Source: Planctomycetota bacterium (GTDB lineage: Bacteria; Planctomycetota; Phycisphaerae; Phycisphaerales; UBA5793). From it: 64,000 bases of DNA. The position numbers were made by a program, and so were the translations under genes. This document shows, piece by piece, positions 1 to 64,000 of the stretch; the stretch's first letter is position 1, and each line of letters starts with the position of its first letter. Under the pieces are notes generated by a model that searched no databases, had not been told where the DNA came from, and was given only the letters and a program-made list of their open reading frames with translations. Location of the stretch: contig CAUJHZ010000045.1 in assembly GCA_963205185.1 (NCBI GenBank), positions 1-64,000 on the forward strand. The letters are read 5' to 3'.

Positions 1-201
1 GGGCGGATGCCGGTGCTGTGCCTGGATGACGTGGCGTCGGAGATCGACCAGGCCCATCGCACACGCGTGTTCGACATGGTTGGGCGCAGTGGTGCGCAGG
101 TGCTGGTCACGGCCACCGATCAATCCGCGTTGCCGGCCACCCGCGAGGGTCGCGTGGCGATGTTCCACGTGGAACAAGCCGGGGTGCACCGGCTGCTATA
201 A
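1..201 (+). CDS. recF: RecF C-terminal fragment (5' end outside window)
   Basis: This is the last 66 codons of RecF, the SMC-like ATPase that helps load RecA at gapped DNA. The visible part holds the Walker B/D-loop segment (CLDDVASEID), the VTATD strand and the end motif FHVEQ. The FHVEQ ending is what I remember from gammaproteobacterial RecF. The reading frame is open at the left edge, so the protein is truncated by the window. It sits 45 bases upstream of gyrB, the classic recF-gyrB order of Gammaproteobacteria. Its style does not fit the planctomycete character of the rest of the window. Confidence 0.85.
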   Translation, partial: GRMPVLCLDDVASEIDQAHRTRVFDMVGRSGAQVLVTATDQSALPATREGRVAMFHVEQAGVHRLL

Positions 202-2751
<2,550 letters not shown>

Positions 2752-2769
2752 GCCGGCCCGCAGGGCGGT

Positions 2770-3612
2770 TCAATCGAGCAGCCCGCTCATTTTGAGTGCC
2801 GAAAGCGTCAGCAGGCAGATGAACGCCAGGCGGACCCAGAACAGCGGCAGGCGGTGCGCCAGGTGCGAGCCGACCAGACCGCCGACAATCGCCCCCGGCG
2901 CCAGCGAGGCGGCCAGCAGCAGCGAATCGTTAATGGTCCGCTCTCCCTGCGTCGCGGCAAGCAGCGTGGCGTTCTTGGCCACGGCTCCGATCAGCCCCGT
3001 GATGAGGATGACTGCCGTCGAGGTGCCGATGGCTTCGCGCAGTGTCACTTTGCAGATCGACTGCTGGAGCGGCACGGCAATGGTGCCGCCGCCCACGCCG
3101 ATCCACCCTCCAACCAGGCCCATGGCTGCACCCACGAGTGCGCTACGGCCCAAGGGCACAGGCGTTCGAGGCGGTCCGGCCGGTCTGGCGCCGGCGGCCG
3201 CGCGGTCGTGGCGCCCGAGCCACTCCGTGCGCAGCCGCGCTGCATCCATGGCGATGACGTAGAGAAGAAACATCGCGAAGATGCGTCGAAGCGTGTGCTC
3301 GCCGAACTGATTACTGAGCCACACGCCGATGAGAATGGTAATTACGGACGCGGGCACGAGCCCCTTGAGCACGTCCGCTCGCACCGCGCCCGCGCGCAGG
3401 TGACGTCGAAGCGCCGCCAGAGCGACGACGACGTAGATGATCATCAACGCCGCCTGGTAGAGGTGCTGGTCCGGCCCGCGGATCAACGTCAGCGCCGGAA
3501 TGATGACGATGCCGCCACCAAGGCCCAGCATCCCCCCCACGCATCCGCCCAGCAGGCCCAGCGCCGAAGCAATCAGCAGTTCAGGCAGGCTCACGGCACG
3601 GACACCGGACAA
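2770..3612 (-). CDS. TauE/SafE family sulfite/anion permease
   Basis: An integral membrane protein of about 280 residues with the internal duplication typical of the TauE/SafE family. The glycine-rich signature occurs once in each half (GGMLGLGGGIVIIP near residue 26 and GGWIGVGGGTIAVP near 170). The family exports or imports sulfite, sulfoacetate or related small organic anions across the inner membrane; the substrate here cannot be told. Both termini are hydrophobic. It is convergent with gyrB, with only 18 bases between the stops. The frame opens at a TTG at 3612 without a clear ribosome binding site, and a GTG at 3594 is an alternative start. No sulfur-metabolism neighbour is present. Confidence 0.85.
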   Translation of the reverse strand: MSGVRAVSLPELLIASALGLLGGCVGGMLGLGGGIVIIPALTLIRGPDQHLYQAALMIIYVVVALAALRRHLRAGAVRADVLKGLVPASVITILIGVWLSNQFGEHTLRRIFAMFLLYVIAMDAARLRTEWLGRHDRAAAGARPAGPPRTPVPLGRSALVGAAMGLVGGWIGVGGGTIAVPLQQSICKVTLREAIGTSTAVILITGLIGAVAKNATLLAATQGERTINDSLLLAASLAPGAIVGGLVGSHLAHRLPLFWVRLAFICLLTLSALKMSGLLD

Positions 3613-3702
3613 TCAACGAGGCTTGGGAGGGTGTGGGGCACGGCCCCATCATAGCGGCGGCGCTCGCAATCGGGCCGGCGGGCCCCGTACACTTGACGCG
3701 CG

Positions 3703-4662
3703 ATGTTCGCCTCCGCCACTGAAATCGTCACCGTCACGCTCAACCCGGCCATCGACCGGCTGATCGAAGTGCCCAACTTCGAGGCGGGGCGGCACATGAT
3801 GGGTCGCCGCATCGACGTCTATCCTGCCGGCAAGGGCATTCGACTTTCCCGCGTACTGGCGCGCCTGGGCACGCGCAGCATTGCGACCGGCTTTGTGGGC
3901 GATCGCGAACTTGAACTCTTCGACGCCTTTCTGAGCGCGCCCGCCGCCGGTCGCGCCGTGCCGCAGATGCTTCGCGTCAACCAGCCGACGCGCGAGAACG
4001 TGACCATCGTCGATCCAATCAATGACCGCTCGACCTACGTGCGCGAAGAGGGTTTTCAGATCAGCCCCAAGGACCTCGAGCGCATGCAGGGCAAGATCGG
4101 GCTGATGGCCCGCGACGACGCGATCGTGTGCTTCTGCGGCTCGATCCCGCCGGGCCTGAGTCCGGATGTATTTCGCGACATGGTGAAGCGCTCGATCGAC
4201 GCGGGCGCCCGCGTGCTGCTCGACACGGCCGGTGAGCCGCTCGAAGCCACGCGCGACCTGCCGGTGTGGATGATCCGCATGAACCGCACCACCGCCGGCC
4301 AGATCGCCGGTCACCCCGTGGTGTCGCGCGATGAAGCGCTCGAGATGGCGCAGTTCCTCGGGCGGCACGGCGCCATGGCGGCGGTGACGGTCGGGGCCGA
4401 AGGAGCGGCCTTCTCCACGCCGGGCCAGGCCTGGACCGGTCACGTCGGGATCCATCCGGGGCTGGTCATCAACACCGTCGGCTGCGGCGAAAGTTTCGTC
4501 GCCGGCTTGCTCCACGAATGGCGACGCACGGGCGACTGGGCCGGCGCCTTCCGCGAGGCGCTGACGGTCGCGACGGTGAACGCGACGACGGTGCGCAGCG
4601 GGGAAATCGACGCGGAATGCCGCGAGGAGTTCCGCCGCATGGCCGTAGTGGAGCCGCGCTAG
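3703..4662 (+). CDS. PfkB-family kinase, 1-phosphofructokinase-like, with altered catalytic motif
   Basis: The 319-residue protein has the ribokinase/PfkB layout. It opens with the 1-phosphofructokinase-type start (VTVTLNPAIDR), then GKGIRLSRVL (usually GKGINVSRVL), then FCGSIPPGL, and ends in the ATP/anion-hole region VGCGESFVAGLL. By family this would phosphorylate fructose 1-phosphate, tagatose 6-phosphate or a related sugar phosphate. In the last motif the catalytic base, normally Asp in GAGDS, is Glu. The normal IKPN is IRMN. These changes may lower or alter activity. The gene stands alone, with no PTS or sugar-transport partner beside it, and tRNA-Thr follows. Confidence 0.75.
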   Translation: MFASATEIVTVTLNPAIDRLIEVPNFEAGRHMMGRRIDVYPAGKGIRLSRVLARLGTRSIATGFVGDRELELFDAFLSAPAAGRAVPQMLRVNQPTRENVTIVDPINDRSTYVREEGFQISPKDLERMQGKIGLMARDDAIVCFCGSIPPGLSPDVFRDMVKRSIDAGARVLLDTAGEPLEATRDLPVWMIRMNRTTAGQIAGHPVVSRDEALEMAQFLGRHGAMAAVTVGAEGAAFSTPGQAWTGHVGIHPGLVINTVGCGESFVAGLLHEWRRTGDWAGAFREALTVATVNATTVRSGEIDAECREEFRRMAVVEPR

Positions 4663-4748
4663 GCGAGCGGCCGGCCCGATTTCGCCGCGCGGGCGCTTTG
4701 CCGGATTGCCGCGACGACCCGACCGACCTATGAATTGGGCCGTTCCGC

Positions 4749-4821
4749 GCCACCGTAGCTCAGCTGGTAGAGCGGCTCATTCGTAATGAGCAGGTCGTGG
4801 GTTCGAGTCCCACTGGTGGCT
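4749..4821 (+). tRNA. tRNA-Thr (CGT)
   Basis: A cloverleaf can be drawn. The acceptor stem pairs GCCACCG (4749-4755) with TGGTGGC (4814-4820) through one G-T pair. The D arm holds AGCTCAGCTGGTAGAGC, the anticodon loop holds TTCGTAA with CGT at 4782-4784, and the T loop has GTTCGAGTCC. The discriminator base is T and CCA is not encoded. A run of six T begins at the 3' end (4821-4826) and could serve as its terminator. Confidence 0.95.
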
Positions 4822-4869
4822 TTTTTGCTGCGCGGCGCACGCGGCTTCGGCTCCCTTCGAAGCGACCCT

Positions 4870-5952
4870 CTATCGCACGCGATACACGCCCACGCGGCCG
4901 TCCGGTCCGGCCATCCAGACGGCTTTGCCGTCGGGAGTCGTGTCCAGCGCGTGCCAGGGCGTGTCATCGGCGCCGACCCAGCGGCGGCCCCCGTCGGTGG
5001 AAATGTCCATGCCATGCGGTCCGACAGCGAGCAGGACATCGCTCCCCAGAGCCGGAAACACGGCCACGGAACTGCAGTAGCCGCGCGGGCCCTTTCCCTC
5101 GGGCTGTCGCCATGTGCTGCCGCCATCTTCGCTGATGGCCCAGTGACTCTCGGCCCGCTCAGGCTGAAGATAATCGCCGCCCACGGCCACCGCGCGCCGC
5201 CCGTTCAGGAATGCAATCGAGAAAATGCCCGCCGACTTCGACGAGGCAAGCGGCGTTTCCACGATCCGCCACTGTCGGCCATAGTGATCGGCTCGCGCCA
5301 CGCGGGCGCGACCTGCCGGGCTCTGCCCGCCCAATCCGATGAGGATGCAGTCGTCATTCAGTGCAAGCGCGCTGTTCGACGCGGCAAAGCCCGCTTCGCC
5401 CGGGGCCACGGCCGGCGACGTGTACGCATCGCGCCGCAGCCACGTCGAGCCAAAGTCGCTCGACGTGATCAACTGAATCTGCCCATCGATGGGATCGCCA
5501 AATGCCATGCCGAACCCCGCCTGATCGAACTGCATGGCATCGAAGAAGATCTCCGGTCGCGTGTCCTCGTAGACGAGAGACCACGTCTGTCCGCCATCGG
5601 TCGTTTTGTACAGGTGTGCGGGAGAGCCGGCGCTGAGAACCACGGCCGTGTTGTCGTCGAACGCGTGGATGCACCGCAAGTCCAGTCCTTCGGCGCCGGG
5701 CACGCTGAAGACTTGCCAGCGGTTTCCACCATCGACCGTTCGCACAACCGTTCCGCTGCTCCCGCTGGCCCAGGCGCTGCGACCATCGATGCCGCAGACG
5801 CCGCGCAGCGACGCAGTCGTCCCCGTGTCAAAGATCGGCCAGGTCGCATCGAGCAGTCGCGATCGCGTGGCGTCATTCATCTGCATGCTGCAGCCCGCAA
5901 GCGGCAGGAGGAACAAAGCGAAGGCCGCGGCGGCAAAGACTCCTCCTCGCAT
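4870..5952 (-). CDS. Lipoprotein with YCF48/BNR-type beta-propeller repeats
   Basis: A 360-residue exported protein. It starts with a lipoprotein signal ending in LPLAGC (Cys near residue 21), so it is probably anchored in a membrane facing the periplasm. The body carries repeated YCF48/BNR-like blades such as VVRTVDGGNRW, LYKTTDGGQTW, ISEDGGSTWRQ and STDGGRRW, which form a propeller. The ATG at 5952 is chosen because AAGGTGG lies 8 bases upstream; a GTG at 5964 overlaps that site. It ends upstream of the tRNA-Thr gene on the opposite strand. In other bacteria such propellers assist complex assembly or bind surface ligands, but the role here is unknown. Confidence 0.8.
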   Translation of the reverse strand: MRGGVFAAAAFALFLLPLAGCSMQMNDATRSRLLDATWPIFDTGTTASLRGVCGIDGRSAWASGSSGTVVRTVDGGNRWQVFSVPGAEGLDLRCIHAFDDNTAVVLSAGSPAHLYKTTDGGQTWSLVYEDTRPEIFFDAMQFDQAGFGMAFGDPIDGQIQLITSSDFGSTWLRRDAYTSPAVAPGEAGFAASNSALALNDDCILIGLGGQSPAGRARVARADHYGRQWRIVETPLASSKSAGIFSIAFLNGRRAVAVGGDYLQPERAESHWAISEDGGSTWRQPEGKGPRGYCSSVAVFPALGSDVLLAVGPHGMDISTDGGRRWVGADDTPWHALDTTPDGKAVWMAGPDGRVGVYRVR

Positions 5953-5984
5953 GACATGATCCACCTTCTACATTGCGTCTTGGA

Positions 5985-6081
5985 CGGGAGTGGATGGGAA
6001 TCGAACCCACCTGGAGCCTGATTTCCAGACACCACAACGGGTTTGAAGCCCGTGACCGCCACCAGGCGTGCTGACACTCCC
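5985..6081 (-). tRNA. selC: tRNA-Sec (TCA), selenocysteine tRNA
   Basis: The minus strand reads as a 97-nt tRNA, far longer than usual, as expected for tRNA-Sec. The acceptor stem is GGGAGTG with CACTCCC. The anticodon arm ACGGGCTTCAAACCCGT contains TCA, which decodes UGA. A long variable arm follows (GTGGTGTCTGGAAATCAGGCTCC region), then the T loop GGTTCGATTCC. The discriminator is G and CCA is not encoded. It lies 72 bases downstream of selA in the same orientation, completing the selenocysteine cassette. Confidence 0.97.
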
Positions 6082-6153
6082 ACAAGGGCGCCGGCGACCA
6101 TGCAGGCGCCGGCTGATGAGATTAGGTGCCGCGGTCCGCACAGGCCACCCGCA

Positions 6154-7596
6154 TCAGCCGCCCAGCGCGCCGCGCACGGCTTCGATGAATCGCCCGTCGT
6201 CATCATCGAACATCGAACGCAGATCGCACAGCAGGCTGTCCGATTGCACGCGTGCGACGACGCTGATTTCACCGGTGCGCAGCAGCGTCGCCAGTTGGCC
6301 CGCGCTGCACTCCTCGGCGCGGATGCGCAGAGCAATGCTCTCAATCGCCTGGGCCGGCACCGAGCCGCCGCCGAGAAACGCCTGAGACGGCTCCACCTGC
6401 ACGTCCGCAATCCCGTCGATGGCGCTCAACTGCTCGACGAGCACGCCGGCGCGCGACCGCAGGTGCTCGATCGAAACTCCGAGCATCCGCAGGACGGGGA
6501 TCTCGCGGCGGGCGCGCTCGAAGTCCTGGTGGATTTGAAGTGTCGCGCCGAGCGCCGCAAGCGTGAGTTTATCCACGCGCAGAGCGCGCATGAGAGGGTT
6601 GCCGTCGATTCGGTCGATGATGTGCTTTCGCCCGATGATGATGCCGCACTGCGGTCCGCCGAGCAGCTTGTCACCGCTGAACAGGACGACGTCCGCGCCG
6701 GCCGCGATCGACGTTCGCGCATCAGGTTCGGCGGCCGGGAGAAGAGCCGCATGCTCCGGCGTGAGCACGCCGGAGCCGATGTCGTGGATTACCGCCACTC
6801 CGCGCGAGTGCCCAAGTGCGACGAGTTCTTCGATCTCGACCGAGGCGGTGAAACCCTCGATGCGATAGTTCGACGTGTGGGCCTTGAGGATGGCGGCCGC
6901 CGTGTCGTCGATAGCGCGCTCGTAGTCGGTCGGGCGCGTCTTGTTGGTCGTGCCCACTTCGCGCAGCAAAGCCCCGCCGGCTTCGATGACCTCGGGCAGG
7001 CGAAACGAGCCGCCGATTTCGATAAGTTCGCCGCGGGAGACGATGACATTTCTGCCCTTGGCGAGCGTGGCGAGCGTGAGCAGCAGAGCGCCGGCGTTGT
7101 TGTTGACCACCGCTGCCGCCTCGCAGCCGGTGAGGCGCTGGAGGAGCCGCTCGACGACATGGCGGCGCCTGCCGCGCTGGCCGGATTCAAGTTCGAGTTC
7201 GACGGGGGCGTAGCCTCCTGCCGCATCCGCCAGCGCATCGACGGCCGCCTCGCCCAGCGGCGCGCGACCGAGGCCGGTATGCAGCAGGATTCCCGTCGCG
7301 TTGATCGTCCGCCGCAGCGGCAGGCGCTCTTCGCGCTCAAGGGCGCAAGACACTTCGTGCACCAGGCGCGCGGCGATGATCCGCGCATCGAGCGATGAAC
7401 TGCTCGCCGAGAGAGAGTCGCGAAAGCGAGCGACAACGTCGCGGGTAACTTCGACGATGACCGCCCGAGGCACGCGCCGGGTCCAGCCGTCGTCTGCCAG
7501 CGACTCGACGAGTTCGTGGATCGAAGGGATGGTGCGCAGCGCCGCAGCGCCGATCTCGGAGGCAGGCGGCGTTGGACGTATCGATTGCTCGCTCAT
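6154..7596 (-). CDS. selA: L-seryl-tRNA(Sec) selenium transferase
   Basis: SelA is a PLP enzyme that converts seryl-tRNA(Sec) to selenocysteinyl-tRNA(Sec) using selenophosphate. The 480-residue length matches the bacterial family. The N-terminal domain has IPSIHELVES, followed by INATGILLHTGLGRAPLG, and the PLP lysine lies in SGDKLLGGPQCG near residue 309. Two ATGs occur two codons apart. GGGAG abuts the first (7602) but stands 6 bases from the second (7596), so 7596 is preferred. It follows selB by 18 bases on the same strand and precedes tRNA-Sec, as part of one operon. Confidence 0.97.
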   Translation of the reverse strand: MSEQSIRPTPPASEIGAAALRTIPSIHELVESLADDGWTRRVPRAVIVEVTRDVVARFRDSLSASSSSLDARIIAARLVHEVSCALEREERLPLRRTINATGILLHTGLGRAPLGEAAVDALADAAGGYAPVELELESGQRGRRRHVVERLLQRLTGCEAAAVVNNNAGALLLTLATLAKGRNVIVSRGELIEIGGSFRLPEVIEAGGALLREVGTTNKTRPTDYERAIDDTAAAILKAHTSNYRIEGFTASVEIEELVALGHSRGVAVIHDIGSGVLTPEHAALLPAAEPDARTSIAAGADVVLFSGDKLLGGPQCGIIIGRKHIIDRIDGNPLMRALRVDKLTLAALGATLQIHQDFERARREIPVLRMLGVSIEHLRSRAGVLVEQLSAIDGIADVQVEPSQAFLGGGSVPAQAIESIALRIRAEECSAGQLATLLRTGEISVVARVQSDSLLCDLRSMFDDDDGRFIEAVRGALGG

Positions 7597-7614
7597 GGAC
7601 ATCTCCCGTGCCGC

Positions 7615-9591
7615 TCATTCGGCGGGCGGTGCGGCCACTCGATCCGGCTCAATTGTTGCGCTCGAAATCATGGCCGGCCCGGCCACGCGGAGATCGCCGC
7701 GACGCCGCGTATATCCAAGCCGATCGAGATACTCGCAGATCGGCAGCGCGAACTTGCGCGTGGTGCCGAGCAGGTCGCGGATTTCCGCCACGGTCAGCCC
7801 GTCGCTGCCCGAAAGCGCTTCGCCGATTCTCTGTTGCAACTGCTCGTGCCAGATCTGGTGGAGGTAAAGCCCCCCGCCAAGGTGCACAAGTTGATTGCGA
7901 TAGGCGCACAGCGCGAGCAATTGGCGCATCTGATCGCCGGACAGGCCGAATTCACCGGCGAGGTCGCTCGGATCGGGCGGCTGGAAGGCGGCCTTCTCGA
8001 AGCGGTGCACCATGCGCTGACGCGCCGTCTCCTGTCCGGCCGTGAGCCGCCCCGCGTGATCGCGCAGGGAAACGCCCGCTTCGGTGCTGACGATCCTGCC
8101 GGCTCGAATGAGCCGGGTGAGCAGCCCGGCGAGCAGGTCGCCATCCAGGTAGCGAATCCCCTGCGCAAGCCGCTGCCGGGGCACGGTCGGCTCGATGGGA
8201 TTCTCTGCGTGCAGGCGACTGAGCATCTCGATGAGGCGCACTTCGATCTCGGCGCACCAATCGGCGTGCAGCAGCCCGGAGCGGCGCGTGCCCGTCGCCA
8301 GTTCGACGAGCCGGCCAGCCGACACGAGTTGCGTGATGAGACACTCGGCCGCGCGGTGGTCAACGTCGAGTTCGCACTCCAGGTCTTCGACCGTCCACGG
8401 CCTGGCGCCGAAGAACCAGAGCGCGGCATCGGCGCGCGCGAGTTCATCCGGCGAGAGTAACGCACCGGCGCGATCAGCCGCCGCGGCATCCCGGCGCGAA
8501 AGCCGGTCCGGCGAGCACTGCAGCACAATCCCACCGCCAAGCGTGACCAGCGGCGACTCGGCGCGGATGATGAGCGGCTGACGGCCGCGCGTGACGAACG
8601 GCTGGGATGAAATCAGCTGCACAATGCCTGATTCACCCGGCTCGAGGCTCGTTCCTCTGAGGAGACGCACCCCGGCGAGCACCTCCTGCGTGCCGAGGTG
8701 GACGCGCAGACGCGCGCGGTGGCGCACCGGTAGCGGACTCTCGGCGAGAACTCGAACATGCGCGGTGATGCGCCGCGACGACCGAAGCAGCCCCGGCGAG
8801 GCAAGTTCATGGCCGCGCACGATCTCGCTGTGATGCACGCCGATGAGATTCATCGCAGCGCGCTGCCCCGCCTGCACTGATTCGACCGCCTGCCCGTGCG
8901 ACTGCAGCCCGCGCAGGCGCACGCGCCGCCCGGCCGGCAGCCACTCCAATTCCTGGGCAGTCGAAATCACGCCGGACCAGACGGTGCCGGTGACCACGGT
9001 GCCCAGCCCGCCGAGGACGAATGAGCGATCCACGGGCAGCCGGAAATCGCCCGGCCCCTGCTGCTCGTCGTCTGATCGCCTCATTTTGCTCGCCAGGTCC
9101 GCGAGAGAGCGTTTCAGTTCTTCAATGCCGACGCCGGAGACAGCGGAAGTCCGCACGATTGGCGCACCATCCAGGAATGTATTGCGCACAAGCGCACGAG
9201 CCTCGTCCTCGACGAGATCAAGCCATTCCGGCTCGACGAGGTCACACTTGGTGAGCACGATCAGCCCCGCGGGAATCTGGAGCAGTTCAAGGATGGCCAG
9301 GTGCTCGCGCGTCTGGGGCATGATCGAGTCATCAGCGGCGATGACGAGCATCGCGAGATCCACCCCCGCAGCGCCGGCAAGCATGTTCCTGATGAATCGC
9401 TCGTGCCCGGGCACATCCACGATGCCGAACTGCACATCGCCGACTTCGAGGTGAGCAAAGCCGATATCGATGGTGATGCCGCGCTGCTTTTCTTCGGGCA
9501 GGCGGTCGGTATCGACACCCGTCAATGCGGCGACGAGGGCCGTCTTGCCGTGGTCGATGTGTCCAGCGGTGCCGAGGATCAGTTGCCGCAT
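7615..9591 (-). CDS. selB: Selenocysteine-specific elongation factor
   Basis: SelB is the GTPase that carries Sec-tRNA(Sec) to the ribosome and binds the SECIS hairpin. The 658-residue protein starts with [17 protein letters not shown] (P-loop), then [18 protein letters not shown] (switch I), DVPGHE (G3) and TKCD (G4). EF-Tu-like beta domains follow, then C-terminal winged helices including [11 protein letters not shown] and [13 protein letters not shown], the mRNA-binding end. The frame is open 40 codons further upstream, but that stretch overlaps the end of selD and has no family match, so the start is the ATG at 9591. The selD stop is 19 bases upstream. Confidence 0.97.
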
Positions 9592-9610
9592 GCGGACAAC
9601 TGTACGGGGC

Positions 9611-10672
9611 TCACAGCGAGATACGCAGCCGCTTGCCGTTCGCGGGCTGCACCTGCCCCACCACTGTCGCCATGCCCGCGCCGCCCCCGCGGCAGCGCTG
9701 AACGAATTCACCCGCCGCGGCCGCTGGCACGGCGACCAGCAGGCCGCCCGATGTTTGCGGGTCGTACGTGAAAGGCAGCAGATCGGATTCCGCGGCGCCG
9801 GCGGCGATCGCGGTGCGCTCGATGGTAAATTCGCGATTGCCCGCGACGGCGCGCGTGAAGTTCGCCGGCGTGGCCAAGTCCCGGGCGCCCGGGAGCAGCG
9901 GCAGCCGCTGCAGGCTCAGTTCGATGGTCACATCGCTCGCCTCGGCCATCTCGCAGGCATGCCCGGCCAGGCCGTAGCCGGTGATGTCGGTCGCGGCGCT
10001 GGCGCCGAGATCCACGGCGGCCCGCGAAGCCGTCGCGTTGAGCGCCACCATGCTGTCGCACGCGGCCTGCAGCGTTTCCGCAGGGCAGCGATCGCCCCGG
10101 TTGGCTGTGGTGATGAAGCCGACGCCGAGTCCCTTGGTGAGCACGAGCAGATCACCGGCTCGGGCGCGCTTGTTGGTGAGCAGTCGCTCGGGATCCACAA
10201 TGCCGGTCACCGCCAGGCCGTACTTGATCTCACGGTCGCGCACTGAGTGGCCGCCGACAATGACTGCCCCGGCCGCGAGCACGCGCTCAGCTCCGCCGCG
10301 CAGGATCTCGTTGAGAATCGAGAGTTCGAGGTCCTTGTCGGGGAAGCCGACGATGTTGAGCGCGGTGCGCGGCTGCGCACCCATCGCGTAGACGTCGCTG
10401 AGCGCATTGGCCGCAGCAATCTGGCCGTACACGAATGGATCGTCGACCACCGGCGGAAAGAAATCGGTCGTCTGCACAATGGCCAGGTCGTCAGCAAGGC
10501 GATAGACACCCGCGTCGCTGAAGTGTTCAGCGCCGATCAGCAGGTTCGGATCCTGAAACCGGGGCAATCCTTGCACAACCTGTGCAACGGCCTGGGCCGA
10601 GAGTTTGCCGGCTCAACCCGCGCAGTTGGCGTAGTCGAGCAATCGCTTCATGCGCCCGCTGGGATGATCCAT
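9611..10672 (-). CDS. selD: Selenide, water dikinase; a selenoprotein with in-frame TGA read as Sec
   Basis: SelD makes selenophosphate from selenide and ATP, the selenium donor for SelA. Without readthrough, the frame begins only after a TGA at 10613-10615. Upstream of that TGA the frame stays open to an ATG at 10672 preceded by a strong site (AAAGGAGG, 5 bases away). The full protein has 353 residues: MDHPSGRMKRLLDYANCAG-Sec-AGKLSA. Sec20 and Lys23 match the catalytic Cys/Sec-x-x-Lys of SelD (Cys17/Lys20 in E. coli). Downstream are DPNLLIG, TTDFFPPVVDDP, IVGGHSV, DITGYGLAGH and DPQTSGGLL. It is the first gene of selD-selB-selA-selC. Confidence 0.95.
10571..10615 (-). promoter_or_regulatory. 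Sec codon TGA plus SECIS-like hairpin inside selD
   Basis: The Sec codon is at 10613-10615. Downstream on the minus strand TTGCACAGGTTGTGCAA (10587 to 10571) folds into a perfect 6-bp stem with the 5-base loop AGGTT. Two more G-C pairs can extend the stem past one bulged G. The apical loop begins about 32 nt after the TGA, within the range known for bacterial SECIS elements, and contains the G-T pair of the loop that SelB recognises in E. coli. The position and loop make it the probable SelB binding site. Confidence 0.8.
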
Positions 10673-10714
10673 CGCGCCTCCTTTCGAGGCAGGATGATAC
10701 GGCGACCAAACGAA

Positions 10715-10741
10715 CCGCAGAGGCCGTGAGCGCCTCTGCGG
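10715..10741 (-). terminator. Hairpin downstream of the tricorn-like gene, before selD
   Basis: The sequence forms a 10-bp stem (CCGCAGAGGC with GCCTCTGCGG) in the 92-base gap between the tricorn-like stop and the selD start. On the minus strand it is followed by TTCGTTTGG, a weak T-tract. It probably separates the protease transcript from the selenium operon, but readthrough is possible. Confidence 0.5.
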
Positions 10742-10764
10742 GATCGTCTTGTTCGCCGCTCGAC

Positions 10765-13700
10765 TCAGCGTCCGTCCGGACCGGGCCCGATTCCCGAGCG
10801 ATCCGGGTCGATCGGCCGCTGGGGCCGCTTGAAGCCGTTCGTGTCGGCGGCCTTGAGCATGAGTTCGATGGCCTTGTCGAGTTGCGGATCGCCACCCTCG
10901 ACCATCAGCGCGGGGTCATCGATGACTTCGACGTCCGGATCGACGCCGTGTCCTTCGACATCCCACTTGCCGTCCTTGGTGTAGAAGCCGAAGGTGGGAA
11001 CGGAGGTGTAGCCGCCGTCGATGAGACCGGGGTTGCCCGAGATGCCCACGAGCCCGCCCCAGGTGCGCGTGCCGATGAGCGGCCCGAGGTTGTTGTAGCG
11101 GAACAGCCAGGGGAACATGTCGCCGCCCGAGCCGGAAGGCCCGTTGATGAGCATGCACTTGGGACCGTGCTGCGCATCGGGCGGCCACTTCCAGTCGATC
11201 GTGTCGCGCGTGGCCCAGTAGTTGGTCACGGGGCGGTTGAGCAGTTCGATGAAGCGAGTGGGAATCTGCCCGCCGCCGTTCCAGCGCTCGTCGATGATGA
11301 GCGCCTCTTTGCCCATCTGCGGGTAGAACTGGCGCACGAGTTCGTTCTGGCCGTTGACGCCGGTATCGGGCACATGGATGTAGCCGACGCGGCCGTCGGT
11401 CTTCTCCTCGACGTATTTGCGGTTGGCCTCGACCCAGGCGCGGTAGCGCAGCGCGCCGTCGTCGCCGATGGGTTCGATCACGACATCGCGCGCTTCTTCA
11501 TCGCGCGTGGGCTTGGCGCTGACGGTGATGGTGATCGTCCGACCTGCGAGGCCCTGGAATGCAGCATACGGGTCCTGCGTCGGATCGACGGGCACGCCGT
11601 TGACCTCCAGAAGATAGTCGCCCTCGTTCACATCGACGCCCGGCTGGCTGAGCGGGCCGCGGCCATCGAGGTCCCACGGACCGGCTTCAATGATCCTGGA
11701 GAGGCGATAGGCGCCGGCCGCTTCGTCGAGTTCGAAGTCGCAGCCGAGCACGCCGACGCTCGAATTCGGCTCGCTCTCCGTGTCGCCGCCGAAGTAGTAC
11801 GCGTGGCCGATGTTGAGTTCGGAAATCATCTCGCTGATGATGAAACTCACATCTTCGCGGCTGGCGGCATCGTCAACCATGGCGAGGTAGTGATCGCGGA
11901 TCTTCGGCCAGTCCACGCCGTGCATGTTCTTCACGTAGAAGTAGTCGCGCTGAATGCGCCAGGCGTCGAGCACGAGTTGCTTCCACTCGGTGCGCGGGTC
12001 GATGGCCACCTGCATGCCGCCGGTGGGCACGTTCTCGCCGCTGGCGCCTGCGGCGGCGTTCTGGATGGACGCGGAGCCGCCCCGCGCGGTGAGGATCTTC
12101 TTGCCGTCGGGCGTGATGTCGAAGTTCGTCGCGCCCGCCGCGACCGACTGCTCCTGCTTCTTCTCGTCCTCGAGATCGAACAGTTTGATCCCGTCCGTCG
12201 CCGACGAACCCGGCGTCTTGAAGCGGACGAAGAGCAACTGGTTCTTGTCGTTCACGGCGAGTTGGCCGAAGCGACCCGACGGGACCGGAATCTGGATCGC
12301 CCGGCGATCGAAACCGTCGAAGGTAATTTCGACAGGTTTGGATTCCTCCTTCTTCTTGTCGCCGTCGTCTTCCTTCGAATCTCCTGCAGGTCCCTTGCTC
12401 GTGCGCTGGAGGGTGATTTCGATGGAACTGTCGTCGGTGGTCGCCAGGCCGGTCATCGTGTCGCCCTCGACCTTGAGATCAAGGTTGATGGTGCCCGTGT
12501 CCGGCGTCGATCCCGAGAGCGTCAAGCGCTTGCCGGCCGCGTCATATGTGCCGCTGACGGCAAACGTGGCCATAGGCGAAGTCGCCGTGCCCGTCACTGA
12601 GCCGTCCGCGGCGAGTGCGAGCGTGAGCGACACTTTCATGCCGCCTTCGACTTGCTCGGTATGCACCACGCCTTCCCAGGTGCCGGTGATTCCATCATCG
12701 ACGGCCGCCGGCTTCTCTTCACCGTCCTTCTGGTCGCCTTCCTTCTCGTCTTTCTCGTCTTTCTCCGCCTTTTCTTCGTCTTTCTTCTTTTCGTCCTTGC
12801 TCCACTTCTCCTCATCGCTCTTGGGCAGCCACGGGCTCTTCACATCTTCACGCAGGGGAACGGCGACGAGCACCTGGCTTCCCGAGTAGATCCAGGTCGT
12901 GTCCAGGTCGGAATACTGCGGGTTGCCGATCGACCGGCTCGACGCGAAGAAGAACCAGTCGCCCTTGCGATCAAAGGTCGGGCTTCCGTCGGCGAAATAG
13001 CCGCTGGTGAGTTGGCGCGGCTCGCCGGTCTCCATGTTGTACACCCAGATCGCCGTGCTGCCGTTGTTGGAATCATCGTGGCTCCTGACGTAAGCGAACC
13101 ACTTGCTGTCGTGCGACCACGAGACGCCGCTGCCGCCATTGCCCCACGGATCGTGATCGATCTTCTTCGTCTCCCCGGACTCGATCGTGTGCAGCCAGAG
13201 CGTGCTCGTCTTGTCGGCGAAAGCGATGTGCTTGGAGTCGGGCGACCACTGTGCGCTGGACTTGAACGGGCCGTTGTCGCTGGTGAGCTGCTTGGTTTCG
13301 CCACGGCCGTCTGACTGGGTGATGTAGAGTTCGTACTCGCCGGTGGCGTCGCTGAAGTACGCAATCCACTGCCCGTCAGGGCTCCACGACGCCGACCGCT
13401 CCGCCACGCCGCTTGTTCGCGTGAGATTCCGCGGCGAGCCGTCCTTTGCCGGCAGGGTCCAGACGTCGCCGCGTGCTTCGACTGCGACGCGCTTGGCACT
13501 TGGTGAGATCGACCACGAGGAGATGAAGCGCGAGACGTCCACGTCCTGGTCCATGAGCTTGGGCCGGTCGCCGGGGATCGTGACCTTCACCTCGCGCGGC
13601 GTCTTCGTGCGCAGATCGAGCAGATAAAGGCTTGCGCCGTTCTGATAGACGATCTCGCCCTGGCCGCGGTCGCCGGGGCCGATGGACGGCCACTTCACAT

Positions 13701-14469
13701 CCCACTGCGAGTAGGTCGTCACCTGCTCGCGCTTGCCGCTATTTGTGTCGTAGACCCAGATGTTCAGACGGTGCTCGGGCCCGGCGTCGGAGAGGAAATA
13801 GACCTTGTCGCCGTGCCACATGGGGAGCGTGTCGGAGCCCTGCCAGTCGGTGGCTCGCTTGGACGTGTGGTCCTGGAGGTTGAACAGCCAGATGTCGGAG
13901 GCCCAGCCGCCCGCGTAGCGCTTCCAGGTGCGGTTGTCGGTGTTGTAGGGCGTGTAGGCGAGCCACGTGCCGTCGGCGCTGATCGCCGCGTCGTCACCGT
14001 ACGGCACCGGCAGGCGCTGCGGCTGGCCGCCCTCGGCGCTGATCGTGAAGATCTGCGCAGCGCGGCGCTGGCCGGCGAGGAAGTTGCTCGCGTAGACGAT
14101 GCGACCGTCCGCCGTCCAGCCGTTGAGGTTCATCGAGCCGTGGTGGTACGTCACGCGGTACGGCACGCCGCCTTCGACGGGGATGGTGTAGACGTCGCGC
14201 CGGCCCTCGTAATTGCCCACGAACGCGATTGTCGTGCCGTCGGGCGAGAAGCGCGGCGTGACTTCGACTCCGGGCGGGCTCGCCAGCGGCGCCGCCTCCC
14301 CGCCCGTGCGGCTCACCGTCCAGAGATCATTCGCGTAGACGAAGACGATCCGGTCCTTGCTGACAGCCGGGTATCGGAGCATTCCGGCGTTCGGATCCAC
14401 CTGCGCCAACGTGAAGTCAGCCGCCGCCAGGATCAACGTGAGTGCCGCCACGCGAATCGTTCGCACCAT
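10765..14469 (-). CDS. Tricorn-like protease (propellers, PDZ, S41 catalytic domain)
   Basis: A 1234-residue exported protein with a Sec signal (MVRTIRVAALTLILAAADFTLAQ). It has TolB/WD40-like propeller repeats (SPDG, SWSPDGQWIAYFSD), a helical core near 827-880, a PDZ domain near 890-983 and an S41-type catalytic domain. The likely nucleophile Ser lies in NGPSGSGGD near residue 1110. Tricorn trims peptides made by other proteases. Unusually, residues about 545-711 hold a Lys/Glu-rich tract, a roughly 100-residue beta-rich domain starting GITGTWEGVV, and a second charged tract, all inserted within the second propeller. It follows an M1 aminopeptidase gene by 91 bases on the same strand, a sensible partner in peptide degradation. 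Confidence 0.92.
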   Translation of the reverse strand: MVRTIRVAALTLILAAADFTLAQVDPNAGMLRYPAVSKDRIVFVYANDLWTVSRTGGEAAPLASPPGVEVTPRFSPDGTTIAFVGNYEGRRDVYTIPVEGGVPYRVTYHHGSMNLNGWTADGRIVYASNFLAGQRRAAQIFTISAEGGQPQRLPVPYGDDAAISADGTWLAYTPYNTDNRTWKRYAGGWASDIWLFNLQDHTSKRATDWQGSDTLPMWHGDKVYFLSDAGPEHRLNIWVYDTNSGKREQVTTYSQWDVKWPSIGPGDRGQGEIVYQNGASLYLLDLRTKTPREVKVTIPGDRPKLMDQDVDVSRFISSWSISPSAKRVAVEARGDVWTLPAKDGSPRNLTRTSGVAERSASWSPDGQWIAYFSDATGEYELYITQSDGRGETKQLTSDNGPFKSSAQWSPDSKHIAFADKTSTLWLHTIESGETKKIDHDPWGNGGSGVSWSHDSKWFAYVRSHDDSNNGSTAIWVYNMETGEPRQLTSGYFADGSPTFDRKGDWFFFASSRSIGNPQYSDLDTTWIYSGSQVLVAVPLREDVKSPWLPKSDEEKWSKDEKKKDEEKAEKDEKDEKEGDQKDGEEKPAAVDDGITGTWEGVVHTEQVEGGMKVSLTLALAADGSVTGTATSPMATFAVSGTYDAAGKRLTLSGSTPDTGTINLDLKVEGDTMTGLATTDDSSIEITLQRTSKGPAGDSKEDDGDKKKEESKPVEITFDGFDRRAIQIPVPSGRFGQLAVNDKNQLLFVRFKTPGSSATDGIKLFDLEDEKKQEQSVAAGATNFDITPDGKKILTARGGSASIQNAAAGASGENVPTGGMQVAIDPRTEWKQLVLDAWRIQRDYFYVKNMHGVDWPKIRDHYLAMVDDAASREDVSFIISEMISELNIGHAYYFGGDTESEPNSSVGVLGCDFELDEAAGAYRLSRIIEAGPWDLDGRGPLSQPGVDVNEGDYLLEVNGVPVDPTQDPYAAFQGLAGRTITITVSAKPTRDEEARDVVIEPIGDDGALRYRAWVEANRKYVEEKTDGRVGYIHVPDTGVNGQNELVRQFYPQMGKEALIIDERWNGGGQIPTRFIELLNRPVTNYWATRDTIDWKWPPDAQHGPKCMLINGPSGSGGDMFPWLFRYNNLGPLIGTRTWGGLVGISGNPGLIDGGYTSVPTFGFYTKDGKWDVEGHGVDPDVEVIDDPALMVEGGDPQLDKAIELMLKAADTNGFKRPQRPIDPDRSGIGPGPDGR

Positions 14470-14560
14470 TCGTCACCATTCCCTTTGTTCGAGTAAGTTG
14501 ACACCACCATGCCACCACGGCGCGCGCCGCCGGCTGCCGGGTTCGGGCGGGCGCACCGCG

Positions 14561-16705
14561 CTATGAGCGGGCGCCGGCTTCCCACGTGTTGTTGTCGCGC
14601 TCGACATCGGGGAACGCATCCTCGGGGTCAATGACGACCTTGGTGATGCGCTGAGGCGACTGCCAGCCGTATGAGTACCGATCAGAACTGAACCACACTT
14701 CCACCGGAATTCGCTTCCGCTCGGTCGCGCCGTCTTCATAGGTGATCTCAAGCACGACGGGCATGACGAGTTCGGCGAGATTGTCGATTTCGATGGAGAT
14801 GTTGAATTCTTCGTCGTCGCGCTGGTCCTGCTTGACTTCGTAGACCGCCTGGTCGAGGTAGGCCGTTTCATAGAACCAGCCGCGCCAGAACCACGCGAGA
14901 TCCGCCCCGGCCACATCCTCGATCGTGCGGAAGAAATCAGCCGGCTGGGGCGACTTGAACGCCCATCGATCGATGTACGCGCGGAATGCTCGATCGAAGC
15001 GTTCCGGGCCGAGGATCTGTTCGCGCAGAAGGACCAGGCCCGTCGCGGGCTTGTCATACTGCGTGAAGCCGAGCTGGTTTCCGGGAAGTTTGTCTGCATG
15101 AGTCATGATGGGCACTGCGCCCGGGCTGCGCATGGCTCGCCCGTAGTACCGCCCGCCACTGCCGCGTCCGCTCGGCTCGCCACCAAACCAGTCAGGGCCG
15201 GAGTAGTGGTTGATGAACGTGTTGAAGCCTTCATCCATCCAGGCATAACGGCGCTCGTCGGTGTTCACCGTCATTGGGAACCAGTTGTGCCCGATTTCAT
15301 GCGTCGTCACGCCGTAGAGCCCCTCCTCGCCGCGCCGCGCGCGACAGAAGATGATCATGGGATACTCCATGCCGCCTTCGATGCCGTTCACGTTCGTCGC
15401 CACCGGGTAAGGATACTTGTGCCAGCGCTTGTTGTAGCCGTTGATCGCCGTGCGAAGCATCTGCGTGCTCTTGGACCAGAGCGGCAGCGCTTCCTTGGGA
15501 TACACGGACTGAATCTGCGTGCCGTCGAGGTTGCACGCGTCGTAGATAAACGCGTCCGAACTCGTCCACGCGAACGTGCGGACGTTTTCGGCCTTGAAGT
15601 GCCAGGTGAGCGGTCCCTGGCCATCGGGTCGGCTGGCGGGATCGGCAACTTCTTCGGCCGTGCGGATCACCACGGTGTCGTCGCTGTGCCGCGCCGATTC
15701 GAGGCGCTCGAGCTGCGTCTGCGTGAAGACATCCCTGGGATTCTGGAGCACGCCGGTGGCGGCCACGATGTGGCTGCGCGGCACGGTGAGGCGCACGTCG
15801 TAGTTGCCGAAGTTCGTGTAGAACTCGCCCGTGCCGAGATAGCCCAGCGTGTTCCAGCCGTCCACGTCGTCATAGACCGCCACCGCCGGGAACCATTGCG
15901 CCACTTCATAGACCGTACCCTGCTCGACCTTCTCGATGCCAAAGCGGCGGAAGGCGCGATCCGGAATCGTAAACGACCAGGCGATTTCAAACGTGTACGT
16001 CGAACCGCCCGGCGCGATCGGCTCAGCCAGATCGATTCGAGCCATCGTGTCGTACACGTGGTATTCGAGGTCGTAGCCCTCGGACCGGAGCGAGCGGATC
16101 GTATAGCCATCGCCGAACGCTTCCCTCATGCCGATGGCGGTGTTGCGCGAAATGTACGAGCCGATGCTGTCCTCGCGGAAGATGTTCTGTTCGAGGTGGA
16201 GCCAGATGTAGTCGAGAGGAGCCGGGGAATTGTTGGTGTAGGTGATCGTCGCCTCGCCGGCGACTTCGTTCGTGTCGGCGTCGAGCGAGGCCTTGATGAC
16301 GTAATCGACCTGCTGCTGCCAGTAATCGGGTCCGGGCGCGCCTGAACCAAGTCGGATCGTGTTGGGAGTGGGAAGATCGAGCGGGCTGAAGATGGTGCCC
16401 TGATCGCGTGTGCCGCGCTCGCGGAAGCGGCTGCCACGCGGCCGATCCTCCTGCGGGGCGGCGACCGCGGCCGCCTGCTCCGACTGAGCCTGCGGATCGA
16501 CGACGCGCTGGGGAGGCTGCGCGGGCTGGGGTTGCGCCGGCTGAGCAGGTTGCGGCTGCACCGCGGCGGTGGATTGAGGCTCTGCCGCAGCGGAATTGGC
16601 CTCCGTGCCGCCCGCCTCCGGCTTGGCCTTGCCGGCGCATCCGCCAAGCACGAGCGACGTCTCGACTGCAACCAGAATCGCACCACACATGAAGGTCTTG
16701 CGCAT
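14561..16705 (-). CDS. M1 family zinc metallopeptidase, lipoprotein
   Basis: A 714-residue gluzincin. The lipoprotein signal ends in LVLGGC, followed by an Ala/Pro/Gln-rich linker to about residue 100. The aminopeptidase-N-like beta domain comes next. The catalytic domain has the exopeptidase motif variant GIEGGMEYP and the zinc site THEIGHNW (near 466-470), with the third ligand Glu in WMDEGFNTF. It should cleave peptides outside the cytoplasm. The ATG at 16705 has GGTGGGAG 5 bases upstream; an open extension to 16762 lacks this and would bury the signal peptide. It is probably cotranscribed with the tricorn-like gene downstream. Confidence 0.92.
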   Translation of the reverse strand: MRKTFMCGAILVAVETSLVLGGCAGKAKPEAGGTEANSAAAEPQSTAAVQPQPAQPAQPQPAQPPQRVVDPQAQSEQAAAVAAPQEDRPRGSRFRERGTRDQGTIFSPLDLPTPNTIRLGSGAPGPDYWQQQVDYVIKASLDADTNEVAGEATITYTNNSPAPLDYIWLHLEQNIFREDSIGSYISRNTAIGMREAFGDGYTIRSLRSEGYDLEYHVYDTMARIDLAEPIAPGGSTYTFEIAWSFTIPDRAFRRFGIEKVEQGTVYEVAQWFPAVAVYDDVDGWNTLGYLGTGEFYTNFGNYDVRLTVPRSHIVAATGVLQNPRDVFTQTQLERLESARHSDDTVVIRTAEEVADPASRPDGQGPLTWHFKAENVRTFAWTSSDAFIYDACNLDGTQIQSVYPKEALPLWSKSTQMLRTAINGYNKRWHKYPYPVATNVNGIEGGMEYPMIIFCRARRGEEGLYGVTTHEIGHNWFPMTVNTDERRYAWMDEGFNTFINHYSGPDWFGGEPSGRGSGGRYYGRAMRSPGAVPIMTHADKLPGNQLGFTQYDKPATGLVLLREQILGPERFDRAFRAYIDRWAFKSPQPADFFRTIEDVAGADLAWFWRGWFYETAYLDQAVYEVKQDQRDDEEFNISIEIDNLAELVMPVVLEITYEDGATERKRIPVEVWFSSDRYSYGWQSPQRITKVVIDPEDAFPDVERDNNTWEAGARS

Positions 16706-16826
16706 GTGAACTCCCACCTGGATGTGAAGCTTCCAGTATAGACGCGCGCCGACCCCTTGCACGGTCGCGGCGACCGGTGCGGCTGTCGTCTGCGCGCGGC
16801 AATGGAAATCCTACCGTGCCAGCGGC

Positions 16827-17531
16827 TCAGGGTTTCGCCGAGCCACCGGCGCCGCGATGCCCTTCCGCGCCCGCCGCGCCACTCAGCGCCTCGGCCCGCT
16901 CGACCGCGGCAGCGAGAACTTCGCGGAGCGGATCAAGATCAGGCAGGTCTACCGCGCCTGCCGGCTCGCCCGAGCCGTCCGAGTCCGAAACCGACGCCAT
17001 GGCGGCGAGGTACTGCTCGCTCACCGACTCCATCATGTGCCGCAGCCGCTCGAACTCCCTGACGAGTTCGCGGCATTCGGCGCTCAGCGCCGACTCGGAG
17101 CCGTCACCGGCGAGCGAGAAGGAAGGTTCGCCCGCTGCGGCAGGGGCGGCGTCACCGATCGAAAGGTCTATTCGTTCGAGATTGAACGTCCACCACTGGC
17201 ACAGCTCGACGGCGTCGCGACATCGGTAGATGTCCCACTCGCTCGTCGCCTCGGCGGCGGCCAGGTCGCCGAGGAGACTGCCGGTCGATTCGAACTGCAG
17301 CATCGCCGCCTGGTGCTGCCGGGCCACCTCGCCGATGCGCGCCGCAAGGCGCGGTTGTGAATGTGCGTTCATCTCACGCAGCGATTCGCGGTAGGGAGAA
17401 TGAGCACAACTTAATGCCCCGGCGGACCAGAGCAGCGTCGCCGCGATTGACGCGGCAGCGAAACGCCGATGGCCAGAATCCGCCTGCAATCCGATACTTT
17501 TCACGAAATCTGTCGAAGTTGAGTGTGCCAC
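16827..17531 (-). CDS. Putative lipoprotein of unknown function
   Basis: A protein of up to 234 residues that I do not recognise. A hydrophobic stretch ending in SAGALSC near residue 42 looks like a lipoprotein signal. The rest is Ala/Glu-rich and probably helical, with a Gly/Ala/Pro-rich tail. The longest frame starts at a GTG (17531), which makes the signal unusually far from the start. A GTG at 17504 would place it better, though neither has a clear ribosome binding site. It is divergent from the exported protein at 17652, and an 18-bp palindrome lies between them. Confidence 0.6.
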   Translation of the reverse strand: MAHSTSTDFVKSIGLQADSGHRRFAAASIAATLLWSAGALSCAHSPYRESLREMNAHSQPRLAARIGEVARQHQAAMLQFESTGSLLGDLAAAEATSEWDIYRCRDAVELCQWWTFNLERIDLSIGDAAPAAAGEPSFSLAGDGSESALSAECRELVREFERLRHMMESVSEQYLAAMASVSDSDGSGEPAGAVDLPDLDPLREVLAAAVERAEALSGAAGAEGHRGAGGSAKP

Positions 17532-17594
17532 AGCATGCGTCCAATCAATTCAAGACTACTGGTCGAATCAATCGACGGTATGTATCCTATTCAC

Positions 17595-17612
17595 TGACCG
17601 ATCAATCGGTCA
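17595..17612. promoter_or_regulatory. Perfect 18-bp palindrome, probable operator
   Basis: TGACCGATCAATCGGTCA has two perfect 8-base arms around a 2-base centre. It lies in the 120-base divergent gap between the genes ending their upstream regions at 17531 and 17652. The form resembles TetR-family operators. AT-rich promoter-like sequence (TATGTATCCTATTC) lies directly to its left. No regulator gene is adjacent. Confidence 0.6.
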
Positions 17613-17651
17613 TTGGCTTCGACCTTGTCTTGCACGGAGGGGTTCGATTCC

Positions 17652-18800
17652 ATGAGCGCCGCAAGAAGCGTGGATCGCCGGAACTGCGTCGTGTTCGCTC
17701 TGATTACCGCTCTCGCCGCAGCCGTCGGCAGCCCGAGCGGCCGGGCGAACGAGACGGACCAGTTCCTGCTTCCCATCGACCGGGAGATGGCCGACGTGGG
17801 CGCGTATCTCTCGAACGTCCACTACCGTGTCCTCGACGATTTCGTCACGCGCACCAATGTCCGCATTCGCGACGCCAAGCGCGGCCGGGACGCGGAGACG
17901 CGCGACGCGATTCTCCGGCAGCTCCAGTCGCCTCTCGCTGCGGCCAACCACGTCCGGGCGGCGTTCGGCCCCGGATTCTTCGAGATGATCGAGATTGAAA
18001 GCGCGCTTCGGACTCAGCGGGCGAAGTCGTTTTTCGGCCGCAAGATGACGGCATACAAGACCTCCAAGTGGATCTACTCGTCGGTTCACCTGCCATTCGA
18101 CCCTCGGCGCATTCCCTTGTCGCTGCCATCATCGACGATCCGGGTATTCGATCACTACATCGGCACCGACAAGATCGGGCACTTTCACGATCTCGGCCAC
18201 ATCTACCACCGGGATTTTGTCGCACTGCGCGATGGCGGAGTCGAGCCAGACGAAGCGCTGCGGCGCGTGGTGTCGAACTATTCGCGCGGCCCGATCTCCG
18301 AGGCGGCGTCCATCGGCTTCTTTGCCACGGGCGTTTTCTCCAACGGCGACCTCGCCGCCAACTACCTCGGCCTGAAGTTCTTCCTCAACCTCACCGAATC
18401 CGTCATGCTTGAGGGCGAGCAGCACCCGCCCATGCTGGTGCGCATCGGCGATTACTGGAGCCTGAATACCCATGTTCGGCCGGACTCCAACTTCTTTCGC
18501 GTGTTCATCTCGGATCATCTCAACGAGGCGCTGAACCCCTGCGTGTACGAGTGGGGCGCCGCCGGGCCGATCTCAAAGAAGCTCGCCGAGCATGCGGACC
18601 AGATTCTCACCTTCTACGCCGACGAAAACGGGAATAAGCGCAGCAAGGAGTGGTTCGCGGACAAGGCGCGATCGCTTGTGACGTACTACGGCGAGGATTA
18701 CGGACACTCCGGAGTGAAAGCCGCCACCGTCAGCATCGCGCACTGCTGCTTTCCGGCCGACGAGGCCGAGCCCAAACCAGCCCACGAGTCGCGTTCCTAG
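17652..18800 (+). CDS. Exported protein of unknown function with DKIGHF motif
   Basis: A 382-residue protein. The N-terminal hydrophobic segment (VVFALITALAAAVGSPSG) ends in a likely signal cleavage near ANETD. The middle contains DHYIGTDKIGHFHDLGHIYHRDF, a His-rich motif that could bind metal and recalls membrane-associated DUF2279/YfiM-type proteins. That link is weak. Four Cys are present, two of them adjacent near the C-terminus (HCCF). The ATG at 17652 is preferred because CGGAGGGG precedes it and the signal then begins at once; an upstream ATG at 17613 is in frame. The palindrome 40 bases upstream suggests repressor control. Confidence 0.65.
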   Translation: MSAARSVDRRNCVVFALITALAAAVGSPSGRANETDQFLLPIDREMADVGAYLSNVHYRVLDDFVTRTNVRIRDAKRGRDAETRDAILRQLQSPLAAANHVRAAFGPGFFEMIEIESALRTQRAKSFFGRKMTAYKTSKWIYSSVHLPFDPRRIPLSLPSSTIRVFDHYIGTDKIGHFHDLGHIYHRDFVALRDGGVEPDEALRRVVSNYSRGPISEAASIGFFATGVFSNGDLAANYLGLKFFLNLTESVMLEGEQHPPMLVRIGDYWSLNTHVRPDSNFFRVFISDHLNEALNPCVYEWGAAGPISKKLAEHADQILTFYADENGNKRSKEWFADKARSLVTYYGEDYGHSGVKAATVSIAHCCFPADEAEPKPAHESRS

Positions 18801-18847
18801 CCGGTCGCTGATACGCTTCGCTCTCACCCGCACAGCAAGGAGCGCGC

Positions 18848-19333
18848 ATGTCAGAAGCCGCGCAGCATGCGACCGTCGCCGGCTACGAACTTGAAGTCGA
18901 GATTCAGGCGCCGCCGGAGCACGTCTGGAGCGCCCTGTTTGAGGACATCAACGCATGGTGGCTGCCGGACTTTCACATGGTCGGACCCGCGTCGATGGTT
19001 CGGTTCGACGCGCAAGCCGGCGGCGGGCTGGTCGAGGAGTTGCCAGGCGAAGGAAGCCTGCTGTGGTGCACCGTGCACTGGATTCGACCGGCGCAGCGCG
19101 TCGTCTACCTCATCGGCCACCTCGCGCCCGACTGGGGCGGACCTGCGTGCAGCCACCTCAAGTTTGCCGTGGAGTCGCGCGGCCAGGGCAGCGTGCTGAA
19201 GGTGACCGACTCCCATTTCGGCCACATCAGCCCGTCCAACCTCGCCAGCCTGCAGGAAGGCTGGACCTGCCTCTTCCGCGACGGGCTCAAGCAATTCATC
19301 GAGCGCGGCGTGCGACAACGCAGCGCGCAATGA
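18848..19333 (+). CDS. SRPBCC (START-like) family protein
   Basis: This 161-residue cytoplasmic protein has the SRPBCC pattern. It opens with a strand ending in EVEIQAPPEHVWSALFEDINAWW, continues with beta strands ending in VTDSHFGHI, and closes with a long C-terminal helix (GWTCLFRDGLKQFIERG). The fold binds hydrophobic ligands in a deep pocket; the AHSA1-like subgroup is a likely home. AAGGAG lies 5 bases before the ATG. It may be cotranscribed with the exported protein upstream (47-base gap). Confidence 0.8.
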   Translation: MSEAAQHATVAGYELEVEIQAPPEHVWSALFEDINAWWLPDFHMVGPASMVRFDAQAGGGLVEELPGEGSLLWCTVHWIRPAQRVVYLIGHLAPDWGGPACSHLKFAVESRGQGSVLKVTDSHFGHISPSNLASLQEGWTCLFRDGLKQFIERGVRQRSAQ

Positions 19334-19335
19334 CA

Positions 19336-19362
19336 ACCCGCCGAGGGAGGTGCTCGGCGGGT
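19336..19362. terminator. Hairpin between convergent genes
   Basis: ACCCGCCGAG and CTCGGCGGGT form a perfect 10-bp stem with a 7-base loop directly after the SRPBCC stop and 56 bases before the end of the convergent gene. T-tracts are poor in both directions, so the terminator role is inferred mainly from position. Confidence 0.5.
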
Positions 19363-19417
19363 CGTGCGGATTGACCGAGGCGGGTCACTGTCGCCTCGGG
19401 TTAAGAAGCGTGAGGCG

Positions 19418-19786
19418 CTACGGCGCGGTCGTGAACGGCTGAATCCGGGCCGTCGTCCATGGGCCGCCGTGGACCCAGCGGATGCGCAGAATCAGGACGT
19501 AGTTCGTGCCGGGATTGAGCCCGCCGACGCTGTCAGCAAATCCGCTGCTTGCGTAGTGCACGTGGCGGACCGGCGTGGTGGCCACGATGCCCACGCCCGG
19601 CTGGCGCACCAGCGCCCGGTAGGCGTCGGGCGCGACGTCGGTGCTGAACTGGAAGTACACCGTGTGGCGATCGGCGCCGTGTCCCCAGCCGATGACGGCT
19701 GCGGCCTGAGCCGCTCCGGCCAGAGAAAGCGTGAGGGCGCACACCATGGCGAACAACGCAGTGGGAGACATCTTCGCATTCTTCAT
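19418..19786 (-). CDS. Small secreted protein, possibly Fn3-like
   Basis: A 122-residue protein with a clear Sec signal (cleavage after AGAAQAA). The mature part of about 90 residues is beta-rich, and LNPGTNYVLILRIRW resembles the F-G strands of a fibronectin type III domain, which is only a suggestion. AAAGGAG lies 7 bases upstream of the ATG. It stands alone between convergent and divergent neighbours. Confidence 0.65.
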   Translation of the reverse strand: MKNAKMSPTALFAMVCALTLSLAGAAQAAAVIGWGHGADRHTVYFQFSTDVAPDAYRALVRQPGVGIVATTPVRHVHYASSGFADSVGGLNPGTNYVLILRIRWVHGGPWTTARIQPFTTAP

Positions 19787-20012
19787 GACTCGCTCCTTTG
19801 CTGTCGACGGAGGCGCTGGCAGTTCCGCGACCGGAAGTCTCGGTCGAACCTCGGCTGCGACCGCGCGTCAGTCCTCCCACTACTCGCGTTCGGCCGCAGG
19901 GGTGGACAATGCGGCCTTTCGGACCTCGTGCGCCTTGGCCCGGAGGCGTGCAACCGCGTAACGTGAATCCCGAACAACACCCGCGCCCGCTCTCGGGCCG
20001 GCAGGAAGCGCC

Positions 20013-20540
20013 ATGATCACCAAACAGTGCGACAAGTGCAACAAGACGCTCGAGTTTTCGGATTCCTATGCCGGGCGGAGGGTGGAGTGCCCGGACTGCG
20101 GCGACGTCAATCTGATGCCCGGCGCGCCAGCCGGTGCGGCCGGCGATCGGGCTCAGGCCGCCGGCCTGCCTCCGGACAGCGGACCAGAGAAGGAAGTCAT
20201 GGTCCTGGCGCCGGCCAACTGGCGGGCTCATCCGTTCCTGATGATCTTCACGCTGGGCATCGGCACGCTCATCCTCTGGTTCCGCAACCTCGGCAACCGG
20301 CTCTACATCACCAACAAACGCACGATCCTCCGCTCCGGGTTCTTCAGCAAGAGCACGACCGAAGTCATGCACGACCACGTGCGCAACGTGCAGGTCGAGC
20401 AGTCGTTCCTCAACCGCATCTTCAACGTCGGAACGATCGGGATCTCGAGTTCGGGCCAGGACGGCGTGGAGATCGTCGCGCACTCCGTGCCCCGGCCGAT
20501 GCAGGTGAAGAAGACCATCGACCTCTATCGCCCGATGTGA
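20013..20540 (+). CDS. Zinc-ribbon and bPH2 (PH-like) domain membrane protein
   Basis: The 175-residue protein begins with a zinc ribbon (CDKCNK and CPDCG, residues 6-31). A linker leads to a hydrophobic segment (HPFLMIFTLGIGTLILWF) and a bacterial PH domain (LYITNKRTILRSGFFSK, VQVEQSFLNRIFNVGTIGISSSG). Such proteins sit at the membrane; their role is mostly unknown. AGGAAG precedes the ATG by 4 bases. Confidence 0.8.
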   Translation: MITKQCDKCNKTLEFSDSYAGRRVECPDCGDVNLMPGAPAGAAGDRAQAAGLPPDSGPEKEVMVLAPANWRAHPFLMIFTLGIGTLILWFRNLGNRLYITNKRTILRSGFFSKSTTEVMHDHVRNVQVEQSFLNRIFNVGTIGISSSGQDGVEIVAHSVPRPMQVKKTIDLYRPM

Positions 20541-20583
20541 TGCGCCCCCGCCCCCGGGCGCTGCATGCAGGATACACTGTCGC

Positions 20584-21108
20584 ATGACGATGACGACTCG
20601 CGCCGATCGGACTCTGCTGGCGATGCTGTTGAGCGCAGCGCTCGGTTTATGCGCGCTGTGCACGGGGTGCGCGACCTCCGCCCCGCGCGTGGGCACGCCG
20701 GATGATTTCAGTCTCGATCTGGCCGTGCTCCCCCCGGCCGGAGCCAGCCGCAACAGTGACGTGGCGCAGCACTACATCCTCCACGCCGACGGCACGCTGC
20801 GCGCCGCTCGCGGTCCGGCCGGCGCGCCCGATGCCTATCCCGGCCAGGCGAGGCGGCTCTCATCGGCCCAGATGACGGAACTGCTCAATCTCGCTCGGCA
20901 GGCCATGACGCAGGCGGCGCAGGCGCAATCGATCGAGCCGATGCAGTGGCTGCATGAAGAGCCGCTCGAGACTGGTCCGGCAATCCTGCTGTGGGTGCGC
21001 GACTCGGGAGAGGAGCAGTCAGCGCGGTTCAACTCCGAAGGCGGCCAGTTGCCGGCGCCGGCGGAGAGGATCCGACGTCGCCTGCAGGAACTGGCGCTTC
21101 TGCGCTGA
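20584..21108 (+). CDS. Putative lipoprotein
   Basis: A 174-residue protein with a lipoprotein signal ending in ALCTGC. The mature part has no family I recognise. It contains an Asp/Gly strand region (HYILHADGTLRAARG) and a helical section (SSAQMTELLNLARQAM). It lies between the PH-domain gene and the Hsp70 gene on the same strand, with 43- and 27-base gaps, so the three could share a transcript. Confidence 0.7.
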   Translation: MTMTTRADRTLLAMLLSAALGLCALCTGCATSAPRVGTPDDFSLDLAVLPPAGASRNSDVAQHYILHADGTLRAARGPAGAPDAYPGQARRLSSAQMTELLNLARQAMTQAAQAQSIEPMQWLHEEPLETGPAILLWVRDSGEEQSARFNSEGGQLPAPAERIRRRLQELALLR

Positions 21109-21135
21109 CGGCGCGTCCGCCCCTACGATTCAGCA

Positions 21136-23007
21136 ATGAATCAGTCCACCGATCCGGAACTCATCGTCGGCATCGATCTCGGCACGACGAACAGCCTCGT
21201 CGCGTTCTGTGATGATCGCGGGCCGCGCGTTCTGCTCGATGAGTCCACCCAGGCGCTGCTGCCCTCGGTCGTGCGGATCGACGCCGACGGGCGGATGACC
21301 ATCGGCCGCGAAGCGCGCGATCATGCAGTCGAGTACCCGCGCGAGACCGTGCACAGCGTGAAGCGGCTCATGGGCCAGACGATTGACCAGGTGCGCGGCG
21401 ATCTCGACTATCTCAGTTATGAGGTCGCCGCCGGCGAGGGAGCGGCAGCGCGGCTGCGCGTGCACGATCGGCTGCTGAGCCCGCAGGAGATCAGCGCCGC
21501 CATTCTCGCGAGGCTGCGCGAGATTGCCCAGGCGGCCCTGCGCCGGCCCGTCGGCAAGGCGGTCATCACCGTCCCCGCGTATTTCGACGATGCGCAGCGG
21601 CAGGCGACGCGCGATGCCGGCCGATTCGCCGGGCTCGAGGTCGCGCGGATCATCAACGAGCCGACCGCCGCGGCCCTGGCCTACGGCATCGGCCGCTCGG
21701 GCGAAGCCGAGACCATTGCCGTGTACGACCTTGGCGGCGGGACGTTTGACATCTCTATTCTCCAGATCATCCCGCCCAGCGGCGCCGACGCCTCAATCGA
21801 CAGCGCGTTCTTCCAGGTCCGATCAACCGCGGGCGACACGCACCTCGGCGGCGACGACGTCGATCGACTCATCGTCGAACTGGTGCAGCGCGAGATTCGC
21901 GCTCAACACGGCCTGGCGCTCGAGTTTCCGCCATCCACGCGCCAGGCCCTGCGCCGCTTTGCGGAAGCGACGAAGATACGCCTGAGCAGCGAGGACTCTG
22001 CAGCCATCCAGATCGATCTCGGCGACGGCCGCACGTACGAGCGCACCATCACGCGCGACGAATTCGAGACGATGATCGCGCCCTGGGTCGATCGGACCAT
22101 CGACGCATGCAGGCGGGCCCTGCGCGACGCCAGACTCGAGCCCGGCGAAATCGACCGGGTCGTGATGGTCGGCGGCTCGACGCGCATCCCGCTCGTGCGC
22201 CAGCGCGTCGGGGCGTTTTTTGAGACCAACCCCTACACCGCGATCGATCCGGACCAGGTCGTCGCGCTGGGCGCGGCGGTGCAGGCCGCTATTCTCAGCG
22301 GATCGCAGCAGGCGGCGCTTCTGCTGGATGTGATCCCGCTGAGCCTGGGCATCGAAACCATGGGCGGCGCCGTGGCCAAACTCATCATGCGCAACAGCAC
22401 CGTGCCCTGTCAGGCCACGGAGCGCTTCAGCACCTCCGTCGATGGACAGACTTCGATCAAGATTCACGTCCTCCAGGGCGAGCGCGAACTGGCAGGCGAC
22501 TGCCGGTCGCTGGGAGAGTTTCACCTGCGCGGCATCCCGCCGATGCCCGCCGGCATCCCGCAACTCGAAGTCTCTTTCCACATCGACGTCAATGGCATTC
22601 TCGATGTGACGGCAGTCGAACGGCGCAGCGGCAAGCGGGCGGCAGTGCAGATCGTCGCGAACCACGGGCTGACGGCTGCGGAAGTCGATCGCATCGAGCG
22701 CGACTCGATTTCCCACGCGCGCAGCGACATGAAACTGCACCGCATCATCGACCTGCGCGTTAATGCCGCGCTCGATCTCAAGTGGATCCGCGACGCCATC
22801 AAGCGCGTGGAGGGCGAGATTCCGCCGGACTACCGGCGCGAATTGGATGGGCGCATCGCCGCACTGCAGCGATTCGTCGACGAGAGCGAGCGCGAGCCGC
22901 AATCGGTCGATGCCGACGCGTTTCACGCCGCGAAGGAAGAACTGGACCGGGCGTCCGTGCGGCTGCACGAACTGAGCATCGCCCGCTCACTGCGCGACGA
23001 GGGTTGA
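21136..23007 (+). CDS. Hsp70-family chaperone, HscA/DnaK-like
   Basis: A 623-residue Hsp70. The nucleotide-binding domain shows [61 protein letters not shown] and [12 protein letters not shown]. The substrate domain follows ([25 protein letters not shown]-like region near 490). The C-terminal helical part diverges from DnaK and is closer to HscA, which works on iron-sulfur cluster assembly. No iscU or hscB is nearby, so the assignment to HscA is tentative. No strong ribosome binding site is seen. Its last 21 bases overlap the convergent gene. Confidence 0.85.
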
Positions 23008-23658
23008 TTCGATCGCATCAGCCGCGTCGAGCAGGATCTGCGCGCTGAGCGGATCGGGCCTTCCGTTGAGCACGATGCAGTTGCTTACGAGGGTCTCGGC
23101 AAAGTGTCGGGATTCGGCGCTGCCGTGCAGCAGAAACACGTGCGCTGCCCAGGGCCGGTTAGTCGCGTTGTCGGGCTGGGTGTGCTGCAGGTGCCAGGTC
23201 ACCGCGCTGGCAAGTCGCGATCCAAGTTCGGGGCGGGATCGTCGGGCTCTGTGCCAGAGGGCGTGCAGAGCGGAGAGTTCTGTCTCGGTCCAGACTTCGA
23301 TGGTCTGGTAGAGGTCCTGGCGGAACAGTGGGCCGCCGCCGGCGGGGTCGATCCAGCGGTCCACCGGCAGCCCGGCCGCGCCGGTGAGCAGTCCCCACCA
23401 GAGAGCCGCGTCGTCGCGGGCCAGTTGGACCGGGCGGGCTGAGAGGCTCCCTGAGAGATCCTGGTGCTGCTGACGATTCTGCAACGCCCATCGCCAGGCC
23501 AGAAACGCCGCGGCGGAAGAATGCGGGTGCTCAAGCGCTGCGCGCCCCTGGGCAAGAAGATCGACGCCGCTGACGACCGGTGCGGCGAGAAACCGCAAGT
23601 GTTCGACCCACCTTTGCAGGTTGCCGCCGACGGAGCAGCGGCCTTGCTTTTCTGCCAT
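22987..23658 (-). CDS. Protein of unknown function
   Basis: A 223-residue, Trp- and Ala-rich soluble protein without a signal peptide or a motif I recognise. It looks mostly helical ([27 protein letters not shown]). Its stop overlaps the end of the Hsp70 gene by 21 bases, tail to tail. It is supported as a gene because the frame is open, the gap between flanking genes would otherwise be 700 bases, and codon-position GC is gene-like. Confidence 0.6.
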
Positions 23659-23717
23659 TTCCGATCATACTCGAACTCCTGACTTCACGCGCGAGCCTGA
23701 CCGTTTATACTCACCTC

Positions 23718-24074
23718 ATGGCGATAGTCGGACACACGCACGACACGTCGATTCACCGCCGCATGTGCGTGCGCTGCGGCTACGACGGGCGCGGAGTCCG
23801 CGAGGGCGTGTTCCGGACTGCCGATCCGTGGTGCCCGAATTGCGGGTGCGACTTCCGCCGCCGCCCGCCGCTCAGTTACGCCGAGATGGAAGGCCTCTGC
23901 GGCATCCCGTACACCTCGGTCGAGCCGGTGGTGCCCAGCCCCGCGCGGCGAAAGCGAAACGCCCGGGCCTGGCTGCAGCGCTTCGAACGCTGTCTCGCAG
24001 CCATTTTCGTGCTGCTCGTCAGCGCCGTCGTGCTCGGCCAACTCGTGTACATGGGGCTGTCGGTGATCGGGTGA
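23718..24074 (+). CDS. Small membrane protein with zinc ribbon
   Basis: A 118-residue protein with a four-Cys zinc ribbon (CVRCGYDGRG and CPNCG, residues 16-45) and one C-terminal transmembrane segment (AAIFVLLVSAVVLGQLVYMGL). The start at 23718 is chosen because it places the ribbon at the N-terminus; the frame upstream lacks homology to anything I know. It is convergent with ligA. Function unknown. Confidence 0.65.
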   Translation: MAIVGHTHDTSIHRRMCVRCGYDGRGVREGVFRTADPWCPNCGCDFRRRPPLSYAEMEGLCGIPYTSVEPVVPSPARRKRNARAWLQRFERCLAAIFVLLVSAVVLGQLVYMGLSVIG

Positions 24075-24079
24075 TGGTG

Positions 24080-28505
<4,426 letters not shown>

Positions 28506-28527
28506 CACCGGCTCCCGCGCGAAGTGC

Positions 28528-28563
28528 AAAGAACATCACCACACGCAGGCGCGTGTGGTGATG
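28528..28563 (-). terminator. Long hairpin between the TPR/alpha-CTD gene and priA
   Basis: CATCACCACACGC and GCGTGTGGTGATG (28534-28563) form a perfect 13-bp stem with a 4-base loop. On the minus strand TTCTTT follows directly. It should end the transcript of the TPR/alpha-CTD gene. It sits only 28 bases before the priA start, so it could also act on priA expression. Confidence 0.65.
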
Positions 28564-28604
28564 CAAGTGTATCGGGCCGATCCGGCAGCGCGAGGCGCCG
28601 CGGC

Positions 28605-29555
28605 TCACTCGTTGCCGATTTCACGAAGCCCCAGGCCGAGTTCGGAGAGCTTGTCGCGCACTTCGAGAAGGCTCGTCGTGCCGAAGTTCTTCACGCCCAG
28701 CAGTTCCGCCTCTGTCCGGGCGCAGAGGTCGCCGATCGACTGTACGTCGAGCAGTTGCAGCGCCTTTCGGGCGCGGACGGACAGCTCGAGATCGGAAACG
28801 GGCTTGTTGAGCAGGTGCTCCTGCGGCGTGCCGCGCAGCTGCTCGTACACCGCGTTGCGCAGCACGTTGTGCTGCTCATCGAGGCCCTGGCCGAGGCGCA
28901 GGCCCTTGGCGGCGAGCATGTCCTTGATCTCCTGCAGGCTCGTCTCGCCGAAGTTCTTGTAGCCGAGCAGTTCGGCTTCGGTGATGCGGAGCAGGTCGCC
29001 CAGCGAGCGGATGTTCATCTTCTTGAGGCAGTTGCGGGCCCGCACCGAGAGTTCGAAATCGGTCACCGGCGTATCGAGCAGCGCGTTGCGCTTGGTCATG
29101 TCGCGCTCGATGTCCTCATCCACTTCCATGTCGAAAGACGCCTCGACGTCTTTCATATAGCGCAGGGCCCGGGCGTGGTTGGGCTCGGTCTCGAGCACCT
29201 GGCGCAGGCACTTTTCGGCCCGCCGATAGCTGCCGCGATCTTCGTAGCAGATGGCCAGGTTCATGAGCGCGTTGATGTGGGCCGGCTGAAGTTCGACGCA
29301 GCGCTCGTACGTCGCCATCGCCTCGTCTTCTTCGCCGACGAGATCGAGTGCGAAGGCGAGTTTGAACATCGCCTCGCCGTTCTCGGGATCAAACTGGACG
29401 GCCCGTCGGTACTGCTCGATCGCGCCGTAGCGGTCGCCCGCCTTTTCGGCGTTGCTGCCGGCCACGAAATGCTCGCGGCTGGCCTGCGGGTCGCGGTTGA
29501 CCGCCTGCCCTGACGAGCCGATCAGAATATCCATCACATCTTGCGGCATACGCAT
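28605..29555 (-). CDS. TPR protein with two RNA polymerase alpha C-terminal domains
   Basis: A 316-residue protein. Residues about 20-135 are TPR repeats (AIEQYRRAVQFDPENGEAM, ATYERCVELQPAHINALMN, AEKCLRQVLETEPNH). Two copies of the RpoA C-terminal domain follow (about 148-215 and 235-310), with VRARNCL and NFGETSLQEIKD in copy 1, VRARKAL and NFGTTSL in copy 2. Copy 1 keeps equivalents of E. coli alpha R265, N268, C269, G296, S299 and E302; copy 2 has lost N268 and C269. The alpha subunit N-terminal domain is absent, so it is not RpoA. It may contact DNA or transcription factors. GGAG precedes two nearby ATGs (29555, 29549). Confidence 0.88.
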   Translation of the reverse strand: MRMPQDVMDILIGSSGQAVNRDPQASREHFVAGSNAEKAGDRYGAIEQYRRAVQFDPENGEAMFKLAFALDLVGEEDEAMATYERCVELQPAHINALMNLAICYEDRGSYRRAEKCLRQVLETEPNHARALRYMKDVEASFDMEVDEDIERDMTKRNALLDTPVTDFELSVRARNCLKKMNIRSLGDLLRITEAELLGYKNFGETSLQEIKDMLAAKGLRLGQGLDEQHNVLRNAVYEQLRGTPQEHLLNKPVSDLELSVRARKALQLLDVQSIGDLCARTEAELLGVKNFGTTSLLEVRDKLSELGLGLREIGNE

Positions 29556-29707
29556 GGTCTCCGGTTGGGGCTGTTGGACGCCTCGCCCAAGCCGCACGGC
29601 TGCGGCGTGGCGCCGGCGCTCACGACACCAATGATAGCGCTGCAGCCGCATCCGGAGAACACCCGAATTCGTCCGCAGGCCGAACCGCCCTGCGAAGCGG
29701 CGCGGGC

Positions 29708-29729
29708 GGTTCTATACTGGCCCAGAACC
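29708..29729. promoter_or_regulatory. Inverted repeat with -10-like box before the carbonic-anhydrase-like gene
   Basis: GGTTCT (29708) and AGAACC (ending 29729) form 6-base arms 10 bases apart, ending at the base before the ATG. TATACT at 29713-29718 overlaps the left arm. No ribosome binding site is present, so a very short or absent leader is possible. The interpretation is tentative. Confidence 0.35.
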
Positions 29730-30188
29730 ATGCCAGAACAGAACTACGACAGCCGAATCCCTTACGAACAGCACCGCATCCACGCCGCCGCGATCTACTG
29801 TTCGGACGGCCGCGTGGGCGAGCACTTCGATGACTTCCTGCAGAACGGCCTGCAACTGCCGCGCTACGACCGGGTCGCGCTCCCGGGCGGGCCCGCGTGC
29901 CTGGCCGGGCACCCGCAGGCAACATTCGAAGAGAAGAGCGTCATCGACGAGCTGCAGTTCCTCGTGGATGTGCACGGCCTCAAGCGGGTCATCCTCATCG
30001 CCCACCAGGGCTGCGCGTTCTACTCGACGCGCCTGCAACTGCAGGACCATCGCCTCGAACTCGTGCAGAAAGCCGACCTCGTCCGCGCCACGGCGATGGT
30101 GCAGAGCGTAACGAAAGTGAACCACATCGACGCTTATTTCGCGAGACTCATCGACAACGCCATCCGCTTCGAGCCGGTCGAGGTTTGA
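29730..30188 (+). CDS. Small beta-carbonic-anhydrase-like protein
   Basis: The 152-residue protein has the zinc motifs of beta-carbonic anhydrase: CSDGR (Cys-x-Asp-x-Arg, residues 24-28) and HQGC (His-x-x-Cys, near 93-96). The core strands are AAAIYCSDGRVG, RVALPGGPACL and RVILIAHQGCAFY. It is shorter than typical beta-CAs (about 190-230). The substrate-pocket features cannot be checked. It may hydrate CO2 or be one of the related small zinc proteins of other activity. It starts just after a divergent gap shared with the TPR/alpha-CTD gene. Confidence 0.75.
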   Translation: MPEQNYDSRIPYEQHRIHAAAIYCSDGRVGEHFDDFLQNGLQLPRYDRVALPGGPACLAGHPQATFEEKSVIDELQFLVDVHGLKRVILIAHQGCAFYSTRLQLQDHRLELVQKADLVRATAMVQSVTKVNHIDAYFARLIDNAIRFEPVEV

Positions 30189-30212
30189 GTGGCGAGCAGC
30201 GGTAGGACGACA

Positions 30213-31751
30213 CTACTCCACCAACGCCACATTGGATGGTGCGCAGTCGAACAGGTCGATTGCCTGGACATACACACTGCCGCATGCGGGTGGCGGGACA
30301 GATGCATTGAATGAAGCAGATCCATCGCCAGCCACTTGCAGCACGGCTGCCAACCGTGTTGATGCGTCGAGGCCGAGCACAGTACCGGCACATGGGTTTC
30401 CTTGAGGAATCCGAAGGTGGCCTGTTCCCGAGGAATACAGCAATGCGGCACGCGCGTTCTCGGTTGCTCCGACCAGTTTGATGTGTATTCGGCCCGGGCA
30501 TGGTCCATGAACACTGAGCAACGGGCCACCATGAACATCGAAAAGGTATACGGCGCCCGCATATGCCCCCAGATCGTCGTCGGACGGCAGACTCGCACAC
30601 AGAGTCGCGTCACACATCGCCAGAGCACCCGGAAATTTGTCCGCAATGTAGCCATCGTGGGGGTAGACCTTCCCAAGCTGCTCTGCCGTTCGTACGTCGA
30701 ATAAGTAGGCTGAACCGGAATTGGAGCCGTTTGCATCGTCGTGCGGCACACCGATCACGGAAACGGTTTCGTTGAGAGTCACAGTGGAACCGAGCCTGTC
30801 GCCGGCTTCTCCATCGGAAGCGGTCAGTTTCGCGAGTTCCATGCCCGAGTTTACGTCAAACAGATAGGCCGCGCCCGCATCCTGGCCCTTCTCATCATCT
30901 CCCCATGCACCGATGACTGCAAGTCCCTTTCCAGATGGACCTCCAATCGCGCCCGCTCTGCCAAAGTGATTTTCGGGCGCCGCATCATGCGGGAGCAATC
31001 TGAACAACTGCTGGCCGGTGCGGGCGTCGAAGAGATATGCTCGACCGGATCGTCCCGTGTTGTTCGCACTTGGAGCTGTGATCAACACCACATTGTCAGC
31101 GCTGATCTGTACAATGAACCCGAACGTGTCAGATGTTACTCCATCGCCAGCCAGCAATTTCAGCAGTTGTCGTGGCTGCCTTGGATCAGACACGTCAAAG
31201 ATATACGCCACCCCCGCGCCGGCACCGAGAGTACCGTCACCCGGCGCACCGACAATCGCGATGTTCCCATGAATGGCGACCGAAGTTCCGAAATACTTGT
31301 CCAATGTCGGGTCGCTCGCATTGAGGATCGCCAGCAGCGCCCCGGTGCTGACTCGAAACAGGTATGCCGAACCTGAATTGCTCGCTTGACGATCGGCGTA
31401 CGGTGCTCCCACGAGAGCGAGCGTGCCGTCCGTTGCAACCGCTTCACCGAATCGCTCTCCATCGTTGACGGTGGTGAGTTTGAAGAGTTGTTCGCCTGTC
31501 GCGGCATTGAAGAGATACGCTGCCTGCTGCCTCGGGTCGACAGGAAAAGTCGATCCAACGATGAGCGTCGTTTCACTGAGCCCCACCGAAATGCCGAAGG
31601 CTCCGTATGTTCCACCGTCGGCCGCGTATAATTTGTGAGTTTGCAGCCCATGACACTGAGCGTTCGCCGTTGAGATCAGCATCCACTCAGTGCTGAAGAG
31701 CGTCAGGAATGCCACGATAACACGAACGACTTGGCGGCAAACTTGAGACAT
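30213..31751 (-). CDS. Secreted FG-GAP-like propeller protein with shared C-terminal domain
   Basis: A 512-residue protein with a Sec signal (ending STANAQ). The body has about seven propeller repeats of the kind GxSVAIxGNIAIVGAPxD followed by SGSAYLFD, as in FG-GAP/integrin-alpha-like proteins. Residues from about 412 to the end form the shared C-terminal domain (CPGR, CAGTVLGLD, ACGSVYVQAIDLFDC, SNVA), with paired cysteines. The ATG at 31751 has GGAGGG 7 bases upstream; a GTG lies 5 codons before. AT content is higher and the style less biased than in its neighbours. Confidence 0.8.
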   Translation of the reverse strand: MSQVCRQVVRVIVAFLTLFSTEWMLISTANAQCHGLQTHKLYAADGGTYGAFGISVGLSETTLIVGSTFPVDPRQQAAYLFNAATGEQLFKLTTVNDGERFGEAVATDGTLALVGAPYADRQASNSGSAYLFRVSTGALLAILNASDPTLDKYFGTSVAIHGNIAIVGAPGDGTLGAGAGVAYIFDVSDPRQPRQLLKLLAGDGVTSDTFGFIVQISADNVVLITAPSANNTGRSGRAYLFDARTGQQLFRLLPHDAAPENHFGRAGAIGGPSGKGLAVIGAWGDDEKGQDAGAAYLFDVNSGMELAKLTASDGEAGDRLGSTVTLNETVSVIGVPHDDANGSNSGSAYLFDVRTAEQLGKVYPHDGYIADKFPGALAMCDATLCASLPSDDDLGAYAGAVYLFDVHGGPLLSVHGPCPGRIHIKLVGATENARAALLYSSGTGHLRIPQGNPCAGTVLGLDASTRLAAVLQVAGDGSASFNASVPPPACGSVYVQAIDLFDCAPSNVALVE

Positions 31752-31946
31752 TCTTGGACCCTCCACGGGCCACGACTATCGGTGCGTCTGCGAGCGCCAA
31801 CACCGCTGGCCCTGACCACTGACCACCGCACAGACTTCCCACCGCCGCGCGGCATCCACGTCGACTCAGAGCAACTTGATGATAGCGCACAGAGCAAGCT
31901 GCCGGCCGAGGCTCACCGACCCTCCGATTCGGATGCCGAATTCGCG

Positions 31947-34900
31947 TCACTGATTCGACTTCAGCTTCTTCCGATACGTCTCGGCCTGCTCGGGCCGGTT
32001 CAACGCTTCGTAGCAATCGACGAGCCTGGCGATGGCTTCCTGCGTTGGGGCCTTGTCAACGCCGATGGTGTTTTCCAGCCCGGTGCTGGCCAGCAGTAGT
32101 TCCGCCTCGGCGCGCTGTGTCTGACCCATGCTCAACAGGCACATGCCGTAGCGGCCGTGGATGAACCATCGCCTCCACAGGTCTTCGGGCAGGACCCGGT
32201 CCGCCGCGGCTACGACCTGCGCGTAGATCGGCTCCGCCTCTGCATAGCGCTGCCGGCTGCGGAAGAACGCAGCCAGGTTGTTGCCCGCGAAGATGGTCTC
32301 CGGATCATCTTCACCCAATGACGTCTTGGTCGCCGCAGCGACGTCAGAGTACATCGCCAGCGCCTCTTCGTCCTTGCCCGCGTCATCGAGTATGAACGCC
32401 AGTTCGCCCTTTACGCGCAGCGTGCGCGCATCGCCCGCGCCATACACGGCGATTCGATCCGCCAGCAGCCGCTTGAACTCCGCCTCCGCCTCCGCGGGCC
32501 GGCCGCTCTGGTTGAGCAGATCGGCGTAGGTGAAGCGCGCATCCTGCACGGCCGGGTAGTCGCCGCCGAGGTGGTTTTCCGCATCATCAAGCACGCGCTG
32601 CAGCAGCGCCTCGGCCTGCTCGAACTGGTGCAGATCGACCATCGCCCGGGCCAGGTTGGCCGAGAACATGACGGTGTCAGCCTGGTACGGCCCGAGCACC
32701 GCGCGCACGTTGTCCAACAACGGCCCCAGCAGCGCCGCCGCCTGCTCCGGCTCGCTCTGCGCGATGAGCCAGGCGCCGAGGTTGTTCGCGGCCGACAGGG
32801 TAATGATCGATTCCTCGCCCCACTGTGCCTTGGCCCGTTCGTAAGCCTCCCGCAATTCCGCCTCGGCTTGCGCCACCGCGCCGGACGCCGCGAGCGCCGC
32901 GGCGTAGTTGGCGGTGACAATGACGGTCTCCGATCCAAACCCGCCCTCGATCTCTCTGTGCGCGGCAATCGTCTCCTTGAAGAGGGCAAACGCCTCGTCG
33001 AAGCGCCGCTGCAACGTCCGCAGTTGCGCCAGCGCGTTAGCGAATTCGAGCGTGTACTGATCGGTCGCGCCGTACGCGCTTCGGTGGCGCTCGAAGGACT
33101 GCGTGAGCGGACCGTCTGCTCCGTCAAGATCGTGCTGATCGAGACGAATGAGCCCCAGTCCGTTCATGGCCTGCAGCGTCAGTCGCGCATCGGGGCCGTT
33201 GATCCGGCTGGATTCTTCATATGCGCGCGTCAACAGCTTCTCCGCGTCGTCGTGAAGCCCGGTGTAGCGATAGAGGCTGCCCAGCGCGAATTGCATCGTC
33301 GCCGCCACGTCGGCATCGCGGCCAAGTTCGGCATCGAGCGCCGCCACGGCGGGATCGAGCACCTGGACGATGCGCGCCTGGCGTCCGAGTTCGTTGATGC
33401 GGGCCCGTTTGAACATGTCCTGCAGGTAGGCGACGACGCGCTGGCTCTTGGCCGCCTCGCGTTGCGCCGTGCGCCGCAGCTCGCGCTCGCGGAGAAAACC
33501 GACACCCAGGATCGCCAGCAGCACGGCCAGGACCACCAGCGCCGCAACTGACAGCCGCACGAGCCTCTGACGCCGGGCCGCCTGCTCGAGGCGCTGCAGG
33601 TGCTGGGCGCGCTCGCGCCGCCGCGCAGGGAGCGTCTCGAGCCGCTCGGCGAGTTCGGCAGCGGTTCGGAAGCGCCGGTCCGGATCGCCCTCGACGCACT
33701 TGGCGATGTCCTCGCGCAGCAGCGGGTCGTCAACATCGCGCTCCCACCCCACCGCCAGGGGCCGATCGAGATCGCCGACCGCCATCTGATAGAGCAGCAC
33801 GCCCAGGGCGTAGATGTCGCCCTGCACGGTGAACGCCTTGCCCACGAGCATTTCGGGCGGGGCGTACAGCCGCGTGCCGGTGCGGCTCGATTCATTCTCC
33901 ATGAGCAGGCCGGTGAATCCCGAAACCGTAATCTGGCGCGCCTCGAGTTCGGTTCGGTCGGCGAGCATGCCGATGCCGAAGTCGGAAAGACGCGGCCGCG
34001 GCTGCCCGTCCTTGATCTGGTGAATCAGAATGTTCGACGGCTTGATGTCCTTGTGCAGTACGCCGACCGAGTGCGCCGCCGCCACGGCGCGGGCGGTTCG
34101 CGCCACGAGATCCAGCCGCGTCTCGACGGGCACTTTGTCGATGCCGCCCTGGGCTCTGGCCCAGTTGCCCAGATCGCCCGCTTCGGTGAACTCCACTTCG
34201 AGGAAGTAGGGCGCCTCGTCGAGCTGCACTTCATAGAGTCGCGCGATGTCATCCCGATCGCCGAGCACCTCGCGCAGCAGGCGAAACAACGTCAGTTCGC
34301 GCTTGAGCGAGCGCAGCCGATCCTGATCGAAGCAGAACTTGAACGCGCGGTGCACGCGGGTCTTCTCGTGGACGCCGAGCCAGACTTCGCCAAAGCCGCC
34401 CTCGCCGATGCGGCGCTCGAGCTTCCATCCGCCGCGCGTCGGCACCTCCAGGCCGCTGGCCGGACGCCAGCCGAGGGTTTCATCTTCGCCGGGCGCCAGC
34501 GCGCGGTGCGCTTTCTCCGAATCGCGCGGCGCGTGCAGGGGCGACTGCCCTTCAGCGCCGACTTCGAACACCTCCAGCGGCTCATCCGTGCCCTTGAACT
34601 TGTACGGCCCATGCGCCATCCAGCGGATGACCAGCGCCGGCCCGCTCTCGATGGGCGGATGCTGGCGCACGTACTGGCGGGCGCTGTCAAACAGCGCTCG
34701 CGTGAGCAGAATCTGCCCGCCTTCGGCCAGTCCCATGACGCGCGCTGTCAGGTCGATGGCCAGGCCGGACAGTTTCGCTCCGCCTTCGGGATCGGGATCG
34801 AGTTCGGAAACCTCCCCGAGGTGCAGTCCGACGCGGACCAGCAGCGGCGACCTGGGCCAGTCTTCCCGCCGCATGGCATCCTGAAAGAGCAGCGCGAAGT

Positions 34901-35126
34901 TGACCGCGCTGCTGACGGTGTTGAAGCGGGCAAGAAATCCATCGCCCGTGTCCTTGAGGATCTCCCCATCGCCGGCCTGCTCGAACACCCGCCTGAAGAT
35001 CGCATCGTGGCGGCCGATGATGCGGGCCGCCTCCGCGTCGCCCAGCCGGCTCTTGAGCTGCACCGATCCGACGATGTCGGAAAACAGCAGGACGACGAGG
35101 CGGGTTGGCGCGGGCGTCGCGGGCAT
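31947..35126 (-). CDS. Class III cyclase - Ser/Thr kinase - TM - TPR fusion protein
   Basis: A 1059-residue signalling protein. Residues 1-175 form a class III nucleotide cyclase (FSDIVGSV and DTGDGFLARF hold the metal Asps; the Lys before GDG is present). The transition-state Asn is replaced by Asp in AIDLTARV, while the Arg is kept. Residues about 235-500 form a Hanks kinase (IGEGGFGEVWLG, HKDIKPSNIL, DFGIG, GTRLYAPPEM). A transmembrane helix lies near 520-545 (LVRLSVAALVVLAVLLAILGVG). About ten TPRs fill 600-1050, probably outside the cytoplasm. Substrates and ligands are unknown. Confidence 0.92.
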   Translation of the reverse strand: MPATPAPTRLVVLLFSDIVGSVQLKSRLGDAEAARIIGRHDAIFRRVFEQAGDGEILKDTGDGFLARFNTVSSAVNFALLFQDAMRREDWPRSPLLVRVGLHLGEVSELDPDPEGGAKLSGLAIDLTARVMGLAEGGQILLTRALFDSARQYVRQHPPIESGPALVIRWMAHGPYKFKGTDEPLEVFEVGAEGQSPLHAPRDSEKAHRALAPGEDETLGWRPASGLEVPTRGGWKLERRIGEGGFGEVWLGVHEKTRVHRAFKFCFDQDRLRSLKRELTLFRLLREVLGDRDDIARLYEVQLDEAPYFLEVEFTEAGDLGNWARAQGGIDKVPVETRLDLVARTARAVAAAHSVGVLHKDIKPSNILIHQIKDGQPRPRLSDFGIGMLADRTELEARQITVSGFTGLLMENESSRTGTRLYAPPEMLVGKAFTVQGDIYALGVLLYQMAVGDLDRPLAVGWERDVDDPLLREDIAKCVEGDPDRRFRTAAELAERLETLPARRRERAQHLQRLEQAARRQRLVRLSVAALVVLAVLLAILGVGFLRERELRRTAQREAAKSQRVVAYLQDMFKRARINELGRQARIVQVLDPAVAALDAELGRDADVAATMQFALGSLYRYTGLHDDAEKLLTRAYEESSRINGPDARLTLQAMNGLGLIRLDQHDLDGADGPLTQSFERHRSAYGATDQYTLEFANALAQLRTLQRRFDEAFALFKETIAAHREIEGGFGSETVIVTANYAAALAASGAVAQAEAELREAYERAKAQWGEESIITLSAANNLGAWLIAQSEPEQAAALLGPLLDNVRAVLGPYQADTVMFSANLARAMVDLHQFEQAEALLQRVLDDAENHLGGDYPAVQDARFTYADLLNQSGRPAEAEAEFKRLLADRIAVYGAGDARTLRVKGELAFILDDAGKDEEALAMYSDVAAATKTSLGEDDPETIFAGNNLAAFFRSRQRYAEAEPIYAQVVAAADRVLPEDLWRRWFIHGRYGMCLLSMGQTQRAEAELLLASTGLENTIGVDKAPTQEAIARLVDCYEALNRPEQAETYRKKLKSNQ

Positions 35127-35358
35127 GGCAGCGGGCTCTCGGACCTTCCGGGACTGAAGCAGATGAGCGTACCGGCCCCGACTCGCGGCAGCAAGGCCGC
35201 GGAAAGGGCCGGATTCCCGCCCACAGAGTGGTTTAACGGGCCCTTATCCGGAATTCGCTTGCGTTTTCCGGCAAATGCAGTCATACTGATGTCGGTTTTT
35301 GCGAGGTCTGGGTGCAGGTTGACCCGATCCCGATCCTCTCCATCGAAGGGAGCGAGAC

Positions 35359-37260
35359 ATGCCACGAGCCCGTTTCTCTGCCACGCCGCTGCTGGCCGCG
35401 GCGTCGGCGGCCCTGCTTGCGCCAACCGCCTGGGGCCAGATCTCCATCGCGTCGCTCTCGGGCGCCGAGCACGTCGAGCCCCTCGCCATCGCGCAGGTCT
35501 TCAGCGACGGCTCGGTGGGACAGTGGCATCCGTACATCATCAACGACCTCAAGCACGACATCCAGGCGTCTGACCTCACCTTCGGCTCCGCCGAAACCAC
35601 CAAGCTCCGCGGCCCCGGGCCCGAGTTCGTGCCCACCGACGGCGTCGAGTGCGGCGGCTTCGACCCCGTCTGCACGCAGATCTGCGCCAAGACCCGACGC
35701 ATCCTCCAGTCGTGCGCGTTCACCTACGGCGGCATGCGCATCTCCGCCACCTCTTCGATCAACAGTCGCGGCGAGCGCGGCAATGTCGGCCAGGTCTTCC
35801 TTGCGTGGACGAACAAGCGCGGCGCCGGCGAACTCGACGACTTTGTCCCGCCGCGCGTCATCGGCGACACCGTCATCGAAGTGCTTCTCTACGATGCGCC
35901 GTTCTCGTCCAACTGCGAACCCTTCGAACCCAACCTCGTGGGCGGCGTGCTCGTCAACTTCGGCCCGCTCGATGGCAAGTGCGGCTCGGATACCTACTAC
36001 TACTCCACACTCAACCTGCGCGAGTTCGCCGATGTCTGCATGACCATTCCCGGACCCGCCGTGCAGTTCGGCTATGAAGTCGCCTTCTGGTACGACGATC
36101 AGCGCAGCGCCCGCGCCGCCAACAGCCAGGCCGTGCTCTGGGGCGCCAAGGATCGCCTCGAGCAGGGCTCGACCGATTCACTGGGGTACATCGATCTCGA
36201 CTACGACGGCATGTTCACGCCGCCGGGCGAGTGCATCTCACTCCAAAACGGCTGCCCGTCTTCGCTCGCGGCCGCCGTGGACTTCTGGGGCGGCTCTGAA
36301 CAGGGCATCATCAACCTCTGGGACAACGGCACGTTTGTCACGCAGTTCATCGCGGGCTGCAACGGCGGCGACATCAGCACGCTCGAAGCGCCCGGAGTGG
36401 TCCTCGGCTTCGACGCGTCGCGCAACGTCGCCCGCCAGGCCGACGACTTCACGGTGCCCGCTGGCCAGACGTGGCGACTCGACAACATGCAGTGGTACCT
36501 CTACCAACCCATGTCTCCACCCAATGAGCCGATCAACGCCGGCTTCGCGCGATTGTGGGATGGTCCGCCCGGCGCCGGCGGGCAGGTCATCGCCGGTGAT
36601 CTCACGACCAACCGCCTCGTCGGCTCCGAGTTCATGGACATCTATCGGGTCACGAGCAGCAACCCCTCGGATTGCAGCCGCGCTGTCAAGCGCATCACGC
36701 TGGACATGTCGTGGGCGCCGGATCTCACCGGCGGGACGTACTGGCTCGAATTGACCACGCAAGGCAGCCCCAACTTCACCGGCCCATTCGCGCCGCCCAC
36801 GGTGCCGCGCTCGCCCAACACCGACAACTCGCGCCGCTTCCTCGTTTCAAACCAGACGTGGGGTCCGAACATGGATTCCGGCCTGCCCGTTGATTTCCCC
36901 TTCGAACTCGAAGGCTCGATCATCTCCGGCAGCGGTTGCGATGTCACACAGTACACCCTCTCGGTCACGGGCACGTGCCCGGGGCAGGTCATCGTCGCGT
37001 GGGAGAATGCAGCGCCCGGCAGCCAGCAGGGACTGGTCTTCGGCCTGCACCGGGGCAACACGATCATCCCGCCCGGCTCGGCGTGCGAAGGCACGAGCCT
37101 TGGCATCAGCGGCAGCGTCCGCCTCGTGCGGGTCGTGTCCACCGGCGCCAACGGCAGCGGCACACTCACCGGCAACACAAGCACCGGCGCCTGCAGCGCC
37201 TACCTCCAACTCGTCGAGGCCAACTCCTGCCGCACGAGTAACGTCGCCCAGTTGCCGTAG
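35359..37260 (+). CDS. Large secreted protein with shared C-terminal domain
   Basis: A 633-residue protein with a Sec signal (ending TAWGQ) and AGGGAG 7 bases before the ATG. I do not recognise residues 25-525; they are rich in beta strands, Cys and aromatic residues, and include a segment (ARQADDFTVPAGQTWRLDNMQWYLYQ) resembling planctomycete extracellular proteins. The last ~95 residues are the shared domain (CPGQVIVAWENAAPG, CEGTSLGISG, CSAYLQLVEANSC, SNVAQLP), very close to the copy at 63.5 kb. The gene is divergent from the kinase fusion and convergent with the HAF protein. Confidence 0.8.
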   Translation: MPRARFSATPLLAAASAALLAPTAWGQISIASLSGAEHVEPLAIAQVFSDGSVGQWHPYIINDLKHDIQASDLTFGSAETTKLRGPGPEFVPTDGVECGGFDPVCTQICAKTRRILQSCAFTYGGMRISATSSINSRGERGNVGQVFLAWTNKRGAGELDDFVPPRVIGDTVIEVLLYDAPFSSNCEPFEPNLVGGVLVNFGPLDGKCGSDTYYYSTLNLREFADVCMTIPGPAVQFGYEVAFWYDDQRSARAANSQAVLWGAKDRLEQGSTDSLGYIDLDYDGMFTPPGECISLQNGCPSSLAAAVDFWGGSEQGIINLWDNGTFVTQFIAGCNGGDISTLEAPGVVLGFDASRNVARQADDFTVPAGQTWRLDNMQWYLYQPMSPPNEPINAGFARLWDGPPGAGGQVIAGDLTTNRLVGSEFMDIYRVTSSNPSDCSRAVKRITLDMSWAPDLTGGTYWLELTTQGSPNFTGPFAPPTVPRSPNTDNSRRFLVSNQTWGPNMDSGLPVDFPFELEGSIISGSGCDVTQYTLSVTGTCPGQVIVAWENAAPGSQQGLVFGLHRGNTIIPPGSACEGTSLGISGSVRLVRVVSTGANGSGTLTGNTSTGACSAYLQLVEANSCRTSNVAQLP

Positions 37261-37314
37261 GGAAGGCAGCGCAATTGCGAGTCTTACACGAGATTCCTGG
37301 TAACCGGCAGCGAA

Positions 37315-38673
37315 TCACTCAAACGTCCACGTCACGGTGTGACTGATCTCGCACTCGCAGGGCGCGATGGCCTGCATGCGGATGGTGCGGCCGCGGGCAA
37401 AGGGCGGGATGAACATTGTGAACGTCGCGACGCCGTTTTCGTCGGCGCGGACCATCGGCAGGGCGTGTGGATCGCGGATGAGCAGTGTGCCGCCGGGGCA
37501 TGACGGCCGAATCTTTTGTGCGCCTTCCTGCGTGCCCCAGACGAGAACGACCCGCTGATCGGGTTGAAGGCCCGTGATGGTTACGGTGTTTTGCCTGCCG
37601 GCGCGGCCCGGCACCGGATCGGACATCTCGAAGAGATAGGGCGTGACCAGATAGCCGCGGCCATCGCCATCGACATTGTCGCCGTAAGCGGCGATCTGCC
37701 CGGCGTCGTTGATGTCCTTTGCTTGAACCAGAACAGTGCCGGAATGACGCGGAATGAGGTCGTTGATATCGACGATCGCGAACTGCTGCGCCACCCGCTC
37801 CCACACGGTCGCATGTTGTCTTCCATTGCGGCATTGCGGATCCGGGTTCGATTCGCCGACGATCACTCCACGGTCATTGATCGCCCACACTCGAGAGGAG
37901 CACACTCCGAGATCGGGCAGTACGGTTCGCTGATTGTCTTGCCAATGGAATACACCGATCCCTTGCTGATGCGCAACAATCTCATCCAAGTCATTGATCG
38001 CGACGGCTCCACCGGACTGATTCGGCGGATCGCCGCCGATGTCGATCATCTGGCCGTCGCGCCAAAGAGTGGGACGGGGCACATTGAACTGGTTGTACGC
38101 CGAGCCGACTGCGTGACCGAGGCTGTTGATGTCGCCGATGGCGCTGCGAGCTCCTCCCATCTGAATTACGGTCTGCCCGTCCCACATTGTCGCATAGTCT
38201 TGGCTGCCTCCGCAGTAGCCGCCGGATGCTGTTCGCGGCCAAGGTTGGTCATCAACCGAGTGCACCGCGCCGGTCGAGGTACCACCTAACATCCCCAGAG
38301 GGTGACCTCCAGCAATCGTCCACGCGAACGGGTGATAGAAGAGCGGGGTAGCGACCGGACTGGCGGAGCCCACGACTACTCCGGCGTTGCTGATGTCGGT
38401 CAGCGACGGCGTCTGATAGCCGGGAGGCGCGAGTAGGATCACTGTCCAGCCGTTCACCCACACGATCGCGGAGTTGGGGAATACAGCCGAGCCCCCCGCC
38501 ATTCTCGCAAGGTCATCGATCGCAACCACTTCGGACGTTAGGTCCCCTTCAAGCGGCCGGATTTCGATGAGGTCGTAACCGGTCACGCCGGTCGGCTGCG
38601 CGATCGCGACGCCGGCGAGCGCGGCGAAGGACCCGCACACGATCAGCCGTCGAATCGAGTTTCGGACTGACAT
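37315..38673 (-). CDS. Secreted HAF-repeat protein with shared C-terminal domain
   Basis: A 452-residue protein with a Sec signal (ending AGVAIAQ). The middle has HAF-type repeats of the form DISNAGVVVGSA, DINSLGHAVGSA, AINDLDEIVAH, AINDRGVIVGES and DINDAGQIAAYG, each beside an x-W-x-x-G strand, forming a propeller. The C-terminal ~100 residues (VPGRAGRQNTVTITGLQP, RGRTIRMQAIAPCECE) are a version of the shared domain. GGGGAGG lies 6 bases before the ATG. HAF proteins are extracellular; the role is unknown. Confidence 0.82.
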   Translation of the reverse strand: MSVRNSIRRLIVCGSFAALAGVAIAQPTGVTGYDLIEIRPLEGDLTSEVVAIDDLARMAGGSAVFPNSAIVWVNGWTVILLAPPGYQTPSLTDISNAGVVVGSASPVATPLFYHPFAWTIAGGHPLGMLGGTSTGAVHSVDDQPWPRTASGGYCGGSQDYATMWDGQTVIQMGGARSAIGDINSLGHAVGSAYNQFNVPRPTLWRDGQMIDIGGDPPNQSGGAVAINDLDEIVAHQQGIGVFHWQDNQRTVLPDLGVCSSRVWAINDRGVIVGESNPDPQCRNGRQHATVWERVAQQFAIVDINDLIPRHSGTVLVQAKDINDAGQIAAYGDNVDGDGRGYLVTPYLFEMSDPVPGRAGRQNTVTITGLQPDQRVVLVWGTQEGAQKIRPSCPGGTLLIRDPHALPMVRADENGVATFTMFIPPFARGRTIRMQAIAPCECEISHTVTWTFE

Positions 38674-39249
38674 GCCCCGCCTCCCCTTGCGATGCGTTCA
38701 CGACAAGTCTACATCAGAATCAACGCGTTGAGTCGGTTTGCAGGCGGGAATCGGGCCCCGTTTTTGCACGCACTCGCCCGGCGTGGCGCGCCCGGTGCTC
38801 AATCTCGGCTTCCCGCTCGAAACGGCTTGCACGCCGAAGGTGTGATCGTCAGTAGCCGGCGGTGAAGCGAGTCTTCGAGCGCCACCCCCGGAAAGCGGTG
38901 CGCATTCCTCTGAACTCTGAAGGAGTTCTCGTGGCGTGTGGTGCGCATCGGGCGCGTAATGCGCGGCCGCAGGATACGAGCACCCCTTCGGGGTGCGATG
39001 CATTGCCGGCGACGCAACCGGGGGTCGCGCCCGCTTGCGCTCCCTGGACCCCCGGCTACTGGCGATGAGGCCTTCGGCCTCGACGCAGGAGGTCGCGCAC
39101 GTTTTGTTAAGAACAAGCGCGCCTGCACGCTCGGCACACAGCATCCGAAGCGGAGTGGCGCGCGGAACCTGCGCACGACGATGGGCAGAGGATGCAGGTC
39201 GCGCATGAGGAGCGTGCCGGCGGTGCGAAGTGCCGCTGCGACAAGTCCG
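38674..39249. other. Intergenic region without a supported gene
   Basis: About 575 bases between the start of the HAF gene and the terminator at 39250. Long open frames occur on both strands but have Arg/Ala/Pro-rich composition and no signal or motif. The region holds a block of hairpins (separate entry). The right part resembles diverged repeat sequence. The HAF gene promoter should lie at the left edge. Confidence 0.6.
38980..39081. repeat. Block of three hairpins, planctomycete-type intergenic repeat
   Basis: Three GC-rich hairpins follow each other: GCACCCC-TTC-GGGGTGC (38980-38996), CCGGGGGTC to GACCCCCGG (39018-39055, with an inner GCGC pairing), and GAGGCC-TTC-GGCCTC (39067-39081). 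From memory, very similar paired elements are scattered between genes of many planctomycetes and give rise to spurious annotated proteins. Copy number in this genome cannot be seen here, and no second copy occurs in this window. Confidence 0.55.
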
Positions 39250-39288
39250 AAAAATGCAAGGAGCGAGGCGGCTGCCTCGCTCCCTTGC
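39250..39288 (-). terminator. Rho-independent terminator of the dehydrogenase-protease operon
   Basis: On the minus strand GCAAGGGAGCGAGGC pairs with GCCTCGCTCCTTGC (one bulged base, loop AGCC) and is followed by ATTTTTC. It lies 69 bases after the protease stop, in the correct orientation. Confidence 0.88.
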
Positions 39289-39357
39289 GTTTCTATCGCA
39301 TTCTCGCGCGGCCGGGTGGTGATGCTGATGCAATACTCCGCTGCGCGATGCAGGTCC

Positions 39358-40812
39358 TCAGTTCACCAGCCTCGTCGAGATCGTTGACACGCGGCCGGCT
39401 TCGATGGCCTGGAGGGTCAGAGTCGCGCCGCGCGCCATCTGCGGGATGAGTCGCGTCATGCTGACATTGCCGTTGCCATCGGCGACGGCTGAGCCGCCGA
39501 GTTTGGGATTGAGAATGCCCAGCGTCACGCCCATGTTGGGCAGCAACGTCTCTCCCGTGCCCTGCAGGCTGTAGAGGAAGTAGACCGTCTGCCCCGCTGA
39601 GGCTTGCGCCGCCTGGAACGTGGCCTGCTGCCCGGCGAACAGCGACGGAACCGTCAGCGTGAATGGAGCGCACACGCCGCGCGGGTTGGCCAGCGCGGTC
39701 TGCCAGCCGGTGTGGTTGATGCCGGTGCCCTGGTTGGAACTGTTCGAGCTGCTGTCGCAGCCGGCGTGGGTGTGTACGCCGATGGCCAGGCCGGTGGACT
39801 CATCGAGCACGCACGAGCCGGAGTTGCCGCCGCTCGTGTCCACGCGGTAGCGGATCGTCGTCCCGCTGAACTGCCAGAACGGACCGGTGTGGATCTTCTG
39901 CACCTGGTTCCACTCGCGCGGCACGCCGTTGCCTGTCGTGCCGTATCCGGTGATGTTGATCGTCTGTCCGTTGACCTGCGGCGGCGTGGACGCGAGGACG
40001 TGGAACTCGCCCTGCGCCTGGTAGGCCGAAAGGCCCGTCTCGGTATTGCGGAACACGCCGAAGTAGCCCCAGTCCTGGCCGATGCTGCCGCTCTGGCTCT
40101 GCTTGGAGGCAATGTCAACGGAGTACTGGTCTTCGGGCCCCGGGTTGCGCGGCGTGCCGTTTCCGTCCGAGAGCGGTACGTTGAACTGGATGACCTGCAG
40201 GCTGCTGGATGAGCAGTGCCCCGCTGTGATGAACTGGTGATTGGAATCGTTGATGAGCCACGCCGAGCAGCCGATGGGCATGGCCCGGCCGGAGCGGGCG
40301 TCGGCAGACGGAACACGATCATCGGTCGTGCCGCAGATTGTCGCGGGACCTACGGTCTCATCGACGATGCCCACGTCGATGTGGTCGAGCACGACGCGGT
40401 TGTTCCTGCTGCCGGGCCGGGCGATCAACTCGACCGAGAGCGTTTCGCCGTTGAAGTAGGCGGTGCTGTTGTACCACTCTTTGATGGTCCACGCATTGAG
40501 GTTCTGCGTGCCGCCGTCCTCGAGCGACATGATACGGATGATGGAACTCTCGGCGGTGGCGTAGTCGGGATCGAGATCGACAGACTCGAAGTACAACCGC
40601 AGCCAGCCGGCGCCGCGGGCCTCGATGATCTCCGACCAGACGACGCGCGGCTCGTTGCCGCTATTGCTGAGCAGGCCTGAATCGGAGTTGAGGTCCACGG
40701 GCTTGCTCGGGACCGGCTGGGCCTGGCCCAGGGCCGCAGCCGGCAGCGCCAGCATGGCGGAAAGGAAGAGACCACGGGTGAGACCAGTCCGGCCGAGATG
40801 ATGTCCGTTCAT
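39358..40812 (-). CDS. Secreted trypsin-like serine protease with shared C-terminal domain
   Basis: A 484-residue protein with a Sec signal (ending AALGQ). After a ~130-residue N-terminal beta region comes a trypsin-like domain with His in TAGHC (near 197), Asp in QDWGYF (near 248) and Ser in GGNSGSC (near 328), so the triad appears complete. The last ~95 residues are the shared C-terminal domain (FAGQQATF, YSLQGTGET, LTLQAIEAG). GGAG stands 5 bases before the ATG. It follows the sugar dehydrogenase gene by 23 bases and the operon ends at the terminator at 39250. Confidence 0.88.
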   Translation of the reverse strand: MNGHHLGRTGLTRGLFLSAMLALPAAALGQAQPVPSKPVDLNSDSGLLSNSGNEPRVVWSEIIEARGAGWLRLYFESVDLDPDYATAESSIIRIMSLEDGGTQNLNAWTIKEWYNSTAYFNGETLSVELIARPGSRNNRVVLDHIDVGIVDETVGPATICGTTDDRVPSADARSGRAMPIGCSAWLINDSNHQFITAGHCSSSSLQVIQFNVPLSDGNGTPRNPGPEDQYSVDIASKQSQSGSIGQDWGYFGVFRNTETGLSAYQAQGEFHVLASTPPQVNGQTINITGYGTTGNGVPREWNQVQKIHTGPFWQFSGTTIRYRVDTSGGNSGSCVLDESTGLAIGVHTHAGCDSSSNSSNQGTGINHTGWQTALANPRGVCAPFTLTVPSLFAGQQATFQAAQASAGQTVYFLYSLQGTGETLLPNMGVTLGILNPKLGGSAVADGNGNVSMTRLIPQMARGATLTLQAIEAGRVSTISTRLVN

Positions 40813-40835
40813 GTTCGCTCCACGTTGAGGAAAAG

Positions 40836-42311
40836 TTACTGGATGACAGTCGAGATCACGTTGGTCGTTTCGCCCTGCTCGCCGGCCTGCAGCCAGACCC
40901 GCTGGCCGGAAGTGCCGCTGGGCACGCTGCGGCTGAGAATCGCCACACCCGAGCCGTTGGCCTGCACGCGTCCCGCCAGCACCGGGCTCTGAAGGGCGAC
41001 GGTGATGTTGAGCGGCGGGATGGGGGTCTGCCCGGTGCCGGCCAGGCTGTAGGCGAAGTAGACATTGCCGTTGGGTGTCGCGTTGGTGACGCGAAGCGTC
41101 GCGCGCTGGCCGGCCACGAGATCGGTCGCCTCGAGTTTCATCTTCGTCACGATCTTGTTGATCGTGCCGCCGAGGCTGACGATGTAGATTTCGCCGTTGG
41201 CGTCTTCGCCGAACGACGCGATGGAACTGATCGAGCCGCCGCCGAGCTCGGAGGTGCGGTCCGTGAAGTTGGTCACCTGCTGGCCGTCGTAGTTGAACGA
41301 GTAGATGTTGCGGCTGCAGTAGTCGGCGAAGAAGTAGGTGTTGTCGAGCAGCGGAATTGCTTGCCCGCGGTAGTTGTACCCGCCGGTGATCGAGCAGCGG
41401 CCGCCGCTGTGCAGGTACTCGTAGATGGGCAGCGTGAGGGTGGGCGCGTTGCACGTGCAGCCGCTCAGGCCGGTGCAGCGCGTGCCTTCCATGCAGCGCC
41501 AGCCGTAGTTGCGCCCGCCGTCGCCGGCAAGTTCAAAATCGACTTCTTCGTTGGAGCCCTGGCCGACGTCGCCGAGGTAGAGGTCTCCCGTGATGCGATC
41601 GAAACTGAACCGCCACGGATTGCGCACGCCGATGGTCCAGATCTCGTCGCGCACCGCGGGGTCGTTGATGAACGGGTTGTCGGCGGGAATGGTGTAGGGA
41701 AGTTGATCGACGTTGATGCGGAGAACTTTGCCCAGCAGTTCCTGGCCGTTCTGAGCGCGGTTGCCAGGATCATTGGCGCTGCCGCCATCGCCCATGCCGA
41801 TGTAGAGATAGCCATCCATCGGCGAGAACTGCAAACACCCGCCGTTGTGGTTCGAATACGGCTGGCTGACGGTCAAAACGATCTCTTCGGAATTGAAATC
41901 CGCCACATCGGGGTCGGCGGTCACTTCGTATCGGGCCACAACCGTGTTGCCCGAGGTGTTCGTGTAGTTGATGAAGAAGTAGCCGTTGCTGTCGTAATCA
42001 GGATGGAACGCCAGGCCGAGCAGCCCGCGCTCGCCGCCGGTGCTGATGCGGGTGCGCACGTCGAGAAACGGCGTGGTCAGCAGGTTGCCGTCCTTGATGA
42101 TGCGGATCTGGCCGGCGTTCTGCTGGAGCACGAAGAGGCGCTGGGTGTCGCCAGGAGGCGAGGTGACGTAAAGCGCGCCTGACAGGCCGCTGGCAACCTG
42201 TTCGACGGCGAGTGTCTGCGCCTGGGACGGGGAAGCGGTAAACGAAACGGCGACGACGCCGAAACACGCGACGGCGTACGCCACCGCGCGGTGAATTGGC
42301 TTGCGGTACAT
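40836..42311 (-). CDS. Secreted PQQ-dependent sugar dehydrogenase-like protein with shared C-terminal domain
   Basis: A 491-residue protein with a Sec signal (ending SPSQAQ). The body is a glucose/sorbosone dehydrogenase propeller: GGERGLLGLAFHPDY, NHNGGCLQFSPMDGYLYIGMGDGG, GKVLRINVD, GVRNPWRFSFDRITGDLYLGDVGQ and NYGWRCMEGT. By family it oxidises sugars with PQQ, though many homologs have no known substrate. The C-terminal ~95 residues are the shared domain (LVAGQRATLRV, YSLAGTGQTPIP, VWLQAGEQG). GGGAGAG precedes the ATG. It is the first gene of a two-gene operon with the trypsin-like protease. Confidence 0.88.
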   Translation of the reverse strand: MYRKPIHRAVAYAVACFGVVAVSFTASPSQAQTLAVEQVASGLSGALYVTSPPGDTQRLFVLQQNAGQIRIIKDGNLLTTPFLDVRTRISTGGERGLLGLAFHPDYDSNGYFFINYTNTSGNTVVARYEVTADPDVADFNSEEIVLTVSQPYSNHNGGCLQFSPMDGYLYIGMGDGGSANDPGNRAQNGQELLGKVLRINVDQLPYTIPADNPFINDPAVRDEIWTIGVRNPWRFSFDRITGDLYLGDVGQGSNEEVDFELAGDGGRNYGWRCMEGTRCTGLSGCTCNAPTLTLPIYEYLHSGGRCSITGGYNYRGQAIPLLDNTYFFADYCSRNIYSFNYDGQQVTNFTDRTSELGGGSISSIASFGEDANGEIYIVSLGGTINKIVTKMKLEATDLVAGQRATLRVTNATPNGNVYFAYSLAGTGQTPIPPLNITVALQSPVLAGRVQANGSGVAILSRSVPSGTSGQRVWLQAGEQGETTNVISTVIQ

Positions 42312-42591
42312 GGTCTCTCCCTTCGAGGTCGGTTCGATGCAATTCGGCGACAACACAACCGCACACGGCCGGAGATTGTTCCGATTCGCATGGACAGTGC
42401 CCCGCCGCCGGGTGATGCGGAAGACTCCCTGAGGAGCCCGGTTCGATCTGTTACCGTTCAAGATACCGCCGGATCCGCTGCTCTGCAAGCGGCAAAGCCC
42501 GGATAACGCAACAAGTTACCGTTTTTCGGCGTCTGATCGGCTGTTTTTGCCGCGCGAGCGTCGGTCATCTTGCGCGCGGGCCGCGCGGCGA

Positions 42592-43170
42592 TCAAGCCTG
42601 GCCGAGCGGGCGCGCCTCGCGGAACGGACGGGTCGTGACCGTGTTGAAGGCGAAAGCGAGGATGGTCACCAGCAGGCCCGCCGCCCACGCCGTCCGACGC
42701 GGCCAGATGTCGAATTCGGGGCGCGAGGTGTGCCCTACCTTTTCGGCCAGGGCTTCGGTGTTGGCGTCGTGCAGGGTGGGCGGGACCAGTTCGCTCGGCT
42801 TGCTCTTGGGCAGAGGCACGAGGCCGGACTCCCGCGCCTGCTTCTGAGCTTCCACGTCCTTCTCGTAGGCCTCGAGCCGCTTTTCGTAGATCTCGTCGGC
42901 CCCGCTGACGAAGAACATCTCCGCCAGCTGCGAGTCGTCCGGCGGATACATCCGGCCGACGGCGGTCGGACCGGGCAGGAACCACATCGGCGCGACGATG
43001 GCCAGGGGCATGAGGACGGCGCCAACGAGCGCGTAGCCCAGGCGCAGCCCGGCGCCCATGCCGAGCCAGAAGATGACGAGCATGATCGGGATCATGTTCG
43101 GGATCTGGAAAGCGCCCGCAAAAAAGCCAACCGCCACACCACACGCCAGAAAAGAGATGAGTCTGCCCAT
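42592..43170 (-). CDS. Membrane protein of unknown function
   Basis: A 192-residue protein. About three transmembrane segments lie in residues 4-66, a soluble charged region in 75-155 (YEKRLEAYEKDVEAQKQA, likely helical), and one more membrane segment near 165-182. I do not recognise a family. There is no good ribosome binding site before the ATG. The 280 bases upstream of the dehydrogenase operon, to its left end, hold nothing else I can support. Confidence 0.6.
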   Translation of the reverse strand: MGRLISFLACGVAVGFFAGAFQIPNMIPIMLVIFWLGMGAGLRLGYALVGAVLMPLAIVAPMWFLPGPTAVGRMYPPDDSQLAEMFFVSGADEIYEKRLEAYEKDVEAQKQARESGLVPLPKSKPSELVPPTLHDANTEALAEKVGHTSRPEFDIWPRRTAWAAGLLVTILAFAFNTVTTRPFREARPLGQA

Positions 43171-43230
43171 ATGGCGGCAATGCTAGCGGCGTAGCGGCGA
43201 GGGACAACAAGGCCGTCCGCGCGGGTCGCT

Positions 43231-44142
43231 TCAGCGGCCGGGCTGATCAGCCGGACTCTCTTCGATGGTGACGCTGACGCCGCCGTTGGACGTCTCGATG
43301 GTGGATTTCGGGCCGGCCCCCGAGAGGCGGATGGTCCGCCGGGACTTGCTGCCTTCCACGGCCGTGCTCGGTCCCTGGACGTTCACGCTTCCATTCGAAG
43401 TCGAAGCCGCAATGACGCCGCCCATGGCGGCCGGGATTGTCAACGATACCGAGCCGTTTGAGGTCTTGATTTGGATCGGCCCCGTAGCGCCGCGGTCGGC
43501 GCGACACGTCACGCGCCCGTTCGAAGTCTCCACCGTGGCCGAGGCGGCCAGGCCGGCAATCTCGATCGATCCGTTGGAACTGTGGGCGTCGATCGACCCC
43601 GCGGCGTCGATGACTTCAATGCGGCCGTTTGAAGTGCGGATGCGCGCGCTCCCGCCTTGATCATGCAATCGGACGCTGCCGTTGCTCGTGTGGACGTCCG
43701 CATCGCCGCCGAGACCGGTGAGCGTGACGCCGCCGTTCGAGGTCCTGACGGTGATGCCGTGCACATTCGGCAGGGTGATATCCAGAGCGCACGAATCGCT
43801 CGGCCGACGCCCACCGGGAAAGACAGATCGAATCGAGAGCACGCCATCGGCCAGGCGCTCGGCCACAACTTCAACTCCGGCGAGGCGCTCGTCGGCCTCC
43901 TGCTGCGTGTCGCCCATCGCGGTGATGGAGGCGATGATCGTGACGGCCTCGGCAGCGCCGTCGGCGGTCACGGCAACCGAGCCGTTCTCAGTGGCAACGT
44001 CGAGTGCGGATGCGGGCGCGTGTGCGGCCGTAATCGTCTGCTGACCCTTGGATCGGTAGCCGGCTAGTTCAGCACAGCCGGACATGCACAGCGCGGCGGT
44101 CAGTGCCGTCGCCAGAAAGGCTCGTGAGGGAATGGACAACAT
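43231..44142 (-). CDS. Lipoprotein with DUF4097-type beta-helix repeats
   Basis: A 303-residue protein. The signal ends in LCMSGC, so it is a lipoprotein. From about residue 125 it repeats TSNGxV/I every 18-22 residues (RTSNGGVTLTGLGG, HTSNGSVRLHDQGG, RTSNGRIEVIDAAG, HSSNGSIEIAGL, ETSNGRVTC, KTSNGSVSL, STSNGSVNV, ETSNGGVSV), the pattern of DUF4097 putative adhesins, which fold as a right-handed beta-helix. AAGGAG lies 8 bases before the ATG. It is divergent from the paralog pair that follows. Confidence 0.85.
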   Translation of the reverse strand: MLSIPSRAFLATALTAALCMSGCAELAGYRSKGQQTITAAHAPASALDVATENGSVAVTADGAAEAVTIIASITAMGDTQQEADERLAGVEVVAERLADGVLSIRSVFPGGRRPSDSCALDITLPNVHGITVRTSNGGVTLTGLGGDADVHTSNGSVRLHDQGGSARIRTSNGRIEVIDAAGSIDAHSSNGSIEIAGLAASATVETSNGRVTCRADRGATGPIQIKTSNGSVSLTIPAAMGGVIAASTSNGSVNVQGPSTAVEGSKSRRTIRLSGAGPKSTIETSNGGVSVTIEESPADQPGR

Positions 44143-44348
44143 GATTCGGTCTCCTTCGAGTGGGCCCAGGCGTGCCGCCGCGCGCCTGGCCGAGTTGATA
44201 TGATTGCCCAGTTGTTGGGACTCGGCGGGCCACGCTGTCAAAATCCTGCGGATTTTCGCCTGATGGACCGGGCTGGCGCGTCTCAAAGGTCTGGCCCCGG
44301 CTCGCATTCGGCCCTTTTCCTGCCCGTCCCCCAACCGGAGAACCGCCC

Positions 44349-45839
44349 ATGCTCACGCTCAACTCTTTTGCGCACACAGTCTTAGGTTCGGCTGCCGGCG
44401 CTTTTGTGCTGGCAGGAGCGCTTGCAGTCGCATGCCCCGCGCCCGCAAGCGCCCAGATCATGCGGTTCACCACGAGTTCCCGCGTCGACAATTCAGCAGG
44501 CGGCATCAACGAAGCCGATGTCCGCGCGCTCATCGAGACACTTCATCTGGACGCCGACCAGGAGGCGCTGGTCAAAGCGCTCTATGACGGTCACCGCGCC
44601 GCGTGGAGCGACGCCGCCACGGCCCACAAGGAGCGCGTGCAGGCGGCGTTCGAAGCCAGCCGGGCTTCCAATGACTGGACCGACATGGGCAAGAAGACGC
44701 AGCAGCTCCAAAAGCAATGGGAAGCCGAAAGCCTGCGACTGGAGACCGACTTCTTCGCCAGCGTTAAGGGCCTGGTGTCTGACGATCAGGCGGCCGCGTG
44801 GCCGCGCTTCGAGCGCGACCGCCGTCGCCGCTCGCTGCTGGCGTCCCAGTCGCGGTTGGCCGGCGAAGGTGTCGATCTCATCGACGTGGCCGAATCGATC
44901 GAGGTTCCCGGCGAGGCCAGCGCGCCCATTGAACCGGTCTCTTCGCTGTATGCCGAAGAGATGGACGCTGTCCTCGCTGAGCGCTCGCGCGCGATCGAGT
45001 CGCTCGAAAAGGCGTCGACTCCCAGCACCGAAGGCGACTTCGGCTCGATCGACTTTGAGGCGGTCAAGGAGCAGCAGTCTCGCGTGCACGAACGGCGCCT
45101 GGCCGTGCGCGATCTCAACGAGCGCTACGCCGGGTTGTTCTGCGGCCAGATGAGTGCCCAGCAGGCACAGCAGTTCATGACGCTCTACAAGCAGCGCTGC
45201 TTCCCCCGCGTCTACCGCCCCACTGCTGCCGATCGGTATATCAAAACCGTCGAGTCTCTCGAGACGCTGACGGACGAGCAGTCGCAGGCGCTGGCAAATA
45301 TCAAGTCGGACTACTCCCGGCAGGTGGGCGGCATCAACGACCAGCTGGCCGCGGCGATCCGCCAGAACGAGCAGGAGAGCGAGGACCAGGGATCGCTCTT
45401 CGGCGGCGATCTGGCCATGCTGCCGCCTCCTCCTCCGCCTCCGCCGGCTTCCGGAGACTCGGGTGAAGAAGAACACGCCGTGGCGATGTTCGTGATCGCG
45501 GGAGACGGCGGCGGCGCCGAAGCAGGAGCGATTCACCTCGCGCCAGCCCAGACCGCCTTTTCGTTTGGCCCTTCCGAACCGGAGGATGACACGCCGCGCG
45601 GCAAGCTCAACAAGTCCAAGCGCGAACTCGTGGCCCGCACGATCGATGCGGTGGCGGCCCTGCTTACGCCCGAGCAACTGGCGCTCGCGCCGAAACCCGA
45701 TCAGGCGCAGCAACTTGCGCCCGAAGAGCGGATGCGCCGCCAGGTCGAAAAGGCGCTGGAGAACGCCGTGTTCGAGGCGACCGGCGATGGCGGCGAGTCG
45801 ATCACGATCACGCTGAGTCCGTCGTCCGACGACAATTGA
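44349..45839 (+). CDS. Exported helical protein, first of a tandem paralog pair
   Basis: A 496-residue protein with a signal peptide (ending APASAQ). It is largely helical, with repeats of the kind LHLDADQEALVKALYDGHR and LVSDDQAAAWPRFERDRRRR that recall the LTxxQ motif of Spy/CpxP periplasmic chaperones; this is a loose resemblance. It has an eight-proline run near residue 360. Its neighbour at 46025 shares the same motif order (CFPRVYRPTAADRYIKTVES against CFRRIYSPTQADRYIETVRE; LTPEQLALAPKPD against LSPEQLAAAPKPD), so the two arose by duplication. Confidence 0.7.
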   Translation: MLTLNSFAHTVLGSAAGAFVLAGALAVACPAPASAQIMRFTTSSRVDNSAGGINEADVRALIETLHLDADQEALVKALYDGHRAAWSDAATAHKERVQAAFEASRASNDWTDMGKKTQQLQKQWEAESLRLETDFFASVKGLVSDDQAAAWPRFERDRRRRSLLASQSRLAGEGVDLIDVAESIEVPGEASAPIEPVSSLYAEEMDAVLAERSRAIESLEKASTPSTEGDFGSIDFEAVKEQQSRVHERRLAVRDLNERYAGLFCGQMSAQQAQQFMTLYKQRCFPRVYRPTAADRYIKTVESLETLTDEQSQALANIKSDYSRQVGGINDQLAAAIRQNEQESEDQGSLFGGDLAMLPPPPPPPPASGDSGEEEHAVAMFVIAGDGGGAEAGAIHLAPAQTAFSFGPSEPEDDTPRGKLNKSKRELVARTIDAVAALLTPEQLALAPKPDQAQQLAPEERMRRQVEKALENAVFEATGDGGESITITLSPSSDDN

Positions 45840-46024
45840 TCCACCCGCCCGGGTCCTCTACCCGGCGCGGATGAGTCGGGTTCCGGTTCTTGCCGTGAAG
45901 TTGGGCAATAGCGCCAACCGCTGTTCGTTGCACCGGTAGAAAACTCCGGGCAAGACGCTCCGGGGGGCGGTGGCCGGCTGTTGCCGCGCCGCCGATCGTG
46001 GTTTGGGCAGCGAAAGGAAGGCTG

Positions 46025-47371
46025 ATGAGACGCTCTTCGTGGACATCAAGGCTTGGCGGATGGGGTCGCGCGGGCATCGCCGCGCTGGCGATCGCAGCGG
46101 CCTCCAGTGCGGCGCCGGCTCAGTTCGGTGGCGGCGGCGCCGACTTTCGCACGGCGATCAACGACGGCGAGATTGATCGAATGGTCGAAGCGCTCGGTCT
46201 GGACGACAGCCAGATCTCGATCGTCGATGCGCTTTATGACGGCTTCCGCGACGCATACGAGACCGCATCTGACGACTCGCGCCAGCGCATGCGCGAGGCA
46301 TTCCAGCAGATGCGCGACTCGGGCGACTGGCAGTCCGCCGCGTCCACGGGCATCACGTTCGCCCGCGAGTGGCAGGCGCAGGGGAAGGCTCTCGAGCAAT
46401 CCTTCTTTGGCGATGTCAAGGGTGTCCTGACGGAAGAGCAGCTCAAACAGTGGCCCGGTTACGAACGCGACTGGCGCCGGCGCAGTTCGCTCCGGGGCGC
46501 GGGCCAGATCGGTGGGCTCGCCGGCGAGAACATTGATCTGTTCCAACTGGTCGAAGAGCTGGAACTCGATGAAACCGCGCAGACCAACGTCGCGCCCGTT
46601 CTCGACGCCTACGCCATCGAACTCGATCCGGCGCTGACGAACCGCGACCGGGCGGTCTCCGACATGACGGACCTCACCTCATCCGTTCTTGAAGGCAAGA
46701 CCGACATCGAACAGCTCGATTCGAAATTCAAGAATCTGCAGCGCCTTCGCGCACAGGTGCGCGACGTGAATGACCGGTATGTTCAAGTGCTCGCGGCGAG
46801 CCTCGATCCGGAGAAGGCCCGCGCGCTCGAACTCGAGTATCGGCAGCGCTGCTTCCGCCGCATCTACTCGCCGACGCAGGCGGATCGCTACATTGAAACG
46901 GTGCGCGAGTCCGGCTCGCTCAATGAATCCCAACTTGGCGCCGTCGAAGCCATTGCCAGCGACTTCCAGGCGCAGTCCGAAGTCATCAACCGACAGTTGG
47001 CCGATCTCCAGAAGAAGCAGGAACTCGAAGACCAGCAGCGGATGTACGAACGGATCAAGATGATGGCCCAGGGCGGCTTCAACCGAGGCGAATTCGCGCA
47101 GGGTGGGGGTCAGCGCGGGCGCGGCGGCTTCGGCGCCCCCGAAGGTAATGGCCAGGTCGATCCCCGCGTCGAACTCATGCAGCAGAAGACCGACCTCGTC
47201 TCCCGAACGCTCGATTCAATCGCGGCAGTGCTCTCACCCGAGCAGCTGGCCGCGGCGCCCAAGCCCGATCCGAATCCCAGTCGTGACCGCGGCGATTTCC
47301 GCGGCCGCATGACCGACGAACAGCGCCGCGAGATGCGGGAGCGTTTCCAGAGGGAGCGCGACGGCAACTGA
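46025..47371 (+). CDS. Exported helical protein, second of a tandem paralog pair
   Basis: A 448-residue protein with a signal peptide (ending SAAPAQ); AAGGAAG lies 5 bases before the ATG at 46025, which is preferred to an upstream in-frame start. It has the same helical plan as its left neighbour: LGLDDSQISIVDALYDGFR, VLTEEQLKQWPGYERDWRRRS, a long coiled-coil middle, and an Arg/Gly-rich tail in place of the proline run. Similarity is strongest in the CFRRIYSPTQADRY block. The 185-base gap between the pair could hold its own promoter. Confidence 0.7.
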   Translation: MRRSSWTSRLGGWGRAGIAALAIAAASSAAPAQFGGGGADFRTAINDGEIDRMVEALGLDDSQISIVDALYDGFRDAYETASDDSRQRMREAFQQMRDSGDWQSAASTGITFAREWQAQGKALEQSFFGDVKGVLTEEQLKQWPGYERDWRRRSSLRGAGQIGGLAGENIDLFQLVEELELDETAQTNVAPVLDAYAIELDPALTNRDRAVSDMTDLTSSVLEGKTDIEQLDSKFKNLQRLRAQVRDVNDRYVQVLAASLDPEKARALELEYRQRCFRRIYSPTQADRYIETVRESGSLNESQLGAVEAIASDFQAQSEVINRQLADLQKKQELEDQQRMYERIKMMAQGGFNRGEFAQGGGQRGRGGFGAPEGNGQVDPRVELMQQKTDLVSRTLDSIAAVLSPEQLAAAPKPDPNPSRDRGDFRGRMTDEQRREMRERFQRERDGN

Positions 47372-47398
47372 CGGCCGAACAAACATCTCTCAAACCCG

Positions 47399-47427
47399 CA
47401 GGGCTCTGGGCGTATCCCAGGGCCCTG
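47399..47427. terminator. Hairpin between the paralog pair and rnc
   Basis: CAGGGC-T-CTGGG pairs with CCCAG-G-GCCCTG (one T-G pair) and is followed on the plus strand by TTCGTT. It lies between convergent genes and probably ends the upstream transcript. Confidence 0.5.
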
Positions 47428-47463
47428 TTCGTTGCGCCGATGATCGTCGCCGAGCCACTTCGT

Positions 47464-48228
47464 TCACGTGACTGACTCGCCCGGAAGCCGGTCGGCGAAT
47501 TCCTCTTCGGCCACGAGGTACGGCTCTTCGGATTCCTCGTCGATGCGCGCCACGCCCATTTCCAGAAGCGCGTTGAGCGCCGCTCGCTGCTCGGCCTGCT
47601 TCTTGCTCGGGCACCAGCAGGAAGGGAAGCGGCGGCCATCGATCTCGACGCACACCTCAAAGCACTTGGCGTGATCGGGACCCTTCTCGTCGAGGAGCAC
47701 GTACGTGGCGGAGTGGCCGTAGCGCCGCTGCGCATGCTGTTGCAGCACCGACTTGAAGTTCTCGTGATGCCCGCTGCTGGCGGCGGCTTCGATGGGCTCG
47801 GCCATGTGCCGCAGGATGAACGCGCGCGCCGGCTCCAGCCCGCCATCGAGGTAGATCGCGGCAACGAGTGTCTCGAGCACCGCGGCCGAGAGCGAGCGCG
47901 GCAGATCGCACGGCCCGCCCATTCCCTTGCCGGTGATGAGGAGAGCATCGAGCCCGAGCGCCCGCGCGACATTGGCGCAACTGCGCCGCGAAACCGCCGC
48001 CGACTTGATTTTGGTCAGTTCGCCTTCGAGGTAGTCGGGATAGCGGTGGTAGAGGTACTCGCACACCACCATGCCGAGGACCGAGTCGCCGAAGAACTCC
48101 ATGCGTTCGTTGCTCGCCAGACGGCAGTCGGCAACCGACGCGTGGGTCAGCGCGGATTCGAGTATTGATGGGTCTCTGAAACGATAGTCGAGTATGGCCT
48201 CAGCCTGCTCGCGCACCTGCTCGTCCAT
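47464..48228 (-). CDS. rnc: Ribonuclease III
   Basis: RNase III cuts double-stranded RNA in rRNA and mRNA processing. The 254-residue protein has the signature NERMEFFGDSVLG (residues 40-52), the second metal site in LPRSLSAAVLETLVAAIYLDGG, and a C-terminal dsRNA-binding domain from about 155 (NFKSVLQQHAQRRYG, KKQAEQRAALNALLEMG). A ~25-residue acidic tail follows. The ATG at 48228 has GAGGG upstream. It is divergent from rpmH. Confidence 0.96.
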   Translation of the reverse strand: MDEQVREQAEAILDYRFRDPSILESALTHASVADCRLASNERMEFFGDSVLGMVVCEYLYHRYPDYLEGELTKIKSAAVSRRSCANVARALGLDALLITGKGMGGPCDLPRSLSAAVLETLVAAIYLDGGLEPARAFILRHMAEPIEAAASSGHHENFKSVLQQHAQRRYGHSATYVLLDEKGPDHAKCFEVCVEIDGRRFPSCWCPSKKQAEQRAALNALLEMGVARIDEESEEPYLVAEEEFADRLPGESVT

Positions 48229-48551
48229 GGAACTTCCCTCGGGCGGCCGCTTTGGGCGGTCGCCTGGCGCCTGGTTGAGCCGCAATAGCGGCCTGGACGA
48301 CCGGGCAGGTGATCGTGCCAGCCTCTGAGACGTGGCAGGCTGGCATGAGCAGATGCCCCGATCGGACCAGAAAGGCTAGCCTCGCGGGGCGGAGCAGTCC
48401 CGCTCCCCCGCCACTGCGGACCCTGAATTGCATCGGCTGGTCTGACGGGAGGATTGAATCTATACTGCCAGTCCCCCCGGCCTCGCCGGGTGCAGGTGAA
48501 ATCGGCACACTTCCGGCCCCGAGCGGGCCGGTGCGAAGGCAGGTCGGATCG
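48229..48551. other. Divergent intergenic region between rnc and rpmH
   Basis: About 320 bases with no supported gene. It must hold the promoters of rnc and rpmH. A TATACT box at 48460-48465 could be a -10 element for rpmH, but I see no matching -35 at the usual spacing. Confidence 0.5.
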
Positions 48552-48686
48552 ATGCATTACCCACACAAGACAAGCCGCATCAAGAAGCTGCGCAAAGTCG
48601 GATTTCGCGCCCGAATGAAGACCAGCGCCGGTCGCCGGATCATCAATTCCAAGCGCCGCAACGGCCGCTGCATCAACACCTATTGA
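48552..48686 (+). CDS. rpmH: 50S ribosomal protein L34
   Basis: A 44-residue basic protein with the L34 core GFRARMKTSAGRRIINSKRRNGR. The usual MKRTYQPS start is replaced by MHYPHKTSRIKKLRK. In many bacteria rnpA follows; here the next gene is on the other strand and its stop overlaps rpmH by 14 bases. The upstream frame is open but has no L34-like sequence, so the ATG at 48552 is the start. Confidence 0.93.
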   Translation: MHYPHKTSRIKKLRKVGFRARMKTSAGRRIINSKRRNGRCINTY

Positions 48687-49122
48687 TGCCCGACCCGCGC
48701 TCCCGGAGCACTTCCAGACGCAGGGCCCCGATTTCCTGCGGCGACCAGACGAGGCGATGCATGCGCCCGTGTTGCAGCGTGGGAAAGGCGAGAGCGAACG
48801 ACTTCACATCGAGCAGTTCAGCGCCCGTCAGCTCCACGTCATCGAGGGCGCGGTCGAAGCGCGCGATGGCGCAGTCCTGCTGGGCCTCCAGGCTGGCGAC
48901 ATGCGCGGCCGCCACAGCGCCGCGCAATTGCCGGTGGCACTCCACCGCAGCCTGAAAGGCGACGCGCATTTCCTCGACGACCGGACCCAGGAAGACAAGG
49001 GCCGCCATCGCCTGATCGTGGGTGAACCATCGGAGCGGCTCGAACGAGGCGAAAACCGCTCCTGCACGAACCACTTCCGCGCCCCTTGGCGCGCGGTGAC
49101 GTCTTGTCGATCTGCGCCCCAT
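48673..49122 (-). CDS. DUF2203-like protein
   Basis: A protein of about 149 residues. The pattern FTHDQAMAALVFLGPVVEEM, then a helical middle, then ELLDVKSFALAFPTLQHGRMHRLVWSPQE, matches my memory of DUF2203 (FTxEEANALLPLV... GVDFPxxxxGREVYLCW). The family's role is unknown. The ATG at 49122 has AGAGAGG 6 bases upstream. The gene overlaps rpmH tail to tail by 14 bases. Confidence 0.65.
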   Translation of the reverse strand: MGRRSTRRHRAPRGAEVVRAGAVFASFEPLRWFTHDQAMAALVFLGPVVEEMRVAFQAAVECHRQLRGAVAAAHVASLEAQQDCAIARFDRALDDVELTGAELLDVKSFALAFPTLQHGRMHRLVWSPQEIGALRLEVLRERGSGINRC

Positions 49123-49248
49123 GCCAACCTCTCTCCCGCGCCCCATTATGGCGCAAGACCGCCCGGCGCGTCAATGCAAAACGCGCGAATCGCTCGCTTT
49201 TTCGGTGGATTGCTGCAGATTCCAATCTGGGCAAGATCGAAGGTCTGG

Positions 49249-50346
49249 CTAAACGTTGAAGAGGAAGTGGCAGACGTCGCCATCTCGCATGACGTATGAC
49301 TTACCCTCGGAGCGCATCTTTCCGGCGGCGCGAATGGCCTGCTCCGACTCGTATTTCACGAGGTCGTCAATGCTGTAGGTTTCCGACCGGATGAACCCAC
49401 GCTGGATGTCGCTGTGCACGGCGCCGGCGGCCTCGGGCGCCGTCTCACCTTTGCGGATGGTCCACGCCCTGATCTCCGGCTCGCCCGCGGTGTAGAAGCT
49501 CTGCAAGCCGAGCAGGTCATACAGCGCCCGCGCCAGTACCGCCAGCGCCGGCTCGGTCAGTCCAAGACCTTCGAGCATCTCCTGTCGCTCGCCGGCATCG
49601 AGTTCGGCGATTTCCGCCTCCAGTTTGGCGCAGATCGGCACCATGCGCGTCTGCCCGCCCGGACGCGACTCGACCCATTGACGCAGCGCCGCCACCGCTT
49701 CGCTCTCACCTTTCAGATCGTCTTCGCCGACGTTGGCCACGTACAGCACTGGCCGCAGCGTGATCATGCCCAGCGAACGCAGTTCAGTGAGTTCTTCCGC
49801 GGACCATTCAGCAGCCCGCAGCGGCCGCTCGTCTTCGAGCACCTGGACCGCCCTGGCGGCGATCTCCGCGCGCTTCTTCCCGGCGGCGTCACCCGTCCGG
49901 GCTCGCCGCTGGGCCTTGTCCATCGCGCCTTCGAGCACCTGCAGATCAGCCAGCAGCAGTTCCGTCTCGACCGCCTGAACGTCGCGCACCGGATCGAGCG
50001 TGTCAAAGACGTGCGAGACATCGGGATCGTCGAAGCACCGCACGACGTGGGCGAGCGCATCGACCTGTCGCACGTTCTCGAGGAACGAATTGCCCATGCC
50101 CTCGCCCTGGGCGGAGCCGGCGACAATCGCCGGGATGTCTACGAGATCGATCGTCGCCGGAACGAATTTGCGCGTCTTGATGTACCGGCCGATGAGCCCC
50201 AGCCGCGGGTCGGGGACGGGCGCTGTGCCGTGGACGGCCTTGGTCGTAGTGAACGGGTAGTTGGCCACCTCGACGTGCATGCCCGTCATCGATTTGAACA
50301 GGGCGCTCTTGCCGACATTGGGCAGTCCCACGATCCCGATTTCCAT
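49249..50346 (-). CDS. ychF: Ribosome-binding ATPase YchF (Obg family)
   Basis: The 365-residue protein has the YchF layout: P-loop GLPNVGKSALF, switch region VEVANYPFTT, DIPAIVAGSAQGEGMGNSF, the NxxE nucleotide motif in VANVGED (ATP-preferring in this family), a coiled-coil insertion, and a C-terminal TGS-like domain ending SYVMRDGDVCHFLFNV. It binds ribosomes and is linked to stress responses. No cotranscribed gene is evident. Confidence 0.96.
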   Translation of the reverse strand: MEIGIVGLPNVGKSALFKSMTGMHVEVANYPFTTTKAVHGTAPVPDPRLGLIGRYIKTRKFVPATIDLVDIPAIVAGSAQGEGMGNSFLENVRQVDALAHVVRCFDDPDVSHVFDTLDPVRDVQAVETELLLADLQVLEGAMDKAQRRARTGDAAGKKRAEIAARAVQVLEDERPLRAAEWSAEELTELRSLGMITLRPVLYVANVGEDDLKGESEAVAALRQWVESRPGGQTRMVPICAKLEAEIAELDAGERQEMLEGLGLTEPALAVLARALYDLLGLQSFYTAGEPEIRAWTIRKGETAPEAAGAVHSDIQRGFIRSETYSIDDLVKYESEQAIRAAGKMRSEGKSYVMRDGDVCHFLFNV

Positions 50347-50448
50347 GGCGAAACGCGCTCCCGGCTGCTCAAGAGTTGGAGGTGGAGCGGTGATCGTAGG
50401 CGTTTGGCCGGGGCCGCCGTGCTACGGCGATCATCTGATTCACCTGAT

Positions 50449-51654
50449 TCAGCGGCGCTCGGAGGCGATCAGACGCACCGGAATGCGGATGTACGGCTCG
50501 GTTGCCGACCGAGCCACGGCGGCGCGCGCTTCGTCGAAGCGGTTGGCCGGGTCCAGCCACCAGAAGATGACGTGATCCCACTGCGTCTGGCCCGGCAGGT
50601 TCGGCGCCACGAGATCGACCAGCAGCCGGCCGGCGCCGCGGCGCGACCAGGAGATGCGCAGCGAGCGGTCGGCCCCCAACTCGCGGAGCACGTTGAGGAT
50701 GTCCGAGGGCGTGCCCAGCAGGGTGAACTGATAGCCGCGCGCCGCATACTGCGACTGAGCCTCGATGGGCACGCGATCGTCCGGCACGGCGACCCCGCCG
50801 GCGCTGAGCGGCAGCGGCAATGGGACCGCACCGGCCGACCCGACTCCGGGCAGCGCTGCAGGATCGCGACCGGCAAACTGATCCGGTTCGCGCTCGGCAT
50901 CGAAGCGTCCCGGGATGTTCAGGGTTGCGTTGACGATGAGATCGCCGCCTCGCTCGCGCAGCCGCGCGGCAATGGTCTCGAGCGCCGCAGCTGGATCGGC
51001 GGTAACGACATCGGCAGCCAGGTCAATGTCGGTGGGCCATTGGCGCGCGATGGCGGCGACCACGGCCGGCTCGGCCGCGGCGGCAAGCGCGCTCTCAAAC
51101 TCCGCGGTCGAAGACTCAATGCCGTTTCCTGGCGATTCCTCCGCAGGCGCGACAGCGATCGATTCCTCCTCGGCCGACTCGCCGCCGGGCGCAACTGCCG
51201 CGGTTTCTCCCGGAGCCGGCAGTCCGGGCGGATCGTGCATGACGATGGGGTCGGGCGCAAAGTCGCGGTCGCGGGAATCAAACTGGAGCGTGTTGAAGAG
51301 CATGAACCCGCCGCCGGTCAGCAGCAGCACGAAGCCCGCGGCAGCGGCATAGCGCTGCCAGTGCGAGGCTCGGTAACGGCGCATGTCGATCGGAGGCGCA
51401 ATGAGATCGGTTTCGATCAGCATCGAACGCTCGACACCGGCGAGCACGTCGGCGACCAGCGACTCGGGCGGCTGCTCGTCCGGCAGAGAGCGCAGAGCCT
51501 GACAATCGGCCTGCATCAGCCGCAGCGAGGCGAGCAGCCGGGTGTCCGACGCGAGGGCAGCCTCAAACTCGGCCCGCTGCTGTGGCGGCATGGTCTGCTC
51601 GACATAGGCGAGCAGCGTGGCTTCATCGAATTGTCCGGGGCTGGAGCGTTGCAT
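50449..51654 (-). CDS. Putative membrane anti-sigma factor
   Basis: A 401-residue protein. Residues 1-70 look like an anti-sigma N-terminal domain (FDEATLLAYVEQTMPPQQRAEFE), without the usual zinc-binding His/Cys set. A transmembrane helix follows near 103-122 (YAAAAGFVLLLTGGGFMLF), then an acidic Pro/Ala linker, and a folded C-terminal domain from about 250 (YQFTLLGTPSDILNVLRELG). It starts 10 bases after the ECF sigma gene, the standard arrangement, so it likely restrains that sigma factor. Confidence 0.78.
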   Translation of the reverse strand: MQRSSPGQFDEATLLAYVEQTMPPQQRAEFEAALASDTRLLASLRLMQADCQALRSLPDEQPPESLVADVLAGVERSMLIETDLIAPPIDMRRYRASHWQRYAAAAGFVLLLTGGGFMLFNTLQFDSRDRDFAPDPIVMHDPPGLPAPGETAAVAPGGESAEEESIAVAPAEESPGNGIESSTAEFESALAAAAEPAVVAAIARQWPTDIDLAADVVTADPAAALETIAARLRERGGDLIVNATLNIPGRFDAEREPDQFAGRDPAALPGVGSAGAVPLPLPLSAGGVAVPDDRVPIEAQSQYAARGYQFTLLGTPSDILNVLRELGADRSLRISWSRRGAGRLLVDLVAPNLPGQTQWDHVIFWWLDPANRFDEARAAVARSATEPYIRIPVRLIASERR

Positions 51655-51664
51655 TTGGGGCAGT

Positions 51665-52306
51665 TCAGTTCGCGGCAGATCTCACGGCGGGCTTCTCCAG
51701 TTCGTGCAGCGCCTTGCGCAGCGCCACGCGGGCTCGAAACAGGCGGCTCTTCACGGTGCCGATCCGCAGATCCAGCACGTCAGCGATGGTCTCATAGTCG
51801 AGACCCCGGCCATCCCGAAGCACCAGCAGCGCCCGGGCTTCATCGCCCAGCGCTTGCAGGGCATCAACGAGCAGCCGCCGCTGCTCACTGGTTTGGACGC
51901 TCTGATCCGCCGTCGGTTCCAGGTCCAGGGGCGATTTAGGCCAGGCGTCGCCGGAATCGGGCGATTCCAGCCCCCCCTGCACGACCAGTCCCCCGCCGGC
52001 GCGGGCGGTCCGCCGCCGGCGCAGGTGCGAGATGCTCGTATTGACCGCGAGGCGATAGATCCAGGTGGAAAGCGACGAGCGGCCGTCAAACCCGCTCAGA
52101 TCGGTAATGACCTTGGTGAGCACTTCCTGGGTGAGGTCCGCGGCGTCCTCGCGATGATTCACCATGCGGCTGCACAGGCTGAAAACGCGCTGCTGGTACG
52201 ACTCGAGAAGCCTTCCCATGGCGGCGGCGTCGCCAGCGCGGGCTCGCTCGACCAGTCGGGCTTCCTCTGCCCCGGGATCGGGTTGGGCCTTGTTCTCCAG
52301 ACTCAC
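51665..52306 (-). CDS. ECF-family RNA polymerase sigma factor
   Basis: A 213-residue sigma-70-family protein with region 2 (YQQRVFSLCSRMVNHREDAADLTQEVLTKV, FDGRSSLSTWIYRLAVNTSI) and region 4 (ALLVLRDGRGLDYETIADVLDLRIGTVKSRLFRAR). The longer linker between the two is Gly/Pro-rich. The start is a GTG at 52306 with GGGAG 5 bases upstream. The putative anti-sigma factor follows directly. It directs transcription of an unknown stress or envelope regulon. Confidence 0.93.
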   Translation of the reverse strand: MSLENKAQPDPGAEEARLVERARAGDAAAMGRLLESYQQRVFSLCSRMVNHREDAADLTQEVLTKVITDLSGFDGRSSLSTWIYRLAVNTSISHLRRRRTARAGGGLVVQGGLESPDSGDAWPKSPLDLEPTADQSVQTSEQRRLLVDALQALGDEARALLVLRDGRGLDYETIADVLDLRIGTVKSRLFRARVALRKALHELEKPAVRSAAN

Positions 52307-52384
52307 CTGTCTCCCGCCGACGCCCTACCATGGCCTGACCGAACGCGAACGGTCTCCGACTCACCGCAGGCGCTGAATCGATTC

Positions 52385-53836
52385 ATGAACTCACCCTCGA
52401 GCGAATCATACACGACCTACGTCTCGCCGCTTGGGTCGCGCAATGCGTCGGCCGAAATGCAGGCGATCTGGAGCCCGCAACGCAAACATTCGACCTGGCG
52501 GCGGCTCTGGCTGGCCCTGGCCGAAGCCCAGCAGGAGCTCGGCCTGCCCATCACCGACGAACAGATCGCCGAACTGCGGGCCCACCTCGACGACATCGAC
52601 TTTGAGAAGGCCGCCGAGCACGAGGCCCGGCTGCGCCACGACGTGATGGCCCACATCCACACCCTGGGCGAGGTGGCCCCCAAGGCACGACCGATCATTC
52701 ACCTCGGCGCGACGAGCCAATTCGTCAACTGCAACGCCGAGATCATTCTCCTGCGCGATTCGCTGCGACTGACCGCCGGGAAGATCGCGTGCATCATCGA
52801 CGCGCTGGGGAGCTTCGCGCTGCGCTACCGCGCGCTGCCGACGCTGGGTTTTACCCACTACCAGCCGGCGCAGCCGACCACTGTCGGCAAGCGCGCCGCG
52901 CTGTGGGCCAACGATCTCGCTCTGGCGCTCGATGAAATCGAAGTGCGCATCGACCGGCTGCGCCTTCGAGGCGCCAAGGGCGCCACGGGAACGCAGGCGT
53001 CATTCCTGTCGCTGTTCGATGGCGACGCCGCCAAGGTGGATGAACTCGACCGCCTCGTAGTTGCCAAACTCGGCTTCAACGAAAAGGGAACGTACGCCGT
53101 GACAGGGCAGACGTATCCCCGGCTCGTGGACGCTCAGCTGCTCAACGCCGCAGCCGTGGTCGCCGCGGCGCTGCACAAGATCGCCACCGATCTGAGGCTG
53201 CTGGCCAATCGCAAAGAAATCGAAGAGCCGTTCGGCGCTTCGCAGGTCGGCTCGAGCGCCATGCCCTACAAGCGCAATCCGATGCGCTGCGAGCGCATCT
53301 GCGCTTTGTCGCGCTTCGTGATGTCGATGCCGGCCAACGCGCTGCAGACCGCGGCGACGCAGTGGATGGAGCGCACGCTCGACGATTCGGCCAATCGCCG
53401 GCTGACGCTGCCCGAGACTTTTCTCGCCCTCGACGGCGCGCTGGATCTCATGCACAACGTGGCGGCGGGGCTGGTGGTGCACGAGCCGGTCATCGCGGCG
53501 AACCTGCTGGCCGAACTGCCGTTCATGGCGACTGAGAATTTGCTCATGGCCGCCGTCCGCAACGGGGCCGACCGGCAGCACGTGCACGAACTGATCCGAA
53601 CCCACAGCCAGGCGGCCGGCCAGCGGGTCAAGGCCGAGGGGCTGCCCAACGACCTGATCGACCGCTTGCGGGCCGAGCCCGCGTTCGCGGGGGTGGATTT
53701 CGACCGCGTCATGGAGCCGGCCCAGTACATCGGTCTGGCCCCGCAGCAGACGGATCGGTTCATCGAGCAGGTCGTGGAGCCGATCCGCCGGCGCTATGCG
53801 GACAGCCTGCACGGGCCGGCCGAACCCCATGTCTGA
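52385..53836 (+). CDS. purB: Adenylosuccinate lyase
   Basis: PurB catalyses two fumarate-releasing steps of purine synthesis. The 483-residue protein has the fumarase/aspartase signature GSSAMPYKRNPMRCE (near 300), the active-site segments HDVMAHIHT and LGATSQFV, and TLGFTHYQPAQPTTVGKR. The sequence is closest to the longer, eukaryote-like PurB type by its LG(F)THYQ region. The ATG at 52385 begins the homologous part. It is divergent from the sigma factor gene. Confidence 0.96.
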   Translation: MNSPSSESYTTYVSPLGSRNASAEMQAIWSPQRKHSTWRRLWLALAEAQQELGLPITDEQIAELRAHLDDIDFEKAAEHEARLRHDVMAHIHTLGEVAPKARPIIHLGATSQFVNCNAEIILLRDSLRLTAGKIACIIDALGSFALRYRALPTLGFTHYQPAQPTTVGKRAALWANDLALALDEIEVRIDRLRLRGAKGATGTQASFLSLFDGDAAKVDELDRLVVAKLGFNEKGTYAVTGQTYPRLVDAQLLNAAAVVAAALHKIATDLRLLANRKEIEEPFGASQVGSSAMPYKRNPMRCERICALSRFVMSMPANALQTAATQWMERTLDDSANRRLTLPETFLALDGALDLMHNVAAGLVVHEPVIAANLLAELPFMATENLLMAAVRNGADRQHVHELIRTHSQAAGQRVKAEGLPNDLIDRLRAEPAFAGVDFDRVMEPAQYIGLAPQQTDRFIEQVVEPIRRRYADSLHGPAEPHV

Positions 53837-53992
53837 ATCGAGTTTGGCCGTCTGGCGCGTTCGATAACCGCCGTTCACCAGATCGGGTGCAATGGATGCC
53901 GCGGGCGGTCAAGTCGCGCGGCGGTGGTGCCGATATCGCAGGGTGTACGTGTCCGGAAACGCCAGAGTGAGGCCATAGCCAGGGAGGGCGTG

Positions 53993-54868
53993 ATGTCCAC
54001 CATCACCCAGGAGAGTCGCGAAGCCGTCGTCAACAAGGCCGTTGCGGAAATCAGCCACATCGCGACCCTGCCGGAAGTCACGCTTCGCATCATCGATCTC
54101 GTGGAAGACCCGAGTTCGACGGCGCAGGACCTCAATAAACTGATCACGAACGATCCGGCGCTGTGCAGCCGCATCCTCAAAGTCGTCAACTCGGCGTTCT
54201 ACGGCCTGCCGGGGCAGATCGGCTCGATCAATCGCGCCATCGTGCTCCTCGGCCTCAACGCTGTCAAGAACATCGCCATCGCCACGAGCCTGGCGAAACT
54301 GTTCCGCGGCGGCGAACTCTGCCCGACCTTCTCGGCGCGCGACTTGTGGATTCACTCGACCGCCGTGGCCGCGGCGTCGAAGCTGATCGCGGATACCGCG
54401 TCGATCGGCCTCTCCGACGAAGCCTTTCTCGCCGGGCTGCTGCACGACGTGGGCATCATGGTCGAGATGCAGGCGGGCCGCCACAAACTCATCGAGGTCT
54501 TCGAGCGCATGGGCCAGGCCAAGACGCCGTTCATCGGCCTCGAAGACGAAGTGCTCGGCGCCAACCACCAGGATTTCGGTCGTGCGCTGTGCGAGCGCTG
54601 GAAGTTCCCCAAGAGCTTCTCCTACGTCACCGGATACCACCACCGGCCGCTCGAACTCGACCCGTCTTCGCGCACGCTGACCAACGTCGTGTACGTCGCG
54701 GACTGGCTGGCCAAAAAGTCGCAGGTCGGCTTCACCGCCGACGTGACGACTGAGCAGGTGGAAGCGGCCATCCTCGACGAACTGCGCCTGACCGAATCCG
54801 AACTCGAGCACGTCGAAGAGCAACTGCCCGACGCGATCGACCAGGTCAACGCGTTCCTCGGCGGGTGA
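53993..54868 (+). CDS. HDOD-domain signalling protein
   Basis: A 291-residue protein made of one HDOD domain: LPEVTLRIIDLVEDPSSTAQDLNKLITNDPALCSRILKVVNSAFYG, SINRAIVLLGLNAVKNIAIA and LLHDVGIMVEM. HDOD proteins are degenerate HD-domain relatives found in two-component and cyclic-di-GMP networks. AGGGAGG precedes the ATG at 53993. There is no fused output domain and no regulatory partner beside it. Confidence 0.9.
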   Translation: MSTITQESREAVVNKAVAEISHIATLPEVTLRIIDLVEDPSSTAQDLNKLITNDPALCSRILKVVNSAFYGLPGQIGSINRAIVLLGLNAVKNIAIATSLAKLFRGGELCPTFSARDLWIHSTAVAAASKLIADTASIGLSDEAFLAGLLHDVGIMVEMQAGRHKLIEVFERMGQAKTPFIGLEDEVLGANHQDFGRALCERWKFPKSFSYVTGYHHRPLELDPSSRTLTNVVYVADWLAKKSQVGFTADVTTEQVEAAILDELRLTESELEHVEEQLPDAIDQVNAFLGG

Positions 54869-54906
54869 TTCGAGAGCGAAACGTTCGCGAGCGACGGTGA
54901 GAGTGC

Positions 54907-55605
54907 TCAGGACGTGGCCAGGCGGCCGCCCTTGAGTTCGACGATCCGGTCCGCCCGGCTGGCGATGGCGCGGTCGTGGGTAACCATCACAATCGTCTGG
55001 CCCTGACGGTGGGTCTCGGCGATGACGTCGAGAATCTGCCCGCCGGTGACGGCGTCAAGATTGCCCGTCGGTTCATCGGCCAGCAGGAGTGCCGGCTCGT
55101 TCATCAGGGCCCGCGCGATGGCGACGCGCTGGCGCTCGCCTCCGGAAAGCTCGGCTGGTTTGTGGCGGGCGCGATTGCTCAGCCCGAACGCGTCGAGCAG
55201 TTGAGCCGCGCGCCTCATGAGTTGACTGCGCCTGCTCAGGTAGCCGAGATGGCCGTAGCGCACCATCGACGCGAGCGCCGTGTTCTGCAACACGTTCATC
55301 TCGGGCAGCAGGTGGTAGAACTGAAACACGAACCCCACCGCGGTGTTGCGGTAGCGGTCTTTCGCCTTGGCCGACCACTTGTTGATGTTCTGCTCCCGGT
55401 AGAGCACGGTGCCGCCGTCGCGGTCGGGCCGGTCGAGCGCGCCGCACAGGTGCAGCAGCGTGGACTTGCCCGAACCCGAGGCGCCCAGCACGGCGACCCA
55501 CTCGCCCTCGCGCACGTCGAAATCCAGCCCTTTGAGCACCGGCACATCCACCCGGCCCAACCGGTAGGTCTTGCGAAGCGAGCGGACTTCGAGCAGGTGC
55601 GTCAT
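54907..55605 (-). CDS. ABC transporter ATP-binding protein, LolD/MacB type
   Basis: A 232-residue ATPase with Walker [11 protein letters not shown]-loop [14 protein letters not shown], signature [15 protein letters not shown], Walker [10 protein letters not shown] and switch His in MVTHD. It belongs to the LolD/FtsE/MacB subgroup. Its gene follows the permease gene by 10 bases on the same strand, so the two form one export unit for lipoproteins or other envelope substrates. Confidence 0.95.
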
Positions 55606-55615
55606 GGAACGGATC

Positions 55616-57250
55616 TCACTCGTAGCGAAGCGCGGAAACGGGGTCGATCAGCGCCGCGCGCACCGAAGGCAGCAGCGCGCCCAGGACCGCAAACAGCACG
55701 CCCGCAGCCATGATCATCGTGGCAAAGACGGGATTGACGTCGTTGGGCACCTCGTCGAACATGTAGACCTTGGGATCCCAGATCACGATGCCGAATTGCT
55801 CGCCGAGGAAATGATGAATGGGGTTGATGTTGTGCACGATGAGCACCGCGAGGCCGCAGCCAATGGCGGCGCCGAGAATGCCGAGGATCAGAGCGTACAG
55901 GAGAAAGAGCCAGGTGATCCCAAGACGCGAAGCGCCCACGGCACGGAGGATGCCGATGTCGCGCGTCTTCTGTTGCACCACCGTCCAGAAGATCGAGAGC
56001 ACGAGAATCACGGCGACCAGGCTGATGATCGAAAACAGCGTCATCACCAGCGCCGTCTCATTCTTGACCGCGCCGATGTACAGCGCGATCTGCTCCTCCC
56101 AAGTGCGGATGTTCATCTGAGACGGCGGCGGCATCGCGCCGACGTGCCGCTCGAACACGCTCGCGTACGCCTCCTGCACCTGCTCGCGCAGTCGCACCGG
56201 CGCCACGCCCGCCCTGGCCTTGACCACGATGCGCGTCACGCGCCCGGGCGTCATGCGGCCGGTGGGCACCGGGTCGCCGAACTCGTCGAACTCCGTGGTG
56301 CTCAATTCCCGCACCGGCTGCATGCCGAGCATCTTCTGCACGACATCAACCGGCACGAAGACATACGCGGAATCGACGTCGTACCTCTCGACCGCAAACT
56401 CGTTCACGACCGGAAAGACGCGGCTCTCAGGGTTGCGTATGCCGCCCTCGTCCGTGAGCGGAAGCACGGTGAGCGTGACCTCGCGCGTGGGCATGAACCA
56501 CGTGCCCCTGAAGTCATACGAGCGGCCGGCGACGCGCTCGTTGACGATGCTGACGCGAATGCCGGGCACGAGTCCGGGCGAGCCCGCAGGGGTCTGCAGC
56601 GTGCGGCCGGCGACTTTGAGTCGTTCGAGAAGTGACTCGTTGGCGCCGTGCGGATTCTGCCACTCGGGGGTGTGGTTGCGCAGCCCTTCGGGGCCGATCG
56701 GTCCGAGGCTTTCAAATTCGGGATCGAGCAGCGAGCCGTGGAGGATGCGCCGCCAGTCGAGCAGCGACTCGTCCGGCTCCCACTGCTCGCGGCGGATGTC
56801 GCCCGCGGGCAGCCGCTTTGCTTCCGCCTCGGTGAGCGGCCGCCAGTAGAGCGTGGAGGCGTAGCCCGTGACCGCGTCGTAGGACTCGGGATCGATGCCG
56901 ACGACCTGGACCTGGGCGATCTGGTTGTAGGGCATCTTGAGCAGCCCGTAGGTCTCGATCATCGGCGAGGCGGCCTCGACGGTCTTCAGACGCCGCAGTT
57001 CGTCAAGGACCTCTTCGTACCAGGCGAATCCGGTGACCGGGCCGTCGATGGCCACGTCGCCGATGAGTTTCCTGCCGGCCTGGGTGACCAGATCCAGAAA
57101 GCCGTTCATCACCGAGAACACGATGATGACCATGGCCGTGCACAGCGCGACCGAGAGCATCGCCAGCAGGGGGATGATCTTGCGCAGCAGGTAGCGGCTT
57201 GTGAGCGAGGCCTGGTACAAGGCGGCGGAGACTCCCGGGACAGGCCCCAT
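55616..57250 (-). CDS. ABC transporter permease, LolC/LolE-like (FtsX family)
   Basis: A 544-residue membrane protein. An N-terminal transmembrane helix (IIPLLAMLSVALCTAMVIIVFSVMNGF) is followed by a large periplasmic domain and three C-terminal helices with the FtsX motif RDIGILRAVGASRLGI and the ending PSVRAALIDPVSALRYE. Fits LolC/E, which move lipoproteins out of the inner membrane. The many lipoproteins in this window fit that role. The ATG at 57250 is preferred to a TTG at 57277; neither has a good ribosome binding site. Confidence 0.88.
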   Translation of the reverse strand: MGPVPGVSAALYQASLTSRYLLRKIIPLLAMLSVALCTAMVIIVFSVMNGFLDLVTQAGRKLIGDVAIDGPVTGFAWYEEVLDELRRLKTVEAASPMIETYGLLKMPYNQIAQVQVVGIDPESYDAVTGYASTLYWRPLTEAEAKRLPAGDIRREQWEPDESLLDWRRILHGSLLDPEFESLGPIGPEGLRNHTPEWQNPHGANESLLERLKVAGRTLQTPAGSPGLVPGIRVSIVNERVAGRSYDFRGTWFMPTREVTLTVLPLTDEGGIRNPESRVFPVVNEFAVERYDVDSAYVFVPVDVVQKMLGMQPVRELSTTEFDEFGDPVPTGRMTPGRVTRIVVKARAGVAPVRLREQVQEAYASVFERHVGAMPPPSQMNIRTWEEQIALYIGAVKNETALVMTLFSIISLVAVILVLSIFWTVVQQKTRDIGILRAVGASRLGITWLFLLYALILGILGAAIGCGLAVLIVHNINPIHHFLGEQFGIVIWDPKVYMFDEVPNDVNPVFATMIMAAGVLFAVLGALLPSVRAALIDPVSALRYE

Positions 57251-57465
57251 AAACGCGTCGGACCGGTCCGAACGCAATCCTACGGCCGGCGGGGGGAACG
57301 ATCCTCATCCGGCGGGCGCAGGGCGTCGATGACGGTATCGGGCAGGCCCGCTCGCGGGCTACACTGAGACTCGCATCCCCCCTACTGTTTCGGATTCATT
57401 CCACGAACTGCTGCCGGAAGCACATGGCCGGCCGCGTCATAGCAAGTTGACGGAGGACCAGAAAA

Positions 57466-58833
57466 TTGATCACCAACACTACCCGATGTGGACGTTTTGC
57501 CGCGCCCCTGCTGGCGGCGGTCCTGTGCGCGACCGCAGCGCCGGCGCTGGCGCAGCCTGAAGGTCGCGACGCGTACCGGATCGACATGAAGGGCTTCATC
57601 CCGCCGGTCATGACGATGCACCGGCCCCAGGATGAGGTGGACCTCGGCGACGGGCTCAAGTACGTCATCCTTCGACCCGGCAACGGCACCGACATCATCG
57701 ACGGCACCGACATCGCTTTCGAACTCAACTGCTTCACGACCAAGGGCGAACTGCTCTACTCGTCGCGCGAGCCGGGCAACAAGCCCGCGGGAGTGAAGAT
57801 CCCCGGCACGCAGATGTGGCCGGCGCTCGAGAAGGCGATGATGGGCATGAAGCGCAGCGAGTTTCGCAAGATTCTCATGCCCAAGGAACTCATGCCCGAA
57901 GGCGGCATGGGGCCGCTGCCCGGCGACACGGACATCGTCCTCGAGGTCGGCCTGTTTGCCGTCGCCCCGCCGGTCGATCCGATCATCGCCAATCGCGGCA
58001 AGGACGGCAGCACCTGGATGGATCTCAAGCTCGGCCAGGGCGAGGTCTTCGATGCAAACGGCTTTGCCACGTGCCACATCAACGTCTTCAACGACCTCGG
58101 CGAACTGATGGGCTCAACGTCCATCACTCGCGTTCCGCTTGAGGTCGCCGGCGATGCGGACCGCTACTGGGTGCGCTACGCCCACGGCATGCAGCCCGGC
58201 GGCACGCGCATCATCGAGTTCGACGAGCCCGAGGCGTACCGCAAGATGCGCCTGCAGAACGCCGGCCTCAACGCAGTGGACGTCAACAGGAAGCACCGCT
58301 GGCGGATGATGGTGGACTGCCTCATCGTCACCCCGCCGATCAAGATGACCGAGCACGATCCGTCCAAGGAAGTAGACATCGGCGACGGGATCAAGATCGT
58401 CGATCTCGTGATCGGCGACGGCGAGACCTACCCGCCCGCCACCCCGCCGGGTGAGGAGAAGAAGTCGTGGACGCCGCGGCTCAACTATGCCTCATGGAAC
58501 GCCGACGACGGCACGCTCTTTGACAGCAGTCTCAAGCCCGGCGGCCAGCCCATCGACTATTCACCCGGCCTCTATCCGAGCGTCTGGCAGCGCGGCCTGG
58601 TGGGCATGCGCAAGGGCGGCAAGCGCAAGATGATCGTGCCTCCCAACATCGACAAGGGCCAGGACTTCCGCCAGATTCCCGACGATCGCGGCTTCATCTA
58701 CGAACTCGAACTGCTCGACTGGACGCCGGCGCTGTTTGATTTCACTAACGAGGAGGGCGTCCTCGACATCGGCACGGAGCAGCCGATCGACCTGGGCGGC
58801 GGCACCGCGGCCGATCAGGGCGGCGGCAAGTAA
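57466..58833 (+). CDS. Exported protein with two FKBP-type isomerase-like regions
   Basis: A 455-residue protein with a Sec signal (ending APALAQ). Two halves each show FKBP-like features: LGDGLKYVILRPGNGTDIIDGTDIAFELNCFTTKGELLYSS with ALEKAMMGMKRSEFRKILMP, and IGDGIKIVDLVIGDGETYPP with GTLFDSS and WQRGLVGMRKGGKRKMIVPPNI. FKBPs speed proline isomerisation during folding of exported proteins. Key residues in the first half are less conserved. The start is a TTG with GGAGG 9 bases before it. Confidence 0.85.
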   Translation: MITNTTRCGRFAAPLLAAVLCATAAPALAQPEGRDAYRIDMKGFIPPVMTMHRPQDEVDLGDGLKYVILRPGNGTDIIDGTDIAFELNCFTTKGELLYSSREPGNKPAGVKIPGTQMWPALEKAMMGMKRSEFRKILMPKELMPEGGMGPLPGDTDIVLEVGLFAVAPPVDPIIANRGKDGSTWMDLKLGQGEVFDANGFATCHINVFNDLGELMGSTSITRVPLEVAGDADRYWVRYAHGMQPGGTRIIEFDEPEAYRKMRLQNAGLNAVDVNRKHRWRMMVDCLIVTPPIKMTEHDPSKEVDIGDGIKIVDLVIGDGETYPPATPPGEEKKSWTPRLNYASWNADDGTLFDSSLKPGGQPIDYSPGLYPSVWQRGLVGMRKGGKRKMIVPPNIDKGQDFRQIPDDRGFIYELELLDWTPALFDFTNEEGVLDIGTEQPIDLGGGTAADQGGGK

Positions 58834-58866
58834 GGTCCTCGCTCGCGAGACAGTTTATCAGCAACG

Positions 58867-58893
58867 AGCCCCGCACCATGGTGCGGGGCTTTT
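58867..58893 (+). terminator. Rho-independent terminator after the FKBP gene
   Basis: AGCCCCGCACCATGGTGCGGGGCT is a perfect 12-bp inverted repeat, followed by TTT. It lies 33 bases after the stop in the correct orientation. Confidence 0.85.
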
Positions 58894-59019
58894 CAATGTG
58901 GGATTCCACCGCGATTGGTGTCGCGTTGCCGGAAAGGACCCACTGCCGCGGATACGCTGTAGCGTTCAGACGTCGTCGGCTCGAGGCACGCGAGGGCAAG
59001 GCCGTTGACCGAACGCGAC

Positions 59020-62000
59020 ATGAGCGATGAATTGCGCCGGCTGTCGGATCGACTCGACCGCATCGAGCGCCTGCTCGACCTTGACCCGCTCGAAGTAGAG
59101 CGCAAGGCCGACGCTGCACCGCCTGCCGAGCCGCCGCCCCATGCCCCGGCGCCTCCCGCAATGGTGGCGCCACACCAGGCGCCTCCGACGGCCCCACCAA
59201 AGCCCCCACCGCCAACGCCGAGCCTGCCAGTGGTGACTTTCGAGCCGGTGGCGACAGCGAGCATGGGCGCGCCGCCGCTGCGCAGGGCGATCAACAAGCC
59301 GGCCGCGTATGCGGCCAAGGTCCAGCAGCGACCGCCTCGCAAGCCGGCCGCCAAGCACGGCTCACTCGAAGTGGCGATCGGCGCCAAGTGGGCGGCGTGG
59401 ATTGGCGCGCTGGTCATGGTCGTCGCCTGTGCGCTGTTCATCAAGGTCGCCTATGACGCAGGGTGGTTCGCTGCCGTCAGCATTCCGATGCGGTGCGCCA
59501 TTTCGGCGCTGTTTGGAGCCATCCTGCTTGGCTGCGGTGAGTTCGCGCTGCGCAAGATCGGTCGCGCAGCCTCGGTCGGACTCTTCGGCGCCGGGCTGGG
59601 CACGCTCTACGTCACCACGCTCGTGGCGTTTCGCCTCGAGGTTCTCGGATCGGCCGGGTTGACACTCGTGCTGCTGGCGATCGTGGCGGCCATCGGCATC
59701 GGCGTGGCGCTCCGTGCCCAGATGCTCAGCATCGGCGTGCTCGCGATCATCGCAGGCTACGCAGCGCCGCTGCTCGTTCCAGGCGCGGGCGAGTTCCGCG
59801 CAGCGCTGCCAGGCTATCTCACCATGATGCTGCTCATCGGCCTGGGCTTGTCTGCGCTGCGGCCGCGGCCGTTTCGCCCGCTGCGCGTCGTGACCGTCGC
59901 CGGGCATGGCGCCCTGGCCACGCTGTGGCTGTTTAACGCGGGCTGGACCGGCGCCATCCTCGAACTCTCATTCATCACCGGCTGGTGGATGATGATCACC
60001 GGCGAGGCAGTCTGGGCCGCGATTCGCAGACAGTCTTCGCTGGGCAATCCGATTATCAGCCTGCTCACCACCGCGTGGTATGCGATCTTCGGCTGCGTGC
60101 TGCTCACGACCACCACGACGCTGCCGGCCGGGCTCACCGGCGCGTTCGCAGCCGGACTGGGCGTGCTGTCCGCCGCCATCGCCATGCAGTTCGGGCCGGG
60201 GATCGAGACGCTGCGCCGGCGGCCGGAGATCGCGATCGAAAAACTTGCCGCATCGCTGTGGGTCCAGGCAGGCAGCCTGCTCATCGTCGCCGCGGCCCTG
60301 CAGTTCCGCGACTACGGCATGACCATCGCGTGGCTGGTCATGGCCGTGGCGGCGATCGAAGTCGGCCGGCACATTCGTTCGGTGGCGCTTGACCGCTTCG
60401 GTCTGATCGTGGGCGCGCTGAGCGTGCTGCGCTTGATGTCGATCGACCTGTTTCGCGGGGCGGGCGTTTCGGCGCTCAACGTCGGCTCGATCAGCATCTC
60501 CCAATGGGGCCTGCTCGTGCTGGGCGCGCTGGCGGCGCTTCATCTGGCGGCGTGGAGGCTGCGGGTGACGGAGAAACCGGTGCGCCGCTGGACGCCAGGA
60601 GCGCTGGTCGTGCTGTCAGCGGCGCTGTGGGTGGTGGCCACGCAGATCGAGTATTTCGATCAGAGCCGCGTCGCGGCGGCGGCATGGCTGCTCGGCGCGG
60701 CCGTGTTCATTGCGGCCGGCGCCGGCGTGATTCGACTGCCCTATCTGAGCACGGGCGTGTGCCTGTCCTTGCTGACCGTCCTTCGGCTGACGGCTGTTGA
60801 CCTGCTAAACAGCGGCAGTGGGGACAGCGCCTTCTCCGTGGGCAGCTTTGCCGTTTCGCAGTGGACGGTGCTCGCGCTCTTCAGCATGGTGGTGCTCAAC
60901 TTCGCCGCCTGGCTCGTGCAGCGGCGCGGCACGGCGCTGCCTTTTGCCGCGCCCACAGTGCTCATTTCGGTTGCCGCCGCGATGTGGTTCATGGCGACAC
61001 AGCTCGATCTGCGCGACTACGGCGTGCTCGTCACCACGGCCTGGCTGGCCGGCGCCGTGGCCACGCTCGGCGCCGGCGCGGCCGTCACGCGCTTGCCGTA
61101 TCTCGAGGTCGGCGGCGTCATGGTTGCGTGCGCGGCGCTGCACTGGCTGGGCGTCGATCTCATCGGCCGGCGCTCCGAATCGCTCGACGAGTGGATTGCC
61201 GTGTGGCCCGTGCTCAATGCCACGGCGGGAGTCGGAGTGCTCATCATGGCGGCCGGGGGCCTGCTGGTGTGGATCGATCGACGCCGGCCAGGCGGCAGCC
61301 GCGGCATCGCTGAACCCGTTGTGTACGCGATCGGTCTGACGCTGATGATCCTGCTCAGTTTCGAGATCGACCGCGCCGTGGCGATCTACGAGCACGGCCA
61401 GGGCGAAGCACTGCGCGAGCGCTGGGCGCCCGGGCAATTGCTGGCGCTGTGGCTTACGCTGCTGTGGGGATTGACGGGAGTGTTCACCGCGGTGTTCGGT
61501 GCGCGGAGCCGGCGGCCGAGCATCATGTGGACCGGCGCGTGGGCGGCGGCGCTGTGCTGCGGAGCGTGGCTCGCGGTGGACACGCTTTACTTCCGCTTTG
61601 CCGCGGGCGCCGGCCGGGCGAGTGTGATCTTCAACCTGCAATTCTTCACCGGCCTGCTGCTGGCCGCGAGCCTGGGCGTCGGCGTGCGGCTGATGGGCTA
61701 TCGCCGCGGCGGCGGGCGATTCAGCAATTCGATTGATGCGCGGGGTGATTTTCTCAATGTCGCGCTGGCGCTCATCGCCATAATCGGCCTGTGGCTGGGC
61801 TCGCTGGAGATCGACCGCTTCTTCAATCCGGACACCTCGGCGCTGGCAAACGCCGCCATGGCGCGGCAGACGGGACTGAGCATCTACTGGGGTGTGTACG
61901 GCATCGCACTGGTGGTGATCGGCTTTGTCTGGCGCATTGCCGAGAGCCGCTACGCCGGTTTGGCGCTGCTGGCCATCACGCTGGTCAAGGTCGTGGTGGT

Positions 62001-62154
62001 TGACATGAGCGACGTGCAGTACATCTATCGCGTGGCGTCGTTCATGAGCATCGGCCTGCTGTTCGTGCTCACTTCGGTCGCCTATGCCAAGATGGCGCCA
62101 CGCCTCCTGGCCGGGGCCGGCGGCGAAGCGAACGCGGATGGGGACGGACCCTGA
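59020..62154 (+). CDS. DUF2339 multi-pass membrane protein
   Basis: A protein of about 1044 residues. It has an N-terminal coiled coil (DELRRLSDRLDRIERLLDL), a long Pro/Ala linker (residues 28-90) and some 25-28 transmembrane segments, with GAKWAAWIGALVMVVACALFIKVAYDAGWF as the first and the recurring motif VDLxxxxSGD/ALNVGSISISQWGL between segments. This is the DUF2339 family pattern; its function is unknown. The ATG at 59020 is the family-like start; the frame extends to a TTG at 59005. Confidence 0.88.
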   Translation: MSDELRRLSDRLDRIERLLDLDPLEVERKADAAPPAEPPPHAPAPPAMVAPHQAPPTAPPKPPPPTPSLPVVTFEPVATASMGAPPLRRAINKPAAYAAKVQQRPPRKPAAKHGSLEVAIGAKWAAWIGALVMVVACALFIKVAYDAGWFAAVSIPMRCAISALFGAILLGCGEFALRKIGRAASVGLFGAGLGTLYVTTLVAFRLEVLGSAGLTLVLLAIVAAIGIGVALRAQMLSIGVLAIIAGYAAPLLVPGAGEFRAALPGYLTMMLLIGLGLSALRPRPFRPLRVVTVAGHGALATLWLFNAGWTGAILELSFITGWWMMITGEAVWAAIRRQSSLGNPIISLLTTAWYAIFGCVLLTTTTTLPAGLTGAFAAGLGVLSAAIAMQFGPGIETLRRRPEIAIEKLAASLWVQAGSLLIVAAALQFRDYGMTIAWLVMAVAAIEVGRHIRSVALDRFGLIVGALSVLRLMSIDLFRGAGVSALNVGSISISQWGLLVLGALAALHLAAWRLRVTEKPVRRWTPGALVVLSAALWVVATQIEYFDQSRVAAAAWLLGAAVFIAAGAGVIRLPYLSTGVCLSLLTVLRLTAVDLLNSGSGDSAFSVGSFAVSQWTVLALFSMVVLNFAAWLVQRRGTALPFAAPTVLISVAAAMWFMATQLDLRDYGVLVTTAWLAGAVATLGAGAAVTRLPYLEVGGVMVACAALHWLGVDLIGRRSESLDEWIAVWPVLNATAGVGVLIMAAGGLLVWIDRRRPGGSRGIAEPVVYAIGLTLMILLSFEIDRAVAIYEHGQGEALRERWAPGQLLALWLTLLWGLTGVFTAVFGARSRRPSIMWTGAWAAALCCGAWLAVDTLYFRFAAGAGRASVIFNLQFFTGLLLAASLGVGVRLMGYRRGGGRFSNSIDARGDFLNVALALIAIIGLWLGSLEIDRFFNPDTSALANAAMARQTGLSIYWGVYGIALVVIGFVWRIAESRYAGLALLAITLVKVVVVDMSDVQYIYRVASFMSIGLLFVLTSVAYAKMAPRLLAGAGGEANADGDGP

Positions 62155-62215
62155 CCTCTGCACATTTGCCGGCGGATTCTGCGATCCCGCTTGTCGAAAA
62201 CGGTCGAAAGTAAGA

Positions 62216-63415
62216 ATGGCCGGGGAGATCCTGCTCGCACGGAGAGCGACGTTGTCCCCTTGGTCGTACGGTCAATCCCGACTCAGGTTCATCGGCCAAC
62301 TGGCGCTGGTGGTGGTGCTGCCGTGGCCGCTTCGCGCCAGCCTCGCTCAGTCGCTCGAACTGGGTAGTGTCATCCCGTCATCGCTCAAGGGCCAGGTGAG
62401 CATCGAGCACCCGCCCGGCGAGCCTCCTCGCCTGCACGTCAACGCGCGCCTGCGCGGCTCGGCGCCGCATGGCGTGGTGTCGCTGCCATTCGATTTGCGC
62501 GATGGGCGCATCGTGCTGACGAACATGACCCTTCTCGAGCCCACGGCGCCTGGCGCCGAGCACGTTCTCGATCTGCTGCTCGACACGAGCGCGCAGGGCT
62601 CGCTGCTGCTCAGCGAGCGCGACGCCGCGAGATGCGGGGCCTGGGTTTCGGCCGAGGTGGGGCTGCAGCGCACCTGCGGCATCCGCGGAGGCGCCGAGTT
62701 TCTTTCGGGCGCGCTGGGCGGGCTGCGGCTTGGCGGAGTTTCGATGGAGCCGATCCCCGTTCGGACCAGTTCAGAGCCCATGGCGCCGCGCCTGGGCATC
62801 GACGCGCTCGCCGCGTTTGAGGGAGTGATTCTCGACTGGCCGCGCCGCCGGCTGCTGCTGGTTGTCCGCCGCACGCTCTACTCGGCCGACTCGCCGCCGT
62901 CGCGCGCCGCGATCGACGCGCTGGCCGCAAATGCGCACTGGACGAGCACGCCGCTGCTGCTCGGCGCTACGGCGGACTCGGTCGAGAGCCTGCGCCACGT
63001 GTTCATCATCTCGCGCGGCATGTGGCCGCGCATCACCATCCGCGTCGGCGACCGCGAGTATTCTGCTTTGGTGAGCACGGGCTACGCCGGCGACGTGTGG
63101 CTGCGCCAGGGTGTGCAGTGGCCGCTTGAAACGCCGGGAGCGGGCGTCTCAACGATTCTCGATGCCGCCACCCCGCTCCGGACGCGCCGACTCGGCGCGG
63201 CCCTTCGCATCGGAGATCGCGCGTACCACGACGTCCAAGTCGAAACCAACTGGCAGCCGCCGGCTGAGATGACCGACGTACCCGTCGATGCGGTCATCGG
63301 CCTGGGCCTGCTCAGCCGCGCGCCGGTCTGGCTCGACTTCGAAGCCGGAGTGCTGCGGGTATGGATCGGCGGAGATACGGTCGCGGCATTCGCCGGCGCT
63401 CGTCCATCAGACTGA
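62216..63415 (+). CDS. Exported tandem retropepsin-like protein
   Basis: A 399-residue protein with an N-terminal membrane or signal segment (FIGQLALVVVLPWPLRASLAQ). Two successive regions look like clan AA aspartic protease folds. The first has LLLDTSAQGSLLL (Asp-Thr-Ser in place of Asp-Thr-Gly) and ends PRLGIDALAAFEGVILDWPRRRLLLV. The second has LVSTGYAGDVWL (Ser in place of Asp) and ends VIGLGLLSRAPVWLDFEAGVLRVW. Only the first repeat keeps the catalytic Asp, so it may be active only as a dimer of proteins or not at all. Confidence 0.65.
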   Translation: MAGEILLARRATLSPWSYGQSRLRFIGQLALVVVLPWPLRASLAQSLELGSVIPSSLKGQVSIEHPPGEPPRLHVNARLRGSAPHGVVSLPFDLRDGRIVLTNMTLLEPTAPGAEHVLDLLLDTSAQGSLLLSERDAARCGAWVSAEVGLQRTCGIRGGAEFLSGALGGLRLGGVSMEPIPVRTSSEPMAPRLGIDALAAFEGVILDWPRRRLLLVVRRTLYSADSPPSRAAIDALAANAHWTSTPLLLGATADSVESLRHVFIISRGMWPRITIRVGDREYSALVSTGYAGDVWLRQGVQWPLETPGAGVSTILDAATPLRTRRLGAALRIGDRAYHDVQVETNWQPPAEMTDVPVDAVIGLGLLSRAPVWLDFEAGVLRVWIGGDTVAAFAGARPSD

Positions 63416-63425
63416 TCGCCTCAAG

Positions 63426-63462
63426 AAAAAGAAGCGGCCCCGCACGAAACATGCGGGGCCGC
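63426..63462 (-). terminator. Rho-independent terminator of the right-edge gene
   Basis: On the minus strand GCGGCCCCGCA and TGCGGGGCCGC form an 11-bp stem with a 7-base loop, then CTTCTTTTTC. It lies 34 bases after the stop of the gene at 63496. Confidence 0.9.
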
Positions 63463-63495
63463 GAGGGTTGGATGTGATGGAACCGACTCGATGCA

Positions 63496-64000
63496 TTACG
63501 GGATCTGCGCGACGTTGCTCGTGTTGCAGGATCCCGCTTCGACCAGTTGCAGGAAGTGACCGCACGCCGCGGTACCCGCCCGTCCATTCACGGAACCCGA
63601 CCCGCTGCCGGTGCCAATGGTGTTGATGAGTTGCACGCTGCCCTGCACACCGAGCATGGTGCCCGCGCACGGTCCGCCGGGGATGATGGTGCTGCCCTGG
63701 TTCTGTCCGAAGACGATGCCCTGCTGCACGCTCGGCGTCGCGTTGTTCCAGGAGACCGTCAACGTGCCGGGGCACACTCCCGAGATGCGAAGCGTGTAGC
63801 GACCCGCGCCGCCGGTAACTGCGGCGAGGCCATCGTGCGCGCCGAGGCCCGAGAGGCGCAGCGTGCGCGCGTAGCCGTTGTTGGGATCGATGCTGTAGAG
63901 GTTGCCGCTCCAGTCGATGAGCCAGTACAGGCCGGTGTCGTCGTCGTAGGCCATTCCGCAGTTGTTGAAGAACGCGCCGTCGTTGAGCAGCGTGGTGTTC
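63496..64000 (-). CDS. Secreted protein with shared C-terminal domain, 5' end outside window
   Basis: The last 167 codons of a protein whose start lies beyond the right edge; the frame is open to base 64000. The visible part has a propeller-like blade (NNCGMAYDDDTGLYWLIDWSGNLYSIDP) and then the shared C-terminal domain (CPGTLTVSWNNATPS, QQGIVFGQNQGSTIIPGG, CAGTMLGVQGS, CGHFLQLVEAGSC, SNVAQIP). This domain is almost the twin of that in the protein at 35359. A strong terminator follows. Confidence 0.8.
   Translation of the reverse strand, partial: NTTLLNDGAFFNNCGMAYDDDTGLYWLIDWSGNLYSIDPNNGYARTLRLSGLGAHDGLAAVTGGAGRYTLRISGVCPGTLTVSWNNATPSVQQGIVFGQNQGSTIIPGGPCAGTMLGVQGSVQLINTIGTGSGSGSVNGRAGTAACGHFLQLVEAGSCNTSNVAQIP

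Follow-up and report, generated by a model that had tools for sequence, protein, structure and literature searches.

A predicted Ig-like C-terminal domain as a candidate surface handle on some 200 secreted proteins of a planctomycete

Some 200 secreted proteins of a Phycisphaerales planctomycete, mostly unrelated to one another in their bodies, end in the same domain of about 100 residues, and we propose, with a probability of roughly 0.6, that this tail serves its carriers as a common C-terminal handle, either for attachment at the surface or for sorting. The case is built on sequence, which gives a single family in many copies, a near-constant position, varied partners, exchange between versions and replacement on the same body type. 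The tail is predicted to fold as an Ig-like beta-sandwich and would be recognised by a partner common to its carriers.

The original prediction concerned a 64,000-nucleotide stretch of contig CAUJHZ010000045.1 (the window) and described six secreted proteins of different kinds that share a C-terminal domain in two versions, A with four conserved cysteines and B lacking most of them. All six frames were recovered where described, with Sec-type N-termini and a common C-terminal region of ~100 residues, and the bodies are indeed unrelated: four match FG-GAP_2, HAF repeat, Trypsin_2 and glucose/sorbosone dehydrogenase (GSDH), and the two at 35359 and 63496 have no Pfam match in the parts scanned. 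The gene at 63496 runs on past the window edge; with the contig read beyond that edge, it encodes a complete protein of 340 amino acids with a signal peptide. The carriers and their tails are as follows.

30213..31751, minus strand: secreted FG-GAP_2 propeller protein, 512 amino acids, version-A tail (Pfam FG-GAP_2, E 4e-72)
30216..30527, minus strand: version-A tail of the FG-GAP_2 protein, four conserved cysteines
35359..37260, plus strand: secreted protein of 633 amino acids, body without Pfam match, version-A tail
36949..37257, plus strand: version-A tail of the 633-residue protein (AlphaFold pLDDT 95.9)
37315..38673, minus strand: secreted HAF-repeat protein, 452 amino acids, version-B tail (HAF repeat, E 1e-9)
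37318..37638, minus strand: version-B tail of the HAF-repeat protein, three cysteines in this copy
39358..40812, minus strand: secreted Trypsin_2 protein, 484 amino acids, version-B tail (Trypsin_2, E 3e-6)
39361..39663, minus strand: version-B tail of the Trypsin_2 protein (AlphaFold pLDDT 97.1)
40836..42311, minus strand: secreted glucose/sorbosone dehydrogenase-like protein, 491 amino acids, version-B tail (GSDH, E 2e-41)
40839..41141, minus strand: version-B tail of the GSDH-like protein
63496..63999, minus strand: secreted protein, 3' part in the window, version-A tail
63499..63801, minus strand: version-A tail of the 63496 protein

Two other minus-strand genes of the window have unusual domain combinations: 31947-35126 encodes a nucleotide-cyclase domain, a Ser/Thr kinase domain and TPR repeats in one protein, and 28605-29651 encodes TPR repeats fused to two RNA polymerase alpha C-terminal domains, apparently not an rpoA gene.

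The six copies are real but form a small part of a much larger set. Models built from three A tails and from three B tails gave at least 144 and at least 134 matches, respectively, in the 4.55-Mb genome, with similarity far beyond chance (many version-A matches outside the window lie at E < 1e-30), and together identify at least 209 distinct tail places, 35 of them recovered by both models. Profiles built from the 105 A and the 88 B tails cross-match one another down to E 1e-23 and hhalign relates them with a probability of 98.7%, ruling out two unrelated tail families; judged by these alignments, A and B are one homologous family. A glycine (99%) and a glutamine (98%) are near-invariant over the 193 tails. 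The contrast in cysteine content between the versions holds genome-wide: version A never has fewer than four and has exactly four in 85 of 105 tails, whereas version B has none in 34 and two in 33 of its 88, although the tail at 37315, which had been called cysteine-poor, has three. These even numbers suggest disulfides, and version A, where the cysteines are conserved, probably has two.

No named family accounts for the tail. Neither the window proteins nor a sample of 25 A and 25 B tails showed a Pfam or NCBIfam match in the tail, there was no significant PDB match by sequence or by fold, and no known domain from these three sources could thus be put forward as its identity; the open-access literature searched describes it nowhere. 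Nor did Pfam scans of the 50 tails match any carbohydrate-binding module (CBM) family, a match that had been named as a sign against the proposed role. AlphaFold models, proposed earlier as a check, predict an all-beta, Ig-like sandwich for both versions (pLDDT as listed for the tails at 35359 and 39358), the two models being not fully independent because the version-B alignment consists mostly of A sequences. Foldseek returned no PDB match at E <= 0.001 for either version; the nearest structures are those of Ig-like proteins, mainly neocarzinostatin-type apoproteins in the case of B, with 1nco (TM 0.65/0.59) among the best and C-1027 giving a weak profile match (E 0.04) below significance. 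Those proteins share with the tail only the Ig-like fold, at sub-threshold similarity, and differ from it in being enediyne-binding secreted proteins rather than tails; we therefore treat them as fold neighbours and reject membership of the neocarzinostatin family.

The position of the tail is near-absolute within the Planctomycetota, as predicted. Of 193 tails with a visible stop codon, 174 end within seven residues of it, and in 17 the profile match stops 11-25 residues short, the remainder being the rest of the domain; the tail is the last domain in 191 of these 193 closed frames (counted on stretches fetched from the genome, with 14 of the 209 places left out). One exception, C76:250323, belongs to a double tail, of which it forms the first half, and the other, C25:130987, is the sole tail followed by other sequence, a cysteine-rich stretch. 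The double tail itself (C76:250323-250925, L109) consists of two version-B tails in tandem at the C-terminus of one protein. The tail is likewise C-terminal in 75 of 77 cases read in same-family MAGs and in 31 of 32 from 17 other genomes of the phylum, the one internal copy being in G016. Signal-peptide-like starts were called in 174 of 189 tail frames (~92%) compared with 10 of 34 long window frames that have no tail, by a simple heuristic rule (not SignalP) applied to both sets, the 34 control frames including some spurious ones and having a shorter start region scanned. Both parts of a check suggested with the original prediction, that tail matches should carry signal peptides and end at the C-terminus, are thereby largely borne out.

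What precedes the tail is highly diverse. The bodies of 164 tail-bearing proteins fall into 72 BLAST clusters, 47 of them singletons, and 138 bodies matched 52 Pfam families, including DUF3466, FG-GAP, subtilase, kelch, M14, GSDH, CHRD and beta-helix. In 19 of 172 signal-peptide-bearing frames there is no body at all, only signal peptide and domain, several of these genes forming tandem arrays. Arrays of such tiny secreted version-A proteins are seen at C57:46213-47751 (L125), C59:12820-14015 (L101), C7:718-2239 (L111) and C1:16968-17724 (L138), and also in L227 and L230. Where orthologues are clear, domain-only genes have pN/pS values of 0.19-0.39, with synonymous sites near saturation, and on this measure are under purifying selection.

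Two observations bear on whether the tail occupies a functional slot. A and B tails are mixed within several body clusters. In the clearest pair, the adjacent genes C18:126548 and C18:129382, the bodies share 67% identity over 730 amino acids, yet one tail is B and the other A (23% identical), the similarity breaking off at the domain boundary. That neighbouring paralogues so alike in their bodies have different versions indicates that the tail is exchangeable. The second observation comes from the HAF-repeat proteins, which end in the tail at 9 of 9 loci in the window's family. Among 15 HAF proteins from other families of the order that were readable to a clear end, none ends in the tail, nine have PEP-CTERM-like and six dockerin-like ends; Pfam confirms dockerin in five and PEP-CTERM in three, the others being assigned by visual inspection of the motif, the hydrophobic stretch and the basic end, and six open or unclear loci (L238, L242, L244, L248, L255 and L257) being left out. 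That a HAF body has PEP-CTERM or dockerin at the tail's place in other families is the most telling point in favour of the role first proposed; together with the A/B exchange, replacement on the same body type suggests a common function of the slot. PEP-CTERM matches number 5-22 per genome in the window's family, whereas most genomes of families f3 and f4 have between tens and nearly 150, as counted at a loose threshold (E up to 1) at which some control genomes also matched. HAF repeats are themselves strongly expanded in the window's family, with 73-109 matches in five of its six genomes (G000, G294 and G296-G298) and 19 in G295; order relatives have 0-14.

Version A gave at least 70-80 matches in each of the six genomes of the window's family and no match in the 55 genomes sampled from five other families of the order. 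Across the phylum, version A is found in at least 11 of 294 genomes, mainly in one distant family (f61), and version B in at least 37 of 294, in about 20 families, with at least 23-80 matches per genome in f61; these are lower bounds, as the scans may miss weak carriers. A search with a five-row alignment gave 136, 132 and 89 version-B matches in the MAGs UBA5793, PLA1 and PLA5. In what appears to be a different phylum, to which the MAG 'Deltapro3' belongs, 6 of 237 genomes give weak matches; of the related domains read there, the majority (L221, L226, L228, L229, L297, L298 and L303-L306) are internal and often follow the signal peptide immediately, with C-terminal exceptions at L299, L300 and L302. 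Internal copies had been named as a sign against the original prediction: they are rare in Planctomycetota but make up most of those read in Deltapro3's phylum. MAGs in this comparison may be misbinned or mislabelled. The public label 'Vicinamibacteraceae' of WYBR01 (PLA1) looks wrong, and CAMASI01, a MAG labelled 'Klebsiella pneumoniae', groups with Deltapro3's phylum.

Several known C-terminal tags invite comparison. PEP-CTERM (PF07589) is a 24-residue element comprising the PEP motif, a transmembrane helix and a basic end (PMC1569441); it resembles the tail in being C-terminal, in occurring many times per genome and in its place on relatives' HAF proteins, but the tail is a folded domain without those three elements, gives no Pfam match and ends in a strand such as SNVVQIP. 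Co-occurrence with a sorting protein, a check proposed at the outset, failed for exosortase (PF09721): each of the 41 order relatives searched has it, whether or not tails are present, so it does not explain the tail, and this distribution, together with the absence of a transmembrane helix and basic end, rules it out as the processing enzyme. Dockerins, for which a docking role on surface scaffolds (the 'planctosome') has been proposed in planctomycetes (PMC6461901), are also C-terminal modules found at the same place on relatives' HAF proteins, but type I dockerins (PF00404) consist of calcium-binding EF-hand-like repeats, whereas the tail, with no Pfam match, is modelled as all-beta without such F-hand motifs. 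MYXO-CTERM, associated with myxosortase, likewise tags the C-termini of dozens of secreted proteins within a single lineage (PMC11980579); it is a short cysteine motif followed by a transmembrane helix and an arginine cluster, unlike the folded tail, in whose sequences and models it is absent and which has no NCBIfam match.

The closest parallel is the C-terminal domain (CTD) of type IX secretion (T9SS) cargo, a C-terminal Ig-like beta-sandwich (PMC4804311) whose types A and B are found on many unrelated Sec-exported proteins (PMC4804311, PMC7712824). Like the CTD (TIGR04183; type B, TIGR04131), the tail is roughly 80-100 amino acids long, exists in two versions and, from tail positions and AlphaFold models, would place an Ig-like sandwich at the extreme C-terminus of many unrelated Sec-exported carriers. 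The domain-only proteins, which a pure cargo tag would not need, recall Fjoh_0547, a very small T9SS CTD protein of 112 residues (PMC7712824). An export signal of a T9SS-like system, read by an outer-membrane translocon and perhaps cleaved, would fit these likenesses and the substitution for PEP-CTERM on HAF proteins; we consider it unlikely, given the absence of any TIGR04183 or TIGR04131 match in NCBIfam scans of the window proteins and 25 A and 25 B tails, and given the internal homologues in another phylum. The four conserved cysteines of version A are a further difference. T9SS CTDs are required for passage across the outer membrane and are usually removed by cleavage. SprA (TIGR04189) had no match in 13 genomes, the control genomes being silent as well. 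The suggestion of a planctomycete analogue of Por tails is therefore fair as a resemblance, not as a demonstrated function.

Non-covalent attachment by the tail is the form of handle that we prefer to an export signal, at somewhat less than even odds, in view of the secreted proteins that consist of the domain alone and of the internal homologues elsewhere; the latter make it less likely that the domain is a sorting signal everywhere and favour an extracellular Ig-like module that has become fixed at the C-terminus in Planctomycetota. Cargo would be exported by Sec, as its signal peptides suggest, and fold outside the cytoplasm, with the tail as a self-folding Ig-like beta-sandwich at its end. 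This end domain would be read by one surface component common to the cargo, which might be a scaffold, a partner in the outer membrane, a polysaccharide or a gate for export, and some 200 unrelated enzymes and propellers would thereby be displayed on the cell or in the matrix. Among the candidates looked for (exosortase and SprA), no receptor, scaffold or exporter was found. The role first proposed, a sorting, anchoring or secretion signal, is partly supported: C-terminal position, signal peptides, diverse partners, the absence of a CBM match and the HAF slot shared with PEP-CTERM and dockerin speak for it, and the mostly internal domains of Deltapro3's phylum speak against it as a universal role.

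CBMs and adhesins often contain Ig-like sandwiches, and the tail might instead be a module binding carbohydrate or another polymer that is C-terminal by chance. A beta-glucan-binding domain among the weak Foldseek neighbours (rank 46, TM 0.50) and the internal copies in the other phylum would suit such a module, but we think it quite improbable: no CBM family was matched, the domain in Planctomycetota is almost never internal, N-terminal or repeated, unlike typical CBMs, and its partners are for the most part not glycan-active enzymes but propellers, HAF proteins and proteases. Less credible still is a generic folding or protease-protection cap that has no common partner and has spread by duplication. 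The genes do cluster and duplicate, with a stretch of 8.5 kb on C56 holding several tails and with domain-only genes in tandem, and a predicted stable all-beta domain could serve as a cap; against this stand the clean A/B exchange on bodies 67% identical, the replacement of PEP-CTERM and dockerin on the same body type and the purifying selection on domain-only genes. A bolder extension of the attachment or sorting handle, which we regard as rather doubtful, is an undescribed sorting and display system of Planctomycetota, in which an outer-membrane machine, with an origin separate from that of T9SS, would route ~200 proteins to the surface by their Ig-like tails, having mostly replaced PEP-CTERM and dockerin in the window's family.

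Little is known of how planctomycetes place proteins at their surface beyond PEP-CTERM and hypothetical cohesin/dockerin complexes. Here, a single unnamed domain is common to some 200 secreted proteins in each genome of a Phycisphaerales family that is itself little known. With version A present throughout the sampled genomes of that family and in none of the sampled sister families, the search for its partner is well-posed, and a family model of the tail would annotate hundreds of proteins per genome.
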